Source: Arthrobacter cryoconiti | GTDB lineage: Bacteria > Actinomycetota > Actinomycetes > Actinomycetales > Micrococcaceae | Direction of reading: 5' to 3' | DNA length: 64,000 nucleotides | NCBI RefSeq assembly: GCF_020905375.1 | Contig: NZ_JAJJBU010000013.1 | Location: forward strand, 1-64,000 | Part shown: in pieces, positions 1 through 64,000 of the stretch | Position numbering within the stretch: the stretch's first letter is position 1 | Layout of the letters: the number at the start of each line of letters is the position of its first letter | Translations under genes and position numbers: made by a program | Notes under the pieces: model-generated | Database searches by the model: none | Told to the model about the DNA's origin: nothing | Seen by the model: only the letters and a program-made list of their open reading frames with translations

Positions 1-3
1 CTC

Positions 4-1851
4 TTACTTCACGAGGGAGACGTTGAGGTTGTTGCCTGAGGGATTGGAAATCAGGCAATCAACGCGGCGGTCCCCGGAATTGGTCCAGGTGGATTCCGAG
101 GGGTATGCGCTGGCCTGCTTGAGATCCTTAAACGACTTGGCTTCATTGGTGAGAGAAACCCCCGCGCAAACCTCCTTGCCCTTGGCGCTCAATGCCTCAG
201 TGCCGGGAAAATCAGCGCCGTCCTCATAGTAGTAAGTGCCTACTAGCTGGGCTGAGTGAGGGCTGCTGCAAACGACGACGTCGGCCTTCTTGGATGGGGA
301 GGCGAAATCACGCAGACAGTCACCTTCAATCCAATCCAGAGGTGACGCGTTAGGTACGATCACATCAAAATCATCCGCGGGCGTAGCGGGACTCGTAGCG
401 GGACTCTTGGCTGTGGCATCCGGTGAAGGCTTCTGCTGCGCTGCCGAAGCAGTTGCTGCGGGCTGGGCCTCTCCTGAATTTACCTTTGCGGTACCGCTCA
501 GCATCCCAATAACCATCCAGATCAGCAAGACGACAAGGATGATCCCGATGACGGCTACACCCAAGATGATAAACAGCTTGTTCTTGCTTTGTGGGCGCCC
601 AGGACCACTAGGCCCTCCCGGGTTATTTTGCCAGGGTGCACCCGGTCCGCCAGGCCCAGTTGGCCCTCCAGGATTACCTGGTCCGCCGGGGCTGTTTTGC
701 CAGGGTGCACCCGGTCCGCCGGGGTTGCCCGGGATGGGGGGAGTGCCGCGCTGCGCTGGCGCACCATAAGGAGGCACTCCTGCCTGGGCTCCCGGCTGTC
801 CTCCGGAGCTCTGGGGACCAGCTTGGCCGTAAGGCGGCTGACCGCCTGGTTGACCGTAAGGTGGCTGGGCTCCTGGTCGGCTGTAGGGCGGTTGACCGCC
901 TGGTTGACCGTAAGCCGGCTGGGCTCCTGGTTGGCCGTTGGCTTGTTGGTTTTGTGGCCCGCCAGCCTGTCCGTAAGCCGCCTGTCCGTATGGCGGCTGA
1001 CCATAAGGCGGTTGGCCATAAGGGGGTTGCGCGGGAGGCTGTATCGGGGCCCCATGAACCTCGGGGGACTGGCCGGGTGCGGGAGGTTGATTGCCCGATG
1101 CTGCGGCAAGGGCCGCAGCATCGGCTTCGCTCTGAGCCAACTGACCCGGTGACTGCCACGCGTTAGCTTTGGGTTGCCACGGAGTTGCGGATTGCTGCCA
1201 TGGCGTTTGTGGACGATGCCACCCTGAGCCGTCGTCGATCCCCCGGCCCTTGTAGGCCGGCGCAGCTCCCGATTCCGGCGTTGCTGGCGGGAGAGGCTCG
1301 CCATCTGGCGTTTCGGAATGGGCGGACGGTTCGTTGTGAGCTTGCGGCGCATTCGCGGGGGCTGCGGGAGGTTCCAGCGGCATGTCAGGCGCGGAGGCCG
1401 ACGCAGGAGCCTGGGACGTTGTAGGTTCCGGTGTCGGCGCGTGAGCAGCTTCAGGGGCCTGGTCCGGTGTGGATGGCGTGGGTGCAGACCACGGGTTACT
1501 AGCTACCGGCGGCTTCGTAAAGTCGGTGCGCAGCACAGTTGATTCGTCGACGTCGGAGTCCTTGTGCTCCGTAAAATCCAGACGTGCGGGCGGGATGTTG
1601 GAGAGCACCTCGGAAGCGGGAAGCTGGGCTGAACGCTCAGCTTCGCGTTCCACCTTGGCTGCCTCTGCCTCGACCTCGTCTAGATTGACACTCTCCGCCA
1701 CATCCGCACTGATCGCGGCATCACCTAGCTGTGGCTGGGACAACTCAAAGTCGGTCTCGGAAAGCTGAGATTCATGCTCTGCCTGCGGGCCTTCGCCAGC
1801 TTTATTGCCATCTACGTTGCTTGCGTCGTTCTGATCGTTCGTTTCGCTCAC
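4..1851 (-). CDS. Proline/glycine/glutamine-rich membrane protein with septum-formation-like C-terminal domain
   Basis: The protein has about 615 residues. The N-terminal two thirds is acidic and then proline-rich, with repeated PYGQPGG/PPYGQ units. One membrane helix (about residues 425-450, core [16 protein letters not shown]) follows. The outer C-terminal domain has four cysteines, in [21 protein letters not shown] and VDCLIS. This cysteine pattern with the SSPHSAQ motif fits the Septum_form family of actinobacterial single-pass proteins. I chose the GTG start because AAGGAAGG lies 10 nt upstream and the product begins with a plausible MSETND; the frame itself stays open to 2103. A role in septum or envelope assembly is inferred from family resemblance only. 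The low-complexity tail is probably cytoplasmic and disordered. Confidence 0.75.
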
Positions 1852-1935
1852 GAAGAACCAACCTTCCTTGCTGCGCCGGATGGTGGCACAAGATCTCTCG
1901 CCTGACAGAAGTGGATTGCCCCTACGCTCACGGAA

Positions 1936-1964
1936 ATAATGGTGAGTGGACCCGGTGACGTAAA
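1936..1964 (-). promoter_or_regulatory. Candidate sigma-70-type promoter of the septum-formation-like gene
   Basis: On the minus strand TTTACG (1959-1964) and CATTAT (1936-1941) are separated by 17 nt, each matching consensus at four of six positions. Transcription from here would leave a leader of roughly 80 nt. The rest of the 350-base gap 1852-2201 shows only the ribosome binding site AAGGGGG before the DUF3073 gene. Confidence 0.3.
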
Positions 1965-2201
1965 GACCAAAAATTATGCTCTTGCTAGAAAATACTCCCC
2001 ATGTAACGCACTCTACCGAACATTTGACGCTCTGCAGAGGATATTGAGGGGTTCGCCATGGGGAGAACAACCCATAAGCGGACACGATCGCTGCAGAACT
2101 CATGTAATCTAGGACTTACGACAAATTGACCGAATATTCCGGAGCCTCGCTCTCAGCCCGAGCGACCACCTCCGGTCCAAGTGTAAAAAGGGGGTCACGC
2201 C

Positions 2202-2432
2202 ATGGGGCGCGGCCGTCAAAAGGCGAAGGCAACCAAGCAGGCTCGGGACATTAAGTACTACTCCCCGAACACTGACTATTCCGCTCTGCAAAAAGAGCTC
2301 GGTGAGACCACTCGGCGTGCCCCGAGCCATCACATTGAGCTTCCGCCAGAGCCAGATTATTCGGCATATGAAGATAAGTATGCAGATCAGTTTCAGGACG
2401 ACGACGAAGTGGACTCCCGCCGCATAGGCTAG
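2202..2432 (+). CDS. DUF3073 family protein
   Basis: A small, highly charged protein of 76 residues that starts MGRGRQKAK. It has a basic N-terminus, a central DIKYYSPNTDYSALQKEL segment and an acidic tail. This is the typical architecture of DUF3073, a short actinobacterial family of unknown function that commonly sits beside purM and purF, as here. The ATG is preceded by AAGGGGG at good spacing. The gene converges with purM, and the 229-bp gap between them holds the long palindrome. No catalytic motif is visible. The basic head suggests nucleic-acid contact, but that is inference. Confidence 0.85.
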   Translation: MGRGRQKAKATKQARDIKYYSPNTDYSALQKELGETTRRAPSHHIELPPEPDYSAYEDKYADQFQDDDEVDSRRIG

Positions 2433-2579
2433 GACCGCTTCGGCGTCACTCTCAACAGTCTTCGCACCGTGATGGGGTTCTCTAATGCCCTCTCACAGTG
2501 GAATGCTGAGGTTAGTGGCGCGGTCGTCCTGCAATTCCGCATGCCTCACGCCAGGCGCATCAGTTAACTATATTGCTGC

Positions 2580-2645
2580 CGTCGCGCCTGGTTGCGCTTC
2601 TCGCGCCCGGTTAACCGGGCGCGAGAAGCGCAACCAGGCGCGACG
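2580..2645. repeat. 66-bp perfect palindrome between DUF3073 and purM
   Basis: Positions 2580-2612 are the exact reverse complement of 2613-2645, with no spacer (centre GGTTAACC). It lies between two convergent genes, 17 bp past the purM stop. As RNA it would form a very stable GC-rich hairpin on either strand, so a bidirectional terminator or stability element is plausible. Neither side has a T tract, so it is not a textbook rho-independent terminator. Confidence 0.9.
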
Positions 2646-2661
2646 ATGGTGTGTCGCTATC

Positions 2662-3804
2662 CTAAGACGCGTAGTTGCCCACTAGGCGAACAGCACCGCC
2701 GTCGACTCCCTTGGCGCCCTGCGTGTAGTCGGTGCCGGTACGGTCCGCGTCGGCCGCCTCAGCGGCGACAGTCCCCATAACCCACGACGGCAGGCCGCGG
2801 GAGTTCAGGCGGGCCACGGCGTCGTCGGCTGCGTCGGCGGAAACCACGGCAACCATACCTACGCCGAGGTTAAGTGTGCGCTCCAGGTCGGCAAGAGGGA
2901 CGTTGCCCAGCTGTGAGACCAGGTTGAAGATGGCCGGCAAGCTCCAGGTGGAGCGATCCACTGTGGCGATCAGGCCCTGTGGAAGAACGCGCGCCAGATT
3001 CGCTGCCAGGCCTCCTCCTGTGACATGGCTGAAGCCGTGCACGGCTTTCTCCGCGGTGACCGGTAGGAAACGTGTCAGATCCAGGCAGTCTGCGGCGTAG
3101 ACGCGGGTGGGTTCTAGGAGTTCTTCGCCCAGAGTGCGGCCCAATTCGGAAACCTCGCGGTCCAGAGCCCAACCTGCATGATTGATGACGCGACGGACCA
3201 AAGAATAACCGTTGGAGTGCAATCCGGAGGAGGCCATGGCGATGATGACATCGCCTGCACGCACGCGCTCTGGGCCCAGCAGTAATTCTGCCTCAACAAC
3301 TCCTGTGCAGGCGCCAGCGACGTCGTATTCGTCAGGGGCCAAGAGGCCAGGGTGCTCGGCCGTCTCACCGCCGACCAACGCGGTACCGGCCACCTTACAG
3401 GCAGCCGCAATACCGCGCACAATGTCTGCCACCCGTTCGGGAACAACCTTGCCCGTGGCAATGTAGTCGGTCATGAATAGTGGTTCGGCCCCCACTACTA
3501 CGATGTCGTCGACTACCATGCCGACCAAGTCATACCCGATCGTGTCGTGGATATCCATTGCCTGGGCAATAGCTACCTTTGTCCCGACGCCATCGGTGGA
3601 TGTGGCCAGGTACGGCTTCTTGTACGTGAGTAGCTTTGAGACGTCATACAGGCCGGCAAATCCGCCAAACCCGCCGATCACAGAAGGACCGTGCGTTGCC
3701 TTGACAGCCTCTTTCATGAGGTCGACGGCGCGGTCCCCAGCTTCGGTGTCAACACCGGCGCTGGCGTAGGTGATGGAGGCGCGCTCTTGGGAGGCGTTGG
3801 TCAT
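2662..3804 (-). CDS. purM: Phosphoribosylformylglycinamidine cyclo-ligase (AIR synthetase)
   Basis: The 380-residue product makes 5-aminoimidazole ribonucleotide from FGAM with ATP, the fifth step of purine synthesis. Family landmarks are YASAGVDTEAGD at the N-terminus, the glycine-rich GGFGGFAGLYD, the metal and nucleotide segment STDGVGTKVAIA, GGETAEHPG and the C-terminal HVTGGGLAANLARVLP. Its length is somewhat above the usual 340-350 because of a C-terminal extension. The ATG lies 12 nt after purF, so the two are almost certainly co-transcribed with purF first. The neighbouring DUF3073 gene is a common actinobacterial arrangement. Confidence 0.97.
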   Translation of the reverse strand: MTNASQERASITYASAGVDTEAGDRAVDLMKEAVKATHGPSVIGGFGGFAGLYDVSKLLTYKKPYLATSTDGVGTKVAIAQAMDIHDTIGYDLVGMVVDDIVVVGAEPLFMTDYIATGKVVPERVADIVRGIAAACKVAGTALVGGETAEHPGLLAPDEYDVAGACTGVVEAELLLGPERVRAGDVIIAMASSGLHSNGYSLVRRVINHAGWALDREVSELGRTLGEELLEPTRVYAADCLDLTRFLPVTAEKAVHGFSHVTGGGLAANLARVLPQGLIATVDRSTWSLPAIFNLVSQLGNVPLADLERTLNLGVGMVAVVSADAADDAVARLNSRGLPSWVMGTVAAEAADADRTGTDYTQGAKGVDGGAVRLVGNYAS

Positions 3805-3816
3805 GGCGTCTCTTTC

Positions 3817-5382
3817 TTATGAACCGTTTGAGGCGGTGCGGTCTTTGTCGGTGAGGATGCTTTCCAGCTCAGAGTCCGGTCCAGGCTCGCAGCCGTTGGA
3901 GGGAGTGGCATCGTCGGTTTTGGTTCGCTCTAGTAAGTTCTTGCCCAGCCGATCGCTGGAAGGAAGCTCGATCGGGTAGGTCCCGGTGAAGCAGGCCGTG
4001 CAGAGGCGTTCACGCGGTTGCAAGGTGGCATCGATCATGCCGTCTTCGGTTATGTACGCCAGCGAGTCGGCGCCAATGGACTTGGCGATTTCATCGACTG
4101 CTGCACCGTTGGCTATGAGCTCTGCGCGTGAGGCAAAGTCAATTCCATAGAAGCACGGCCAGCGCACAGGCGGAGAGGAGATCTTCACATGAATTTCTGT
4201 GGCTCCGGCCTCCTTGAGCATGCGGACCACTGCGCGCTGGGTGTTACCGCGGACGATCGAATCGTCTACCACCACAATGCGCTTGCCGCGGATCACGGAT
4301 TCGAGAGCGTTGAGCTTGAGACGGATGCCCAGTTTACGGAGAGTTTCGCTGGGTTGGATGAAGGTACGTCCCACATAAGCGTTCTTGACGAAGCCGTGGG
4401 CGAACGGGATGCCGGATTCTTCGGCGTAACCGATGGCGGCTGGTGTGCCTGATTCCGGAACGGGGATGACAAGATCGGCATCTGCATGGTTCTCCCGGGC
4501 CAACTGGCGGCCCATTTCCACGCGAGCTTCGTACACCGAGCGTCCGGCGATTGTGGCGTCTGGGCGGGCCAGATACACGTACTCAAAGACGCAACCAGCA
4601 GGAGTGGCGGGCGCGAAGCGCTGGCTGCGCACGCCTTCTTCGTCAATTGCGATGAACTCACCGGGCTCAATTTCACGGATGAAGCTTGCACCCATTGTGG
4701 CCAGGGCGGCACCTTCTGAAGCCACCACCCAGCCGGTTTCCAGACGGCCCAAAACTAGGGGACGGACGCCGTGGGCGTCGCGTGCAGCGTAGAGAGTGCG
4801 TTCATCCATGAACACAAAGCAGAAGGCGCCGAGCACCTTTGGTAGGAGTTCCATGGCCGTTTCTTCTAGGGAACGGCCCTCCACGCCCTGAAGCAAGGTG
4901 GTGACTAGCGCGGTGTCAGAGGTATTGCCTTGTGCCATTTCGCCAGCGGTAGGCACGCCGTACTTCTCCAGCACCATCTCGTAGAGTTCCGCCGAGTTGG
5001 TGAGGTTGCCGTTGTGGGCCAGAGCAACTGTTCCGCTGCCTGTGGCGCCCAAGGTTGGTTGCGCATTGGCCCAGTTGGATGAACCCGTCGTGGAATACCG
5101 GCAGTGGCCTACAGCCATGTGCCCGGTGAGCGTGTTTAGAGTAGATTCGTCAAAGACCTGAGAGACGAGTCCCATGTCTTTGTAGACACTGATCCGTTTG
5201 CCATCGCTTGTTGCGATGCCCGCAGATTCTTGGCCACGGTGCTGTAAGGAATACAGCCCGTAATAGGTTAGTTTTGCAACCTCTTCGCCGGGTGCCCAGA
5301 TGCCCAGGACGCCACAAGCGTCCTGGGGTCCCTTCTCGCCGGGTAAAAGATCATGGGAAAGTTTTCCGTCTCCGCGTGTCAC
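3817..5382 (-). CDS. purF: Amidophosphoribosyltransferase
   Basis: This is the first committed step of purine synthesis: PRPP plus glutamine gives phosphoribosylamine. The class II glutaminase nucleophile is Cys23 (QDACGVLG), preceded by a short propeptide that is normally cleaved. YSLQHRGQESAGIA and CRYSTTG follow. The phosphoribosyltransferase domain carries the PRPP motif VVVDDSIVRGNT, and the Fe-S-type C-terminal CTACFTG is present. Length (521) is normal. The start is a GTG (MTRGDGKLS). purM follows 12 nt downstream. The small membrane-protein gene 43 nt upstream on the same strand may belong to the same transcript. Confidence 0.97.
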   Translation of the reverse strand: MTRGDGKLSHDLLPGEKGPQDACGVLGIWAPGEEVAKLTYYGLYSLQHRGQESAGIATSDGKRISVYKDMGLVSQVFDESTLNTLTGHMAVGHCRYSTTGSSNWANAQPTLGATGSGTVALAHNGNLTNSAELYEMVLEKYGVPTAGEMAQGNTSDTALVTTLLQGVEGRSLEETAMELLPKVLGAFCFVFMDERTLYAARDAHGVRPLVLGRLETGWVVASEGAALATMGASFIREIEPGEFIAIDEEGVRSQRFAPATPAGCVFEYVYLARPDATIAGRSVYEARVEMGRQLARENHADADLVIPVPESGTPAAIGYAEESGIPFAHGFVKNAYVGRTFIQPSETLRKLGIRLKLNALESVIRGKRIVVVDDSIVRGNTQRAVVRMLKEAGATEIHVKISSPPVRWPCFYGIDFASRAELIANGAAVDEIAKSIGADSLAYITEDGMIDATLQPRERLCTACFTGTYPIELPSSDRLGKNLLERTKTDDATPSNGCEPGPDSELESILTDKDRTASNGS

Positions 5383-5425
5383 ACAAGAATTATCTCATGT
5401 ATCGGCGCGTGAGCCGAACGTCATT

Positions 5426-5773
5426 TTATAGAGCGCCAGACTCCGCTTGTTCGCCGTCGTTCTCTGGGACGGATTCGACGACGGCCCGTGTGGCCCGCCG
5501 GACGCTCACGCGATCCAGTATGAGGGCTACGACGGCACCCAGGCCGGCGCCGGGCAGGATCAGCAGAACTGCGAAGAAGCCGAAAATGCTACTAGGTTCA
5601 AAGGCCTCGATGCTGGGGGAAATGAGCGTCAGGATGCCGGCGACCACAAGGCCAAGAATTGCGCCCGCGATCAGAAATGGTACAAATTTGGGGGCCCGAC
5701 GGACCAGCAGCGCACGCCGTTGCGGGGACACTGGCTCAGTGTTTGAAGAATGCTCAACAGGCTGGGAAGTCAT
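5426..5773 (-). CDS. Small two-helix membrane protein upstream of purF
   Basis: The protein has 115 residues. A hydrophilic N-terminus ends in a basic patch (RRALLVRRAPK). Two strong transmembrane segments follow, around residues 32-52 (FLIAGAILGLVVAGILTLI) and 64-85, then a basic loop (RVSVRRATR) and an acidic tail. No enzymatic motif is visible and I do not recognise a named family. The same strand and 43-nt gap suggest it precedes purF in a transcript. Function unknown. Confidence 0.7.
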   Translation of the reverse strand: MTSQPVEHSSNTEPVSPQRRALLVRRAPKFVPFLIAGAILGLVVAGILTLISPSIEAFEPSSIFGFFAVLLILPGAGLGAVVALILDRVSVRRATRAVVESVPENDGEQAESGAL

Positions 5774-5853
5774 AGTTCAAGGGTACCGCCCGAAATGGAG
5801 AGGCCGGTGTGGGAGTAATGCAGCCCCGGTTGAGAGGCCTGCAGAACAGCCAA

Positions 5854-6429
5854 CTAAGGTGCGGTGGCAGGCGTGAGAAGTGGGGTGGCAATGCCAGCTG
5901 ACTCCTTGATGACCAGAGGTATCTTCCCACTTGGGTTGTCCCGCGCGGCCGCAGCCGCGACGGCATCGATCTGCTCTGGGGCAACATAAATGCTCACGGT
6001 GGCGCTGCGCCCGTCGGGAATGATCTTGTGGATGGCAGCACCTTGAAGAGAGGGAAGCTGCGATTGCCAGGTGGAGATGGCTTGGACGGCTCCTTGGAGC
6101 TGCTCCGCATTGAAATCAACTAGCTGAGGGATCGCGCCAGCCCCCTTGACGGCTTTCTCCGCTTCTTGCGTCGTGACGGCCACGTGCAATTCATTGTCCT
6201 GAATCCAAGCATCGGAATAGGCCGGGCCAAGGGATATTTTCAAGGAATCGTTTAATCGCAGTAAGTCGTTGGTGAGAGCATCGTTGGCTTGCTCAGAGAC
6301 TTGCGGCTGACTGCTGTTTGGGGACGTCGCGCTGTTACTTGCGGTGCTTCCGGCGGAACATCCACTCATGCCACATGCTCCCACCATCGCCGCGGCTAAT
6401 GCTGCGACGGCTAGTCTCCTATGGTTCAT
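5854..6429 (-). CDS. Lipoprotein resembling a stand-alone S1-protease (alpha-lytic type) prodomain
   Basis: The protein has 191 residues. The signal peptide ends in a lipobox-like MSGC (Cys24, or alternatively GAC at Cys19), then a Ser/Asn-rich linker. The body contains LGPAYSDAWI, then NELHVAVTT, AVKGAGAIPQLV and LQGAVQAI in order. This order and spacing is what I know from the prodomains of alpha-lytic or streptogrisin S1 proteases (AGAW.., L.VAVTD, AAV..AGA.P..V, L..A..AL). No protease domain follows. The gene starts 14 nt after the stop of the wall-anchored S1 protease on the same strand, so the two are probably co-transcribed. I infer a folding helper or inhibitor acting in trans outside the cell. 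It could instead be an unrelated lipoprotein. Confidence 0.65.
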   Translation of the reverse strand: MNHRRLAVAALAAAMVGACGMSGCSAGSTASNSATSPNSSQPQVSEQANDALTNDLLRLNDSLKISLGPAYSDAWIQDNELHVAVTTQEAEKAVKGAGAIPQLVDFNAEQLQGAVQAISTWQSQLPSLQGAAIHKIIPDGRSATVSIYVAPEQIDAVAAAAARDNPSGKIPLVIKESAGIATPLLTPATAP

Positions 6430-6443
6430 TGGGGTTCCCGAGC

Positions 6444-9008
6444 CTACAGTGTCCTGGTGCGTCTGCGGAAGAGCATGATTGCCCCGCTCATGAGCAGCAA
6501 AATTCCTGCCGCGCCGAGGCCCGCCACGGATGAAGGTACCCCGGTGTTGGCCAGGGGGATGGGACTGGATGGGTTAGCCGCCAGAGCCGCTACGGGGGGC
6601 GAGAGCACTGTAAATGTGGACGTCACGGGTGCCGAAGTGACACCGGACAGGCTTTGGGTTAAGACAAGTGTGTACACGCCGGGTGCCAGCGGATCGTTCA
6701 ACGTCAGGGACCATGTGCTGCCATTGACAGCTGGTGTGTAGCTTTGGCCGTTGAGCAATAAAGTGATCGTGGCTCCGGGAAGGTTGGTTCCGGAGATGGT
6801 GGTGGGAGCGGGATTGAAAACAATCTGCTGGTTGTCGGACAGCGTAGTGGACGACGGCGCCGTAGGGATGACGCTGAAGGTAAGCGTAGCCACGGGGGAG
6901 TCGGCCCAGCCAGCCAGGGTTTGCATGATGGTGGCGGTGTAGCTGCCCAAACCGAGGGCTGGGGAGAGGTGGATGGTCCACGTGCCGCCGGCATCCACAA
7001 CCGTGGTGAATGTCGTGGCACTGGCGAGGCTTCGGGTAGCAAATCGTTGCTTGTTATTGCTGAGTGTACGGGCAGCGTCTGCTTGGCTGCTGATGGCCAG
7101 GGTGAGCGTTGCTCCAGGGCGACCTGTTCCGGTAAAAAGTGAGACTGGGGAGGTGCCAGCTGCAGGCAGTTCAGTGGTGGCCGGCTCTGGCAGTGGCTCC
7201 AAGGCAACATCGAGGGAAGTGCTGGTTGTCAGGGAAGAGTTGAATCCGCTATGGGCCACCGCACTGATGGGGAACGTGCCAAGTTTGTTCGGTGCCGGAA
7301 GTGTCCATGCTCCACTGGCATCGAGCGGGACCGTGGTGGTGGCGCCGTCGATCGTGACGTCGACGGTAGTTCCAGCCGGCGCACCGGGCACCGTGCCCGT
7401 AATGGCCCCTTGCCGGTACACAGGGCTGGAGGAAGCAAACACTGGAGCGTTGAGGAAGATCTTGATGCTGTAGCCGTCAGTGGCGGCCAGCGCAGTGGGT
7501 AAGTCTGCGCTGATTGCCACAAGTGTTCCGTCAGGCATTTGACCGCCTGCACTCGTTAGCCCTACAGCCGTAGTGCCCGAAATGACGGGACCGCCGGAGT
7601 CGCCGGGGCCACTAGCCATGGAGCCGATCGAGGCAAAGCCACGGACGGCGCGCACGTCCAAAAGATTCCCCTGGGGATTATCCTGGGAGGGATAACCGAT
7701 TCCGGCAATGACGTAGACGCCTATTTCGTTCACTGCACCACACGTCCACCCAGTGGTTCTTCCTGATTTGCACACGGGTGCTCCCAGCACGGCGCTGGTG
7801 ACACCGGAAATCTGAACGTTCGCGGGGTCCTGGGAAATTTGCTCCGGAGTTGCAGGATTCCAGGAGCTTGCATTGCTCCAATGAGCCACGGCAGGCAACG
7901 GTGTCAGGGACGCAGCGATCCCGTCTATGACGGAGACATCGGTGCCAATATTTCCGTCCGCGGTTCCGTCTGGATTTTCTATGGTCCAGGCGTTGTTCAC
8001 GCCACCAAATTGTTGGAAGCCGAAGGACCCCAGCGGGGTCAGTTTGGTCACCGGTCCCTGGGCGTTTGTGGCGGCGGTGTCCGTGGCAGGGTTGGTGAGT
8101 GTGGTGACTTTGGCGGCCCCGTCTTCGGCACAGTGCCCTGCAGAGATCACGGCAGGGTGCCCGGATTTGTCGAAGGCGTTGAAGCCCGCACTGCACAGCC
8201 AACCGTTGGTATCGCTGGCATTGACGCTTGCGAAGTAGCCTTGGCCGTTGACTAAATTGTAGGGATCACCCGGAGCGAAATGTGCTTCGGCCGGACCGGC
8301 GGCTGCCTCAATCTTCACGTTTGGGTACTGGGCAGCAAATGCAGCAACGGACAGGGAAACTGGCTTCGCGAAACTCGTGGGAGTGGGTGTGGTGTTGGTT
8401 GCTCTGCCGGTACGGATGACGAATTCACCCGAAGCGTTCCGCGCTACCGAGAACAGGTCTCCCGCTCCAAAAGCCTTGACGTAGTCGCTAAAAAGAGCGT
8501 CAACGCTCGTGGCTTCAGCTTTTGCCACGGAGTTGGCAGGCTGGGAAGGTGCCACGGTGAGCTTGGCTACTCCGGCTATTCCAGCTGCTTTCGAGGCCGC
8601 ATGCGCAGCATCGGCAGCTGCCGCCTCGGTGTGGACAGTGATGGTGTTCCCTGTCAGGGAGACGACGGCGGAGGGGTCAACTGTGGTGACTTCCTTTTGA
8701 AGTGCCGCAGCCTTGGCCGCAAGCTTCCCCTGGGCATTGAACGTTTCAACGCTCATGCCTAGATCGCGTTTGAGAGCAACAGCGAGTCCGCCAGGCGCGG
8801 ATTCGGAGGCAACTGCGGGAGAGGGCGCCACCGTCGATGGGGCTGGTGTAGCCACCGGGGACTGTGCGGCCGGGGATTGCGTGCTGACCGGGTCGGAGGC
8901 CGGGGCGCCCAGTGCCGCGCTGGGAACAAACGTGCTGGCAAGGAAGACTGAGGCGGCGGCGCAGACCACAACCCCACGCCGATAAAAGGCGAGGGTGGAT
9001 GCTTGCAT
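6444..9008 (-). CDS. Cell-wall-anchored S1 family serine protease with Ig-like repeats
   Basis: The protein has 854 residues. A signal peptide (about 1-35) is followed by a Pro/Ser/Thr linker and a prodomain-like region (about 72-240). The trypsin-like domain has the catalytic triad His292 (SAGHC), Asp356 (GTDVSVIDG) and Ser470 (GPGDSGGPV). After it come about three Ig-like modules with recurring G.W.L/GTWTI strands. The C-terminus has LANTG, a hydrophobic helix and RRRTR, a class E-type sortase signal. It should be secreted, processed and attached to peptidoglycan; the substrate cannot be told from sequence. The downstream prodomain-like lipoprotein lies 14 nt after the stop. The ATG start gives an intact signal peptide. 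Confidence 0.9.
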   Translation of the reverse strand: MQASTLAFYRRGVVVCAAASVFLASTFVPSAALGAPASDPVSTQSPAAQSPVATPAPSTVAPSPAVASESAPGGLAVALKRDLGMSVETFNAQGKLAAKAAALQKEVTTVDPSAVVSLTGNTITVHTEAAAADAAHAASKAAGIAGVAKLTVAPSQPANSVAKAEATSVDALFSDYVKAFGAGDLFSVARNASGEFVIRTGRATNTTPTPTSFAKPVSLSVAAFAAQYPNVKIEAAAGPAEAHFAPGDPYNLVNGQGYFASVNASDTNGWLCSAGFNAFDKSGHPAVISAGHCAEDGAAKVTTLTNPATDTAATNAQGPVTKLTPLGSFGFQQFGGVNNAWTIENPDGTADGNIGTDVSVIDGIAASLTPLPAVAHWSNASSWNPATPEQISQDPANVQISGVTSAVLGAPVCKSGRTTGWTCGAVNEIGVYVIAGIGYPSQDNPQGNLLDVRAVRGFASIGSMASGPGDSGGPVISGTTAVGLTSAGGQMPDGTLVAISADLPTALAATDGYSIKIFLNAPVFASSSPVYRQGAITGTVPGAPAGTTVDVTIDGATTTVPLDASGAWTLPAPNKLGTFPISAVAHSGFNSSLTTSTSLDVALEPLPEPATTELPAAGTSPVSLFTGTGRPGATLTLAISSQADAARTLSNNKQRFATRSLASATTFTTVVDAGGTWTIHLSPALGLGSYTATIMQTLAGWADSPVATLTFSVIPTAPSSTTLSDNQQIVFNPAPTTISGTNLPGATITLLLNGQSYTPAVNGSTWSLTLNDPLAPGVYTLVLTQSLSGVTSAPVTSTFTVLSPPVAALAANPSSPIPLANTGVPSSVAGLGAAGILLLMSGAIMLFRRRTRTL

Positions 9009-9061
9009 GTGGTTCTCCCTGAGAAGGTCGACGCGGTTGGCCAGAATTTGAGGGTGAGGCT

Positions 9062-9112
9062 GATAGTACGTGTAAAACTACTATCAATGCCCAGCGTTGT
9101 GGGCAGAGTCAA
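9062..9112 (-). promoter_or_regulatory. Candidate control region of the S1 protease gene
   Basis: On the minus strand a good -35 (TTGACT, 9107-9112) lies about 100 nt before the protease ATG, but no strong -10 stands at 17 nt. Just downstream lies the inverted repeat GATAGTA-N10-TACTATC (9062-9068 and 9079-9085), which would sit over the -10/start region and could be an operator. The rest of the gap 9009-9158 is featureless. Confidence 0.3.
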
Positions 9113-9158
9113 GAGTTTAGTCCCTGAAGGCCGCGAATGTTACGCCAAACTGGCCGAA

Positions 9159-9512
9159 CTAGAGGGGAAGGACCTCGGAGAGGTCTGCCCGCAGGCCAGA
9201 GGCGGCCACGAGTCCCTGCCCGACGGCGTCGGACCAAGTGGTACGCCCGCTCACGAGCGCCAGCCAGGTGTCAGCGTTGCACTCGACAACGTTGGGAGGT
9301 GTGCCGCGGGTATGGCGGGGACCGGCGATGCACTGTGTGACTCCGAACGGAGGAACCCGCACTTCCACTGAATTACCGGGGGCCCTGGCCGTGATTTCCT
9401 CCAGCGCATAGCGCACAGCCATGGCCGTGACCGCCCGATCCACACTCCCCTGACACCAAGCCTGGAGGGCAGAACGACCTTCTGTTTCCGCTATGCGCCG
9501 ACGGGCAACCAT
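9159..9512 (-). CDS. Sterol-carrier-fold family protein
   Basis: A 117-residue protein starting [13 protein letters not shown]. It carries the motifs [37 protein letters not shown], a proline/threonine turn ([19 protein letters not shown]) and TWSDAV. These match the short actinobacterial SCP-like family found next to purine genes. Its ligand is unknown. It starts 9 nt after the asparaginase gene and should be translated from the same transcript. Confidence 0.8.
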
Positions 9513-9521
9513 GGTGGTCTT

Positions 9522-10526
9522 CTAATCCAACAAGGCGCTGACAGCATGGCCCAGCCGAAGGCTGCCGGCTCGAACGCCGCCGCCTAGGACGGGTGGGACA
9601 ACTTTGCTGAGGACCTCGGCCACCTCGGGCACATCGAGCGCTCCGGATGCCGCCAGCAGCGTCAAAGCCACTAGTGTGCCGGCGCGGCCGTTTCCATCAA
9701 GCATTTTCACAACAACGCTGGCCCCGGTCGGAGCTGCCATGGCAATAACGCCTTCTGCCCCGGTTTTCGCCAACACTCCTAGGTCTTCCATGACCACGGT
9801 GTTGGACTGCCCATGTCCCTCCACGGCCCACGGGTAATCGAGCATGGATGTGGCAATGGTGGCGGTGCGGGCATTTGCGTTTTTATCCGACGGCGCCTTG
9901 GCCAAGGTGCTGAACGCACGGGCGAGCCCGGTGAGCGTCACTGCCATCACCGGTGCGCCGCAGCCATCCACGCCCGTGTGGTGGACTTGCTGCTCGGTGT
10001 ATTCCTCCACCACGGTGCGGACCGCCTGCTGGAGGGGATGCCCGGGGTCTAAATAACCGGCCGTATCCCAACCGTTTTCCATACACGCCCACAGAAATGC
10101 GGCATGTTTGCCGGAGCAGTTCATGGCAAGTTTGGATTTTCCACGATCAGTACGGACCAGCCATGCACGCGCTTCGGGGTCCGACGGCCAGGCCGTGGGG
10201 CAGCCCAGGTGTTTTTCGCTTAGTCCGGTGGCGGCAAGCATCCCGGAAACCAGATCCATGTGCTCCAGAGAACCGGTGTGGCTACCAGCGGCCACAGCAA
10301 CCTGGGCACCGCGCAACGGGACGCCAGCCTGCATAGCCGCGAGTGCCTGAAAAGGTTTTAGGCATGATCGTGGATAAATGGGAGAATCTACGGCGCCCAG
10401 CGTTGTCACCACGGAACCGTCGCCAGCGAGGACCACCGCTGATCCCAGATGCCTGGACTCTACAAAGCCGCTGCGTTCTAGAACGGCAAGTTCGACGGCG
10501 TCGTGGGCCGAAAAGGTCTGCATCAT
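9522..10526 (-). CDS. Asparaginase II family protein
   Basis: The 334-residue product shows the L-asparaginase II landmarks: LAVLERSGFVESRHLGSAVVL, YPRSCLKPFQALA with the Ser-x-x-Lys signature, NCSGKHAAFLWAC and DGCGAPV. By family knowledge it would hydrolyse L-asparagine to aspartate and ammonia in the cytoplasm; activity here is inferred. It has two consecutive ATG codons at the start. It is divergent from purD with a 100-bp gap and is followed 9 nt later by the sterol-carrier-fold gene. Confidence 0.88.
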   Translation of the reverse strand: MMQTFSAHDAVELAVLERSGFVESRHLGSAVVLAGDGSVVTTLGAVDSPIYPRSCLKPFQALAAMQAGVPLRGAQVAVAAGSHTGSLEHMDLVSGMLAATGLSEKHLGCPTAWPSDPEARAWLVRTDRGKSKLAMNCSGKHAAFLWACMENGWDTAGYLDPGHPLQQAVRTVVEEYTEQQVHHTGVDGCGAPVMAVTLTGLARAFSTLAKAPSDKNANARTATIATSMLDYPWAVEGHGQSNTVVMEDLGVLAKTGAEGVIAMAAPTGASVVVKMLDGNGRAGTLVALTLLAASGALDVPEVAEVLSKVVPPVLGGGVRAGSLRLGHAVSALLD

Positions 10527-10626
10527 GCGATTATCTTAGACGACGCAGGCGGGCAGCGAAGCCCGACGTACGCGGTTTCATGGGCGGCCTTCCCATCCCA
10601 CGCGCCCGGCCTTGTACCCTTGGATC

Positions 10627-11919
10627 GTGAAGGTTCTAGTGATTGGCCCAGGCGGCCGCGAACATGCCATAGTCCGCTCCTTACTGCGCGACCCCAATGT
10701 CACCGAGGTTCATGCCGCTCCGGGTAACGCCGGCATGGCAGAAATTGTGCCCACTCATGCCATCGATGCCAATGATCCCGCGGCCGTAACTGCCTTGGCG
10801 CTCAAGCTTGATAGCGACCTTGTGGTGGTTGGCCCGGAGGCCCCACTCGCGGCAGGGGTTGCAGATGCATTACGTGCAGCGGGGATCGCGGTCTTTGGGC
10901 CCAGCAAAGATGCGGCGCAGCTGGAGGCGTCTAAAGCGTTCGCCAAGACTGTCATGGCGGAGGCCCAAGTTCCCACGGCGATGGCGCGGGTGGCCACCAA
11001 CGCCGACGAAGCTGCGGATGCACTGGACGCCTTTGGAGCCCCGTACGTGGTCAAGGATGACGGGCTTGCAGCAGGTAAGGGTGTGGTGGTCACCGATGAC
11101 CGCACACAAGCTCTCGCCCACGCGCAATCATGCTTTGATGCGGGTGGAACTGTAGTGATCGAAGAATTTCTCGATGGACCTGAGGTTTCACTTTTTGTTC
11201 TGGCCGACGGCCACACGGTCATGCCGCTAGCTCCGGCCCAGGATTTCAAGCGGATCTACGACGGCGACGAGGGGCCCAACACCGGAGGCATGGGCGCATA
11301 TTCGCCGTTGGAATGGGTGCCTGAGAACCTCGTAGCAGAGGTGATCGAACGCGTGGCTGCGCCCACGATCGACGAGATGGCCCGCCGCGGTACACCCTTC
11401 GTGGGCGTGCTGTATTGCGGATTGGCGCTTACCAAGCGCGGAATGCGCGTGATTGAATTCAACGCCCGCTTCGGAGACCCTGAGACCCAGGCTGTCTTGG
11501 CCAGGCTAAAGACTCCCCTCGGTGGTGTCCTGATGGCGGCCGCCAAAGGGCAGTTGAGCGAGTGCGAGGAGTTGCGGTGGTCCGCTGAGACTGCTGTCGC
11601 CGTCGTCCTGGCCAGTGAAAACTACCCAGATACCCCCCGAACTGGAGAGAAGATTCGCGGGGTGAAGAAGGCTAATCGGCTCGACGGCGTCCATGTCCTG
11701 CACGCGGGAACGGCCACTGACGAGTCGGGCAACACCATAAGTGCCGGAGGCCGGGTCCTGGCAGTGGTTGGCTTGGGCTCAGACCTCGTGGAGGCTCGCG
11801 AGCGTGCCTACGCCGGGATTGAACAGATTTCCCTAGAAGGCGGCCAATACCGCACGGATATTGGGGCCAAGGCGGCACGCGGCGAAATTACCGTTGCCGG
11901 CACCGCCACCGAAAGATAA
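10627..11919 (+). CDS. purD: Phosphoribosylamine-glycine ligase (GAR synthetase)
   Basis: An ATP-grasp enzyme that joins phosphoribosylamine and glycine, the second step of purine synthesis. The sequence begins KVLVIGPGGREHAI. It carries the ATP-grasp core (VVKDDGLAAGKGV), EEFLDGPEVSLF, KRIYDGDEGPNTGGMGAYSP and the metal-binding EFNARFGDPETQ. I chose the GTG at 10627 because the product then begins directly at the conserved MKVLVIG; a TTG at 10612 would add five unconserved residues. The length of 430 is normal. purC follows after 13 nt, so the two form an operon. Confidence 0.97.
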   Translation: MKVLVIGPGGREHAIVRSLLRDPNVTEVHAAPGNAGMAEIVPTHAIDANDPAAVTALALKLDSDLVVVGPEAPLAAGVADALRAAGIAVFGPSKDAAQLEASKAFAKTVMAEAQVPTAMARVATNADEAADALDAFGAPYVVKDDGLAAGKGVVVTDDRTQALAHAQSCFDAGGTVVIEEFLDGPEVSLFVLADGHTVMPLAPAQDFKRIYDGDEGPNTGGMGAYSPLEWVPENLVAEVIERVAAPTIDEMARRGTPFVGVLYCGLALTKRGMRVIEFNARFGDPETQAVLARLKTPLGGVLMAAAKGQLSECEELRWSAETAVAVVLASENYPDTPRTGEKIRGVKKANRLDGVHVLHAGTATDESGNTISAGGRVLAVVGLGSDLVEARERAYAGIEQISLEGGQYRTDIGAKAARGEITVAGTATER

Positions 11920-11932
11920 GGACTTTTTCATC

Positions 11933-12856
11933 ATGTCTTCTGCAAGAAATTCTGTTCCTGTTCTGCCCGGCTGGGACCATGCCTATTCGGGTAAAGTACG
12001 TGAGCTGTATGTACCAGCGGCGTCGGGGACGGGCAGCTATGCGGGACGCACCGACGTCGTTCTGGTAGTGGCCAGTGACCGGATCAGCGCCTACGACTTC
12101 ATCTTGGAAAGCGAAATACCGGACAAAGGACGTGTCCTGACCCAGTTGAGTCTTTGGTGGTTTCGCCAACTCGACATTCCCCACCATGTGTTGGCAACCA
12201 CGGTTGAGGAAGGAGTCCCCACTGAGGTGGCAGGGCGGGCCATGGTGTGCAAAAAGTTGGATATGTTTGCGATCGAGTGCATTGCCCGTGGGTATCTGAC
12301 CGGATCCGGTTTGTTGGAATACCGCATCTCACAGACAGTGTGCTCTCTGCCGCTCCCGGCAGGGCTCAGTGATGGATCGCGCTTGGATGCACCCATTTTC
12401 ACGCCGTCGGCCAAGGCAGAAGTCGGCACCCACGATGAGAACATCAGCTTCGAAACCATGGTCGCAGCAGTGGGGGACGGGTCAGCTCGCGAACTTCGTG
12501 CGGCGACAATGGAGATTTATTCGCGTGCCGAGGCCATAGCCCGGGAGCGGGGGATCATTTTGGCGGACACAAAAGTGGAATTTGGGATCGACCCAGCTAC
12601 GGGTGTTCTTACCCTCGCAGATGAAGTGCTCACCCCGGATTCCTCACGATTTTGGGACGCGCAACTATGGGAGCCGGGGCGAGCCCAAGCCAGCTTCGAC
12701 AAGCAATACGTGCGTGATTGGCTCACTGGCCCGGAATCTGGCTGGGACCGGACATCGAACACCCCGCCTCCGGCGTTGCCCAAAGAAGTGATTGACCGGA
12801 CCCGCGCCCGCTACATCGAAGCCTATGAGCGTCTCACCGGAGAAAAGTTTATTTAG
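11933..12856 (+). CDS. purC: Phosphoribosylaminoimidazole-succinocarboxamide synthase (SAICAR synthetase)
   Basis: Joins CAIR and aspartate with ATP. Landmarks are GKVRELY, VVASDRISAYDFILESEIPDKGRVLTQLS, ECIARGYLTGSGL and LADTKVEFGID. The ATG at 11933 begins SSARNSVPVLPGWDH; upstream in-frame codons overlap purD and are not needed. At 307 residues it is the long actinobacterial/eukaryal-type form. It follows purD by 13 nt and ends 17 nt before the convergent XRE/TPR gene. Confidence 0.97.
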   Translation: MSSARNSVPVLPGWDHAYSGKVRELYVPAASGTGSYAGRTDVVLVVASDRISAYDFILESEIPDKGRVLTQLSLWWFRQLDIPHHVLATTVEEGVPTEVAGRAMVCKKLDMFAIECIARGYLTGSGLLEYRISQTVCSLPLPAGLSDGSRLDAPIFTPSAKAEVGTHDENISFETMVAAVGDGSARELRAATMEIYSRAEAIARERGIILADTKVEFGIDPATGVLTLADEVLTPDSSRFWDAQLWEPGRAQASFDKQYVRDWLTGPESGWDRTSNTPPPALPKEVIDRTRARYIEAYERLTGEKFI

Positions 12857-12873
12857 TTCGGAATCACGTGTGA

Positions 12874-14100
12874 CTAAAGTTTGCTGATCTCCGCGTCGGC
12901 TTCGGCTCTGAGGTCCTCGGCGCCCGTCTGGACTGCGGATTCTCGTGCATTTCTAAAGGCAGTCAGAGCTTCATGGGGACGCCCCACAGCTTGAAGGGCT
13001 TTGCCGAGAAGTAGGAAATGATCACCGGCAATGTGCGCGGGCAATTCTTCCGACTGGAAATCGGCGGATTCTAAGAGTTCCAGAGCCTTGTCCGGTTCAT
13101 CGTTGAGGAAGTGCCAACGTGCACGTAACAATGACATTTCCATTGCTTCCGTGGGGCTTGAGCCCACCACTGAATGTGCCAGTTCGCTGCGTTCGAGGGC
13201 CAGAAGAGTCTCAGGCTCCACGATTCCGGCGGCCAGTCTGACCCACGCCGTAGCCTTGTTGAATTGTGCCCAGCGAGCAAGGTCCTCAGCCGGGGATAAG
13301 AGTCGGCTGGCCTGGGCATGATGGTCCAAGCCCATGCGTATGTCCTGCCGGATGAAGGCAACGTTGCCAATGACCCAGTGCATTTCCCCGGCCGCTTGGG
13401 CGGGTGTGGAAGCGCTGATGGCATTGGAAAGATGCTGGCAGTGGGTCCATGCCTCATCCAGACGCCCGGACTCGGTGAGGGCTCCGATCAGCGTCTGAAG
13501 AGCCGCCAAGTAGGAGGAGTATTCTTCTTCGGTGTCGCCCGCTCCAAGGTCTACGGCCATGGTGGCTTGTTCGATGGCCTCTTGGAGTCGGCCCTGACCC
13601 ATCATGGCGGCGGCCATGACCTGACGGGTCCGCATGGAAAGGGCAGCGCTGGCGATCGTCATGGGATGACGAATCAAGCTCGCTGATACATCGAGAGCTT
13701 CTTGGCATTTGCCTAAACGCATCAAAGAATTGGTTTGCAGATAGGCCATATTCCACCATGTGACCGTGTCACGACTGGCTTTGGCCTGCTCTGCTGCTTT
13801 ACCGGCGCTCTCCACGGCTGCCGCATAGTCACGGGTGTCCCAACATTGCCGAGCATTCAAGGAAGCAAGCAGATATTCGCTTTCCTCCGGATAGCTTGGC
13901 TGAACCCATTCTTCGATGGATTGGGGTGCCATCCGTAGTTGTTTGGAAAGCTGGCGGATGATCTCCGCTGTGGGTTCCCGCTTGCCGTTCTCCAGCAAGG
14001 AGATGTAGCTGGCGGAATACAGGGAACCGCCCAGTTCCGCCTGTGTCAGGCTGCGCGTGATCCGTTCTTGACGAAGCCGCTCACCAAAACTGCTTCCCAC
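12874..14100 (-). CDS. XRE-type helix-turn-helix protein with TPR-like helical repeats
   Basis: A 408-residue protein. Residues about 5-65 form an XRE helix-turn-helix (FGERLRQERITRSLTQAELG...YISLLENGKREP). The rest is an array of helix pairs typical of tetratricopeptide repeats, ending LQAVGRPHEALTAFRNARES. The GTG at 14100 is preceded by GAGGAGC; upstream codons in the open frame lack conservation. Proteins of this build are usually ligand- or peptide-responsive regulators, but the target here is unknown. It converges with purC. Confidence 0.85.
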   Translation of the reverse strand: MGSSFGERLRQERITRSLTQAELGGSLYSASYISLLENGKREPTAEIIRQLSKQLRMAPQSIEEWVQPSYPEESEYLLASLNARQCWDTRDYAAAVESAGKAAEQAKASRDTVTWWNMAYLQTNSLMRLGKCQEALDVSASLIRHPMTIASAALSMRTRQVMAAAMMGQGRLQEAIEQATMAVDLGAGDTEEEYSSYLAALQTLIGALTESGRLDEAWTHCQHLSNAISASTPAQAAGEMHWVIGNVAFIRQDIRMGLDHHAQASRLLSPAEDLARWAQFNKATAWVRLAAGIVEPETLLALERSELAHSVVGSSPTEAMEMSLLRARWHFLNDEPDKALELLESADFQSEELPAHIAGDHFLLLGKALQAVGRPHEALTAFRNARESAVQTGAEDLRAEADAEISKL

Positions 14101-14201
14101 TCTTGCTCCTCGTTGCAAACAAACATTTTGACGGACTCGTGGTTTAACTCTAATCTCTGACGCGGTGGAAATGCATCCGCCGAGCCAAAGACACGGGACT
14201 C

Positions 14202-16193
14202 TTAGCGTTTCACGCCGGCGCACAGCGTGAGTTTATACAATGCGGCATGGCCCTCTTTGGCTACCAGGGTGAAACCTTCGGACCCTGAGGCAAGTGTCAC
14301 GCCCGGGTAAAGGGATCTGGGGTTATCGAACGCCGGAATGTAGTCCGTGCCAAAGTCCAGCAGATAAGTGACGCCCTGCCGTTTGGCAGCTGCGCACACT
14401 TCCTGATCACTGCCGACCCTGTTGAGCCAAAAACGCAGTGTATACATGTCCTCGGTCAGGTCCCCCTGCGAACTGTATGGGAAGAGCATATGCGATCCGG
14501 CCAGTGCCATGGCAAGTGCCGAGCCGTTGTAAGGGTTATTGGCAATGACGTCAGTTGGCTTGGTGTAGAGATCCAGTCTATGGATTAGAGCCAACTCACT
14601 TGCATCTACCTGCGCCTGCCCGTTGGGTTCCGTTGGCACGTTGTAGACGCTCTGGACGGCAGCGCCCATTTGCCATAATCCAGGATTGGTCACGGCCAGT
14701 ACGACGACGAAGCCCGCCACCGCGCTAGTCACACGTAGCTGGCTGGGGCGTCTGCGGGTCTTACGGTTGCTGCGGCGTGCCAGCACCACTGCCAAGTAGT
14801 TGGCGCCCCAGCCAATCCCCATGGCCGCCAACGGTACGGCCACGAGTGGCATTAAGGCGGCCACGCGTTCCGGGTTGTCCCACCAAGGCGCCAAAAGCTG
14901 GTTCGCCAGAGTTAGATTAGTGCCAGCGGTGAGCGGGTAGGTGAAAGTGACCAAGACCAGCGACGCCGCTAGCCAGCGCATCCGATACACCTTGACGGCA
15001 GTCCACGCGCCAGCAATAACCAACAGGGTCAGCACGATTGCGGGAAACGTTACTGGATCCGGGGAATGGGTAAAGTTGCGCGCCAGTGCAAGTGGAAACG
15101 CCAGGAAGGCAGGACTGGTGTAGTTGAAAAGACTACGGATCTGCGGCAGCAATAAAAGTGCGCCCATCAGGGCTGTGCCGGTAACGAGGAGGATCCCCAC
15201 CCGGATGAAACCGGAACGGTAGTTGCAGTGAAATCCGGTCCTCAGCCAGGCGAACAGCAAAAATGCTAGCAGCGGAGTGAGCACTAAAAGGATGCTGAAC
15301 ACCCCGTTGGGTTGCGCCAGGATGGCACCGGGCAAGAACAAAGCGACCAGTACCAACGCCGGTGCCGGCGACAGTAGCGTGTGCATCGATGGGCGGATGA
15401 TGAGCAGAACCAGGCCAATGCCCACGGGAACCAGCGCATTGGACAGCGCGTTGGGATAGGCGGAACCGTACTGCAGCAAAAGGTACGGAAAAGCGGGAAA
15501 TGCGGCGGCTAAGGCGCCAGCCGCCACCAACACGGTCCGATTGTTTCCTACCAATACCCGGGTTAAGAACACGCAGGAAAGCGGCCAGACCACGGCGGAG
15601 ACGGCCAGCCACATGACGTTGGTAGCAGCAGGAACACTGATTCCCGTCAGAATCACTAAAAGGCTGGCCAGACCGTGCCAGGCTGCGGGATAAAAGCTGT
15701 TAGGCGCGGTGGGCAAGATAAACCGGGAAATCGCAAAGGAAGATGCGTCGGAGTTCTCAACCGCGTATTGCGTGGCATTGAGGTGGAAGACGGAATCGTA
15801 ACCCTGAGTGAACTGTTCGGGGCTGGATGCTACCAAGACCAAGAAAGTGGTGGTCAGGACCATGGCTGTCAGAACACCAGCTAGGCCGGCACCCACGGTT
15901 CCCTTCTTGTCACGCGGCGCGGCCGTGGCGACGGCCGGAAAGAAGCGTCTGAGTATAAATATGGCAGCCATGGTGATGGCCGTCCCCAGCAAAACTACGG
16001 GGAAGTTCCACGGCAGGTGGAGCAGTGGGGCGACGATTGCACTGACACCAAGAATGGACACCGAGACGGCAGGGGTCAAGGTGATCGCGGCTAGCCCGCG
16101 AATCCGCAAAGACCACATGACCAGCGCCCCGGGCACACCAAGAATCAGCAGGGCCACAAGGAAGGCTGGCAACGCCTCAAGCCATGAAGTCAC
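14202..16193 (-). CDS. DUF6541-type polytopic membrane protein
   Basis: A 663-residue protein with a dozen or more hydrophobic segments over the first 490 residues and a C-terminal outer domain (VYNVPTEPNGQAQVDASELALIHRL, ANNPYNGSALAMALAGSHMLFPY). This matches DUF6541, an actinobacterial family with an overall plan like integral-membrane glycosyltransferases. An envelope glycan role is inference; no substrate is indicated. The GTG start has AGGA 8 nt upstream. It stands alone between the XRE/TPR gene and tRNA-Pro. Confidence 0.8.
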   Translation of the reverse strand: MTSWLEALPAFLVALLILGVPGALVMWSLRIRGLAAITLTPAVSVSILGVSAIVAPLLHLPWNFPVVLLGTAITMAAIFILRRFFPAVATAAPRDKKGTVGAGLAGVLTAMVLTTTFLVLVASSPEQFTQGYDSVFHLNATQYAVENSDASSFAISRFILPTAPNSFYPAAWHGLASLLVILTGISVPAATNVMWLAVSAVVWPLSCVFLTRVLVGNNRTVLVAAGALAAAFPAFPYLLLQYGSAYPNALSNALVPVGIGLVLLIIRPSMHTLLSPAPALVLVALFLPGAILAQPNGVFSILLVLTPLLAFLLFAWLRTGFHCNYRSGFIRVGILLVTGTALMGALLLLPQIRSLFNYTSPAFLAFPLALARNFTHSPDPVTFPAIVLTLLVIAGAWTAVKVYRMRWLAASLVLVTFTYPLTAGTNLTLANQLLAPWWDNPERVAALMPLVAVPLAAMGIGWGANYLAVVLARRSNRKTRRRPSQLRVTSAVAGFVVVLAVTNPGLWQMGAAVQSVYNVPTEPNGQAQVDASELALIHRLDLYTKPTDVIANNPYNGSALAMALAGSHMLFPYSSQGDLTEDMYTLRFWLNRVGSDQEVCAAAKRQGVTYLLDFGTDYIPAFDNPRSLYPGVTLASGSEGFTLVAKEGHAALYKLTLCAGVKR

Positions 16194-16369
16194 GCAAATG
16201 TCCTGTGTTGAGGATGGGCGGCTGGTGCTCGGTCACGATGTGCACTGCTGAAAATGGTGCATGCGGCTCATAAGTGCGCTTTAGTCTATCGCCGGGGATC
16301 ATGATGCTCAGTGGTTAGCGCCACGATCGTTTTTGAAGACTGTATTAAATACAAGCAAATAAACACAAG

Positions 16370-16395
16370 AGGCAGCGTCCTTGTGGACACTGCCT
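16370..16395 (-). terminator. Hairpin terminator of tRNA-Pro
   Basis: On the minus strand an 11-bp stem (AGGCAGTGTCC / GGACGCTGCCT, one G-U pair) closes a 4-nt loop. It is followed by a T-rich run, 11 nt beyond the tRNA 3' end. It fits an intrinsic terminator for the tRNA gene. Confidence 0.75.
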
Positions 16396-16401
16396 TGTGA
16401 C

Positions 16402-16480
<79 letters not shown>

Positions 16481-16581
16481 ATCCATTGCGTCTTCCGCAC
16501 CGTTTTAAGACCCGGAAAAGCAACCTCTAAAGAATAGCGGACGGAGGAGGGGAACGCGAAATCGGGAGGAGGGCGGCTCCG

Positions 16582-18447
16582 CTACACTAACGAATTGCGC
16601 CAGGCTCCATGTAATTGGGCAAATCGGCCCCCGCCAGCAATCAACTCCGCGGGGGACCCGTCCTCCACCACCTCGCCGTCGTGCACCACCAGCACGCGAT
16701 CAGCACTGGCCACGGTGGAGAGCCGGTGCGCGATGATCAACGCTGTTCGCCCGCCGGAGATACTGGAATCTGTCCCCCGCGAGTCGCCACTGAGCAGCCG
16801 GTGGAGTCCATCCTGGACCATTCGCTCTGACGGGATATCCAGCGATGAGGTGGCCTCGTCCAGGATCAGCACGGCCGGGTTGGCCAAGAACGCCCGTGCG
16901 AAGGAGATGAGCTGTCGCTGCCCGGCAGAGACCCGCCCGCCACGCTTGTTGACATCGGTGTCGTAGCCTTGGGGGAGTGCTCGGATGAACACGTCGGCGC
17001 CCACTTCTTGCGCAGCGGCCTCAATTTCCTCCCGGCTCGCCGACGGCTTTCCCAGGGCAATGTTCTCGGCAACGGTACCGCTGAAGAGGAACGCTTCTTG
17101 TGTCACCATCACTATTGCCCGTCGCAGATCTGCTGTGGACAGCCTGCTCAACTCAACGCCGTCGAGCGTGAGCGAACCAGCACTCACGTCGTAGAAGCGT
17201 CCAATGAGCTTAGCCAGGGTTGACTTCCCCGCCCCTGTGGCACCGACGACGGCGACGCTCTGGCCCGCGGGAATGTGCAGGTTCAGGCGGGGCAAGATCA
17301 GCGGGCCGTTCCCATAACGGAATTCGACATCCTTGAAAACGATCTCCCCATGCGCTGCCGGAAGGGGAACCGGATTGCGCGGCGGGCGCACTGTGGGGAC
17401 CTCTTCGAGCAATCCGGACACCTTTTCCAAGGCGGCCTGGGCAGACTGGAATGAGTTGTAGAACATGGCCATTTGGCTCAACGGGGTAAAGAAGCGTTTG
17501 GTGGCCAGTAGCAGGGCCAGCAGCGCACCCACGGCAAGGCCGCCGTCGAGCACTCGCAGTCCGCCAGCTAGCAAAACCACTGCAACAGAGACGTTGCCTA
17601 TCAACACCAGGCCCGGCTGGAAGATGCCGTTGAGATTGATGGAGCGGACAGTGACGCGCCGGTAGTCTTCAGCCAGCTCGTCGTAGGTAGCTGCATTCGC
17701 TTCTTCGCGGCGGAACGCTTTGACCGCCTTGATGCCTGACATCGTTTCAATGAAGTGCACTATCAACTTCGCCGAGACCACACGGGATGAGCGGTACGCG
17801 GCTTGCGAGCGACGCTGGTACCAGCGGGTCAGAAAGTACATGGGGACGGCGGAGGCCAGCACCAGCAGGCCAGTCAGGGCGTCCAGGGTGAAGATGCTCA
17901 CGGCTGTCAGCGTCATGAAGATGATCCCGGACGCGAGATCCGAGACGCCGGAGTCCAAAAGCTCCCGGAGCGCTTCCAAGTCGGAGGTCTGCCGGGAGAT
18001 GATGCGTCCGGAGGTATATTTTTCGTGGAATTCCAGGCTCAGCCGCTGGGTGTGGCGAAAGACCTGCAGACGCAGGTCCAGGAGCATCGCCTGGCTCAAG
18101 CGGGCAGTAGCAGTTAGATAGGCGGCCGTCAGTGAGGATGCAGCCAGGGCTGCCAGCATGTAGCCACCGCCGGTAACAAAGAGCTGCAGCGCACTAGCGC
18201 CATTTTGTGCGCTCAGTGCTGGAAGGGCGACGTCGATGCCGTAGGCGATCAACAGCGGTCCGGAAACTTTGGCTGCCTGGGAGAGCACCACCAGAACCAC
18301 CGTGAGGATAAAACGACGTCTGACGGGTTTTAGCAGAACTCCCAGTAGCCGCACCGACCGCGCACGCACCGCCTTGCTGTCGGCGCGGCTGAGATCGACG
18401 CGGTCCTCACCTGAGGTCCCCAGCGGGGCTGCGCTGTGGGGGCTCAT
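16582..18447 (-). CDS. ABC exporter subunit, membrane and ATPase fused (second of pair)
   Basis: A 621-residue half-transporter. About six membrane helices occupy residues 40-340. The ATPase domain carries Walker A GATGAGKST, a divergent signature RVSAGQRQ in place of LSGGQ, Walker B VLILDEATSSLD and the H-loop AHRLST. The stop-start overlap of 4 nt with the upstream half-transporter indicates translational coupling and a heterodimer. The substrate (drug, lipid or peptide) cannot be told from sequence. Confidence 0.9.
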   Translation of the reverse strand: MSPHSAAPLGTSGEDRVDLSRADSKAVRARSVRLLGVLLKPVRRRFILTVVLVVLSQAAKVSGPLLIAYGIDVALPALSAQNGASALQLFVTGGGYMLAALAASSLTAAYLTATARLSQAMLLDLRLQVFRHTQRLSLEFHEKYTSGRIISRQTSDLEALRELLDSGVSDLASGIIFMTLTAVSIFTLDALTGLLVLASAVPMYFLTRWYQRRSQAAYRSSRVVSAKLIVHFIETMSGIKAVKAFRREEANAATYDELAEDYRRVTVRSINLNGIFQPGLVLIGNVSVAVVLLAGGLRVLDGGLAVGALLALLLATKRFFTPLSQMAMFYNSFQSAQAALEKVSGLLEEVPTVRPPRNPVPLPAAHGEIVFKDVEFRYGNGPLILPRLNLHIPAGQSVAVVGATGAGKSTLAKLIGRFYDVSAGSLTLDGVELSRLSTADLRRAIVMVTQEAFLFSGTVAENIALGKPSASREEIEAAAQEVGADVFIRALPQGYDTDVNKRGGRVSAGQRQLISFARAFLANPAVLILDEATSSLDIPSERMVQDGLHRLLSGDSRGTDSSISGGRTALIIAHRLSTVASADRVLVVHDGEVVEDGSPAELIAGGGRFAQLHGAWRNSLV

Positions 18448-20366
18448 GCGTTGCCCTTCTGTTCTGATTCTGAGTCCACATCATCCTCCAGGTCGCTGTC
18501 CAGGTCCTGGGGTTCCTCGCTCAGGCTGGCCAGCACGTATCGGTAATGGCTGTTAGTGGCCAATAGTTCGCTGTGCGTGCCCACGGCGGCAATGCGACCG
18601 TCTTGGAGCAGTGCGACGCGGTCCGCCATGGACACAGTGGAAGGTCTGTGGGCGACGATCAAGGTAGTAGTACCTTCTAAGACCTTGCGCAGACGAGCCT
18701 CCACGCGTTCTTCCGTATTGACGTCCAGGGCAGAGAGCGGGTCATCGAGCACCAGCACGGCTGGGTGGACGGCGATCGCGCGGGCCAGGGCTATGCGCTG
18801 ACGCTGGCCACCGGACAGGCTTAGCCCTTCTTCCCCAATCAAGGTATCGACTCCCTGCGGGAGCATGTGCACAAAGTCTGCTTGTGCAGTATCCAGGGCC
18901 TGGGCCAGGACGCCATCAGCGGAAAGGGAGCCAGCGGAAAGAGCGGGCGGGAGGACTGCGCCCAGTAAGACGTTTTCGCGAACCGAGTTGGAGAACAAGG
19001 TGGTGTCTTCGAAGGCCACGGACACATAGGACCGGAGATCGTTCAAGGGCAGTGAGCGAACATCCGTACCGTCAAGAGTGATCGAGCCGGAAGTGACGTC
19101 AAAGAGGCGGGGTACTAATGAGAGTAGGGTGCTCTTCCCGCAGCCGGTCACACCCACCAACGCCATGGTTTCTCCGGCGCGCAGCGTCAAATCTATTCCG
19201 TTGAGGACATCGGGCACCCCGTCGGCAGTGTCCGGGTAACGGAAATGGACGTTGTGGAAGACGAGTTCACCCCGCACATCGGAAAGTTTCTGGGGTACCA
19301 ACGGCTCGGTGATGGTGTTGACGGAATCAACCACTTCAAAGTGCCGTTGGATCGCTGTCTTGGCTGCGAGTGTCATGGCCATGAGCGGTCCCATTGACTC
19401 CACCGGCCCCGCGACGACGGCGGCCGTGGCAAAGAACGCGACCAGAGCTCCGACGTCCAGCGAGCCAGCAGAGACTAACAAGATACCTACTACCAGCCCG
19501 GCACCAAGTGCAAGCTCGGGCAGGAGGGTGACGACCAGCGAGAACACGGCCAGAGAGCGGGCTTTGAGAATCTCTGTGCTCTGGAGTTCCTGCGCCTGCT
19601 CGGCGAAAGCGTCCAGGGCCTCCCGTCCCCGGCCGAAGGCCTTGAGCACACGGATGCCGTGGACCGATTCCTCCACGGCAGTGGCAAGGTCTCCGGCCTG
19701 ATCCTGGCTCCGGCGGCTGACCCGGCTGTAGGCGCGGCGGAAGCGAAAACCGAAAATGACGATGGGCACGGCGGCTGCCATGAAGATCAGTCCCAGCTGC
19801 CAGCTCATGGAGAACATCAAGCTGACGCCGATCACCACCGTCAGTGATGTCACCACCAGCATGATGGCGCCGAAGGCCATCCAGCGACGCATGAAGTTCA
19901 GATCGCTCATGGCGCGGCTGAGCAATTGTCCCGAACCCCATCGGTCGTGGAATTCCACGGCAAGCTGCTGTAAGTGGCGATAAAACGAGGTGCGCATCTT
20001 CGTCTCCACCGTGGTGGCCGGGACGATCACGAATTGCCGGCGCAGTGCAATCAGGCCAGCTTCCACGATGCCCAGGCCTAGAACGACGCCGACCCCCACC
20101 CATAGGCCGCCGGTCCCGTTTCCGGGTTGGAGGGCAGTGTTGACCAACACCCGGTAAACCTGGGGAATCATGAGAGCGACGACGCTGGCAGCAAGGGCGG
20201 AGAGTAGGCCCCAGATCAGCGGCCAGATAATGGGTTTGAGCTGTGGGGAAAGCTTTTTTAGGGACGCTAGAAGCGTCGTGCCCTCTGTGTGGTTTGCCGT
20301 CTCCGTCATGCTGCTGTGTGACTGCCCAACTTCAGGGATCAAACGATCGGCTAGCGCGGTCGTCAC
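18444..20366 (-). CDS. ABC exporter subunit, membrane and ATPase fused (first of pair)
   Basis: A 640-residue half-transporter with an N-terminal exporter-type membrane domain. Its ATPase domain has Walker A GVTGCGKST, signature LSLSGGQRQRIALARA and Walker B VLVLDDPLSALD. The Walker B ends in Asp rather than the usual Glu, so this site may be the degenerate one of an asymmetric pair. The longest reading begins at a GTG; ATG at 20309 (METANHTEG) is an equally possible start, and neither has a strong ribosome binding site. An acidic tail (DLDSDLEDDVDSES) is present. Confidence 0.9.
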   Translation of the reverse strand: MTTALADRLIPEVGQSHSSMTETANHTEGTTLLASLKKLSPQLKPIIWPLIWGLLSALAASVVALMIPQVYRVLVNTALQPGNGTGGLWVGVGVVLGLGIVEAGLIALRRQFVIVPATTVETKMRTSFYRHLQQLAVEFHDRWGSGQLLSRAMSDLNFMRRWMAFGAIMLVVTSLTVVIGVSLMFSMSWQLGLIFMAAAVPIVIFGFRFRRAYSRVSRRSQDQAGDLATAVEESVHGIRVLKAFGRGREALDAFAEQAQELQSTEILKARSLAVFSLVVTLLPELALGAGLVVGILLVSAGSLDVGALVAFFATAAVVAGPVESMGPLMAMTLAAKTAIQRHFEVVDSVNTITEPLVPQKLSDVRGELVFHNVHFRYPDTADGVPDVLNGIDLTLRAGETMALVGVTGCGKSTLLSLVPRLFDVTSGSITLDGTDVRSLPLNDLRSYVSVAFEDTTLFSNSVRENVLLGAVLPPALSAGSLSADGVLAQALDTAQADFVHMLPQGVDTLIGEEGLSLSGGQRQRIALARAIAVHPAVLVLDDPLSALDVNTEERVEARLRKVLEGTTTLIVAHRPSTVSMADRVALLQDGRIAAVGTHSELLATNSHYRYVLASLSEEPQDLDSDLEDDVDSESEQKGNA

Positions 20367-20416
20367 TATTCTGAAGCATCAGTTTACGTCAGCGGGGCTG
20401 GAGTCTTAGCAGCCCG

Positions 20417-21373
20417 CTACACGGACGGTTTGGCGCTCAGGGTCAAGACAACGGCTTCGGGTCGGCATGCGAAGCGAAAGGGTGCTGTGCGCGAGGTGCC
20501 GATCCCACCTGAAACGTTGACCGGCGTCGTGCTCCCCTTGAAGTCCCAGTCGTGCAGACCCTTGGCGCGCCAGGTCGGGAGGTCACAATTACTTACCAGC
20601 GCACCGTAACCGGGCAGACAGACCTGGCCACCATGAGTGTGACCGGCCAGAAGTAGATCTGCGCCGTCTGCCGTGAAGTGATCCAGCACCCGCTGATAAG
20701 GAGCGTGCGCCACCGCTATTTTCACGTGTGGAGCCGTGTCCTGATTGACCGATCCACGAGGCCAGCCAGCGTAGCGCTCGCGGCCCAGATGGGGGTCATC
20801 TACGCCGCTAAAATCAAAACGAATCCCGCGCAGCGCAATTGACTGTGCGCGGTTGGTCAGATTCACCCAACCGCCCATACCAAAGCCGGTATGCAAGGCA
20901 TCCGTGTCCAAGGCCATTGGGAGCGAGCGAGACGTGGATCCCAGCTTTGAAGGACCGGAGAAGTAGGCGAAGGGGTTCTTCATGCGCGGTGCGAAGTAGT
21001 CGTTGGAGCCGGGAACGAAAACGCCGGGGAAGTCCATGAGCGGCGCCAGTGCTTCCAGCAGCGCAGGGATCGCCTTCGGATGGCTGAGGTTGTCCCCGGT
21101 GTTGACCACCAGATCAGGCTCAAGAGCAGCCAGTGAACGCAACCAACGTGCCATCTTGTGCTGTCCTGGGGAGAAATGAATGTCAGATAAGTGCAGCACT
21201 CTGAACGGGGCTGATCCAGCCGGCAGGATGGCCAGGTTTTCTTCCCGCACGGTGAACCAATTCCGCTCAATGAAGACCCCATAAGCGACACACCCCACGC
21301 CGGTAGCCGCAGCAAGTGCTGCCGCCTGGCCTAGGGCAGCCAGACGGGGGTGGGGTGTGTTGGAAGATACCAT
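20417..21373 (-). CDS. Membrane-anchored metallophosphoesterase
   Basis: A 318-residue calcineurin-like phosphoesterase. After one N-terminal helix come the metal-binding blocks LSDIHFSPGQHK, NTGDNLSHPKA, PGSNDYF, AVAHAPYQR and LAGHTHGGQVCLPGYG. This YkuE/YaeI-like arrangement acts outside the membrane in known relatives; the substrate is not predictable. It begins 11 nt after the penicillin-binding protein gene on the same strand, so the pair is probably co-transcribed. Confidence 0.9.
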   Translation of the reverse strand: MVSSNTPHPRLAALGQAAALAAATGVGCVAYGVFIERNWFTVREENLAILPAGSAPFRVLHLSDIHFSPGQHKMARWLRSLAALEPDLVVNTGDNLSHPKAIPALLEALAPLMDFPGVFVPGSNDYFAPRMKNPFAYFSGPSKLGSTSRSLPMALDTDALHTGFGMGGWVNLTNRAQSIALRGIRFDFSGVDDPHLGRERYAGWPRGSVNQDTAPHVKIAVAHAPYQRVLDHFTADGADLLLAGHTHGGQVCLPGYGALVSNCDLPTWRAKGLHDWDFKGSTTPVNVSGGIGTSRTAPFRFACRPEAVVLTLSAKPSV

Positions 21374-21384
21374 GAGGGGGCCGG

Positions 21385-23610
21385 TCAGTCCTTCTTCTTC
21401 TCAGCTGCAGGCGGGGAAGGTGGTGCCGTGGCTTTGCCGTCCTTGTCCTTTGGGGCGGCGGGGGGCGGTGCTGGTGGGTTGACGATGCTAGCAGGCGGTT
21501 GGGGGAAGGATCCGGTGTCAAAGTTTCCGGCCACAGCATTCATATACTGCTGCCAGGCCTTACCCGCATAGGTGGCGCCGTCCACGTAGCCAATACGTTG
21601 CCCGGCGATCAACAAACCGTTGTTGGAACGGCTCTTGCCCTCCGGACTGCCAACCCACGAGGAGGTAACAAGGCCTTTGGTGAAGCCGGTAGTCCACGTT
21701 TGCTCGGAGATGTTGGTGGTTCCGGTCTTGGCACCTGCCGGGAACTTCAAGGGAACTTGATAGCCCGAACCGCGGGCCAGCACGTCCTGAAGAACAGACA
21801 CCACGCCTGCGGCCACTTCTGGTTTGATGCTCTGCTGGCAGTCCGGACCAGGCACCGGCAATTGTTCGCCCTTCGCGTTTGCGATCGAGACCAAAGCCAC
21901 GGGATTGCAGTGGACGCCGCCGGAGGCAAAGGTAGCGAACGCTGTAGCCATGGTTAACGGTGAAACTTCGCCGCTGCCAAGCAAACTACTGACATTGCTG
22001 AGGTCGTACGGCTTGTTCGGGTCTGAACCCTCATGAATGCCGGCGGCAGTCATCATCTTTTGGATGTTGCACATGTCCAGTTTGTCTGCCGAGGCAATGG
22101 TCGCGGTGTTGAGCGAGTTGTACAGTCCTTCACGAGCAGTCAGGCTCCGGTAATAATCGCCTTCAGCGTTTTGCAAATCAGGGTCTGCATTGACTGGATC
22201 ACTGGAGTCGTAGGAGCCCGACGTGGTCCCGCAGGTGTTGGTCCACTTGTGTGAGGTTGGGTAGCGCCGCACAGCGCCATTAACCACTTCATTAATCTTG
22301 TGTCCGGAGTTCAACCATTCGGCGAAAGTGAACGGTTTGATGGTTGAGCCAACATCGAACCCGCCAGAGCCGCCCAAGCTGTTACCTTGTTTGTCAACGC
22401 TGTCGACAGCGAAGTTGTAGGCACTGCTCCATTGACCTTCCGGAGCGTTGAGTTTGGTGTTCTGTGCCATCGCTAAGATCTTGCCAGTGGCAGGCTGGAC
22501 GGTCACGAGTGCTTGGCCCACCTTGTCCGGGTTATTCGCCACCGGGGTGAATCCCTCAAACGTGCTCTGTGCGGCGTCCTGCAAGCCCGGATCAAGGGTG
22601 GTGGTGATGGTCAGTCCGCCTTGGTTGAGGAGCTTTTCACGGGCCTCCCTCGTCTTGCCATACGCGGGGTCATTGGCAATCAGATTTGAAACGTACTGGC
22701 AAAAGTACTCTCCACGGACGGCCGTGGTGCACCCGTTCACACTGGGTGTGACCTTCAAACCGACGGGGGCGGCGACGGCCTCGTCGTGTTGAGCCTGGTC
22801 GATCATTTTCTGTTCCAACATGTTTCCCAGGACCATGTTGCGCCGGGACAGAGCATTATCGGGGTTGGTCACCGGGTCGTAGTAACTGGGACGGTTCACA
22901 ACACCAGCCAGCAAAGCAGCCTGCGGGAGGGTCAGATCTTTAGCGTGAACGCCGAAATAGTACGTGGACGCGGCTTCAATCCCGTAATTGTTATTGGCGA
23001 AGAACACCCAGTTCAAGTACCCCTGCAATATTTCATCCTTGGAGTACTTCTTCTCCATGGCGATTGCCAGCTTGATCTCACGGACTTTATCGCCAGCGGT
23101 CTTGTCATAGCCGATTTTTGCCTGATCGCCTTGTCCTGCGGCCTCAAGCGTTTGGATGATGACGTTGTTAACATACTGCTGGGTGATGGTGGAGGCGCCT
23201 TGACGACCACCGCCTTGGACCATGGAAACCACAGCACGCAGCAGACCCTTTGTGTCTATACCGCCATGTTCGTAGTAGCGGGCGTCTTCGATGGCGACAA
23301 TTGCGTTCTTCATGAACGGTGAGATCGCGTCGAGGGCTACTTCGGTCCGGTTCTGGTCGTAGAAAGTGGCGAGCAAGGAGCCGTCGGACGCGAGAATCTT
23401 GGAGGACTGCGCGGGCACCCCCACGTTCATGTCATCAGGCAACTGTTCAAAGAAGTTGATGGATGCGTTGGCCGTGTTGCCGGCCAAAGCGACCGCAGGA
23501 ACCATCAGTCCAGCCACCATGACCCCACAAACGGCGCTCACACCGAGGAAGAGCATGAGCTTGCCCAGGGTAGTGGCGGTATCGAAAATGGGGTGTCTTT
23601 TTGCTGCCAT
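21385..23610 (-). CDS. Class A penicillin-binding protein (transglycosylase/transpeptidase)
   Basis: The 741-residue protein builds and cross-links peptidoglycan. One N-terminal membrane anchor is followed by the glycosyltransferase domain (AIVAIEDARYYEHGG, ASTITQQYVNN, KYSKDEILQGYLNW). The transpeptidase domain has STIK (serine nucleophile), SLN and KTGT. The tail is Pro/Ala/Lys-rich (APPPAAPKDKDGK). It is of the PonA type. The ATG start gives a short basic cytoplasmic head. The metallophosphoesterase gene follows 11 nt downstream. The DUF4177 gene diverges from its 5' side. Confidence 0.95.
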   Translation of the reverse strand: MAAKRHPIFDTATTLGKLMLFLGVSAVCGVMVAGLMVPAVALAGNTANASINFFEQLPDDMNVGVPAQSSKILASDGSLLATFYDQNRTEVALDAISPFMKNAIVAIEDARYYEHGGIDTKGLLRAVVSMVQGGGRQGASTITQQYVNNVIIQTLEAAGQGDQAKIGYDKTAGDKVREIKLAIAMEKKYSKDEILQGYLNWVFFANNNYGIEAASTYYFGVHAKDLTLPQAALLAGVVNRPSYYDPVTNPDNALSRRNMVLGNMLEQKMIDQAQHDEAVAAPVGLKVTPSVNGCTTAVRGEYFCQYVSNLIANDPAYGKTREAREKLLNQGGLTITTTLDPGLQDAAQSTFEGFTPVANNPDKVGQALVTVQPATGKILAMAQNTKLNAPEGQWSSAYNFAVDSVDKQGNSLGGSGGFDVGSTIKPFTFAEWLNSGHKINEVVNGAVRRYPTSHKWTNTCGTTSGSYDSSDPVNADPDLQNAEGDYYRSLTAREGLYNSLNTATIASADKLDMCNIQKMMTAAGIHEGSDPNKPYDLSNVSSLLGSGEVSPLTMATAFATFASGGVHCNPVALVSIANAKGEQLPVPGPDCQQSIKPEVAAGVVSVLQDVLARGSGYQVPLKFPAGAKTGTTNISEQTWTTGFTKGLVTSSWVGSPEGKSRSNNGLLIAGQRIGYVDGATYAGKAWQQYMNAVAGNFDTGSFPQPPASIVNPPAPPPAAPKDKDGKATAPPSPPAAEKKKD

Positions 23611-23646
23611 TTTTCCAGTTTACCGGTAGGGGCTAGGCTTTGAAGC

Positions 23647-23802
23647 ATGACCAAATGGGAGTACGCCACGATTCCGCTTATTATCCACGCAACGAAGCAG
23701 ATATTGGACCAGTGGGGTGAGGACGGCTGGGAGCTGGTTCAGGTGGTAACCGGGCCTGACGGAAACGGGCTCGTCGCTTACCTTAAACGAGAGAAGGCAT
23801 GA
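23647..23802 (+). CDS. Small DUF4177-like protein
   Basis: A 51-residue frame starting MTKWEYATIPL with ILDQWGEDGWELVQVV. The WEY start and the GxxGWELV core are characteristic of DUF4177-type mini-proteins. Its stop overlaps the next start as ATGA, so it is translationally coupled to RidA. Function unknown. Confidence 0.8.
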   Translation: MTKWEYATIPLIIHATKQILDQWGEDGWELVQVVTGPDGNGLVAYLKREKA

Positions 23803-24290
23803 CCATGGAAACAGCGTCAAATCAAGGAACTTCACGCATTGAAGCGCGTCTGGCGGAGATGGGTCTAACCCTGCCTGCCGTCGCAGCGCCGGTGGCTGCT
23901 TACGTACCCGCCGTCATCTCAGGAAACTACGTCTACACCTCCGGACAGCTGCCCTTTATTGATGGCAAGCTCACAGTTACCGGGAAAGTGGGAGCCGAAG
24001 TTAGCGCTGAAGAGGCCAAAGCGTTGGCCGCCACGTCCGGTCTGAACGCCATTGCGGCACTGAAGAGCGTCATCGGGGATCTAGACCGGGTGACACACAT
24101 CGTCAAGGTCGTAGGTTTCGTAGCCTCTGACCCTTCATTTAGTGGCCAGTCCGGCGTGATCAATGGGGCTTCGGAGCTCTTTGGTGCCGTGTTTGGCGAC
24201 GCCGGTGTGCACGCACGCTCCGCCGTCGGGGTTGCCGTTTTGCCGCTTAACTCCCCCGTCGAGGTTGAGTTGATTGCCCAGTTCCAGTAG
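23799..24290 (+). CDS. RidA family protein
   Basis: A 163-residue YjgF/YER057c/UK114 fold protein. Landmarks are VAAYVPAVISGNYVYTSGQLP, KALAATSGLNAIAALK, VTHIVKVVGFVAS and the C-terminal ARSAVGVAVLPLNSPVEVELIAQ, including the conserved arginine. Classic RidA hydrolyses reactive enamine or imine intermediates. This long-insert version belongs to a divergent subgroup whose substrate is unknown. Two in-frame ATG codons (23799 and 23805) are possible starts; the first gives the ATGA overlap with the DUF4177 gene. Confidence 0.88.
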   Translation: MTMETASNQGTSRIEARLAEMGLTLPAVAAPVAAYVPAVISGNYVYTSGQLPFIDGKLTVTGKVGAEVSAEEAKALAATSGLNAIAALKSVIGDLDRVTHIVKVVGFVASDPSFSGQSGVINGASELFGAVFGDAGVHARSAVGVAVLPLNSPVEVELIAQFQ

Positions 24291-25221
24291 CACCCCCGTG
24301 GTTGCCGGTTCTGCGTGCAAAAAGCGGATTTTCCCGCTAAGCGCAGATCAACGTGAAGCCGCCCAGGCTTGGGTTGATTTTGGCGACCGCACACCTAGCA
24401 AGGCCCGGTTTGCTTCCTCGGTGGTGCTGTTGAAGGACAGCCCCACCGGGCTGGCGACCTATATGACGTACCGACCCGGTGGTTCGCCGCTGGGCCGGGT
24501 AGCCTTCCCGGGGGGAACCGTCGAGCCCGCAGATGACGACTTCACCGATTGGGTCGGACCGTCCCCGGAGCAGTGGGCGAAGGCTCTGAGCACAGACAAT
24601 GTGGAGATGGCAAAACGTCATGTGGTGGCCGCCATTCGAGAAACTTTTGAAGAAACCGGAATTCTGCTGGCCGGAGCCGATGCATCTTCCCTGGTTGAAG
24701 GTGTTTCTGGCCCTGAATGGATGAAGGCTCGAGAAGCCATTGCTGTCCAGGACACCACGTTTGCCCAACTTCTGGAACGGCGCGGATTGGCTCTGCGCAC
24801 CGATTTACTTAAACCGCTCAGCCACTGGGTGACCCCCGACTTTGCGCACCGCCGTTTTGACACCCGTTACTTTACGGCGGCTCTCCCGGTCAATCAGGAG
24901 CCTCAACTCCTCTCCAGCAAGGGAGTCTGGGGCCGCTGGGCTTGTGTAGGCGAGGTTCTGGCCGCTCGGGAAACCTCCGCATTGGGAGATGAGATCGGCT
25001 TGGATACGACCGTCGCGCTGACCTTGAGGGAACTGGTTGTGCCGGGGGCGGAAGTTATTCTGGAGAAGTTGGGAGCGGCACGCGGTTGTATTGCGTATCT
25101 GAACCACAAACGCGCCATGAACGAATACAAGCCAGAGCTACTGGCCGGTGCTGAAGGTTCCTTCGAACTGGAAGTACGGGCCACTCCTGCCTCTGAAGGT
25201 GCGGCCTGCCGCGAACGCTAA
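24274..25221 (+). CDS. NUDIX hydrolase
   Basis: A 315-residue protein with a split NUDIX signature: GGTVEPADDDF, then after an insertion MAKRHVVAAIRETFEETGILL, giving the metal-binding REx2EExG. It is longer than most NUDIX enzymes, resembling the NUDT19/NUDT8-like group with a loop inside the Nudix box. The substrate is unknown. The start is either TTG 24274 (overlapping ridA by 17 nt) or GTG 24298. It is the last gene of the DUF4177-ridA operon, and the terminator hairpin follows. Confidence 0.85.
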   Translation: MPSSSSTPVVAGSACKKRIFPLSADQREAAQAWVDFGDRTPSKARFASSVVLLKDSPTGLATYMTYRPGGSPLGRVAFPGGTVEPADDDFTDWVGPSPEQWAKALSTDNVEMAKRHVVAAIRETFEETGILLAGADASSLVEGVSGPEWMKAREAIAVQDTTFAQLLERRGLALRTDLLKPLSHWVTPDFAHRRFDTRYFTAALPVNQEPQLLSSKGVWGRWACVGEVLAARETSALGDEIGLDTTVALTLRELVVPGAEVILEKLGAARGCIAYLNHKRAMNEYKPELLAGAEGSFELEVRATPASEGAACRER

Positions 25222-25246
25222 CCCCCACGGTGGCCGTTAGAAGTAC

Positions 25247-25301
25247 AAAGAGCGCCGCGCGTCCCGTTCACTTGATGTGACCGGGGTGCGCGGCGCTCTT
25301 T
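25247..25301. terminator. Bidirectional terminator between NUDIX gene and crp
   Basis: A perfect 14-bp stem AAAGAGCGCCGCGC / GCGCGGCGCTCTTT (25247-25260 and 25288-25301) closes a 27-nt loop. It lies between the convergent NUDIX and Crp-family genes. A/T ends on both arms suit termination on both strands. Confidence 0.8.
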
Positions 25302-25332
25302 ACGTCTTGTAGGGAGTGTTGGCGCAGGGCTT

Positions 25333-26010
25333 CTACCGCGAGCGTTGGCGCAGGCGGTTGACGTCCAAAATGACGACCGCACGTGCCTCTAGGCGCAGCC
25401 AGCCGCGCTGAACAAACTCGGCCAGAGCCTTGTTGACTGTCTCGCGAGAAGCTCCGACGAGTTGCGCCAGCTCTTCCTGGGTGAGCTCGTGAGCCACCAG
25501 GATACCGTCCGTGGCCGGGCGACCGAAACGGTCGGCGAGGTCAAGGATGGCCTTGGCCACGCGGCCGGGGACGTCAGAGAACACCAGATCGGAGAGGTTG
25601 TCGTTGGTGCGGCGAAGGCGCCGGGCCAAGGCCTGGAGCAACTGCATGGAAACCTCGGGCCGGTTTCGCAGCAGCGCGTTGAGGGATTCATTCTTCAGCC
25701 CTGCCAACCGGGTTTCAGAAACCGCGGTTGCGGTGGTGCTGCGGGGGGCGGGATCAAAAAGGGCCATTTCCCCGAACAGCTCGCCCGGGCCCAGGATCGC
25801 CACGAGCGATTCGCGGCCATCGGGGGAGGTCCGGCCCAGCTTCACTTTTCCGGAAACGATGAAGTACAGCTGGTCGCCCTGGTCGCCCTCGCGGAAAACG
25901 GAAGCGCCGCGGGAAAGGTCTATCTCAGCCAGTTCGTCAGTGACCAAGCGGAATGCCTCGTCGTCAAGCGTCGTGAAGAGTGGCGCCCGGCGCAGTACCT
26001 CGATGTCCAT
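25333..26010 (-). CDS. crp: Crp/Fnr family transcriptional regulator (Crp/GlxR type)
   Basis: A 225-residue protein. The cyclic-nucleotide domain (about 1-115) has GDQGDQLYFIVSGKVKL and the cAMP-pocket motif PGELFGEMALFDPAPRSTTATA. A dimer helix follows, and then the winged helix (LTQEELAQLVGASRETVNKALAEF). It matches actinobacterial Crp/GlxR closely in length and motifs. A perfect TGTGA-N6-TCACA site in the galactoside operon promoter about 8 kb away is a likely target. The weak site TGTGA-N6-TGGCA at 26081-26096 upstream of its own start could be autoregulatory, but this is speculative. Confidence 0.92.
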   Translation of the reverse strand: MDIEVLRRAPLFTTLDDEAFRLVTDELAEIDLSRGASVFREGDQGDQLYFIVSGKVKLGRTSPDGRESLVAILGPGELFGEMALFDPAPRSTTATAVSETRLAGLKNESLNALLRNRPEVSMQLLQALARRLRRTNDNLSDLVFSDVPGRVAKAILDLADRFGRPATDGILVAHELTQEELAQLVGASRETVNKALAEFVQRGWLRLEARAVVILDVNRLRQRSR

Positions 26011-26208
26011 GAAATCTCCTTGAAGTGTCTAACTCATCAGTAATGGCTTATTACTGATTCTTCCAGACCTTTACCCGTTTTGTGACCAATTTGGCATCCT
26101 CGGTGTTCCCTGTCCGTTCAACACGCACGGAATACACGGGTTCGCCCGGTAATATGTGGGCTGCGGTACCAACCGGGAACTGCGTAGGGCTGAAAGGGAA
26201 AGATCCAC

Positions 26209-27393
26209 ATGTTTGGTTTCTCTTGGCTCGACGCGCTGTTGATTGTGTGGCTGCTGTGGCAACTCATCTACGGACTCAATGTTGGACTGTTAGTGAGCAT
26301 TGGTGGGCTATTGGGCTTCATCGCGGGAGCCGTAGGCGCTTTCTTTGCTGCCCCGTTCGCTAACCAATATGCGCCCGGTCCTGCATGGCGCACGGCGTTT
26401 GTCATTGGTGTAACTGTGATTTTGATTGGCGCAGGCCATGCTGTGGGCATCCGGATTGGCAGTGCGATTGGTCGCCGGGTGAAATCGGGTCCGGTGCGGT
26501 CTGCCAACCGCATTATGGGTGGGGCGTTGAACGTGGTGGTGGGGGCCGCCGTCGTGTCAGTGATAGCCCTGGGTGTGGGTAACCTCGGCATCCCCGCTGT
26601 TTCAAATCAGCTCAGTAACTCCATGGTGATCTCCAAGATCGATGCGTGGACCCCGGACCCGGTCAAGGGTGCCGTGGCACAGTTGCGCTCGCTTGTCATC
26701 GAGGAAGGCATCCCCCAACTTCTCAACCCTTCCGGGCCGAACGTTGCGGTAGCAGTCCCTGACGCCAACACCAACACACCCGCATGGAACAATGCAGCTA
26801 AATCGGTCCTGAAAATATCCGGTACGGCGTTCCAGTGTGGCCAGAATCAGACCGGCACCGGTTTTGTTGTGGCTCCAGAACGAGTCCTGACTAATGCGCA
26901 CGTGGTGGCGGGAGTGACAATGCCGCTGGTGCAAACCGCTACTAAGGGTGCATTGAAAGCTCGAGTGGTGTTCTTTGACCCGGTAAAGGATCTGGCGATC
27001 TTGGCTGTTGATGGTCTGGACGCTACCCCTTTGACCACTGCACCGACGCTGCCGGCCAACGCCTCCGCGGCCTTTGCCGGTTACCCGCTGGGAGGGCCGC
27101 TACAGGTGCGCGCGGCCACCGTCATCACGTCCGGTCCGCTACTGATTCCGGACATCACAGGCACTCAAAAGTCCATCTTAGATGTCTATCAACTCGCCGG
27201 AAACGTCCAGTCAGGTAACTCAGGGGGACCACTTTTGGACCCGGCCGGTCATGTGGTGGGCGTGGTGTTCGCTAAGTCAACGACCAACGAGCCAGTGGGA
27301 TTCGCGTTCACCATGGATGAGGTGGCACCTGTGATGGCGGCAGCTTCTCAGCTCAGCAGTTCCGTGAACTCGGGTAGCTGCACCACTAAATAG
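26209..27393 (+). CDS. MarP family membrane serine protease (CvpA-trypsin fusion)
   Basis: A 394-residue protein. Four membrane helices of a CvpA-like domain fill residues 8-125. A periplasmic-side protease domain has His231 (LTNAHVVAG), Asp261 (DPVKDLAIL) and Ser338 (VQSGNSGGPL). Two cysteines (Cys210 and one near the C-terminus) could form the disulfide known in MarP. In Mycobacterium the homologue protects against acid and oxidative stress by cleaving cell-wall hydrolases; the same role here is inferred. It is divergent from crp. Confidence 0.93.
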   Translation: MFGFSWLDALLIVWLLWQLIYGLNVGLLVSIGGLLGFIAGAVGAFFAAPFANQYAPGPAWRTAFVIGVTVILIGAGHAVGIRIGSAIGRRVKSGPVRSANRIMGGALNVVVGAAVVSVIALGVGNLGIPAVSNQLSNSMVISKIDAWTPDPVKGAVAQLRSLVIEEGIPQLLNPSGPNVAVAVPDANTNTPAWNNAAKSVLKISGTAFQCGQNQTGTGFVVAPERVLTNAHVVAGVTMPLVQTATKGALKARVVFFDPVKDLAILAVDGLDATPLTTAPTLPANASAAFAGYPLGGPLQVRAATVITSGPLLIPDITGTQKSILDVYQLAGNVQSGNSGGPLLDPAGHVVGVVFAKSTTNEPVGFAFTMDEVAPVMAAASQLSSSVNSGSCTTK

Positions 27394-27396
27394 CTC

Positions 27397-27897
27397 TTAC
27401 GCTAGCGTCTTGTCTAAGTAGTTCACGGCCAGTTCATAGCCATAAATCCCGGCTCCGAGGATTACGGCGTCGCACACAGGAGACAAGTAGGAGTGGTGGC
27501 GGAAGTCCTCACGCCGGTGCACGTTGGAGATGTGGACTTCCACGGTGGGAAGTTCGACGGCGACAATTGCGTCGCGGATGGCCACGGAGGTGTGCGTATA
27601 GGCGCCGGCGTTGATGATGATTCCTACTGCCGTACCCCGGGCTGAGTGGAGGGCATCGATGAGATCGCCCTCATGGTTGGATTGGATGCATTCGGCGCTA
27701 AAGCCTGCAGCGTTGGCGGCAGCAATGGTGAGCGCGGCGACGTCGTCAAGGGTGGCGCTGCCATAAATATCTGGCTCACGGGTGCCCAACAAGTTTAGGT
27801 TGGGGCCGTTGAGGATGAGCAGTTCGCCGCGGTCTGCTGTACGGGATTCTGTGGGGCGTGACGGAGGTACTGCGGGGGCGGCCGGGGAGGAAGTCAT
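27397..27897 (-). CDS. aroQ: 3-dehydroquinate dehydratase, type II
   Basis: A 166-residue enzyme of the shikimate pathway. The core begins at LLILNGPNLNLLGTREPDIYG, with the flexible-loop arginine and catalytic tyrosine. It continues with QSNHEGDLIDALH, NAGAYTHTSVAIRDA and the histidine motif EVHISNVHRREDFRHHSYLSP. The N-terminus has an extra 25 Pro/Ser-rich residues compared with the family norm, so a later start is possible. It lies 14 nt after the alpha-galactosidase, away from other aro genes. Confidence 0.95.
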   Translation of the reverse strand: MTSSPAAPAVPPSRPTESRTADRGELLILNGPNLNLLGTREPDIYGSATLDDVAALTIAAANAAGFSAECIQSNHEGDLIDALHSARGTAVGIIINAGAYTHTSVAIRDAIVAVELPTVEVHISNVHRREDFRHHSYLSPVCDAVILGAGIYGYELAVNYLDKTLA

Positions 27898-27911
27898 GGC
27901 TTAATAATGCC

Positions 27912-30062
27912 TCATTCCCGTACCCCCTCGAGCGCAAAGACCTCCAAAACGATGGCGTGTTCCGGGTTCAACACCGGCATGGGCAAACCGACTTCGGCTA
28001 AGAACTTGCCCGTGGCCAGCGCGCCGCCCTCCAACCATGGCGGTGGACAGGCCTGGATGAATGTGGCACCGCCGGCGTCTGATTCGGGGAAAGCCAAGGT
28101 GACCCGGTACATGCTCTCTGGGTTCAGCCCCGGAAGTGCGACCCGTCCTGGTTGTTCCCGCGGAGACGTTGTGAGTGCTGCCAGAACGAAAAGTGCTGCA
28201 GCGGCGTCTGGGCTCTTAGAACGCATTGCAGCCAGATCGTTGCGTGCAAGAACACCATGGAGCATTAGCGAGGCGTCAGGAACGTCTGCCCGGACCATCT
28301 GGCCAGTATGGATGAGTTGGCGATGCTTTTTATAGAGTGAGATTGCGCCGCGCAGTTCGGTGCGATCTGCGCCAGTGACTTCCCGGATGTCCCATTCCAA
28401 ACCAAAGTGTCCAAACAAGGCGGTGACGGCGCGGAAGGACAAGTCATGTGTGCGCCCCGTGGTGTGCGAGGTTGCCGGCCCAATGTGTGAACCAACTAGT
28501 TCTGGAGGCACCACGATGCCGGTCCAGCGCGAGATGGTGAGCCGTTCCAAGGCGTCGTTACAATCTGAAGCCCAGATCCGCGCTGTGCGCTCCAGAATGC
28601 CGAGGTCCACACGAGCCCCACCGGAGGAGCAGCTCTCGATTTCCAACCCCGGATGGGCAGCCTTCAACGCGTCCAAGAGCCGATACGCGGCCAACGTTTG
28701 GCGGTGGACGCTGGGTTCGCCGTCGTGGCCCATCTCAGTCAGGTCCCGATTCTGGTCCCACTTCAGATAGGAGATGGGGTATTCCTGGAGCAGCGCATCA
28801 AGACGGGCGTAGACATAATCCCACGCGTCAGGATTGACGAGGTCCAGAACCTGCTGGTGTCGCCAGTCAAGGGGGAGCCTTGATCCGGTATTATCGCGGG
28901 AAATGGGCCCACAAATCCAGTCTGGGTGGGCGCGGGCCAGGTCGGAATCCACGTTCACCATTTCCGGTTCTACCCAGAGCCCGAACTGCATCCCTCGCGA
29001 CGTGACAGCAGTTATCAGGGGGTGCAGGCCGTCCGGCCACAGCCCTTCGTCAACATACCAATCGCCCAGACCGGCGTGATCGTTGCGGCGATGCCTAAAC
29101 CAACCGTCGTCGAGCACAAAACGCTCAACGCCCAGATCCGCGGCGGACTCGGCCAGCTCGGTAAGTACGCCCAAATCGTGATTGAAATAGACGGCCTCCC
29201 ACACGTTTAGCACCACGGGCCGTGGCGTGGTCGGATGGGATGCGCGGGCACGGAACCAAGCGTAAAAAGCCGCAGAGATTCCATCCAAACCTTGGCTGGA
29301 ATAGGCCGCAAAATACGGTGGTGTGGCGTAGGAGCGTCCCGGCGCAAGTAGTATCTCACCAGAACCCAATAGCTCAGAGGCTCCCATGATGGTCCGCCCG
29401 TCAGGGCTGTGATCCACAAACTGCTCGTGGTCTCCGCTCCACGCAAAGTGCCCCGCCCACACCGAGCCGGTTCGGTTGCCAAACCCAGGCGTTCCAACGG
29501 CCATCAGAAGCGAAGAATCATGCCCGGTGCGGCCGTGCCGGCCACTGCGTACCCACGTGCCCTGGCGCAGAGGGCTGCGTTGGGGGTGGCGTTCGCGGCA
29601 CCACCGGCCCGTAAGGTCCAGGATTTGTGTCCCTGCTGGCCCGACAGGGAGCGATGTGGCCAACTCGTCGAGAGCAAAGGTGGTGCCGCCGCGGTTATGG
29701 ACTTCGTGACGGACTTCCAACAGACCGCCCGCATGTAGCTCAAAGGTACTCACCACGGTTAGGGCCAAGTCCTCATCGACTTGCTCGATCCGGGCAGTGG
29801 TTCCTTCCACGGACCACGTGTGCGGGCGAAAACGCGGTGAAAAGCCTAGCGCGCTCTCGCCGCCGGAGTTGGCGTTTGCCAGGCGATGCCCACGCAGCCC
29901 GGGGCGTCCACGCCATCCGTCGCTGGCTTGGGGAACTAGCCCTAACGCAACGGGCGAGTCAAAGGCGGAGTGCGGGACTGCGTCGATCAGGATAGCTGGG
30001 TCCGGCAGCTGCGGGCCAAGATCAGCGCCCCAATGCAGGATCTGCACGCTATGGTGCCCCAC
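27912..30062 (-). CDS. Alpha-galactosidase, GH36
   Basis: The 716-residue enzyme releases terminal alpha-galactose from raffinose- or melibiose-type sugars. The catalytic nucleophile lies in YLKWDQNRDLTEMG and the acid/base in SDCNDALERL. Other landmarks are FVLDDGWFRHRRND, GLWVEPEMVN and ESCSSGGARVDLG. The GTG given here is the first ordinary start codon, but the frame stays open upstream and encodes residues that fit the family N-terminus (LRHDAVSLFIEV). A strong AAAAGGAGA lies before ATC codons at 30113 and 30110, so the real start may be there. The gene is co-directional with DeoR and the sugar ABC genes. Confidence 0.93.
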   Translation of the reverse strand: MGHHSVQILHWGADLGPQLPDPAILIDAVPHSAFDSPVALGLVPQASDGWRGRPGLRGHRLANANSGGESALGFSPRFRPHTWSVEGTTARIEQVDEDLALTVVSTFELHAGGLLEVRHEVHNRGGTTFALDELATSLPVGPAGTQILDLTGRWCRERHPQRSPLRQGTWVRSGRHGRTGHDSSLLMAVGTPGFGNRTGSVWAGHFAWSGDHEQFVDHSPDGRTIMGASELLGSGEILLAPGRSYATPPYFAAYSSQGLDGISAAFYAWFRARASHPTTPRPVVLNVWEAVYFNHDLGVLTELAESAADLGVERFVLDDGWFRHRRNDHAGLGDWYVDEGLWPDGLHPLITAVTSRGMQFGLWVEPEMVNVDSDLARAHPDWICGPISRDNTGSRLPLDWRHQQVLDLVNPDAWDYVYARLDALLQEYPISYLKWDQNRDLTEMGHDGEPSVHRQTLAAYRLLDALKAAHPGLEIESCSSGGARVDLGILERTARIWASDCNDALERLTISRWTGIVVPPELVGSHIGPATSHTTGRTHDLSFRAVTALFGHFGLEWDIREVTGADRTELRGAISLYKKHRQLIHTGQMVRADVPDASLMLHGVLARNDLAAMRSKSPDAAAALFVLAALTTSPREQPGRVALPGLNPESMYRVTLAFPESDAGGATFIQACPPPWLEGGALATGKFLAEVGLPMPVLNPEHAIVLEVFALEGVRE

Positions 30063-30136
30063 CTCAATGAAAAGGGAGACTGCGTCGTGACGCAGGTGGA
30101 TGGATGAGATGATGTCTCCTTTTGTGACGATTCGGG

Positions 30137-30931
30137 TTATGAATACTCGGGTGAATGGTGGGGGACAGCGACCAGACGCAGCTTTCCAACGCGTTCACGC
30201 AACGTCCGCTGTGCCTCCAGACCCAAGAATTCATCGCTGATGACTTCATCCACATCTTCTAAGGCGGCGATGGTACTGATGCCCACTGTCCCCCATTTGC
30301 TGTGATCAGCGAGCACTACTACCGTTCGGGCGGCGTCAAGCAACGCCCGGTTCATCTCAGCCTCCAGCACGTTCGGTGTGGTGAATCCAGCATCCGCATC
30401 AACACCGTGCACGCCTAAGAAAAGGACATCCAGATGAAGAGAGCGCACCGAAGCTGTGGCGATTGGCCCCACAAGGGCGTCCGACGGCGTGCGCTCGCCA
30501 CCGGTGAGAATCACCGATACCCGTGAGCCGGACTGTTGAAAGACATCCGCGATCCGCACCGAATTGGTCACGACGGTGAGGTTTTTCATGGTGCTCAGTT
30601 CCTTGGCTAGAGCCCACGTGGTGGTTCCGGCACTGAGGCCGATCGCCATGCCTTCGCTGACATGCAGCATGGCTTCTTGAGCGATAGCGTGCTTTTCGGC
30701 GGTGCCTTGGGTGGACTTAAGCTCAAAGCCGGGTTCATGGGTGCCAGCACCACCGGGCAACTTGGCGCCGCCGTGAATCTTCTGAAGCAGGCCGGCGTCG
30801 TCGAGAACATCGATGTCCCGCCGGACAGTAACAAGAGAGACCCCGAAGAGCTCCGCTAGGTCTGAGACCCGGACCACCCTCTCACGGGAAACCGTGGCCA
30901 CTATTTCGGTGCGCCTGGCGTCGGCAAGCAT
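30137..30931 (-). CDS. DeoR family transcriptional regulator
   Basis: A 264-residue regulator. The N-terminal DeoR helix-turn-helix (ADARRTEIVATVSRERVVRVSDLAELFGVSLVTVRRDID) is followed by the sugar-phosphate-sensing domain (GLSAGTTTWALAKEL, TNSVRIADVF, GVHGVDADAGFTTPN). Members usually repress sugar genes until a phosphorylated sugar binds. Its position between the ABC permeases and the alpha-galactosidase points to control of this operon. An imperfect inverted repeat at the solute-binding protein promoter is a candidate operator. Confidence 0.93.
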   Translation of the reverse strand: MLADARRTEIVATVSRERVVRVSDLAELFGVSLVTVRRDIDVLDDAGLLQKIHGGAKLPGGAGTHEPGFELKSTQGTAEKHAIAQEAMLHVSEGMAIGLSAGTTTWALAKELSTMKNLTVVTNSVRIADVFQQSGSRVSVILTGGERTPSDALVGPIATASVRSLHLDVLFLGVHGVDADAGFTTPNVLEAEMNRALLDAARTVVVLADHSKWGTVGISTIAALEDVDEVISDEFLGLEAQRTLRERVGKLRLVAVPHHSPEYS

Positions 30932-30991
30932 GTGAAATTCCTCGATTCTTGGGGTGGGACCAGTCTTGATTGGAGGGAGCTGAACTGTTCG

Positions 30992-31900
30992 TTAGCCCTT
31001 GCTGGAACCGAGCGTCAAGCCCGCAACAAAATGCCTCTGTAGTGCCAAATAGATAATGAGGGTCGGGATGACGGTGATCGTAGCACCGGCGGCTAGCAGG
31101 TTGTAATTGGAAAGGAATGTGCCCTGCAGGTTATTGATGGCGGTTGTGACAGGTAGCCGATCTCCACTTTGGATGAACAGCAACGGCCAGAAGTAATCGT
31201 TGTAAATAAAGATCAGCTCCAGTGTGGCCAAAGCGGCAATGGCTGGTCTGCACAGGGGCATGATGATGGAGACGTATTGGCGCCACAACCCCGCTCCGTC
31301 TACTAGGGCCGCTTCAGTCAAGTCCGGCGAGAGCGCCTTCATGTAATTGGAGAGAACAAAAGTACAGAAACCAACTTGGAAGGCAGTGTTGGCGATGATG
31401 ACGGACATATATGTGTTCAGGAGGCTTCCGGAGTCACTGAACCAATACGGGAGCTGGATGAGCTTGAACATTTCAAACAGCGGTGTGGCCAGTACCTGCG
31501 GGGGAAGCAGATTGCCTGCCGTGAACATGATCAGCAATGTGATGTTGAACTTCCAACTGACCCGGCTGACAGCAAATGCCATCATTGAGCTGAAGAGGAG
31601 TACCAAGATGATGGTGGGAACGGTGATGATCAGCGAATTCATGAAGTAGCGCGGAAAGCCGCCCTGCTCCCAGGCCTGAATGAAGTTATCGAAGTTGAAG
31701 GCGCCGCCCAAACTGAAGTAACCATAGCGGTCGGTGTCGGCTTTGGGACGAAGAGCCGTGAACAGTGCCCAGCCCAGGGGCACCATCCACATGACGGCCA
31801 TGACCATGAGGAAGATGTGAGTGCCATAGTGCGGCCGGATACGCCCGTGTCCCACTCGGGTGGATGTCTTGGCGGGTGCGGTCTGCGTGGAAGTAGACAT
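30992..31900 (-). CDS. Carbohydrate ABC transporter permease, MalG type
   Basis: A 302-residue protein with six predicted membrane helices. The EAA loop motif lies near residue 195 (EAALVDGAGLWRQYVSIIMPLCRPAIAAL), where the ATPase docks. It overlaps the partner permease start by one base (31900) and is followed by deoR. With the solute-binding protein it forms a CUT1-type importer. No ATPase gene is in the cluster, so a shared MsiK-like ATPase elsewhere is implied. Confidence 0.93.
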   Translation of the reverse strand: MSTSTQTAPAKTSTRVGHGRIRPHYGTHIFLMVMAVMWMVPLGWALFTALRPKADTDRYGYFSLGGAFNFDNFIQAWEQGGFPRYFMNSLIITVPTIILVLLFSSMMAFAVSRVSWKFNITLLIMFTAGNLLPPQVLATPLFEMFKLIQLPYWFSDSGSLLNTYMSVIIANTAFQVGFCTFVLSNYMKALSPDLTEAALVDGAGLWRQYVSIIMPLCRPAIAALATLELIFIYNDYFWPLLFIQSGDRLPVTTAINNLQGTFLSNYNLLAAGATITVIPTLIIYLALQRHFVAGLTLGSSKG

Positions 31901-32877
31901 TAGAACTTCTCCTTCCGGAACGTCCGGGACAGGTAGATGGTGATGGGCACTAGCGAGATGACGAGCAGGATCACGGCGAAAGCGGATCCGATGCCGATCG
32001 ACTGTCCCTCACCAATGAGATACGTGATGACGAGTGCGCTGATCAGTTCAAGGCCGTTGGTGCCCTTGTTGATGACCCAGACCACGTCGAAGGCGCGCAG
32101 TGACTCGATGATGGTGATGACCACGATGACAATATTGATGGGGGCCATGGCGGGAAAGACTATGCGGAAGAAGGTCTGACGGGCGTTGGCACCGTCAAGT
32201 GAAGCGGCCTCTTTTAAGGAGGCATCCACGCCTTTCAATCCGGCTAAGTACAGGATCATGACGTAGCCGGCGTGGCGCCAGGTGGCTGCCACAAGTGCTG
32301 CCCAGATATTGATGTGGGGGTCCCCGAACCAGTCCACCGCTTGCGGGGTGCCTGCAGTACCCAGCAGGAAGTTCAGCAGACCGTTGTCTTTTTGGTAAAA
32401 CAATTGCCAGATAATGCCAATCAAAGCCAGTGAAAGCATGACGGGGACGAAGAAGATGCTTTGGTAGATTTTGCTGCCACGGATCTGCTGGTCAAGGAGA
32501 ACGGCCAGCAATAGGCCAAGCGGGGTCGCGATGACGGCTAAGAACACCAACCATAAGATGTTGTGTTGAACTGCTGGCCAGAACGCCGGGCTGTCATTGA
32601 CAACGTAGCTGTAGTTGGCGAGCCCTGCCATCCGGATGTCGGAGAGTGCTAGTCCATTCCAACGGGTGAAGGAGAGAAAGACTGAAAGCAGCGTCGGGAT
32701 CCAGACAAAAGCCAACTGCACCAGAGTGGGGATACCAACCATAAAGCCCAGAACCACTTTGTCACGCTGGGAGAGCCTCCTGACTCTGCGTGGCTTAGGG
32801 GTAGTCGACGATTGTTTTCGGTGTCCGGTCCGAGCACCGGGGGCGGACGCTTCGGAAAGCTCGGTTGGCGTGCTCAT
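31900..32877 (-). CDS. Carbohydrate ABC transporter permease, MalF type
   Basis: A 325-residue protein with six helices after a basic N-terminus (RRVRRLSQRDK). The EAA loop is EAASLDGANARQTFFRIVFPAMAPI. I chose the ATG at 32877 (MSTPTELSE); the open frame reaches a GTG at 32913. It lies between the solute-binding protein and the MalG-type permease, overlapping the latter by one base. Confidence 0.92.
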   Translation of the reverse strand: MSTPTELSEASAPGARTGHRKQSSTTPKPRRVRRLSQRDKVVLGFMVGIPTLVQLAFVWIPTLLSVFLSFTRWNGLALSDIRMAGLANYSYVVNDSPAFWPAVQHNILWLVFLAVIATPLGLLLAVLLDQQIRGSKIYQSIFFVPVMLSLALIGIIWQLFYQKDNGLLNFLLGTAGTPQAVDWFGDPHINIWAALVAATWRHAGYVMILYLAGLKGVDASLKEAASLDGANARQTFFRIVFPAMAPINIVIVVITIIESLRAFDVVWVINKGTNGLELISALVITYLIGEGQSIGIGSAFAVILLVISLVPITIYLSRTFRKEKF

Positions 32878-32967
32878 GGCGACAAACTCGTTTTCTTCCA
32901 GGGGATGGGGCACTTGGGGGCTGCGACGGCGGGAGAGGCCCGCCGTCGCAGTTTCAAAATGAATCAG

Positions 32968-34290
32968 CTACTGTGCTGCGTAAAGGGCCTTGGCCTGCGC
33001 CTCGAGGTTCTTCACATCGATCGAGCCGTCCTTGATGAAGCCCTGCAGAGCCGGGATCATCACGTTGGTGGCCATAGCCGGCAGTGCGTCACGATCAAAG
33101 AACTGGCTAATGCTCTTCGCATTGGCAATGGTCTCGGCACACTTCTTCGTCAGCGGGCTGAATGCTGAGGTATCGGTACCCTTAGCCGTGGCGATGTTCG
33201 ACGGGTCAACCTTGGCATAGGCATCTTGACCTTCCGGACTGCCGATGAAGGCCATGAAATCGCGGGCTGCCTGGTTATTGCCGCCCTTCTTGGACAGTAG
33301 GAGACCATCGATGGGTGCTTCGACGGCGTCCTGGCCCTCCATGGCGATCTCCGGGAAGGGGAAGAAATCGATGTCGGCTAGGAGCGTCGGGTCCGTGTAC
33401 TGCTGGGTCACGAATGATCCCAGCAGGTACATGCCTGATTTGCCTTTGCCCATATTGATGGCCGAGTCCTGCCAGGTCATACCGAGAGCGCCCGGGTTCT
33501 GGTAGGGGAGGAGCTGCTTCCAAGTGTCAAAGACGTTGCTGACCTTTGACTGATCCCATGATTCCTTGTGAGCCGTCAGATCCATATGGAATTGGTAGCC
33601 GTTCAGGCGCATGTTGATGTAGTCGAAGGTGCCCATTGCCGGCCAACCGTCTTTGTCGGCAAATTCGATCGGGATCAGGCCGTCTGCCTGCATCTTGGCG
33701 CAAAGGGCCGTGAGGGCGTCGAACGTGGTGGGTACTTCGTAGCCTTTCTGCGCCCAGACGCTCTTGCGGAAGAAGAAGCCCCATGGGTAGTTGTAGTTCG
33801 GCACAAAATACATCTTGCCGTCAGGACCTGTTGCAGCCTTCTTCATGCCGTCGGAGAAGTTGCCGCCAATCTTTTCCCAGACGTCGTCAATGGGAGAAAG
33901 CAGGCCTTGCTTTGCGTAATACTGCATCCGGTAGCCGGCAAACCAGGTGAAGGAATCGTCGGGGCTACCTTGGAGATAGGTGGCAATTTTGTTCTGGAAA
34001 TCGTTGTGGGGGACAACGTTGCTAGTGACCTTGGCGCCATTCTTAGCGGTGAAGGCATCAGTGACGGCCTTGTAGGCGGCCTTGGGCACGTCATCAGAAG
34101 AGCCGGATCCAAACGTCAGCGACGAGGACGCTGATGCGCCACCTCCGGGGCCAGAGCCTCCTGTGCAGGCGGCGAGGAGCGGAATTCCGGCTGCTCCAAC
34201 TGCACCAATGCCAAGTGTCTTCAATAGCGTGCGTCGGTCAAAGCCAGGACGGATGATTCCGCCGGGGGACCGGTCTTCGTGCAGTGACAT
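32968..34290 (-). CDS. Sugar ABC transporter solute-binding lipoprotein
   Basis: A 440-residue extracellular binding protein of family 1. A twin-arginine-like leader (RRTLLKTLGIGAVGAAGIPLL) leads to a lipobox (LLAAC). The body has typical blocks such as ADGLIPIEFADKDGWPAMG and GKGKSGMYLLGSFV. The ATG at 34290 has GGAG at ideal spacing; an upstream in-frame start at 34311 is less likely. It is the first gene of the uptake operon. The ligand is probably an alpha-galactoside, judged only from the downstream GH36 gene. Confidence 0.92.
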   Translation of the reverse strand: MSLHEDRSPGGIIRPGFDRRTLLKTLGIGAVGAAGIPLLAACTGGSGPGGGASASSSLTFGSGSSDDVPKAAYKAVTDAFTAKNGAKVTSNVVPHNDFQNKIATYLQGSPDDSFTWFAGYRMQYYAKQGLLSPIDDVWEKIGGNFSDGMKKAATGPDGKMYFVPNYNYPWGFFFRKSVWAQKGYEVPTTFDALTALCAKMQADGLIPIEFADKDGWPAMGTFDYINMRLNGYQFHMDLTAHKESWDQSKVSNVFDTWKQLLPYQNPGALGMTWQDSAINMGKGKSGMYLLGSFVTQQYTDPTLLADIDFFPFPEIAMEGQDAVEAPIDGLLLSKKGGNNQAARDFMAFIGSPEGQDAYAKVDPSNIATAKGTDTSAFSPLTKKCAETIANAKSISQFFDRDALPAMATNVMIPALQGFIKDGSIDVKNLEAQAKALYAAQ

Positions 34291-34315
34291 GATTTCTCCC
34301 TTGAAAAACAAACCT

Positions 34316-34331
34316 TGTGAAGTGGCTCACA
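34316..34331. promoter_or_regulatory. Perfect Crp/GlxR binding site TGTGA-N6-TCACA
   Basis: The 16-bp sequence TGTGAAGTGGCTCACA matches the actinobacterial Crp/GlxR consensus at all ten defined positions. It starts right after the predicted transcription start of the sugar operon (about +1 to +16), a position that normally means repression. Confidence 0.7.
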
Positions 34332-34338
34332 TAAAACA

Positions 34339-34367
34339 AGTATGAAACAGCCAAAAAAGAACGTCAA
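34339..34367 (-). promoter_or_regulatory. Promoter of the galactoside uptake operon
   Basis: On the minus strand TTGACG (34362-34367) and CATACT (34339-34344) are separated by exactly 17 nt. The start point would be near 34332, about 40 nt before the solute-binding protein ATG. Confidence 0.65.
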
Positions 34368-34416
34368 GATACAAAAGCGTAAATTTATGATCACGATTTT
34401 GTTATCTCTTGTTCTT
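34357..34416. promoter_or_regulatory. Imperfect inverted repeat, candidate DeoR operator
   Basis: Two 20-nt arms, 34357-34376 and 34397-34416, match as inverted repeats at 13 of 20 positions, with outer TTTTGT...GTTCTT blocks conserved. The proximal arm covers the -35 of the operon promoter. Assignment to the operon's DeoR protein is inference. The rest of 34417-34680 is non-coding and contains only a 16-bp direct repeat AGCGGGGATCGAACTG near 34573 and 34592. Confidence 0.3.
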
Positions 34417-34680
34417 TTTCGGCAACTTTTGTGCCCGGTATGCGCTTTCCCTGAGCGTTGGCGCGGTTATCCGTCGCTATCGAGACCTTGGTGAGCGAAG
34501 ATGAACCCTCGCGGAAGTTTGTGAAGCGTGAGCGCAGCACGTGGAAATATGACGAAATGGGATGTACCGCGCAGCGGGGATCGAACTGTGAAGCGGGGAT
34601 CGAACTGCACGACACCAAGCGATGAGGAAACGTAGGGGCATTTCGAAGTTGTTCTTAAGGGCAGGTGTTCTTAAAACAGT

Positions 34681-34734
34681 TAAGGCGCACTAGTTGTACG
34701 TAATCTTGCGATTTTGTACAACTAGTGCGCCTTA
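34681..34734. terminator. Hairpin downstream of acs
   Basis: A perfect 19-bp stem, TAAGGCGCACTAGTTGTAC (34681-34699) with its complement at 34716-34734, closes a 16-nt loop. It lies 10 nt beyond the acs stop and fits a terminator for acs. Confidence 0.75.
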
Positions 34735-34744
34735 GCGGCAGGAG

Positions 34745-36721
34745 CTACTTGTTGAGTGACTCCGAGATCTGGTTCATCACGGTGTTGTCCGCCAGCGTCG
34801 AAGAATCGCCAGCCTCGCGACCTTCGGCGATGTCCTTGAGGAGGCGGCGCATGATCTTCCCCGAACGGGTCTTGGGAAGCTCTGGGACCACCAGAATGGT
34901 TTTAGGTTTGGCGATCGGGCCGATCTCCTTGCCAACATGGTTGCGTAAGGTCGTCACGATGTCCTCATCGTCCACGGCGGAGCCGCGCAGGATGACGAAT
35001 GCCACAACTGCCTGCCCCGTGGTCTCGTCCGCGGCACCTACGACGGCGGCCTCAGCCACCGAAGGATGGCTAACGAGCGCTGATTCGATCTCCGTGGTGG
35101 AGAGTCGGTGGCCGGAGATATTCATGACGTCATCCACGCGTCCCAACAGCCAGACGTCGCCGTCTTTGTCTTTCTTGGCGCCATCACCCGCGAAGTACAT
35201 GCCGTCAAAGCGGGACCAGTAGGTCTCCTGGTAGCGATCGTTATCGCCCCAGATGCCACGCAACATTGAGGGCCACGGTTCGCGTATCACCAGGTAGCCG
35301 CCATGGCCATCCGGAACGGAGACGCCTAGCTCATCCACCACGTCTACCGCGATCCCCGGCATGGGTGTTTGTGCGGAACCGGGTTTGGCGGAGGTCACGC
35401 CAGGCAGTGGGGCGATCATGATGGCACCGGTCTCGGTCTGCCACCAGGTGTCTACGATCGGAGCCTTGTCGGCACCTATGACGCGGCGGTACCACATCCA
35501 CGCTTCTGGGTTGATGGGTTCGCCTACGGATCCCAGCACGCGGATCGAGGAGAGATCGTACTTGGCGGGGATGTCCTCGCCCCACTTCATGAACGTTCGG
35601 ATGGCCGTGGGAGCCGTGTAGAGGATCGAAACCTTGTACTTTTGCACAATCTCCCAGAAACGGCCCTGGTGAGGAGAATCCGGGGTGCCTTCGTACATGA
35701 CCTGCGTGGAGCCATTGATGAGAGGGGCGTAGGTGACGTAAGAGTGGCCGGTGACCCATCCGACGTCGGCCGTGCACCAAAAGACGTCAGTCTCGGGGTG
35801 TAGATCAAAAACTGCCTTGTGCGTGTAGGCGGTCTGGGTGAGGTAGCCGCCGGTGGTGTGCAGGATGCCCTTGGGCTTGCCAGTGGTTCCGGACGTGTAG
35901 AGAATGAACAGCGGGTGCTCGGAGGCGTGTCCGACGGCGGTGTGCAAGGTGGAGGCGGCCCCGACGGTGTCATCCCACCACGTATCGCGGCCTTCCACCC
36001 AATTGACGTCCTGGCCATTGCGTTTGACCACCACGACGTTCTCCACCGAGTGGCCCGGCTTACTCAGTGCCTCATCCACGGCGGGCTTGAGGGCGCTCGG
36101 CTTGCCGCGGCGGAATGTACCGTCGGCGGTGACCACTAACTTAGCCTGTGCATCATCAATGCGGCTGCGCAGGGCGTCCGCTGAGAATCCACCGAAGACG
36201 ACTGAGTGGACGGCGCCAATCCGGGCGCAGGCCAGCAGCGTAATGACGGCTTCGGGAATCATGGGTAAGTAGACGGCGACGCGGTCGCCCTTCGCTAGTC
36301 CGAGTGCTTCGAAAGCGTTCGCGGCTTTTTTGACCTCGTCGGTGAGCTGCGAGTAAGTATAAGTGCGGGTGTCCCCGGGCTCACCTTCGAAGTAAATGGC
36401 GATCCGGTCCCCATTTCCGGCCTCCACATGGCGATCCAAGGCGTTGTAGGCGGCGTTGACTTCGCCATCTTCAAACCACGTGGCAAACGGTGGGTTGGTC
36501 CAGTCAAGGGTCTTCGTAAATGGCTTGCTCCAGGTCAGCAGTTCCCGGGCCTGTTTGCCCCAGAAAGCGGGACGGTCCGCGTCCGCTTTTTCATACTCGT
36601 CCGCCTTGACGATTGCATTTGCGGCAAATTCGGCGCTCGGCGGGAACTGACGGTTCTCCGTCAGGAGATTTTCCAGTGCATCGCCCGTGGATTTTGCCGC
36701 GCTGGTGGTGTCCTCAGACAT
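34745..36721 (-). CDS. acs: Acetyl-CoA synthetase (AMP-forming)
   Basis: A 658-residue adenylate-forming enzyme converting acetate, ATP and CoA to acetyl-CoA. Landmarks are YLPMIPEAVITLLACARIGAVH, the P-loop ILYTSGTTGKPKGI, DVGWVTGHSYVTY, WWQTETGAIMIAPLPG and the acylation-site motif PKTRSGKIMRRLL with the catalytic lysine. The length and motifs are those of genuine Acs rather than a propionate or acetoacetate homologue. The gene stands alone, with a terminator hairpin after it. A weak Crp-like site (CGTGG-N6-TCACA, 36851-36866) lies upstream. Confidence 0.96.
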   Translation of the reverse strand: MSEDTTSAAKSTGDALENLLTENRQFPPSAEFAANAIVKADEYEKADADRPAFWGKQARELLTWSKPFTKTLDWTNPPFATWFEDGEVNAAYNALDRHVEAGNGDRIAIYFEGEPGDTRTYTYSQLTDEVKKAANAFEALGLAKGDRVAVYLPMIPEAVITLLACARIGAVHSVVFGGFSADALRSRIDDAQAKLVVTADGTFRRGKPSALKPAVDEALSKPGHSVENVVVVKRNGQDVNWVEGRDTWWDDTVGAASTLHTAVGHASEHPLFILYTSGTTGKPKGILHTTGGYLTQTAYTHKAVFDLHPETDVFWCTADVGWVTGHSYVTYAPLINGSTQVMYEGTPDSPHQGRFWEIVQKYKVSILYTAPTAIRTFMKWGEDIPAKYDLSSIRVLGSVGEPINPEAWMWYRRVIGADKAPIVDTWWQTETGAIMIAPLPGVTSAKPGSAQTPMPGIAVDVVDELGVSVPDGHGGYLVIREPWPSMLRGIWGDNDRYQETYWSRFDGMYFAGDGAKKDKDGDVWLLGRVDDVMNISGHRLSTTEIESALVSHPSVAEAAVVGAADETTGQAVVAFVILRGSAVDDEDIVTTLRNHVGKEIGPIAKPKTILVVPELPKTRSGKIMRRLLKDIAEGREAGDSSTLADNTVMNQISESLNK

Positions 36722-37075
36722 CTTCTAACCCCTTAATCCTTCGATACGGGTGCCGGGCACCGTAATCGGCGCCCCGGAAGGCGAGGCGAAGAGTAGGTGA
36801 CGGCACAACGTTGTGTTCTGACTTTCACTGTATCGCTTTCAACGCCAGAACGTGGTGATGATCACAGCGAATTGGGCTCAATGGGGTCATATCTGCGCTC
36901 AAATGCACGCACCTTGTGAAGATGTTGTAGTTATATAGGGATCCTTAGAGAAAACCGTATGGGGAGTTGTATCCATCAGGGGCGAATATGCCTTGATTTG
37001 CTTGTTGCTGGCTAGTCTTGGCATCCAGCGGTCATTAGGCTGGAGGAAGATTCATGACTTTCAAGGAGTTATCCA
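36722..37075. other. Divergent intergenic region between acs and a membrane-protein gene
   Basis: This 354-base gap holds a 12-bp palindrome CACAACGTTGTG (36804-36815), the weak Crp-like site at 36851-36866, and the ribosome binding site AAGGAG before 37076. I see no convincing pair of promoter hexamers and no further coding signal. Confidence 0.5.
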
Positions 37076-38440
37076 ATGACAGAGCACAATGCGTCAACCA
37101 CCCCGGTGGCGTCAGAACGCAGAAGCACACAGGGCAGCACAGCCATTCTTGGGCGCTTAACTCTTCGGGACGTGGTGGTCCTCGGAGCGGTCCTCGTCAT
37201 TTTCGTGGCATCTTTGCTTCCGGTGCTCTCCTACAGTTTCGCTGGAAATCTGTGGAGCCTGGCTGGGCTGTACTTCCTCGGGATTGGCGTCGTCTTGCCG
37301 TTGTCGGTAGGGGTACTATTTACGGTTCGACGCCTGAGCCCGGAAATGAAGCCACGCATCGGATCGCTCTCGGCTGACCAGTACGCGTCCGTCGTAGCCT
37401 CTTTCTCCGCAGCCTTCTTCTTCCTCACCACCGTCACGGCCTTCGCCATCCCTTATGTGGTGGGTTTGATTGGTGCTCTGGTGCTCCTAGCCGCCACGGT
37501 TCTGGCGCGCTGGATTCCGGTATTTGCTGTGGACTTTTCGAACCGTACAGAGATTCCCGCCCATCTTGCAGCGCGCGACGCCGTTCCCGCGCGACGCCGG
37601 CCAGCGTCACCTAAACCTCAGCTTGCTTTGCCTGCAGGACGCGAGGCCGGGAAGCCTGGTGCTGCGGGATTTGGTGCTGCGGGCTCGGCTGCGACGGGGC
37701 AGGGTTATGCGCCTGGTCAAGGCTTCGTAGCCGGGCAGTCGGGCCAGGTAAGCCAGCCCGGACAGCCCGTGCCAACGGGACAAACTGGGGGCTGGCATGC
37801 CCCGGATCAGCCGCTTGGACACACACCTGCAGGGCAAATATTCACACCCGCCACAGGTGGTCCCACCGGTACACAGTCAAGCTCTGCATCTTCGACGGGC
37901 AGCCACGCATCAGACTTAGCCGCACCTTCAGAGGCGGCTGCGGGGGTAACCTCGGCAGCCGGCGCGTCAGCGCCGCAATCGTCAACGGAGACTGCCGCAG
38001 CGCCCATCGTCGCTACCGGATCCGGTGCGCACTCCGAAGCCAATTCACGAGCCAGCGCTAAGGCTCCAGCTACCCCGGAGCCTGCGACCGGCGTCGTGCC
38101 GTCAGCGCAAACCTCGGCAATGGCGGCGGCGGCGCCCGCCACCGTGATGAATCCAAAGGTGGTCGACCCCGAAGTTGCGGCTCCGGCAGCAGAGACTATT
38201 GGTGCCACAGTGGATCCGCATGCCTCAAGCGCGGCGACGCAGCCGTTCTGGTTTGCCGTGGACCGCGCGCAAAACGTGGTGGATGAGCGATCCCGCCAAT
38301 TCGCTTTCAAGCTGGCACCGGGTTCTTGGATCCTTGCGTTGGAAGATCGCGGGAGCAGCTTTCTGGTCCAGGACAGCCACGGAAAGACGGGTGTTTTGCT
38401 CGATCTCATAGGGATTGAGCGGGCACCCTCGGGTAGCTAA
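37076..38440 (+). CDS. Membrane protein with long Ala/Pro/Gly linker and conserved C-terminal domain
   Basis: A 454-residue protein. Residues about 28-150 contain four membrane helices (VVVLGAVLVIFVASLLPVL, LYFLGIGVVLPLSVGVLF and two more). Residues about 160-385 are low-complexity, with GQ-, TP- and A-rich stretches. The last 65 residues form a compact domain (PFWFAVDRAQNVVDE, PGSWILALEDRGSSFLVQDSHGKTGVLLDL). I do not recognise a named family. The tail may be a small beta-barrel-like domain, which is inference. It precedes nth by only 3 nt, so the two may be co-transcribed. The ATG has AAGGAG upstream. Confidence 0.75.
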   Translation: MTEHNASTTPVASERRSTQGSTAILGRLTLRDVVVLGAVLVIFVASLLPVLSYSFAGNLWSLAGLYFLGIGVVLPLSVGVLFTVRRLSPEMKPRIGSLSADQYASVVASFSAAFFFLTTVTAFAIPYVVGLIGALVLLAATVLARWIPVFAVDFSNRTEIPAHLAARDAVPARRRPASPKPQLALPAGREAGKPGAAGFGAAGSAATGQGYAPGQGFVAGQSGQVSQPGQPVPTGQTGGWHAPDQPLGHTPAGQIFTPATGGPTGTQSSSASSTGSHASDLAAPSEAAAGVTSAAGASAPQSSTETAAAPIVATGSGAHSEANSRASAKAPATPEPATGVVPSAQTSAMAAAAPATVMNPKVVDPEVAAPAAETIGATVDPHASSAATQPFWFAVDRAQNVVDERSRQFAFKLAPGSWILALEDRGSSFLVQDSHGKTGVLLDLIGIERAPSGS

Positions 38441-38443
38441 TCA

Positions 38444-39313
38444 GTGATAGTTGTGGAGGACGATTCGCCGCTGGCGCTTAAGCGTCGGGCCCGGAAAATA
38501 AACCGCGAGTTGGCGCAGCTGTACCCATACGCGCACGCGGAGCTGGACTTCCGGAACCCGTTTGAGTTGCTGGTGGCGACAGTTCTTTCCGCGCAGACCA
38601 CTGATGTGCGAGTCAATGCCACCACGCCGGCGCTTTTTGCTCGCTATCCCACGGCGCGGGCGTTGTCCGAGGCTCCTCGGGTGGAACTCGAAGAGATGAT
38701 CCGCTCGACGGGCTTTTTCCGAGCGAAAGCGGGCAATTTGCTGGCCCTGGCAACCCGCATTGCCGACGAGTACGACGGCGTTGTACCGGGAACGCTGGAG
38801 GCGCTGATTACGCTTCCGGGAGTCGGGCGCAAAACAGCAAACGTGGTGCTGGGCAATGCCTTTGGGATTCCCGGGATCACCATAGATACGCACTTTATCC
38901 GGTTAGCCCGCCGTTTTCATTGGACTGCTTCAGAGGATCCCGTCCGGATTGAGACGGATGTGGCTGCCCTCTTTGAGCGCAAGGATTGGACCATGCTTTC
39001 GCACCGTGTGGTCTTTCATGGGCGGCGTATTTGCCATGCGCGCAAACCTGCCTGCGGGGTCTGCCCCATTGCACACTTGTGCCCCTCCTACGGTGACGGG
39101 GAAGTAGACCCCATCAAGGCCGCGAAACTGTTGAAATACGAGATGGCGCCAGGACAAGAGGCTTTGCATGCTCGCATGCTGGCCGACGTCGGCCAGGCCG
39201 CTCTGTTCCGCCAACAGTCCCAACGTGCGGCCCGGCTCGGGGTGGACCTGGATGAGCTCTTGGCGAGCGATGAAACGACAATCGTTCCTGCGGCTAATCA
39301 GGAAGACTTATGA
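38444..39313 (+). CDS. nth: Endonuclease III (DNA glycosylase/AP lyase)
   Basis: A 289-residue base-excision repair enzyme for oxidised pyrimidines. The helix-hairpin-helix is [14 protein letters not shown] with catalytic Lys130, and Asp148 (TIDTHFIRL) is the second catalytic residue. The 4Fe-4S loop Cys197-x6-Cys204-x2-Cys207-x5-Cys213 is complete. The C-terminus extends about 70 residues past the cluster, longer than in E. coli. GTG at 38444 or 38453 may be the start. The stop overlaps the NUDIX start as ATGA. Confidence 0.96.
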
Positions 39314-39990
39314 GCGCCTACTCGCAGTTGGCGGCATTGGGGGAACGGGCCCGTATGGGGTCTTTGACCGTGCCGGCCCCCCTGCGCGCGATGGACTCGC
39401 GGGGGGCTCGAGCAGAGCGGCCGGCTGCCGTGCTGCTCCTTTTTGGTGTTTTGGATTCGATACCTGCAACATCGAGCAAACCGCTAGTATCAGCGGACCT
39501 GGACATCTTGTTGGTGCAACGTGCGGCGACCCTGAGTAATCATCCAGGCCAGGTTGCCTTCCCAGGCGGCGGTGTAGAGCCACGTGACGCTTCGTTCATT
39601 GCGGCTGCGCTTCGCGAAGCCCGAGAAGAAACTGGGCTTGATCCATCCGGAGTGGAGATTCTGGGCACGCTTGCGCCCGTACCCGTGTCCGTGAGCAATT
39701 TTATGGTCACTCCCGTCTTGGGATGGTGGGCTCGCCAATCGCCGGTGGACGTGGTGGACTATGGTGAATCCGCTCAGGTTTTCCGCGTACCAGTGCGTGA
39801 CCTCCTCGACCCGGATAATCGTCTTACGGCCACGATTAAGCGAGATGGCCACAATTACCACGGACCCGCTTTCACTATCAACGGCATGGTGGTGTGGGGT
39901 TTTACGGCCGGAATCCTTTCACACGTACTGGACGAGCTGGGCTGGTCAGTGCCCTGGGATGCATCCCGTCAAATCCCTGCACCTGTTTAG
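39310..39990 (+). CDS. NUDIX hydrolase, CoA-pyrophosphatase type
   Basis: A 226-residue protein with a full Nudix box ([26 protein letters not shown]). The upstream [23 protein letters not shown] is the UPF0035-like motif (NHPGQVxFPGG) found in NudL-type CoA pyrophosphatases. It should therefore cleave CoA or related dinucleotides; activity here is inferred. It overlaps nth by 4 nt (ATGA), a common actinobacterial pairing. Confidence 0.9.
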
Positions 39991-40035
39991 ATCTGCACCT
40001 GTTTAAATACCGGGCATGTTTAAATACCGGGCATG
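39977..40035. repeat. Short direct repeats after the NUDIX gene
   Basis: CTGCACCTGTTTA occurs at 39977-39989 and 39993-40005. It is followed by two exact 17-bp tandem copies of TTTAAATACCGGGCATG (40002-40018 and 40019-40035). The repeats span the 3' end of the NUDIX gene and the convergent gap, and look like local duplication. Confidence 0.9.
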
Positions 40036-40054
40036 AGAAAGCTGCGAGTGGGGT

Positions 40055-41779
40055 TTACTTAGCGTCCGCGTAGGACTCCACAACCATGACGTTGACGGGA
40101 AACTCCAACGGAATCTCGCCGAACAGCAACCTTGTAGCCGCCCGGGATGATTCATGAACGATCGCCGTCACCGTGTCTACCAGAGCATCTGGACAGTGAA
40201 CCATCACTTCGTCGTGAAGGAAGAACACAAGCTCTGGACGGTCCATTTCTCTGGTTGTTCCACGATGTGTGCCTGTGCTCGTCTCAAGTGCTGCCTCCGC
40301 GCTCACATTTTCTTCAAGAACCAGTGCGCGTAACCGACGTCGGAGTTCAGCAAGCCAACAGCATGCCCATTCAGCGGCGGTTCCTTGGACCACAAAGTTA
40401 CGGGTGAAGCGACCACGGCTGCGGGCTGCGGACTCGGCTCTGCGTTGTTCCTCGGCGCTGCTGCTGCGCTGATCAGCGAGCCACTTGGCAGAGACGGGAG
40501 GTGTGCTCCGGCCCAGACGTGTGGAGACTTGTTCCCCCCGTTCCCCGGCTCGTGCGGCCTGCTCAACAAAACCAACTGCGCGCGGATACATGCGGGCAAG
40601 TTGGGGCATCAATCGTCCGGACTCACCGGTGGTGGCGCCGTAGATGGCACCCAACATCGCCACTTTGGCCATGGACCTCTCGCCGCCAAAGCCTTGGGCC
40701 GCGACTCCTGCATAGAGGTCCTTGTCACGGCCAGCTGCGGCCATGGCAGAATCCTGGGCCAAAGCAGCCAGCACTCGAGGCTCTAGCTGTGCGGCATCGG
40801 CCACAATCAATTTATGGCCGGGATCTGAGCGAGCAGCACCCCTAATTTGTTTCGGAATCTGCATGGCTCCACCTCCGCGTGACGCCCACCGGCCAGAAAC
40901 CACCCCGCCAACCATATATTCGGAGTGGAAGCGGCCATCATGGACCCACTGCGCCAACCATGCCCAGCCGTTTGTCGTGAAGAGGCGGCTCAGTTTCCGG
41001 TAGGCCAACAAGGGCTCGATCACGGGGTGCTTGAATTCTTGCAGTTCCCACGCCCGGGTAGATTTGGCATCGATTCCGGCGCGATGCAGGGCCCTCATCA
41101 ATTCCTGAGGGGAGTCAGGGTTCAATCCAGGCGCATCCAAGAGGGTCCGGAGTCGGGCGGCGAGCGTATCCATCTTTTCGGGCCGGTGGTATTCGAGTGG
41201 TTCTGTTCCGAGCGCTTCATTGAGCAAGCTCCTATGTAGGTCTTCGCGAAAAGGAATACCTACATACTCCATCTCGGCGGCAACAAGAGCGCACGCAGAT
41301 TCGGCACTGAGGAGAAGTGTGAGCCTGGCGGGGTGTGTGGAGGAGGAAACGGCCGCCTTTTGAGCCGCCAACTCTGCCGCAACGTGTGCTCCGTCCCAGC
41401 CGGGACGCTCGTTTGGGGTTTCAAAGAGGCTCTCTTGGTTGCGCACCGCAACGGCAGGTCCAACATCGTGGGCTAGAGGGAGTGCCGTGCTGCGGTAGCC
41501 CGTGGTAGCGGCAAAATTTGAGGACAGGAGAATGTTTTGACACAGTGCGAGATCGTGACAGCGTTCCACGCGTACCCCTGCGGCTAGAAGCTCCGGATAC
41601 CAGTGTTGCGCGCGGTCCCACACCCACCTCGGACCGTGCTGTTGCTCGATGCGTCGGACAAGTTCTGCCAAGCCCGCTCGTGCCACCGTTTCCTCGGGTG
41701 CAGCCAAATGTCCGTCGTCGCGCAGCAGTTGGACTGCCACGTCGATGTTCCCCGATGATGTGGACAAAAGTGCGTACAT
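40055..41779 (-). CDS. Bifunctional 3'-5' exonuclease/DNA polymerase, family A (actinobacterial type)
   Basis: A 574-residue PolA-like protein without a 5'-nuclease domain. Polymerase motif A is IVADAAQLEPRVLAAL with the catalytic Asp. Motif B is RSMAKVAMLGAIYG with Lys and Tyr, and motif C is FLHDEVMVHC. The N-terminal half is a divergent exonuclease-like domain. Such proteins are widespread in actinobacteria and distinct from DNA polymerase I. Their role in repair is assumed rather than established. The ATG at 41779 (MYALLSTS) follows GGAG/GGAGG; the upstream frame is unconserved. It diverges from the ssd/tad genes. Confidence 0.88.
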   Translation of the reverse strand: MYALLSTSSGNIDVAVQLLRDDGHLAAPEETVARAGLAELVRRIEQQHGPRWVWDRAQHWYPELLAAGVRVERCHDLALCQNILLSSNFAATTGYRSTALPLAHDVGPAVAVRNQESLFETPNERPGWDGAHVAAELAAQKAAVSSSTHPARLTLLLSAESACALVAAEMEYVGIPFREDLHRSLLNEALGTEPLEYHRPEKMDTLAARLRTLLDAPGLNPDSPQELMRALHRAGIDAKSTRAWELQEFKHPVIEPLLAYRKLSRLFTTNGWAWLAQWVHDGRFHSEYMVGGVVSGRWASRGGGAMQIPKQIRGAARSDPGHKLIVADAAQLEPRVLAALAQDSAMAAAGRDKDLYAGVAAQGFGGERSMAKVAMLGAIYGATTGESGRLMPQLARMYPRAVGFVEQAARAGERGEQVSTRLGRSTPPVSAKWLADQRSSSAEEQRRAESAARSRGRFTRNFVVQGTAAEWACCWLAELRRRLRALVLEENVSAEAALETSTGTHRGTTREMDRPELVFFLHDEVMVHCPDALVDTVTAIVHESSRAATRLLFGEIPLEFPVNVMVVESYADAK

Positions 41780-41901
41780 TCCTCCATTCTCCACTGCCGG
41801 GCAGACACAAAGCCCCTCCACAGCTTTCGCATGCGGCGGCCTTGTCCACAAATAGTCTCAAGAGGCTGGAGAGTGCTGTTGTTTGGGTGAAAAGTGGAGC
41901 C

Positions 41902-43065
41902 ATGACAAGCAGAAGCAACTCACGGCGCTCGGCGAGCGCTCAGATCGGAAATCTGGGGACGGACGGGCCGTGGTTGCCCGCCTCCGCTACAGCCGTTCTG
42001 GTGATCACGGGCTCTCTTGCGCTGCAAAGTGAGGTGGGACGGGTGGCCGGCGCAGCCGCCGTCGAGTTGGTCATTGCGGAAACGGTGGAGCAAAGCGGTG
42101 GACGGTGGGACGGTATCGCAGCAATACTTATCGGCAGCGACCGGTCCGGCACGCTACCTGGTTGGCGGGGCCCAACCGTGGTGGTTGGGCCGCCGGAAGA
42201 TACTGCGCAGATGTGGCGCCAAGCTACCAGATTGGGGGCTGATCGGGTCGCTGTTCTTCCGGATTCAGCTCAATGGCTGGCTAACTATCTGACCCGGCTG
42301 CGTGAGCCCGATGTTGGAGGCAGAGTCGTGGGTGTCATTGGCGGATGTGGGGGAGCGGGTGCCACAACGCTGGCTGCACTGCTGGCCGCAGCTTCAGCAG
42401 CGCGTGGCACGCGATCGCTCTTGGTGGACGGGGACGCCTGGGGCGGTGGTCTCGATTCAGCCGTTGCCGGAGGGGACGCGCCGGGTCTTCGGTGGCCAGA
42501 CTTGTTTAATGCCTCCGGTGCGATTAACCCTGAACAGCTCGCTGCTGCCCTGCCGAAGATGGGTGAAATGTCGCTGCTCTCGTGGGCGCCGACGAATGTT
42601 GAAGCATCCGCCAGCCGTCGGGATGCTGCGGCGGCAACAAGAGAGGTAATACGCGCGGCCCGGGATGCTTTTGGACTAGTGGTGGTCGATCTAGGCCGGT
42701 CCTCGGACTCGGTGGCGAATTTAGGGGTCCACTGTGACGGATTCCTGCTGGTAGTTCCGGGACGGTTACCAGCGGCAGTCGCTGCAGCCAACGTGCGCTC
42801 AGCATTGCCTCTGGCACCTGTGGGGCTCGTAGTCCGGGGTCCGCTGGTCGAAGGTGTGGACGCGGAGCTGGTGGCTGCCGCCGTGGGGGTGGCGTGTGTG
42901 GGTGTGTTTCCCCAGCTACGCAAGGTGGGAGACATGCTTGAAGAAGGCCAGCTATACGAGGTGGCGGTGGGCAGGAAGATGCGCCGGATGATCGACAGCG
43001 TCTTGGCCTGGATGTCTGGCGGTGCCGAGAATATTTACGCGTATGGGCAGGCAGGAGTTCCATAA
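41902..43065 (+). CDS. Septum-site-determining-protein-like ATPase (Ssd/CpaE-like)
   Basis: A 387-residue MinD/ParA-fold protein related to mycobacterial Rv3660c and to CpaE of Tad systems. The N-terminal receiver-like domain (about 20-130) precedes a deviant Walker A (GVIGGCGGAGATTLAALLA). LLVDGDAWGGGLDSAV and VVVDLGRSSDS follow. The ATG at 41902 has GTGGAG upstream. Its stop overlaps the tadA start by one base. In Tad clusters this protein localises the secretion machine; its alternative name comes from division effects in mycobacteria. Confidence 0.88.
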   Translation: MTSRSNSRRSASAQIGNLGTDGPWLPASATAVLVITGSLALQSEVGRVAGAAAVELVIAETVEQSGGRWDGIAAILIGSDRSGTLPGWRGPTVVVGPPEDTAQMWRQATRLGADRVAVLPDSAQWLANYLTRLREPDVGGRVVGVIGGCGGAGATTLAALLAAASAARGTRSLLVDGDAWGGGLDSAVAGGDAPGLRWPDLFNASGAINPEQLAAALPKMGEMSLLSWAPTNVEASASRRDAAAATREVIRAARDAFGLVVVDLGRSSDSVANLGVHCDGFLLVVPGRLPAAVAAANVRSALPLAPVGLVVRGPLVEGVDAELVAAAVGVACVGVFPQLRKVGDMLEEGQLYEVAVGRKMRRMIDSVLAWMSGGAENIYAYGQAGVP

Positions 43066-44321
43066 TGACCCGACACAGAGCCGAGCGGCGCGGTGCGGGT
43101 CTGCGGCCAAGTCCCGCGATTGATTTAGGACTTCTAGAGTCGGTGCGCCGCAGTGTTCTCTCGGAGTCTGGGCCTGTCACCGGGTTGCGTGTGGCAGCTG
43201 CGCTCCGGGACAGCGGCCGACTGCTGGGTGCCACCGGGTCGCTGGCAGCAATGGACAGAATTACCGCTGAACTAAGTGGGCTGGGGCCGTTGCAGGAGCT
43301 CGTTAGCGATCCCCGCGTGACGGATATATTCGTCAATTCCCCCAATTCAGTCTGGCTGGATCGAGGAATGGGTCCGGAACGCGTTGATGTTGCCTTTGAC
43401 AGCGAGGCAACCTTGCGGGCACTGGCCGTTCGGCTCATCGCTGTTGGAGGGAGAAGGCTTGATGACAGTTCGCCGTGCGTGGATGTGAAGATCGATCCTG
43501 GCTACCGTGTCCACGCTGTACTTACCCCGATTTCTTCCGCAGGAACCTTGCTGTCTATTCGTATCAGGCGTCCACGAGTCTTCACTTTGAAAGAACTACA
43601 GACAAGCGGCTGTATTCATCCGGTGATGGGTTCGGTGCTCCGAGGAATGGTAGCGGCAAGACTCAATTTTTTGATCAGCGGGTCCACGGGCACGGGAAAA
43701 ACGACTCTCCTCTCAACGCTGTTGGGGCTGTGCAATCCCAAGGAACGGCTGGTGCTGATCGAGGATGCGGCTGAGCTGAACCCGGACCACCCTCATGTTC
43801 TGACGTTGGAGGCCCGCCATTCCAATACCGAGGGTGCCGGCACCATCGACTTGGATGAGCTGATTCGCCAAGCCTTACGGATGACCCCGGGTCGATTAAT
43901 TGTGGGTGAGTGCCGTGGCCGGGAAGTACGGGAACTGTTGATGGCGCTGAACACGGGCCACAGCGGTGGGGGCGGCACCATCCATGCCAACAGTGCCATG
44001 GACGTTCCGGCACGACTCGTAGCGTTGGGTGTACTGGCTGATATGTCCACGGAGGCTGTGGCATTGCAGACGGCCAGTGCGCTTGATGTGGTGGTTCATC
44101 TGGAGCGGATAAACGGACTGCGGACAGTGTCTGAAATTGGAGTATTTTCTTTACTGGCTGGCAGCCTAGTCGTTGAATCGGCGATCAAGACGGAACCGGA
44201 AAATACGGGCATCGTCGCCGGACCAGGGTGGGCGGCACTTGCCGTGCGTTTGGGGCTCGACCCAGAAGGTACGGTCCTTGAGCGGTCCTGCTCTTTGGCG
44301 TCAGAGGAGGGCCAATTATGA
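43065..44321 (+). CDS. tadA: Tad secretion ATPase TadA (CpaF)
   Basis: A 418-residue type II/IV secretion ATPase that powers Flp pilus assembly. An N-terminal helical domain includes LGPLQELVSDPRVTDIFVNSP. Walker A is ISGSTGTGKTTLLSTLL, followed by the Asp box (VLIEDAAELNPDHPH) and Walker B/His box (RLIVGECRGREVRELL, HSGGGGTIHANSA). All motifs appear intact. It overlaps ssd by one base and tadB by four, consistent with a tightly coupled operon. Confidence 0.95.
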   Translation: MTRHRAERRGAGLRPSPAIDLGLLESVRRSVLSESGPVTGLRVAAALRDSGRLLGATGSLAAMDRITAELSGLGPLQELVSDPRVTDIFVNSPNSVWLDRGMGPERVDVAFDSEATLRALAVRLIAVGGRRLDDSSPCVDVKIDPGYRVHAVLTPISSAGTLLSIRIRRPRVFTLKELQTSGCIHPVMGSVLRGMVAARLNFLISGSTGTGKTTLLSTLLGLCNPKERLVLIEDAAELNPDHPHVLTLEARHSNTEGAGTIDLDELIRQALRMTPGRLIVGECRGREVRELLMALNTGHSGGGGTIHANSAMDVPARLVALGVLADMSTEAVALQTASALDVVVHLERINGLRTVSEIGVFSLLAGSLVVESAIKTEPENTGIVAGPGWAALAVRLGLDPEGTVLERSCSLASEEGQL

Positions 44322-45211
44322 GTGCTGTCTCTGTCTTTTTACTCTCCGCCGCTGCATGCCTGCTCTACTTTGTCCGCAGGCGTCCTTGGTCTGGCGAAGG
44401 CTGCGTCAAGGTGCGCTCTCGCACGAGTCAGTGGTTCTTGGGCGCCGGATGGTTTACTGAAGTATTTTCTGCCTCCGGAGACGCAGTGGGGACGTCCATG
44501 CCGCGTTTAGTTCGCCAGTTGTCAGCCTTGCTGGCTGCGGGGCGCAGTGGGCCTTCCTTGTGGGGGTCCCTCGCGGAAGTCTTGGCCTCGGAGAAGCCGG
44601 CGCAGACAACGCGTAGGAAACCACTAGGAAACGGAGCCGCACTCCAGGTGGTCTCGGCGACGCAGCGGGCTGCCTCCTTGGGGTTAGCTCCGTCGGCTGC
44701 TCTGCGCTTGGCATGTAAGGAGCGCAGCGAACGGCCCCGGTCGGGAAGCCCACCAAGTCTTCAGGGACCGCGCATCGGCGAACCGAACATGAGAACGTGG
44801 CTGGAGCTTGCGGCGTGCTTTGAAGTGTGTGAACGCAGCGGTGCGCCAGTGGCAGCGGTGCTTGCCAGGCTAGCCGCGCGACTTGAAATAGAGGAGGATG
44901 CTGCGGCCATGCGGGAGACTGCGTTGGCGGGTCCGCAAGCAACCGTTCGGCTACTAACCTGGCTACCATTTCTCGGCGTGGGGTTGGGCATGGCAATGGG
45001 AGTCGATCCGGTGGGAATCTTGGTGAGCAGTCCGTTGGGGTGGGCGTGCTTGTTCGTGGGATTGGGGTTTGTTGCGATTGGCAAATGGTGGTCAGGGCGC
45101 CTAATTTTAGCTGCAAGCCATGACAGCAGAAACGATGAAAAGTCGGATAGGACCAGCGTTCGCCACATATTGCAGCATAGAAGTACCCGGGTACATGAAA
45201 GGAGTCTGTGA
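44318..45211 (+). CDS. tadB: TadB-like inner-membrane protein (type II secretion F family)
   Basis: A 297-residue protein with an N-terminal hydrophobic segment, a central cytoplasmic domain (LVRQLSALLAAGRSGPSLWGSL, ASLGLAPSAALRLACK) and two C-terminal helices (LLTWLPFLGVGLGMAMG and LGWACLFVGLGFVAIGKWW). RLEIEEDAAAMRETALAGPQATVRLL is the GspF-type motif. It forms the membrane platform with TadC. The ATGA overlap with tadA couples translation. Confidence 0.88.
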   Translation: MSAVSVFLLSAAACLLYFVRRRPWSGEGCVKVRSRTSQWFLGAGWFTEVFSASGDAVGTSMPRLVRQLSALLAAGRSGPSLWGSLAEVLASEKPAQTTRRKPLGNGAALQVVSATQRAASLGLAPSAALRLACKERSERPRSGSPPSLQGPRIGEPNMRTWLELAACFEVCERSGAPVAAVLARLAARLEIEEDAAAMRETALAGPQATVRLLTWLPFLGVGLGMAMGVDPVGILVSSPLGWACLFVGLGFVAIGKWWSGRLILAASHDSRNDEKSDRTSVRHILQHRSTRVHERSL

Positions 45212-45215
45212 GGTC

Positions 45216-45842
45216 ATGGGCGCATGTGCGATCTTTGCCTTGCTGGCGTTGGTCCTAGTGTTTCTCACCGGCGAACAGGCGGGGCAACGGTGGGCTCGCC
45301 AAGCATGTTTTGTCACGAACGCAGGCAGGCAGAACGCAGGCAGGCAAAGCGCTGACAGGCAGAACGCTGGCAGGCAAAACGCAGGCGAGCAGCCGCAGAA
45401 CTCCGAGCCAAACGGCATTTGTGACGTTCCCCTGCTATTGGAACTTATTGGTTCTGCCTGCGAGAGTGGACTCGCTATTCCGCGGGCGCTGAGACTGGTA
45501 GCGGAGATTTCAACGCCCCAAGTAGGGGTGAGCCTGTCTCAGGTGGTGGCTGGTTTGGAGATCGGGGCATCATGGGAACACGCTTGGGAAGGAGCCTCCC
45601 ACCAAAGCGCGGTGGGAAGCATCCGTGATGCATTGAGCTTTGCGGCACTCACGGGTGCACCCGCGGCCCCACTACTTTATGCGGAGGCTGCCGCATGCCG
45701 GCGGGAGTCGCAACGAAATGCTGAGAAACGTGCTGCTGCATTGGGGGTGAAATTGGTGATTCCGTTGGGGCTATGTTCTCTTCCTGCTTTTGTGGTCTTG
45801 GGAATTATCCCTGTCGTAGTGGCCATGATCCCCGCACTATAG
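45216..45842 (+). CDS. tadC: TadC-like inner-membrane protein with NAGRQ repeats
   Basis: A 208-residue protein of the secretion F family. After an N-terminal helix (ACAIFALLALVLVFLTG) come five copies of a NAGRQ-like pentapeptide. The conserved domain follows: LLLELIGSACESGLAIPRALRLVA, then ESQRNAEKRAAALGVKLVIPLGLCSLPAFVVLGIIPVV. The ATG at 45216 follows AAAGGAG and starts 4 nt after the tadB stop; the frame is open from 45120. The pilin gene that normally comes next is 14.5 kb away. Confidence 0.85.
   Translation: MGACAIFALLALVLVFLTGEQAGQRWARQACFVTNAGRQNAGRQSADRQNAGRQNAGEQPQNSEPNGICDVPLLLELIGSACESGLAIPRALRLVAEISTPQVGVSLSQVVAGLEIGASWEHAWEGASHQSAVGSIRDALSFAALTGAPAAPLLYAEAAACRRESQRNAEKRAAALGVKLVIPLGLCSLPAFVVLGIIPVVVAMIPAL
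45318..45392 (+). repeat. Five 15-bp tandem repeats in tadC
   Basis: Units of AACGCAGGCAGGCAG-like sequence run from 45318 to 45392, encoding NAGRQ-NAGRQ-SADRQ-NAGRQ-NAGEQ. All are in frame, so copy-number changes would keep the reading frame. Confidence 0.9.
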
Positions 45843-45938
45843 CGGCGCTCCCGTGGTTGATTGGCTAAATGCCTCCGATTCCGAACGTGAGTGCCGAGCA
45901 ATCTGGGTGCTCCTTTCGACGCTGCTATGGTTGGCCGC

Positions 45939-46433
45939 ATGGTGAAATTCCGGTTCTTGAGCCTCTTCGTCACGCTGCTTGCGAGCCTTGCCCTGGAAGG
46001 GTGCGCGACTCCCGTGATGTGCCCTGCAATTGGGTGGATTAACACTATTGACGTCAACCTCACCGGAAACGTAGCGGACATTGCATCGCTCGAGCTGTGC
46101 GTCGACGGTGTGTGTGCCGCGTCGAGTACCGTTCAGCAAATACCAGTTGAGTCGCTTCGTCGGGCGACGCTTGTGCCGACGGGACCTGCGAGTGCTCCGA
46201 CGGGACTCACGACCGTTCCTCTGAATTTCTCCATCAACCGCATCGACCAACGGACGTGGCGAGCGTCGATGAGCATGGCGGCGCCTGCCACGCTCACCCT
46301 TCGCGCTCTGTCTTCAGCCCACAACGTGCTTGTGGAGCGGGAGATCGCACTCGAGTGGCGGCGTATGGGTGGTAGCGAGCAGTGCGGTGGCCCGAGTGAG
46401 GTCGGTCCCATCACCTTGGACATCCCGCTCTGA
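45939..46433 (+). CDS. Putative lipoprotein of unknown function
   Basis: A 164-residue protein. The signal peptide MVKFRFLSLFVTLLASLALEGC ends in a lipobox-like LEGC. The mature part has TIDVNLTGNVADIASLELCVDGVC and a beta-rich body ending GPITLDIPL, with five further cysteines that could pair. No family recognised. ATG at 45939 or 45927 may start it; ribosome binding sites are weak. It is the first gene of the inserted region and is followed by the peroxiredoxin. Confidence 0.65.
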   Translation: MVKFRFLSLFVTLLASLALEGCATPVMCPAIGWINTIDVNLTGNVADIASLELCVDGVCAASSTVQQIPVESLRRATLVPTGPASAPTGLTTVPLNFSINRIDQRTWRASMSMAAPATLTLRALSSAHNVLVEREIALEWRRMGGSEQCGGPSEVGPITLDIPL

Positions 46434-46511
46434 CATACTCGAAGATGTTGGCCCGTGGTCTCATTCGGCACCGGAGCAGCGTTCCAACCGTTGAGAAAGG
46501 AACCAACCACC

Positions 46512-47075
46512 GTGGTCGACTACTCCAAGGTCCTTCCCGCTAATCTTCCGGTCCCCGTGGATGACGGGGCTGCCGATCACTTGGTAGGGCTTGCGTTGCC
46601 ACAGCTGACGTTTTCTGCCACGGATAGCCGCGAGATAAATCTCGCTGAGCTTGGAAGTGGGCGGAACGTTGTCTACTTGTACCCGTTAACGGGTGTGCCA
46701 GGTACAGATTCGCCAGACGGGTGGGACGCTATCCCGGGTGCTCGTGGATGTTCTACGGAAGCGTGTGATTTCCGGGACCACTATAAAATACTCCAGGATG
46801 CTGGAGTGGAGAACGTTTTCGGGCTCTCCAGCCAGTCCTCGGACTATCAACTTGAAGTAGTCGAGAGGCTGAGTCTCCCTTTCCCCATGCTTTCAGATCC
46901 CAACTTTGCCCTCGCGGAAGCGCTGATGCTGCCGACCTTTCCGGCTCCAGGCTGTGATCGGCTCTACGCGCGCCTGACTTTGGTGATTAAGAGTGGTGTT
47001 ATCGAGCACGTCTTCTACCCGATCTTTCCGCCCAATACCCACGCACAACAGGTAATAGATTGGTTGCGGGCTTGA
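46512..47075 (+). CDS. Peroxiredoxin-like (AhpC/Bcp type) protein
   Basis: A 187-residue thioredoxin-fold protein. It shows YLYPLTGVPG, then GARGCSTEACDFRDHYKILQDAGV. The spacing resembles the peroxidatic region of Bcp-like peroxiredoxins, with two cysteines (GCSTEAC), and FGLSSQSSDYQLEVVERLSLPFPMLSD follows. It would reduce peroxides using thiols; this is inferred. GTG at 46512 has AAAGGAA 10 nt upstream, while the open frame begins at 46455. Confidence 0.82.
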   Translation: MVDYSKVLPANLPVPVDDGAADHLVGLALPQLTFSATDSREINLAELGSGRNVVYLYPLTGVPGTDSPDGWDAIPGARGCSTEACDFRDHYKILQDAGVENVFGLSSQSSDYQLEVVERLSLPFPMLSDPNFALAEALMLPTFPAPGCDRLYARLTLVIKSGVIEHVFYPIFPPNTHAQQVIDWLRA

Positions 47076-47139
47076 TTTTTTTTAGTGAGCCCGATCTTAA
47101 AGCCCGGATGAAGCATCGAATCCATGGCAAGGTGGGCAG

Positions 47140-47667
47140 ATGACTCCTGCTCATGGATTTTCAGGCTTCTCTCGTCGCCCTCAGCCCATCAAACCTGGAC
47201 CGGGTCAAGAATCGGTGTGGGACTACCCGCGGCCCCCTAGACTCCAGCAGCGATCGGAACGGATCGTCGTGAAACTTGGTGGACAAGTGATTGCAGACAC
47301 CACCATGGCAGTGCGAGTTTTAGAGACGAGTCACCCGCCGGTCTACTACTTGCCGCTGGACGCATTCTGCGCCGCTGTACTCATACCGGTTCAAGGCACC
47401 AGCTTTTGCGAGTTCAAAGGGGTGGCGCACTACTTCGACGTCGTTGCCGGCGGCATCTTTGTCCCACGTGCTGCTTGGACGTACCCGGACCCTAGCCAGG
47501 GCTTCGAGGGACTGAGTACTCGTGTGGCACTCTACCCAAGTCAGATGGAGTCCTGCGAGGTCGACGGCGAGCAGGTCACCTTCCAAGAGGGCGACTTCTA
47601 TGGCGGTTGGATCACCCCGCAGATAGTTGGCCCGTTTAAGGGTGGACCTGGCACGTCCGGGTGGTGA
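47140..47667 (+). CDS. DUF427 family protein
   Basis: A 175-residue protein with the DUF427 pattern: RIVVKLGGQVIADTTMAVRVLETSHPPVYYLP, CEFKGVAHYFDVV and the conserved aromatic motif TYPDPSQGFEGLSTRVALYPSQ. The family has a compact beta-tent fold of unknown function. The ATG lacks a strong ribosome binding site. It converges with the sulfide operon. Confidence 0.85.
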   Translation: MTPAHGFSGFSRRPQPIKPGPGQESVWDYPRPPRLQQRSERIVVKLGGQVIADTTMAVRVLETSHPPVYYLPLDAFCAAVLIPVQGTSFCEFKGVAHYFDVVAGGIFVPRAAWTYPDPSQGFEGLSTRVALYPSQMESCEVDGEQVTFQEGDFYGGWITPQIVGPFKGGPGTSGW

Positions 47668-47723
47668 GCGCACTGACGGTAAACAGAGCCGATAGCGGCT
47701 GATTGAGTGGATGTGCCTACGTC

Positions 47724-48491
47724 TTAGAGGTCAAGAAGAACCCTGATCACCACGTAAGCGGCCACTCCGAAGACAAGGACAGCGAATCCGCGCTTAAGTG
47801 CCACCTCGGACAAAGATCGGCCGATTCGCCCTCCGACGTAGGAAGCGATCATGGCGGCACCGGCAAAGGCCCCCGTCAGTGCCCAGTCCATGTTCAGCTG
47901 CCCCAGGTGCGAAATGAATCCACCGACGGAGTTGATCACCACAATCACCAACGACGTCCCTACCGCCATGGACATCGGTAAACCAAGGATCAGGACCAGT
48001 GCCGGAACGATCAGGAATCCACCTCCAACACCCAATAGTCCGGTGAGAAAACCAACGACGATTCCTGTCCCGATGCCCTTGAGGAGGTAGCGCGGCCAAT
48101 GAATGGTTCCGTCGGCGGCGCGGTGCCCGGTCGCCGCCGAGCTGATAGGTCGCAGCATCCACACCCCGGCGAGCACCATGATTGCTGCGAAGACGCTGAG
48201 GAGGAGTTGCTGATCGAGCATTGCGTTCACAGCTGTCCCGGCGAAGGCGGTCGTACCGCCGACTGCACCGATGATCAGCGCCAGCTTCCAGTCGACGTAT
48301 CTTTGCAAGCGCGGTAGGACGGCGGCCGTGGAGGAGGCGCCAACGACGACTAAGGACGTCGGTATTGCCGCGGACAGTGGCATCCCTACCCCATAGACCA
48401 GGGCCGGCACTGCGATGATCGATCCACCCCCGCCTACGAGCCCCAGCAAGCCACCGACCAGCACGCCGAAGGCCAATGCGGTAAGGATCAC
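47724..48491 (-). CDS. TauE/SafE family anion exporter
   Basis: A 255-residue protein with about eight helices in two homologous halves. Each half starts with a glycine-rich motif (GGLLGLVGGGGSIIAVPALVY and GFLTGLLGVGGGFLIVPALVL), characteristic of TauE/SafE permeases. As the last gene of the sulfide operon (6 nt after the MBL-rhodanese gene) it probably exports sulfite or thiosulfate made by the enzymes upstream. Confidence 0.92.
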   Translation of the reverse strand: MILTALAFGVLVGGLLGLVGGGGSIIAVPALVYGVGMPLSAAIPTSLVVVGASSTAAVLPRLQRYVDWKLALIIGAVGGTTAFAGTAVNAMLDQQLLLSVFAAIMVLAGVWMLRPISSAATGHRAADGTIHWPRYLLKGIGTGIVVGFLTGLLGVGGGFLIVPALVLILGLPMSMAVGTSLVIVVINSVGGFISHLGQLNMDWALTGAFAGAAMIASYVGGRIGRSLSEVALKRGFAVLVFGVAAYVVIRVLLDL

Positions 48492-48497
48492 TGAAAG

Positions 48498-49886
48498 CTA
48501 CTCTGCATGATGCTTCGCCCAGGCGGCATAGCTACCTTCGAGTTCGACGACGTCGTAGCCGGCATGACGGAGCATACTGGCTACGACCGAACTGCGTACG
48601 CCGCTCTGGCAATACGTCACAATAGTTCCGTCGGAGGGGAGTCTGTCCAGATTCCACAGAACCCGCCCCCCATGTAACTGCTCTGAGTCGGGCAGATGCC
48701 CATTGGCATGTTCGGACTTGGCCCGGACGTCAAGCAGCAACGACTTCTCGAAATTGGCCACCTCGTCAGGCTGTACCAACCGTGGGGTTTCCTGTGGCAG
48801 TCCATCGAGCGTGGTGACGTATCCGGCGACGTCGTCGATGCCCACCCGAATTAGGTGGTCCCACATCTCCCGTGCAGAATTCGGGCCGGAGGCCAGTAGA
48901 ACGAGCGGGCGGGCGTCATGTTCGGGGTCGATTACCCACGCACCATAGGTGGCCATCGACTTGATTGCCGGGATGTTCAATGCTCCGGTGACACTGACAT
49001 CATGGACCTCCGCTTGCCCACGCGTGTCCACAAAAGTCACTTCATGTGCGGCCAGTGAAGCAGCTACATCTTTCGGGAAAAGTTCGGGCAGCGGCTTCCG
49101 CTCACCGATCACCTTGGGCCCGGCCACATTCTGGCGTTTCATCCGCCCGAAGTAAGCCGGTGCGTCTGGCTGACCATCGAGCAACTCGGTGACAAACCCT
49201 TCCTCGTCGTCGGCTATCAGGTATGGCCCCCACCAAGCATGAAGACGTTCGTAGCCCACAGTGCTTGAAGGGACGGAGCCAAGCGCCTTGCCGCACGCGC
49301 TGCCGGCACCATGGGCTGGGTGAACCTGCACGTAGTCAGGCAAGGCGAGAAATTTCTCCCGCAAGCTCGAAAACATCTGCTTCGCCCCGACGAAGCGGGT
49401 GTCAATGCCGCCGGCTGCCTCGTCGAGAAGGTCAGGCCGACCTAAATCGCCACAGAAGACGAAGTCCCCGGTCAAGGCATATCCGGGCTCGTCGGCGAAC
49501 GCGCCGTCGGTGACGAGGAACATCAGGTGCTCTGGTGTGTGACCCGGAGTGTGCACTGCGGTGAGAGTGATGTTCCCCAACTTGACGGTGTCGCCGTCGA
49601 GCAATTGTTTGGCCTGAAAAGCATAGAGCCAGTCCGGTCCGCCCTCGCCGGATACGTACAGAGCAGCCCCGGTGGCCGCTGCGAGTTCGCGGGAGCCGGA
49701 GAGATAATCGGCATGGACGTGGGTCTCAGTCACAGCCGTGATTTTCAACTGGTTGGTGGCAGCGATGTCTTGGTACACGGCGATGTCACGGCGGGCATCG
49801 ACAACCACGGCTTCGCCGGTCACCTGGCAGCCGATCACATAGCTGGCCTGGGCTAGATCGGTGTCGTAAATACGTTCAAAGAACAT
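48498..49886 (-). CDS. MBL-fold persulfide dioxygenase fused to two rhodanese domains
   Basis: A 462-residue protein. The N-terminal metallo-beta-lactamase domain (1-250) has THVHADYLSG, HTPGHTPEHLMFLV and GDFVFCGDLGRPDLLDE, as in ETHE1-like dioxygenases. Rhodanese 1 (about 275-360) has ASGPNSARE in the active loop, with no cysteine, so it is probably inactive. Rhodanese 2 (about 370-460) has CQSGVRSS with the catalytic cysteine. CstB-like proteins of this plan oxidise persulfide to thiosulfate or sulfite. It lies between the sulfide:quinone-reductase-like and TauE genes. Confidence 0.9.
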   Translation of the reverse strand: MFFERIYDTDLAQASYVIGCQVTGEAVVVDARRDIAVYQDIAATNQLKITAVTETHVHADYLSGSRELAAATGAALYVSGEGGPDWLYAFQAKQLLDGDTVKLGNITLTAVHTPGHTPEHLMFLVTDGAFADEPGYALTGDFVFCGDLGRPDLLDEAAGGIDTRFVGAKQMFSSLREKFLALPDYVQVHPAHGAGSACGKALGSVPSSTVGYERLHAWWGPYLIADDEEGFVTELLDGQPDAPAYFGRMKRQNVAGPKVIGERKPLPELFPKDVAASLAAHEVTFVDTRGQAEVHDVSVTGALNIPAIKSMATYGAWVIDPEHDARPLVLLASGPNSAREMWDHLIRVGIDDVAGYVTTLDGLPQETPRLVQPDEVANFEKSLLLDVRAKSEHANGHLPDSEQLHGGRVLWNLDRLPSDGTIVTYCQSGVRSSVVASMLRHAGYDVVELEGSYAAWAKHHAE

Positions 49887-49919
49887 GGTGGTACTCCTGT
49901 CGTGGTGTTCGAACTGAAG

Positions 49920-51116
49920 CTAAGCGCGACCCTTGAGGATCAGATTCCAATACATGAAGGGCAGCCCATAACGTTTGAGATACCACATGTCTCGGCGAGC
50001 GTGGGTGGTATCGATCAGCGGGATGCTCGGTGCTGGACGCATGCTGTAGTCAAATTCCGCCAGCAGCATTTTGTGCCGTGAGGTTGTCAGTGGGCAGGAT
50101 GCGTAGCCGTCATATTTGGCTGGTGGTGCTGTGGTATCCATGGCTGCCAGCAGGTTCTCAACCAGCACGGGGGCCTGCTTGCGAATTGCAGCACCGGTCT
50201 TGGAATTAGGGCTCGAACCCGCATCACCTAAGGCGAAAACATCCTGGTAGCGGACGTGCCGCAAGGTGTGCTTATCGATCTCGACGTAGCCGCCAGGGCT
50301 CGCAGGGTCTGCGAGTGCGCTGTTCTTGAGCCAATCCGGAGCCGACTGTGGCGGGACAGTATGCAGCATGTCGTAGCCGAGTTCCTCACTGGCCTTAGTT
50401 ACATTTTCACGAATGCTAACCGTCTTGGCGGTGGAATCGATGGCGGTAACTTCACTGTTGAAGCGGACTTCTATGCCATAGTCGGCAACTACGCGATCGA
50501 GTTCTTCGGAAAATTCTTTGACTCCGAACATGCCAGGTGTTGGCAGCACCATAACCATGCGGATATCTTTCAAAACCCCCTGCTTCCTCCAGTAGTCGGC
50601 GGCTAAGTAGGCGATCTTCTGGGGCGCACCGGCGCATTTGATTGGCCCCGAGGGCATTGTGAAAACGGCGGTTCCTGAGCGCAGGCCACGGATCAGATTC
50701 CAGGTTTTAGGTGCCAGGTCAAAGCGGTAATTACTCGAGACGGCCGGGGTCTTCAAGGCATCGGGGAGCCCCGCCAACTTCTCCCAGTCGAGCTGGATCC
50801 CCGGGCAGACAACCAGGTAGTCGTACCCAACGACGGCCCCGGAGGCCAGGGAAACGGTCTTGGCATCGGGGTCTACGGCAGTGGCGGAGTCCTTGAGCCA
50901 AGCGACGCCCTGAGGCATCACCGAAGCTTGGGAGCGCACCGATTCGCGGACTTTGGCCCGGCCGCCACCAACGAGAGTCCACAGTGGCTGGTAATAGTGC
51001 TTGTCATGGGGCTCGACGACGGCGATGTCGTCTTGGCCGGCGTTGCGCAGCCGTGCGGCAACACTTAGTCCGGCATTTCCTCCGCCGATGATCAGGATGC
51101 GATGGTGCAAGGCCAT
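49920..51116 (-). CDS. Sulfide:quinone oxidoreductase-like flavoprotein
   Basis: A 398-residue FAD-dependent pyridine-nucleotide-disulfide-fold protein. The Rossmann motif is RILIIGGGNAGLSVAARLR. SGPIKCAGAPQKIAYLAADYWR and YDGYASCPLT carry cysteines in the positions expected for SQR. The C-terminus (WYLKRYGLPFMYWN) is the amphipathic membrane/quinone anchor. It would oxidise sulfide and pass electrons to quinone. The ATG at 51116 has GGAGA 9 nt upstream. It is the first enzyme gene after gntR. Confidence 0.88.
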   Translation of the reverse strand: MALHHRILIIGGGNAGLSVAARLRNAGQDDIAVVEPHDKHYYQPLWTLVGGGRAKVRESVRSQASVMPQGVAWLKDSATAVDPDAKTVSLASGAVVGYDYLVVCPGIQLDWEKLAGLPDALKTPAVSSNYRFDLAPKTWNLIRGLRSGTAVFTMPSGPIKCAGAPQKIAYLAADYWRKQGVLKDIRMVMVLPTPGMFGVKEFSEELDRVVADYGIEVRFNSEVTAIDSTAKTVSIRENVTKASEELGYDMLHTVPPQSAPDWLKNSALADPASPGGYVEIDKHTLRHVRYQDVFALGDAGSSPNSKTGAAIRKQAPVLVENLLAAMDTTAPPAKYDGYASCPLTTSRHKMLLAEFDYSMRPAPSIPLIDTTHARRDMWYLKRYGLPFMYWNLILKGRA

Positions 51117-51205
51117 ACGATTCGTCTCCACTTCGTTCGGAGTTCCCGCTGGCGCTCTCAAGCGTCGAGAACGTTCCGAGTAGTAAGGAAAATACCTTAG
51201 ACCCT

Positions 51206-51219
51206 AATGTACGTACATT
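51206..51219. promoter_or_regulatory. 14-bp perfect palindrome, candidate GntR operator
   Basis: AATGTACGTACATT lies in the 164-bp gap between gntR and the sulfide:quinone-reductase-like gene, 90 nt before the latter's start. It is the only strong palindrome there and suits a dimeric GntR/HutC-type repressor. Confidence 0.5.
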
Positions 51220-51280
51220 TACGCATTCAGGGAAGCCCCTAGCAGGGAAAGAGGCTGGTGGAGGTGAGAGTGAGCTTGCG

Positions 51281-52033
51281 CTAGGGAGTAAAAACTGGTC
51301 CAGAAGGATACGAGGTGGTGACGGTGAAACGGTCGCCGCGGATGAGGGTTTCGCGCCACTCAACTGCCGTCTCCCCGGCCAAACCGAGGCGTTCGATGAA
51401 GAAGACAGCGGTTGCCGGTGCGCACTTGAGCCGGCTAGATTGCTCGGCATCGGCAGCTACGGCATGTAATGTTTCATGCCCTGCGCTGAGTGTTATTCCA
51501 CAGCGGCTCTGCAGGACTTCGTAGAGCGCCGTATGACTTAGATCCGCGTCCAATACCGCTGCGGCGACCGTGGCTGGGAGCCATGTATCATCTACCGCGA
51601 TGACATCGTTGTCGGCATAACGGGTACGCGAGATGAACACCAGTTCGGCGTCTGTCTCTAATCCCAAACGTGCAGCGACTTCAGCGGACCGGCGCAGTTC
51701 GGCTAAGTCCATGACGCTGCGTTGCGTCATGCCCGCACTTTCGACGGCGGCGAAAAGGCTATAGACAGGGCCGAAGCGCTGCTCGTTCACCACATTCACC
51801 AAGGCAGATGGCTTACCCCTGTGGGCAGAGAGCAGACCGGCCCGACGGAGGGGTGCCAGCGCTGATCTGATAGTTGCCCGGCTGACGCCGTATTCGTCAA
51901 CCAGTGCCATTTCTCCAGGAAAACCGGCCGCGAATTCACCGCCGTCGATCCGTTCCTTGATCTGGTCCTGAACCGATTGCCACAGCGGGACTTTACGCTT
52001 TTGAAGCTGAGTGTCCCGCTGTTGGTTGGTCAT
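51281..52033 (-). CDS. GntR family regulator with UTRA domain
   Basis: A 250-residue protein. Winged helix (about 15-80): PLWQSVQDQIKERIDGGEFAAGFPGE and GVSRATIRSALAPLRRAGLL. A UTRA effector domain follows (ELVFISRTRYADNDVIAVDDTWLP, LYEVLQSRCGITLSAG). The ATG at 52033 follows GAGGAA; the open frame begins at 52102. It lies directly upstream of the sulfide-oxidation genes on the same strand and probably controls them in response to an unidentified ligand. Confidence 0.9.
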   Translation of the reverse strand: MTNQQRDTQLQKRKVPLWQSVQDQIKERIDGGEFAAGFPGEMALVDEYGVSRATIRSALAPLRRAGLLSAHRGKPSALVNVVNEQRFGPVYSLFAAVESAGMTQRSVMDLAELRRSAEVAARLGLETDAELVFISRTRYADNDVIAVDDTWLPATVAAAVLDADLSHTALYEVLQSRCGITLSAGHETLHAVAADAEQSSRLKCAPATAVFFIERLGLAGETAVEWRETLIRGDRFTVTTSYPSGPVFTP

Positions 52034-52148
52034 AGTTTCCTCATGTTGTTCGCCCAGGTTCCCTCCAACCATACGGAACCTTTGCGGTCTAGCCACAGCC
52101 ACTGGTTGCCATTGATGATGCTACCGCTGCTCCGAGAACTGGGCCAGT

Positions 52149-52392
52149 TTAGGCGTCGTTGCAAGTCTTCTCGGGGTTCCCGGTTCGAAGTAGCTCGTGT
52201 TGTCTGATGCCAGGCAGCCCTGGCACAAGTCCTAGGAGAACAACGATGAGCGCAAGCTCAAACGTCCCTGTGGAGAAATAGAGCATTTGCGACCAGCATG
52301 GCGGTGCTTCCACCCACGGCTGAGATGGCGTTAAAAATGACCACGACAACCAGACTTTTCCAAGCAAAATTTCTCAGACCATTTGCTCGCAT
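52149..52392 (-). pseudogene. Frameshifted small membrane-protein remnant
   Basis: Reading the minus strand from ATG 52392, MRANGLRNF precedes a hydrophobic segment with FNAISAVGGSTAMLV, which stops at 52258. A second frame continues with TGTFELALIVVLLGLVPG to 52149. The two together resemble a small multi-helix membrane protein broken by one frameshift near 52290. The flanks 52034-52148 and 52393-52591 show no other coding signal. Confidence 0.4.
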
Positions 52393-52591
52393 ACTGTCAT
52401 CGCTTTCGTCTAGAGTGCTGCCCCCGATGTGTGGTTCCAGTAAGAGCACTTAGCCGCATATTATGTGCGGGCGCGTGTTTGGGTGAGAGTCGAAGGTCTT
52501 CCCCTATGAATGATCAGGATTCGAACGATTATGGGTTTGCGCATCCATATTGAGGTTTAGCGGGCAGGTCGTCTGTGCAAGAGTGAACGGC

Positions 52592-53107
52592 ATGACTTTA
52601 GACGAGGAACTCGATGCGATCTTTACGGCCAGAGATCGGAGCAATATGGCACCCACTCTCGATGTTCTGTTGGCGCTACACGCTTCTAATCCTGAGAATG
52701 CGAGGGTGCTCTACGAGGTTGGCGGGGCCTATGACACGGCTGGCCAAGAAAAGTCGGCTCTGGAATTTTATGAAAGTGCACTCGCTGCTGGGCTAGAGGG
52801 TGATCTGCTTCGGCGTTGCTACGTTCAATACGGATCAACGTTGCGCAATGTGGGCGAGTATGAGAAGTCCCTTGAGGTCTTCGCGACAGCGCGCAATACA
52901 TTTCCGCAGTCCCCGGCGCTGGGATTTTTTGAAGCCATCACACTGCATGCTGCGGGTCATCAAAACCAATCCATTGCGTCGCTGCTTGACATAGTGGTGA
53001 GCTTCATCCATACGCCTGACATTGAGAGATACAAGCCAGCCATCAGTGGAAACGCGGGGTACATTCGTTCGCTGAAATCGACTCCCGCAAAAGGAAATGT
53101 TCGGTAG
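52592..53107 (+). CDS. Tetratricopeptide-repeat protein
   Basis: A 171-residue all-helical protein with three to four TPR-like units (VLYEVGGAYDTAGQEKSALEFYESAL, RRCYVQYGSTLRNVGEYEKSLEVFATA). It resembles stand-alone bacterial TPR_5-type proteins of unknown role. The ATG at 52592 begins MTLDEELDAIF; upstream codons are unconserved and the ribosome binding site is weak. Confidence 0.75.
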   Translation: MTLDEELDAIFTARDRSNMAPTLDVLLALHASNPENARVLYEVGGAYDTAGQEKSALEFYESALAAGLEGDLLRRCYVQYGSTLRNVGEYEKSLEVFATARNTFPQSPALGFFEAITLHAAGHQNQSIASLLDIVVSFIHTPDIERYKPAISGNAGYIRSLKSTPAKGNVR

Positions 53108-53295
53108 ATAATTGTGGCGGAAGGCTGGGGCCAAGGCTCGCCAACAGTGCGCGGAGTCCTGGCAGATGTTGTGAATCGAGGCGTCCCTCCATGGGGAGCG
53201 TTACCCATGGCTAAGGGTGGGCACGTTCCTTAGACTCGGCAGAGAGTTCACTTTTGAGCTTTCGTTATCTCGTTGCACGCACAAAGGATTCCAAC

Positions 53296-53547
53296 ATGAA
53301 GAAGTCAAGCTTCCGCCCGCGGCTCGCATCATTGACCCTAACGTGTGGTCTGTTGCTAGGCGCGAGTGTTGCCGTAGCTCCAGCCTCCTCAGCTTCCATC
53401 CCGGGGTTCACCTCATGGCCGAAGGTAAGCTATGCGGCCTGCGCGTATTGGAAGAACCAGTATTCGCAAAAGGGGTACTTGACCACAGCCTGCACCTCCT
53501 TCCCCGGCAATACTTGGAGCTTTGACTACAAGCGCGAACGCGTCTGA
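53296..53547 (+). CDS. Small secreted protein, unknown function
   Basis: An 83-residue protein. A clear signal peptide (basic KKSSFRPR, hydrophobic LTLTCGLLLGASVAVA, cleavage near SSA-S) leaves a mature peptide of about 50 residues rich in aromatic residues (WPKVSYAACAYWKNQYSQ), with two cysteines about 17 residues apart that could pair. The ATG has AAAGGA upstream. No family recognised. A secreted peptide of this size could be a bacteriocin or signal, but nothing in the flanks supports that. Confidence 0.65.
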   Translation: MKKSSFRPRLASLTLTCGLLLGASVAVAPASSASIPGFTSWPKVSYAACAYWKNQYSQKGYLTTACTSFPGNTWSFDYKRERV

Positions 53548-53639
53548 GGAGAGGGCAAAATACTGGTGCTTCTTCGCTGTTCACTACTCGGATCTGGTGG
53601 CCGCCTAGTTTTAGGTCTGTGGCGTTTAGGGTGGAATGT

Positions 53640-54113
53640 ATGACGAGTCCGGATTTACGCGAATGGCCACCGAGTGAGCGTAGATATCGTCGTTCCGAGG
53701 TCACTGTGGTGGTGGGCAGCGGTGATGATGCGTGGGCGAGGATCGCCCGGGAGGTGCTCCTCTGGAAAGTAAAGACTTCCAGTGGCTTTACCGTGAACTC
53801 CGCGGTACCAGTCACGTCTGGAGAGAGGGTAATGGTCACGGCGAAGCTACTGGGGGTGCGGATCGTTGAGCCCGTTGAGGTGGTATTCGTCCTCAAAGAG
53901 TCAGACCGCGTCGGATTCGCCTACAAAACCCTGCCAGGGCATCCGGTATCTGGCGAGGAAGCGTTCATCGTGCATCGGCACGGCGAAGAAGTTCGTCTGA
54001 GTATTCGTTCACTCACCAGAGCGGCGCCGCAGCAACCTTGGCGTTCACTCTACCCACTGTTACTCGTGGCGCAGCAAATAGTCCGCAGACGATATATGCG
54101 TGCATTGCGCTAG
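53640..54113 (+). CDS. DUF1990 family protein
   Basis: A 157-residue protein whose C-terminal half carries the DUF1990 pattern VGFAYKTLPGHPVSGEEAFIVHR, then RLSIRSLTRAAP and a helix LLLVAQQIVRRRYMRAL. The family has an SRPBCC-like fold and unknown function. The ATG at 53640 is preferred over GTG 53619; neither has a strong ribosome binding site. Confidence 0.8.
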   Translation: MTSPDLREWPPSERRYRRSEVTVVVGSGDDAWARIAREVLLWKVKTSSGFTVNSAVPVTSGERVMVTAKLLGVRIVEPVEVVFVLKESDRVGFAYKTLPGHPVSGEEAFIVHRHGEEVRLSIRSLTRAAPQQPWRSLYPLLLVAQQIVRRRYMRALR

Positions 54114-54456
54114 ATACTCTCGTTCAGGATTCTGAGGGTCCGAGAATTCATGATCTGAATATGGCTGCTCGTTAGTCCTCGGGAATTTCAGAGGCATCAG
54201 GCCAAATTTCCGTGTGCGGGTTCGAGTCGGGTTTGGGCCCTTCAAGCCCTTCCGGGGTCTGTGCTGCTCCAACAGGGAAAGGCCAAAAACCGTTGAATTT
54301 ACCCGAACCAAATTTCATGCGTCCAAATCCTCTGTCAATGGGCAGCGCGCCGCCTTCAATAGTGGGAGGGGCTCCCTCCCACAGAGATACTTCGGAGTGG
54401 ATGCGTACTTGGATTGAAATGTGCGCATTTTAGATAGGAAAAGCTGGGGGGTTCTC
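54114..54456. other. Non-coding stretch with a short hairpin
   Basis: This 343-base gap lies between DUF1990 and the GNAT fragment. It contains a perfect 9-bp stem GTGGGAGGG / CCCTCCCAC with a 3-nt loop (54362-54382). No T tract follows, and I see no convincing gene. Confidence 0.5.
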
Positions 54457-54720
54457 TTAGAGAAATAGCTTGAAGCCCACATGAGTTGCTGCGAACCCGA
54501 GCCGTTCATAGAATCTATGCGCATCCTCGCGCTTTTTGTCACTCGTCAACTGAACCAAGGCAGCGCCTCTTCGTCTCCCCTCGGCCACTGCCCAGTCCAG
54601 CATCGCTGACCCCAGACCGATGCCACGCAGCTTCGCCGCCACCCGGACAGCTTCCACGGTGAGGCGGGTTGCTCCTAACCGGGACAGCCCAGACACTCTA
54701 CATGTACACCTCACAGTCTG
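54457..54720 (-). pseudogene. C-terminal half of a GNAT acetyltransferase
   Basis: The frame reads GLSRLGATRLTVEAVRVAA, then the acetyl-CoA loop LRGIGLGSAMLDWA and DAHRFYERLGFAATHVGFKL, the complete second half of a GNAT fold. The first 80-odd residues expected in the family are missing. They appear on the same strand at about 59910-60080. A start at 54738 gives only unrelated codons (PKQTVRCTC). The gene appears to have been cut by the insertion at about 54700. Confidence 0.8.
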
Positions 54721-54738
54721 CTTGGGACATAAAATCAA

Positions 54739-55043
54739 ACTTTTTTAGGGTCGAACCATGAAAGAATCGACCCCGTCAAGTCACCTGAAACAGGTAGGAC
54801 TCCGATTTAGACTTTTGTTTGTACCAAGTGCGTGTGAATCCCAGATGGATTCGAGAGTAATCTGCTGATGCGCGAATTGGGGCCCAACTGTAACAGAGGC
54901 AGTCAGCTAACGTGGAATGGCGACGGGCCGTTAGCGTAGATCACTCGTCGATTCCTAGGGTGTTGTGGGCAGTGTTCACTCATCGACTGACACGGAGGGA
55001 GATCATCGCAGGGTCCAGGTAGCCCGTTTCTATGGTGAGCTAG
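54739..55043. other. Non-coding junction DNA before the first IS30 relic
   Basis: About 305 bases without a credible gene. It starts with a short inverted repeat GGGTCGA-N12-TCGACCC (54748-54773), possibly the end of another lost element. Confidence 0.35.
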
Positions 55044-56013
55044 GGCCGTGTCACATCCTCGAAGCAATATGTTGGTTGATTAGAGGAGTTGCTGGTGTTG
55101 CGTAGACGATTGTCGATTTCGGATCGGGCGGGCATCGTCGTCGGTGTCCTGGCTGGCACGTCAGATCGGTGCTGATCTTGGCCGGGACTAGACGATCATT
55201 TGGCGCGAAGGTGGACGGAATTTGACGAAGACCCGCGGCTATCGCCCCGTGAGCGCACACTTTGCAGCTGAGAGCCGCAGCAAACGTCCGCAGGCACGGA
55301 AGATTGAGATGGATCTGGTCCTTGCAGCCCCGGATGAAGGCAGATTTGGCCGTGTCCAGGACACCGCGGCAGATCGCTGGCGTTTGTGTTTGCAAGCCAC
55401 AGACGACAGCGTTGAGATCATGACGAAATCATCTGATGCCGAAGGTCGTACGGTGTCCCACTAGGCTTTTCGTTCGGTGGATTTACGCCCTGCCTAAGCG
55501 TGAGCTGGCTAAGCCAGGGATCCTGCTCCAGTCGCGTGCGACGGGGACCTTGTTGTCGGCAAGGGCGGGAAGAGTGCCTTCGCGACTAGGGTCGAGAAGC
55601 ACGGCAGGTTTTTGGGTTTTGCTGGGCTTGCCTGAAGGCAAAAAAGCTGCTGGATTCGCCAACGCCCTCATTAATCGGGTCAACGACCTGCCAGCCTTGG
55701 TGCGCGGTTCCATGGCCAAAGGATCAGGCTACCGAGATGGCCCGCCATGCCCAGCTGACACTTGCCACGGACGTGCAGGTGTACTTCGCCCACCCTCTCT
55801 CACCATGGGAGCGACCCTCCATCGAGAACACGAACTGTCTCATCCGGGAGTTACTCTCCAAGGGGCATCGAGCTCACCGATCATCAACCCTATCTGGACT
55901 CCAGCGCCGACGAGCTCAACAACCGGCCCGCGCCGTCCTAGGGTTGCTCATGCCACGGGAAGTGTTCACCAAACTACTCAACGCCAACGGTGCTAAGACG
56001 GCTTGACGCCGCC
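55044..56013 (+). mobile_element. IS30 family element, decayed (copy 1)
   Basis: The left end GGCCGTGTCA (from 55044) and right end TGACGCCGCC (to 56013) resemble the terminal repeats of copy 2. Between them the plus strand carries IS30 transposase pieces in several frames: TKTRGYRPVSAHFAAESRSKRPQ, GLPEGKKAAGFANALINRVNDLPA and MPREVFTKLLNANGAKTA. At 970 bp it is about 125 bp shorter than copy 2. Multiple frameshifts make it inactive. It points in the opposite direction to copy 2. No target duplication seen. Confidence 0.85.
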
Positions 56014-56459
56014 CAGCACATTATCTAAGTCTTCAATATCGAGCACGCTTTCGGACTATTAATTTCTCCTTCCCATATTTCAACCGATCAGAGTTAGTCG
56101 GGTCGATAACCAGTATTATCGCGTTCTGTCCAGGGCGACTAACTCTCGCTGACTGCACCACTCCCCAGAAACTTGTTGCTTCGAGGGTGTGACACCGCTG
56201 AGCGTATCCGCAAAAGATCCGTTCAGATATAGCGAACCGTACTAAAGGTCTCTAGCCGCGCGATTCCTTAATGTGCCCAGACCTTCGGCCTTCTCGCGGA
56301 CAGCCTGACCCACTTTTTGACCTTCCATTGTACGCCTGATGGTGACGCCTGGCGCGCGACGGCGGCCCGGTTAACAGCCCGGGATTCGAAGGCGCAATCA
56401 TGGCGCTAGACTTATGCGGTTATATCGAGGATTATCATATTTTCTGGGGGAAATCAGTT
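56014..56459. other. Non-coding stretch with hairpin and orphan IS end
   Basis: A perfect 11-bp inverted repeat AGAGTTAGTCG / CGACTAACTCT (56090-56100 and 56136-56146) could form a hairpin. An orphan IS30 end lies at 56171-56198. A 28-codon minus-strand frame (56242-56328) is too short to call. The ribosome binding site before 56460 is GGGGGAAA. Confidence 0.5.
56171..56198. repeat. Orphan IS30 terminal sequence
   Basis: ACTTGTTGCTTCGAGGGTGTGACACCGC is nearly identical to the right end of copy 2 (58896-58923) but has no transposase attached. It suggests a third element that was mostly deleted. Confidence 0.75.
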
Positions 56460-57281
56460 ATGAGTTATTACAATAGTTCCGCGCCCACAAAGCGTCGTTG
56501 GCGGCCCACAATTTCTTTTTGGATCTCTGCTTCCATCAGTGTGGCCCTGATGCTGCTCTTTGCACTTGTAGGATACTTTGGCGTCGGTCTCCTGTTCTTT
56601 GCTATTTGGCTCGGATTGGCCGCACTCTACTCGTTCGTGTTCAACCGGAGGTCTTGGATAGGATTGCCGCATAGGAAGGCGGCAGCAATTGCCGTTGGTG
56701 GTGGCTTCGCCTTATTTATCCTTAGTATCGTGATCTTGTTATCAATGGGGCCCGTTGAATCGAACACCAAGCTGGCCGATTCCATATCGAAACAGTCAGC
56801 CATTTCTACTGCCTCCACGCCTGTTGTGACCTCGACCCCGCCCACCGCCAAGAAAATCGTGGCCTTGAGTTCGTGCAGCACCGCGGCCATTTCAAGCACC
56901 GATGTCGGTACCGTATTCGTGTGCACGTTGGACAAAGGAGGGCATCTAGTTTGGATGGACGAAACAACGTCCAAGAAAGTTGTCGCTGAAGCTAAAACGG
57001 CCGCAGACAAGTTGATCTCTGACAAAGCGATTGCGGATCAGGTTGCTGCTCAGGTTGCTGCGGATCAGGTTGCTGCTCAGGTTGCTGCGGATCAGGTTGC
57101 TGCTCAGGTTGCTGCGGATCAGGTTACTGCGGATCAGGCAGCAGCCAAAAAGGCCGCTGCACCTGCACCTGCACCAGGCGGAGGCGCCACGGCCCTCTGC
57201 AATGACGGGACCCTGTCTTTTTCGGCTACCCACAAAGGAAGCTGCTCCAAACACCATGGGGTTGCAGTTTGGTATAAGTAA
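56460..57281 (+). CDS. Membrane protein with nonapeptide repeats and DUF3761-like domain
   Basis: A 273-residue protein. Three hydrophobic segments lie within residues 18-105 (SFWISASISVALMLLFALVGYFGVGLLFF, then FALFILSIVILLS). A Ser/Thr-rich linker and an Ala/Asp/Gln repeat region follow, with 3.5 copies of ADQVAAQVA that are likely coiled-coil. The C-terminal domain (CNDGTLSFSATHKGSCSKHHGVAVWYK) is the DUF3761 motif with two cysteines and histidines. Function unknown. It lies between two IS30 relics and is followed by a terminator. The ATG at 56460 is preferred over an upstream ATG at 56400. Confidence 0.8.
   Translation: MSYYNSSAPTKRRWRPTISFWISASISVALMLLFALVGYFGVGLLFFAIWLGLAALYSFVFNRRSWIGLPHRKAAAIAVGGGFALFILSIVILLSMGPVESNTKLADSISKQSAISTASTPVVTSTPPTAKKIVALSSCSTAAISSTDVGTVFVCTLDKGGHLVWMDETTSKKVVAEAKTAADKLISDKAIADQVAAQVAADQVAAQVAADQVAAQVAADQVTADQAAAKKAAAPAPAPGGGATALCNDGTLSFSATHKGSCSKHHGVAVWYK
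57033..57140 (+). repeat. 27-bp tandem repeats
   Basis: Three identical 27-bp units (57033-57059, 57060-57086, 57087-57113) and a diverged fourth encode ADQVAAQVA. All units are in frame. Confidence 0.95.
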
Positions 57282-57297
57282 CCTTGAAGAAACTAAA

Positions 57298-57324
57298 AGC
57301 CCCCGGTCATCTTGATCGGGGGCT
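57298..57324 (+). terminator. Intrinsic terminator of the DUF3761 gene
   Basis: Stem AGCCCCCGGTCA / TGATCGGGGGCT with a 3-nt loop, followed by ATTTT. It starts 17 nt after the stop codon and is a classic rho-independent terminator. Confidence 0.85.
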
Positions 57325-57828
57325 ATTTTGCAGAGGCCAGCATTCCCGTTGGGAACAGGCACAGTGCAAAATAGCGACTGTCAGGAAAACGTTGGTTGTT
57401 CTTTTGACATCCACTGAAATTGAAACTGCCTAGGCTCAAGCGGTATCACCGAAGCTACGTCCATTTTTCGTCTAGACGTAAGGAAATCATGGTGTAGTTT
57501 GCCTCGATCGCCCAGTCCAAACGACCTTTAGAATCACTAATAGAATGAACTTTCTGCCCATGGAACTCTTTCTGATCAAGTAGGTAATGAGCGAGAAGGA
57601 AGGTCGTCCGCTGATTATTTTAGGGTGTTTGTTTCTGCCTTGTCTGGCCGATCAGAAAGCCATTCCCATGCAGAGGCCATTGAAGTTCTCCTAAGGTTAG
57701 CGAGGCGGTTCTCTGTATTTGTATCGAGGCAGGTGCGGAGAAATTCCAGTCAGCCTAGAGTCGCCAACGCGATATATTTAGCCACAACCTGGAGCTGGTT
57801 CTCCTCCGCATTGGTAGTTTTGGGAACC
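57325..57828. other. Gene-poor stretch before IS30 copy 2
   Basis: About 500 bases. Apart from the start-less minus-strand frame at 57455-57619 I see no credible gene, promoter or repeat. The last three bases before the IS (ACC) equal the three after it. Confidence 0.4.
57455..57619 (-). pseudogene. Start-less coding remnant
   Basis: A 54-codon open frame between two stops, with no ATG, GTG or TTG at its head. It has protein-like composition (FLLAHYLLDQKEFHGQ, LDWAIEANYTMISLRLDEKW). It looks like the C-terminus of a lost gene; no family recognised. Confidence 0.35.
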
Positions 57829-58924
57829 GGCGGTGTCAAGCCGTCTTAGCAACATCCTCGTTGAGTAGCTTGGTGAATACTTCTCGTGGTGTGAGGAATC
57901 CCAGGACGCCACGGGGGCGGTCGTTGAGTTCGTCCGCGATGGAGTCCAGGTAGGGTTGGTGGCTTGTCAGTTCGATGCCCTTTGGCAGGTACTCCCTGAT
58001 CAGCCCGTTCGTGTTCTCATTCGAGGATCGCCCCCAGGGTGAGTGGGGGTGGGCGAAGTACACCGGCAAGTCCGTGGCCAGCGTGAGTTGGGGCGTGGCG
58101 GGCCATCTCGGTGCCTTGATCCCAGGTCAATGAACCACGCATCCACGCCGGCAGGTCATTGACCCGGTTGATGAGAACATCAGCGAGACCAGCAGCCTTC
58201 TTGCCCTCGGGCAGACCCAGCATGATCAAGAACCTGCTGTTCCTCTCGACCAGGGTTGCGATTTCGCTCTTGCTGCCCTTGCCGACCACCAGATCCCCTT
58301 CCCACGCGCCAGGGACACGGCGATCAGCTGCTTCCTCGGGCCGGTCATCTATGCTGGCCATCCCGATGATCCTCCCGCCCGTACGCTCTCCCAATGGCTT
58401 CACGGATTTACGTTTCGTGCGCTTGGATTGCAGCAAGATTCCTGACTTGGCCAGCTCGCCTTTGGGAAAGGCGTAGATCCACCTGTCGAAAAGCCTCGTG
58501 GGAGACGGTGCGGCCTTCGGTGTCGGGTGATTTCGTCATGGTCTCAACGCTGGCGTCTGTGGCTTCCAAACGCAAACGACCTTACGATCTGCCGCGGCGT
58601 CCTAGACCTGGCCAGATCAGCCCTCACACGTGCAGCCAAGACCGGATCCGTCTCGATCTTCCTAGCCTGCGGACGGCAGCGCCGGCGCTCAGCAGCACAG
58701 TCGGCACTCACAGGCCAGTAGCCACGAGTCTTCGTCGAATTCCTGTGGCGTTCGCGCCAAATGATGGAGTGGTTACGGCCAAGATCCGCACCGATCTGAC
58801 GATCCGTTTTGCCAGCCTGGATGCCTACGGCAATGTCCGCCCGATCCGAAAACGACAACGCCCTACGCCCCGCCAGCAACTCCCCTATTCAACCAACTTG
58901 TTGCTTCGAGGGTATGACACCGCC
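57829..58924 (-). mobile_element. IS30 family element, frameshifted (copy 2)
   Basis: The element is 1096 bp, with perfect 10-bp terminal inverted repeats (GGCGGTGTCA / TGACACCGCC) and flanking ACC on both sides, a possible 3-bp target duplication. The minus-strand transposase lies in three frames: the N-terminal HTH part (58544-58879: SDRADIAVGIQAGKTDRQIGADLG, IIWRERHRN); a middle part (58017-58436) with EGDLVVGKGSKSEIATLVE and TWDQGTEM; and the C-terminal part (57836-58069) with SSNENTNGLIREYLPKG. The DDE residues are recognisable, but at least two frameshifts break the gene, so it is probably inactive. Confidence 0.9.
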
Positions 58925-58965
58925 ACCCGTCCCTTTGGTAAGATAAAATACGCACCTTACCTGGA

Positions 58966-59424
58966 TTAAAATACCTTCATCGGCCCCGGCCAGCGAGGAT
59001 GCGTTCCGTCGTCGAGAACGTGCAGCACTAAGTCTCTCTGATCATCAATGCTAACCTCTGCTACTAAGCGTCCAAGCGCAACGCAACCATCCGATCGTCC
59101 ATACCCACAAGCCTATGTGGGTCCTGTCCGTAAACATCTTGAGTTACGACATGGTTATGCTGCCGTCCGCAGCCCCCTTCGTCCTTTAGCCACGAAGTAG
59201 CCTTTGGCGTCCATGTTCAGTCCCTCTACGTCCTGGACAGATACGCCCTGAGGATGAATCGTAAGCGAGAAGACTTCACAAGAACTAACGACTGCATCAC
59301 GGACGGATACCAGCGAATTGCGCGAAATCTTTGACTCGCTGAGAAGCGGGAGAAGGCTTCGAGGATTTCGTTGGGCTCGATCAGGCCAAGTTCCGGAACG
59401 TGGTTCTAAATTTCCACGCGCATA
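58966..59424 (-). pseudogene. Decayed minus-strand coding region in several frames
   Basis: Protein-like stretches occur in shifting frames without start codons. From 59424 to 59155: VRDAVVSSCEVFSLTIHPQG, then VQDVEGLNMDAKGYFVAKGRR. Next comes HVVTQDVYGQDPHRLVG, and then LVAEVSIDDQRDLVLHVLDD with PRWPGP before a stop at 58966. They look like one or two small genes broken by frameshifts. No family recognised. The stretch 59425-59800 also shows only short start-less frames. Confidence 0.4.
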
Positions 59425-59804
59425 GGCGGGTAATGGTTATCCATTCATCATTGCAGGAATCCCCATCTTGCTCCCGCCGGATGTGGTGCCGGCGTGCATC
59501 GACTCCTGAACTACGGTGATTCACACAACTCGGGCGATTATTCATACGGGTAATATGTCGCTGCTAAAATGTCCGGTTGTTAGCGGCGTCGGATTACTAC
59601 CTATCTTCTTCTTAGTATAATAAACCGGTTTAGCTCGATCGAGATACGAATAAGTCTTTCAATGTGCCAAAGCTGGACGCCATCAACGTCTGGAAATTTG
59701 CTCGTCATTTCGTCGTATTTTGTGTGCCAACGAATTTTCTGATGCCCGGACTTCGTTGTCTTTAACGGCGCGTGCAATTCGGAGGTCGTTTCGTGTCGCC
59801 AGCT

Positions 59805-60080
59805 TTACCTGTCCTTTAAGCGGTGATTGGCTAAGACCTTGATACTCGCGTGGTCCTGGCTAGTACGGCTGTAGATTAACGCTTTTCCCCATTCTGCGAG
59901 TGAAGGTTCTGTTGCTTTGAAGGCTGCTTGATACGGTGCCCATTGTTCCGGAGCAGCTGAGCCCTCGGTCTGTCGAAGGGGATCGTTAGCCAAGAGTTCA
60001 ATGATGTGTTCGACGTCGGATGCCGTGGCACGCCGTAGGCCGAAGTCTTTGCCGGAGAAGGTGAAAGTCGCCAAGTTCAT
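59805..60080 (-). pseudogene. N-terminal half of a GNAT acetyltransferase, fused to foreign codons
   Basis: From ATG 60080 the first 56 residues (MNLATFTFSGKDFGLRRATA, HIIELLANDPLRQTEG, APEQWAPYQAAFKA) are a typical GNAT N-terminus. After about 59910 the frame changes to unrelated residues, including GKALIYSRTSQDH. That motif resembles the first strand of serine recombinases, perhaps the remnant of the inserting element. The matching C-terminal half lies at 54457-54720 on the same strand. Confidence 0.75.
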
Positions 60081-60371
60081 GGACACATCTTTACACGCCA
60101 ATGAGTGCCCCAGCTGCTATGCGTGTGATGGGCGATCATTTGGCGACTTAAGCAATTTAAAATGCCGCCCAGCACGCTGCGGGGTTGAGCGTCTTCAGTC
60201 CAAAAAGAAGAGCCCCCTCCACAGGGACAGCCAGGACCGGGCTCACCCACAAAATGCCAATCAGCCCTTTTGGTCTCCCACTAATCAGTGAAATGTTGAT
60301 GTCAGGTGGTCGAAAAAGACACGGGAGCAAGCAACGGCTAGCAGTAGCTGAGCACAATTTAGGGAGCGGAC

Positions 60372-60659
60372 ATGAGACGCAATGAAGTGGTCGTAAGACA
60401 GGCAGCGCGGATAGAAAGTAGTGGGCATGAGAATGTCCGGGAGATTTTTCCCGGCGCCGCCAGCTTGATCCCGGTGACCCGCAGGCGGCGGCTGGCCGCT
60501 TTCCGAGAGTTCGGGGCGGAAGCTGGCATGGCGACGGCAGAATACGCGATAGCCACGCTTGCTGCCGTCGGATTTGCCGGCCTTCTGGTGGTAATCCTCA
60601 AAAGCGATGAGGTTCGGGGGTTCTTACTAAATATCATTCGTTCGGCCCTGAGCTTTTAG
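60372..60659 (+). CDS. DUF4244 Flp-type pilin
   Basis: A 95-residue protein. A long basic leader is followed by GAEAGMATAEYAIATLAAVGFAGLLVVIL, the single pilin helix with the conserved TAEYA near a likely prepilin peptidase site (GM-ATAEY). RGFLLNIIRSALSF ends it. This is the DUF4244 pilin that normally follows tadC in actinobacterial Tad loci. The ATG has GGGAG upstream. Confidence 0.92.
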   Translation: MRRNEVVVRQAARIESSGHENVREIFPGAASLIPVTRRRRLAAFREFGAEAGMATAEYAIATLAAVGFAGLLVVILKSDEVRGFLLNIIRSALSF

Positions 60660-60696
60660 CGTCCCCTGACATGCTTTTCGGCAGGTGGCGGTACAG

Positions 60697-61269
60697 ATGA
60701 AGACGAAACGCAGCACGTCTAAGCAGTCGCTGAGCGTAGCCGCAGCTAGGGTTCGGGGCTCGGTGACAGCGGAGTTCGCCGTGCTGCTCCCTGCTGTCAC
60801 AGTCTTGCTAGCCATATTTCTATTCGCTGCCGCCGCAGGCATTTTGCAACTGAGGTTGGAGGAGGGTGCCAGAGCAGGTGCCCGCGCACTAGCGAGGGGT
60901 GAGAGTACCGAACAGGCCATCGGGACCGCTAACCATGTATCAGGTGGAGACGTTGTCGTTACGGTGGATTTAGTGGACGGTTTTGCGGCTGTCACTCTCA
61001 CCGGCCGGGTATCAGGAGTATTGTCTGCGCTACTTCCTTGGCCACAAACGGCGCGGGCTATCGCCAAGATCGAAAACTACGCCAGCACGGCCCAAAGCGA
61101 TGCGAAACAACCGGGCACAATAACTGCCAAAACCGGCTTATGGCGTTGGGTCAACTCATCCAACGAGGAAGTCGACGCAGCGGATTTGTTTGGTGCTATC
61201 TCCTGTGATCGCTTAGCCGGATACCTATGGACGGCGGAGCCGGATCTAGTCGTAGTGAGGCTGAAGTGA
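60697..61269 (+). CDS. TadE-family pseudopilin with C-terminal extension
   Basis: A 190-residue protein. RGSVTAEFAVLLPAVTVLLAIFLFAAAAG is the TadE N-terminal helix with its conserved Glu. A small domain follows (LQLRLEEGARAGARALARGE, VTVDLVDGFAAVTLTGRV). Residues after about 130 (TAKTGLWRWVNSSNEEVDAADLF) extend beyond the usual actinobacterial length. ATG 60697 and GTG 60685 are both possible starts. It lies between the pilin and the TadG-like gene, as is usual. Confidence 0.87.
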   Translation: MKTKRSTSKQSLSVAAARVRGSVTAEFAVLLPAVTVLLAIFLFAAAAGILQLRLEEGARAGARALARGESTEQAIGTANHVSGGDVVVTVDLVDGFAAVTLTGRVSGVLSALLPWPQTARAIAKIENYASTAQSDAKQPGTITAKTGLWRWVNSSNEEVDAADLFGAISCDRLAGYLWTAEPDLVVVRLK

Positions 61270-61295
61270 GGTCGTAGTGAGATTGTGGTGGTGTT

Positions 61296-61742
61296 ATGAA
61301 ACGTGGTGAATATAGGGAAGAGGAGCCACTGGCTGGTTCACCCACAGAGCGTGAGAGGGGCTCCGGAACAGTTCTGGCTGCTGGGCTGGCCTTGGCCGTC
61401 ATCTTGCTGTTGGCGGGAGTTTTGGGTCTGGGCCAGGCCAGTACGGCAGCCGCGCAAGCCGCCACCGCAGCAGACTTGGCAGCGCTCGCAGCGGCAGACG
61501 CCGCCCGCGGGCTTAGCGCTGGGGACCCCTGCAGCATTGCCGCTGACATTGCTCAACGCTACGGAGCTCAAATTTCAAGGTGCCAAGTACAGGGCCATAA
61601 CCTTGACACCGTCCAGGTGGAGTTGACGATCCTATCCGGCCTGCCGTGGAAAGCCTATGGGAAAGCACGGGCCGGACCGCCTCCGGACGATGTTCTGCCG
61701 GGACGTTCTGCCAGGAAAGCCGTTGTGACGGACGTCAATTAG
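61296..61742 (+). CDS. TadE/TadG-like minor pilus protein (Rv3654c-like)
   Basis: A 148-residue protein with a hydrophobic helix after ERERGSGTVLAAGLALAVILLLAGVLGL. Then AATAADLAALAAADAA, the signature of Rv3654c-type helicase/secretion-neighbourhood proteins, and two cysteines (GDPCSIA, SRCQVQ). It would be a minor component or processing partner of the Flp pilus. Its 3' end overlaps that of the convergent helicase by 8 bp. Confidence 0.87.
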   Translation: MKRGEYREEEPLAGSPTERERGSGTVLAAGLALAVILLLAGVLGLGQASTAAAQAATAADLAALAAADAARGLSAGDPCSIAADIAQRYGAQISRCQVQGHNLDTVQVELTILSGLPWKAYGKARAGPPPDDVLPGRSARKAVVTDVN

Positions 61743-64000
61743 CGTGCGCGAGTAGGGTATCGATCAGCAACACTGCCCCGCCCTTGTCCAGAGGATTGTT
61801 CTTGTTGCCGCACTTTGGCGACTGCACACAGGATGGACAGCCGGAATCGCATTCGCAAGCGCTGATTGCGTCACGCGTGGCCCTGAGCCAGGTGCGCGCC
61901 ATTGTGAACCCGCGTTCGGCGAACCCGGCGCCGCCTGGGTGGCCGTCGTACACAAAGATAGTGGGTTGGCCGGTGTCGGCATGGTTGGCAGTAGACACTC
62001 CGCCAACGTCCCAGCGGTCGCTGGAGGCGACCAGAGGGAGTAAACCGATCGCGGCGTGCTCGGCGGCATGCAAAGCTCCAGGGAACTGCGGTTCCACAAG
62101 CCCGCCGTCGATCAACGTTCGGTTGTCCATCGTGAACCACACTGCTTTGGTGAACAGGTCCCGGGCACCGAGCTCTAGGGGTTCCTCGCCCAATACTTCA
62201 TTGGAAATGAATGCCTTACGTTGAAAGGAGACCACTTGAGTGGTGACCTGAACTTCGCCAAAATGCATCTCCACTGGTCCCCAGGTCTCGTGTTGGAGTG
62301 ATTCCAACACGGCAATCGCAGTGACGTCCCGGGCAGTGGTGTAGTAGTCGGGGCTGCCCTTGCGCACTAATGCGCAGTGGTCTTGTTCATTGAGTTCTTG
62401 GACAATATATGGTTCGCCCTGATGAACGTACACGGCGCCTTGGTGCGCCTGATAGTGCGACTGGGGAGAGTCCATGGTGCCCAACAATGCGCCGGTATCA
62501 GAGTCGATGATATTGATGGGCCCGCCACCATCGGCGCGTAGATTTACCATGGCGGCAGCGCTTTGTGGATGTGTCCAGAACCAGCCACCGGGGCGTTTAC
62601 GAAGGTAGCCTTCCGCCACTAACTGTCCCAGTACCTTTACGGTGTTTTCGGGAAACAGGGGAAGGTCTTCTGACGTCAGTGGCAGCTCGGCAGCAGCGGC
62701 GCACAAGTGCGGGCCCAAAACGTAGGGGTTGGAGGGGTCAAATACTGTGGCTTCCACCGGGACGTCAAAGATTGCCTCCGGATGGTGCACCAGATAAGTG
62801 TCGAGAGGGTCATCACTGGCTATGAACGCAGCTAGGGCGTCCTGACCAGCACGCCCGGCCCTGCCAATCTGCTGGAATAAAGATGCTCGGGTTCCTGGCC
62901 AGCCAGCCACCAGGACAGCGTCAAGCCCGGAGATATCGATTCCCAGCTCCAAGGCGGACGTGCTCGATACGCCAAGAAGCTCTCCAGATCGTAGAGCTTT
63001 CTCCAATGCTCGACGTTCTTCAGGCAGATATCCGGAACGGTAGGCGGCCACTCGTGCGGGCAAGCTGGAGTCCACGTCTGCCAACAACCGCCGGGTTGTA
63101 CTCGCTATTGTCTCCGCACCGCGCCGGGACTTGATAAACGCAATGGTGCGTACCCGGGCGGCAACCAGATTTGCCAGCAAGTCGGATGTTTCGGCGAGTG
63201 CGGTGCGCCGTGACTTGGCACCGTTTTCACCCTTGAAATCAGTGAGCTCTGGTTCCCAGAACGCGACCGTTGTGGCTCCGTGCGGTGAGTCGTCCTGGGT
63301 GAAAGTCACAGCGGGTGCGCCGATCAGGCGTGCAAACGATTCTCCAGGATCGCTGGACGTCGCTGAAGCCCCAATGAAAATGGGATCGGCTCCATAATGG
63401 GCGCAGATGCGCCGCAGCCGGCGCATGAGCACAGCCACATGGGAGCCAAAGACTCCCCGATAACTGTGGGCTTCGTCAATGACCACATATTTGAGCCTGC
63501 GGAAGAATCTGGCCCACCACGTGTGATTTGGCAGTACACCAAAGTGGATCATATCCGGGTTGCACAAGACAAAGTTGGCGTGATCGCGAATCCATCGGCG
63601 ATCAGCAGGGGCGGTGTCGCCGTCGTAGGTGGCAGCGCGCAATGTGGGTAGATGAAGGGACGTCAGCGCGGCCAGCTGATCAGCTGCCAACGCCTTCGTC
63701 GGGGAGAGATACAAGGCCACGGCGCCGTCGTCCTCTAGCTTGCCTGGGTTCTCCACCACACGTAGCCCGGCCCGGTGCACAGCATCAACAGCAGGCAGTT
63801 GGTAGGCCAGTGACTTCCCGGAGGCTGTCCCCGTGGCAATGACTACGTGATTGCCACAATGGGCGGCTTCCGCCGCGAGTATTTGGTGCCGCCAGGGCGT
63901 GTCGACACCCAATAAACCGTATGCTGCCACCAGATCTGGGTGAACCCAATCAGGCCATGGTGCACTTACTGCTTGGCGGGCAGGAATTCTGTGGACATGC
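61735..64000 (-). CDS. DEAD/DEAH box helicase with DUF1998 domain (5' end outside window)
   Basis: A large helicase. Motif I is IATGTASGKSLAYQLP, motif Ia LYLSPTKALAADQ, motif II DEAH in YVVIDEAHSYRGVFGS, motif III SATSSDP, motif VI QQIGRAGRAGQ. The C-terminal DUF1998 has a four-cysteine zinc site (CECDSGCPSCVQSPKCG). The frame is open to the window edge with family-like residues (ARQAVSAPWPDWVHPDLVAAYG), so the GTG at 63930 is not the start. Actinobacterial homologues (Rv3649 type) regularly sit beside the Tad genes. The role in pilus biogenesis or DNA repair is unclear. Confidence 0.92.
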   Translation of the reverse strand, partial: HVHRIPARQAVSAPWPDWVHPDLVAAYGLLGVDTPWRHQILAAEAAHCGNHVVIATGTASGKSLAYQLPAVDAVHRAGLRVVENPGKLEDDGAVALYLSPTKALAADQLAALTSLHLPTLRAATYDGDTAPADRRWIRDHANFVLCNPDMIHFGVLPNHTWWARFFRRLKYVVIDEAHSYRGVFGSHVAVLMRRLRRICAHYGADPIFIGASATSSDPGESFARLIGAPAVTFTQDDSPHGATTVAFWEPELTDFKGENGAKSRRTALAETSDLLANLVAARVRTIAFIKSRRGAETIASTTRRLLADVDSSLPARVAAYRSGYLPEERRALEKALRSGELLGVSSTSALELGIDISGLDAVLVAGWPGTRASLFQQIGRAGRAGQDALAAFIASDDPLDTYLVHHPEAIFDVPVEATVFDPSNPYVLGPHLCAAAAELPLTSEDLPLFPENTVKVLGQLVAEGYLRKRPGGWFWTHPQSAAAMVNLRADGGGPINIIDSDTGALLGTMDSPQSHYQAHQGAVYVHQGEPYIVQELNEQDHCALVRKGSPDYYTTARDVTAIAVLESLQHETWGPVEMHFGEVQVTTQVVSFQRKAFISNEVLGEEPLELGARDLFTKAVWFTMDNRTLIDGGLVEPQFPGALHAAEHAAIGLLPLVASSDRWDVGGVSTANHADTGQPTIFVYDGHPGGAGFAERGFTMARTWLRATRDAISACECDSGCPSCVQSPKCGNKNNPLDKGGAVLLIDTLLAHAN

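Follow-up and report, generated by a model that had tools for sequence, protein, structure and literature searches.

Does a prodomain that is encoded by a gene of its own and carries a lipoprotein signal peptide act on the protease encoded next to it? The question is raised by a gene pair of Arthrobacter cryoconiti, located in a stretch of 64,000 nucleotides of contig NZ_JAJJBU010000013.1 that is referred to here as the window. The textbook case of a protease prodomain is that of alpha-lytic protease, where it serves both as folding catalyst and as inhibitor in cis, and this prodomain also works when the covalent link to the enzyme is missing. In the survey PMC2605481, as far as its text was accessible, the alpha-lytic prodomain is mentioned as occurring with a trypsin domain in a single chain. 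The preliminary description of the window had proposed a different arrangement, in which a prodomain-like lipoprotein could fold or inhibit a wall-anchored S1 protease in trans. The pair consists of the following elements:

6444..9008, minus strand: gene of a secreted S1 protease (alpha-lytic/streptogrisin-like, with sortase signal), 854 aa
6430..6443, minus strand: intergenic gap, 14 nt
5854..6429, minus strand: gene of a stand-alone prodomain lipoprotein, 191 aa

Organization of the locus

The coordinates, strand, lengths and 14-nt gap were all confirmed from the sequence. Across 37 measurable pairs the protease and lipoprotein genes are separated by 14-215 nt (median 161; a pair split between contigs in genome G008 was left out of this count), and the gap in the window is the shortest among them and peculiar to the window genome. 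At 13 loci of the genus the order of genes is purD, protease, lipoprotein, an asparaginase-like gene and two small genes, followed by purF in ten of them (in the other three the fetched stretch ends earlier); purD, purF and asparaginase-like are what we take these genes to be from their sequences. The window locus differs in that the gene pair sits between the two small genes. Genome G015 has two protease-lipoprotein pairs, one of which lacks the surrounding pur genes. Among open reading frames of at least 100 aa in the fetched flanks, the protease and the lipoprotein are the only genes common to all six genera in which the pair occurs; two of these genera (g44 and g45) have flanking neighbours in common. 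A promoter scan found none and a terminator scan stayed at chance level, and a search of plasmid records gave no match.

Fold and signal peptide of the lipoprotein

Two features of the lipoprotein are relevant here:

6358..6429, minus strand: signal peptide, with a lipobox ending at Cys24
5878..6273, minus strand: two-lobed prodomain fold (residues 53-184), aligned with residues 30-166 of the alpha-lytic pro region

The motifs from which a prodomain had been suspected, AYSDAWI, LHVAVTT and AVKGAGAIPQLV, are all present in the lipoprotein sequence. The AF2 model, based on 16 homologues, has a mean pLDDT of 86.1 and the element order H-EE-H-E-HH-EE-H-E. When the model was submitted to Foldseek, seven matches were obtained at E<=0.001, every one of them a chain of the alpha-lytic pro region, matched over nearly the full length (best E 1.1e-5; TM 0.63-0.67 by model length across the seven). 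VIA-align returned the same structures, with Z scores of 11.6, 11.5 and 11.2 for 3pro, 4pro and 2pro, respectively, and 6.8 for the next entry. In the alignment with 4pro, model residues 1-132 correspond to pro residues 30-166, which pairs L184 with the final residue of the pro region, an assignment that calls for caution since the pLDDT of the model tail is below 50. A chain of the subtilisin propeptide (MEROPS I9) was not among the fold-search matches listed. BON-like, KH-like and other alpha-beta folds were outscored by the pro region by a wide margin and were rejected as sharing a common arrangement, as was Secretin_N, which gave weak matches in nine of 16 lipoproteins (best E 0.007).

The proposed prodomain identity is thus borne out by structure comparison (Foldseek and VIA) but not by the corresponding Pfam family: PF02983, a model of 59 positions, matched neither the window lipoprotein nor 16 lipoproteins at E<=1. 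A search of the window genome with PF02983 also found no match, and its control likewise matched nowhere. Searching Pfam, NCBIfam and the PDB sequences with the lipoprotein yielded nothing usable; a lipoprotein profile run against PDB sequences retrieved importins and designed repeat proteins (E 0.002 at best), which were taken as chance matches.

By its lipobox signal peptide the protein is classed as a bacterial lipoprotein, for which lipid modification is predicted. Cys24 is invariant in the genus alignment, and a lipobox with its Cys in the same column is found in 38/38 homologues (with a permissive pattern). The other end of the protein is nearly constant as well: in 37 of the 38 lipoproteins the C-terminus lies at most nine residues from the position aligned with the final pro-region residue. 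The tails are 10-19 residues long, with one of 34, and in a stand-alone record from a named genome that is not among the 38 (L187) the frame continues past the usual end without a stop. The lipoprotein is under purifying selection, with dN/dS values of 0.07-0.49 in the 14 scored of 15 comparisons.

Sequence homology to prodomains in cis

A profile built from the 38 lipoproteins was run on 297 genomes of the order and 394 genomes of the class. In the order, matches were obtained in 18 genomes; 14 of these lie outside the family and account for 18 matches (E down to 8e-14), and all 18 loci outside the family hold the prodomain in cis with an S1 protease; when the order loci were re-searched, AGHC and GDSGG were located downstream in 19 of 20 matched frames, the other being cut by the locus edge. 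In the class, 99 genomes matched, 98 of them outside the family (E down to 1.4e-16). The match precedes AGHC and GDSGG in all 29 class loci checked, and 29 of the 30 class frames carry both motifs, the remaining one again being cut by the locus edge. The outside-family matches among those listed in the two scans have open frames of at least 349 aa. As the loci checked outside the family all hold S1 zymogens in cis, the stand-alone form was seen only in the family of the window, where lipoprotein and protease form separate open frames in 38/38 copies, unlike single-chain prodomains.

A profile-profile comparison of the lipoprotein with 21 cis prodomains gave a probability of 99.3 over 133 columns, a value that is not independent, since 18 of the 21 had been chosen by the same lipoprotein profile. 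PF02983 was found in eight of ten cis relatives tested and missed in two. Within the family, the lipoprotein profile matches a cis prodomain in the single-chain S1 zymogens of genus g47 (two at E 3e-5, the third at 0.003), and PF02983 is present in the one tested; these zymogens differ from the pair in that prodomain and protease reside in one chain, in which no sorting motif was found.

The protease and its own pro-region

The protease gene encodes, from N- to C-terminus:

8547..8792, minus strand: N-lobe of its own pro-region, residues 73-154, H-H-EE-H-E
8304..8504, minus strand: C-lobe of its own pro-region, residues 169-235, H-EE-H-E, after a variable linker
8133..8135, minus strand: codon of catalytic His292
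7938..7940, minus strand: codon of catalytic Asp357
7596..7598, minus strand: codon of catalytic Ser471 (GDSGG)
6540..6554, minus strand: sorting motif LANTG at residues 819-823, with a hydrophobic stretch and RRR coming next

The intact triad (H292, D357, S471) and the LANTG signal at 819-823 that had been noticed earlier hold up. The protease passes the cut-offs of both Pfam Trypsin (23.7 bits, cut-off 20.6) and the NCBIfam LPXTG model TIGR01167 (18.9 bits, cut-off 15.9), and the solved structures nearest in sequence are a serine protease (2oua), a chymotrypsin (2ea3) and alpha-lytic protease chains. Its Ig-like repeats gave matches below the family cut-offs. The triad is intact in all 51 aligned proteases (38 paired, 10 unpaired and three of g47) and the sorting motif is present in 47 of them, being absent from G135 and from the three of g47. 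With triad, sorting signal and two sortases in the window genome, the protease is of the sortase-anchored type.

The prodomain-like region that had been attributed to the protease itself resembles the alpha-lytic pro region in the order of its elements; the structural match is loose. Chains of the alpha-lytic pro region top the Foldseek list, but only at E 0.004 and TM 0.28. In VIA, 4pro aligns at Z 6.0 with an rmsd of 11.7 over 135 residues and 3pro at Z 5.9 with an rmsd of 2.8 for the N-lobe alone, and unrelated entries, with Z scores up to 7.5, rank above both. Profile-profile comparison of this region gave a probability of 94.4 against cis prodomains and of 8.3 against the lipoprotein; given the latter value, the idea that the lipoprotein is a duplicate of its neighbour's own pro-region finds no support. 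The N-lobe is missing from five of 48 aligned relatives: four are paired proteases of the window genus (G001, G022, G005 and G007) and the fifth is the unpaired G135, so that loss of the N-lobe is not tied to pairing. The protease therefore carries a diverged cis pro-region, and it is the lipoprotein that shows the compact canonical form.

Pairing and loss across the family

Among 23 genomes of the genus, an intact lipoprotein is encoded in 15 (16 copies) and a full-length or nearly full-length protease in 17 (18 copies). Fifteen of the 16 lipoprotein copies are located directly downstream of a protease; in the remaining case (G008) the two genes are at the ends of two contigs. Two genomes (G003 and G014) have kept the protease with decayed C-terminal ends of a lipoprotein just downstream, one (G006) has a protease remnant of 180 aa and no lipoprotein, and five have neither gene.

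In the 148 genomes of the family, protease matches occur in 39; three of these are the short single-chain enzymes of g47, which were excluded from the resulting 36 protease genomes and from protease alignment A4. The lipoprotein is found in 27 genomes, distributed over six of 32 genera, all 27 with the protease and 26 of them with the lipoprotein directly downstream (the other pair is at contig ends); nine genomes have the protease without the lipoprotein, and the remaining 112 have neither (Fisher p 3e-22, a nominal value as the genomes are related). In all 22 cases outside the genus the lipoprotein gene lies directly downstream, on the strand of the protease gene. When named genomes, which overlap with those of the family survey, were scanned, 28 stand-alone records were recovered, from Arthrobacter, Paeniglutamicibacter, Glutamicibacter, Kocuria and one Micrococcaceae assembly, together with a single record from Streptomyces, in which the match is in cis. 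Upstream of the stand-alone records lies a protease in 25 cases and a protease end in two cut contigs, and one record is at a contig end.

Pairing is therefore strict in one direction: a lipoprotein implies a protease. The expectation that the two genes are kept together holds for the lipoprotein, which was never seen without the protease (27/27), but not for the protease, which lacks the lipoprotein in nine of 36 family genomes and lacks an intact one in two of 17 genus genomes, both with decayed copies. Among the nine unpaired genomes, G135 has no sorting signal, and G082, where the protease is cut by a contig end, was counted here and left out of the alignment, triad check and tree; the 180-aa remnant of G006 was also left out of the tree. 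In a tree built from 51 catalytic domains, unpaired proteases are scattered, such that six changes are needed, four of them forced by well-supported branches. Together with the two decayed copies, this scatter points to repeated loss of the lipoprotein, from which it follows that the protease can do without it in some lineages. Structure comparison, profile matches to cis prodomains and pairing in combination make it well supported that the lipoprotein is an S1 prodomain that belongs with the neighbouring protease.

Within the window genome, a single-chain S1 zymogen used as query matches the adjacent protease only, and the protease itself as query finds only itself. The zymogen query was added because PF00089, which matched only two of ten S1 zymogens, cannot exclude another S1 client; the two other PF00089 proteins of the window genome are MarP-like and HtrA-like by reading. 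In 11 of the 15 paired genus genomes, no significant covariation of rates beyond that due to the species tree was found between the lipoprotein and either the catalytic domain (partial r 0.25, permutation p 0.088) or the Ig region (0.32, p 0.058).

A putative prodomain in trans

The conserved fold, the C-terminus near the junction, purifying selection, a single client and a site for a tether argue for binding in trans and for folding and/or blocking of the neighbouring protease. We infer, with a probability of roughly two in three, that the lipid-tethered prodomain folds the protease encoded beside it during export, blocks it or does both, and holds it near the membrane until sortase acts. This reading rests on homology, fold, the one-way pairing, the lipobox, the sorting signal and the near-constant C-terminus. 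The process could take place in the following manner: A complete S1 prodomain, produced from its own gene, would be lipid-modified and tethered to the outer face of the cytoplasmic membrane, i.e. at the exit of the protease. There it may bind the catalytic domain as the protease leaves the secretion channel and help it to reach the active fold. The C-terminal tail of the prodomain would then fill the active site as a product-like inhibitor and restrain the enzyme close to the membrane until its transfer into the wall by sortase, the wall anchor thereby removing the protease from the tethered prodomain.

The two presumed activities can be weighed against each other. Survival of the protease without the lipoprotein speaks for inhibition, and the lipoprotein might indeed be a pure inhibitor, a safety catch that blocks mature protease near the membrane and leaves folding to the protease's own pro-region. 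The retention of that two-lobed region, the persistence of the protease without the lipoprotein in several lineages, the position of the lipoprotein end near the pro/mature junction and the existence of stand-alone propeptide-like inhibitors of subtilisins (described in the accessible part of PMC6993865) are all in line with this possibility, which we nevertheless consider doubtful: the weak cis pro-region speaks for folding, and its limited likeness to the alpha-lytic one, along with the missing N-lobe in four paired copies, suggests that folding help may be needed. The converse, a pure foldase that resembles Lif in folding the exported protease and then releasing it, with inhibition being incidental, would suit an adjacent downstream gene, a membrane tether and one client. 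Folding seems possible without the lipoprotein, however, in the lineages where 11 proteases have no intact lipoprotein and the ten alignable ones have intact triads, which indicates that the lipoprotein is not an absolute folding requirement across the family and renders an exclusive foldase improbable.

Two further explanations dispense with the neighbour as a client. The lipoprotein could be a defence against S1 proteases that other bacteria produce, as might be expected of a protein that is closer to other actinobacterial cis prodomains than to its neighbour's pro-region (probability 8.3 in the direct comparison), but such a defence factor would hardly be confined to genomes with the protease (27/27 in the family), directly downstream of it in 22/22 cases outside the genus and preceded by a protease or its end in 27 of the 28 stand-alone records from named genomes (the other is at a contig end); this role is very unlikely. 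Least credible of all is a functionless vestige of another protease whose catalytic domain was lost. While cis prodomains are the nearest relatives found by sequence and decayed copies exist in two genomes, a remnant is difficult to reconcile with purifying selection, a lipobox in 38/38 homologues, the near-constant C-terminus and persistence over six genera amid mostly different neighbours. The reading of a tethered prodomain that acts on its neighbour in trans may tentatively be extended to a two-part zymogen, composed of a lipid-anchored folding and inhibitory half and a wall-bound catalytic half with a degenerate cis pro-region, which would be switched on by leaving the membrane and not only by self-cleavage of a prodomain; we regard this extension as possible, with the odds somewhat against it.

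Relation to known systems

The pair is real and is a variation on the known prodomain/zymogen theme. With the alpha-lytic/streptogrisin prodomain (PF02983; 2pro, 3pro, 4pro) the lipoprotein shares the two-lobed full-length fold, the element order and a C-terminus near the pro/mature junction; it differs by its separate gene, its lipobox, the absence of an attached protease and the absence of a PF02983 match, and its partner protease, unlike that of the alpha-lytic system, carries another pro-region of its own. The lipase-specific foldase Lif has a different fold, and its gene is located beside its lipase gene. The accessible part of PMC3352829 counts Lif among the steric chaperones, along with the propeptides of alpha-lytic protease and subtilisin. 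Lif/LipH resembles the arrangement proposed here in being a membrane-bound steric chaperone of one secreted enzyme (from excerpts of PMC3352829 and PMC7046727), but its client is unrelated and it resides in the Gram-negative periplasm. Among subtilisins, stand-alone propeptide-like inhibitors of MEROPS I9 comprise Pleurotus inhibitor 1, yeast peptidase B inhibitor and Arabidopsis propeptide-like inhibitor 1, with TgMIC5 as a mimic; like the lipoprotein, they present a propeptide fold as an independent protein (both points from the accessible part of PMC6993865). They belong to another protease family and fold, the examples are eukaryotic, and the lipoprotein is set apart by its predicted lipid anchor and its strict pairing with a single protease. 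A search of the open-access literature, with most subscription papers outside its scope, found no description of this protease-lipoprotein pair.

If the proposed mechanism is correct, the pair would be a natural trans prodomain beside one protease in six genera, tethered at a different surface layer than its client. It would illustrate the division of a covalent zymogen between two genes, and in bacteria and for S1 proteases it would be the equivalent of the I9 inhibitors and the lipase foldases. The pairing suggests that certain soil-dwelling Micrococcaceae control a protease by means of a second cell-surface protein.

Trypsin-like proteins and altered copies of the lipoprotein

Besides the protease of the pair, the genome encodes only two proteins that match the Trypsin family of Pfam (PF00089), one HtrA-like protein and the following membrane protein, which by reading is MarP-like:

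26209-27393, + strand: membrane protein of 394 aa with a trypsin-like domain

At two loci of the genus (L065 and L066), the lipoprotein gene has decayed to remaining C-terminal ends, which lie directly downstream of a protease with an intact triad. One stand-alone lipoprotein record (L187, 3644-4834; Arthrobacter sp. ATA002) has a frame without a stop at the usual place, which runs on for well over 100 residues. The protease L147 of a genome of the same family (G135) is devoid of the lipoprotein, the sorting signal and the N-lobe of the pro-region; the gene downstream of it reads as a putative signal peptidase.

Genomic setting of the pair

In 13 related loci, the pair is located between purD and an asparaginase-like gene, unlike in the window; either the pair or its neighbours have been relocated, the pair itself staying together. 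In the window, it is flanked by two small genes (5426-9512). One genome of the genus (G015) harbours a second protease-lipoprotein pair (L050), around which pur genes are absent. The gap between the two genes, 14 nt in the window, exceeds 100 nt in most relatives; in some of these, it looks alike between species. The gap in the latter may contain a regulatory element.
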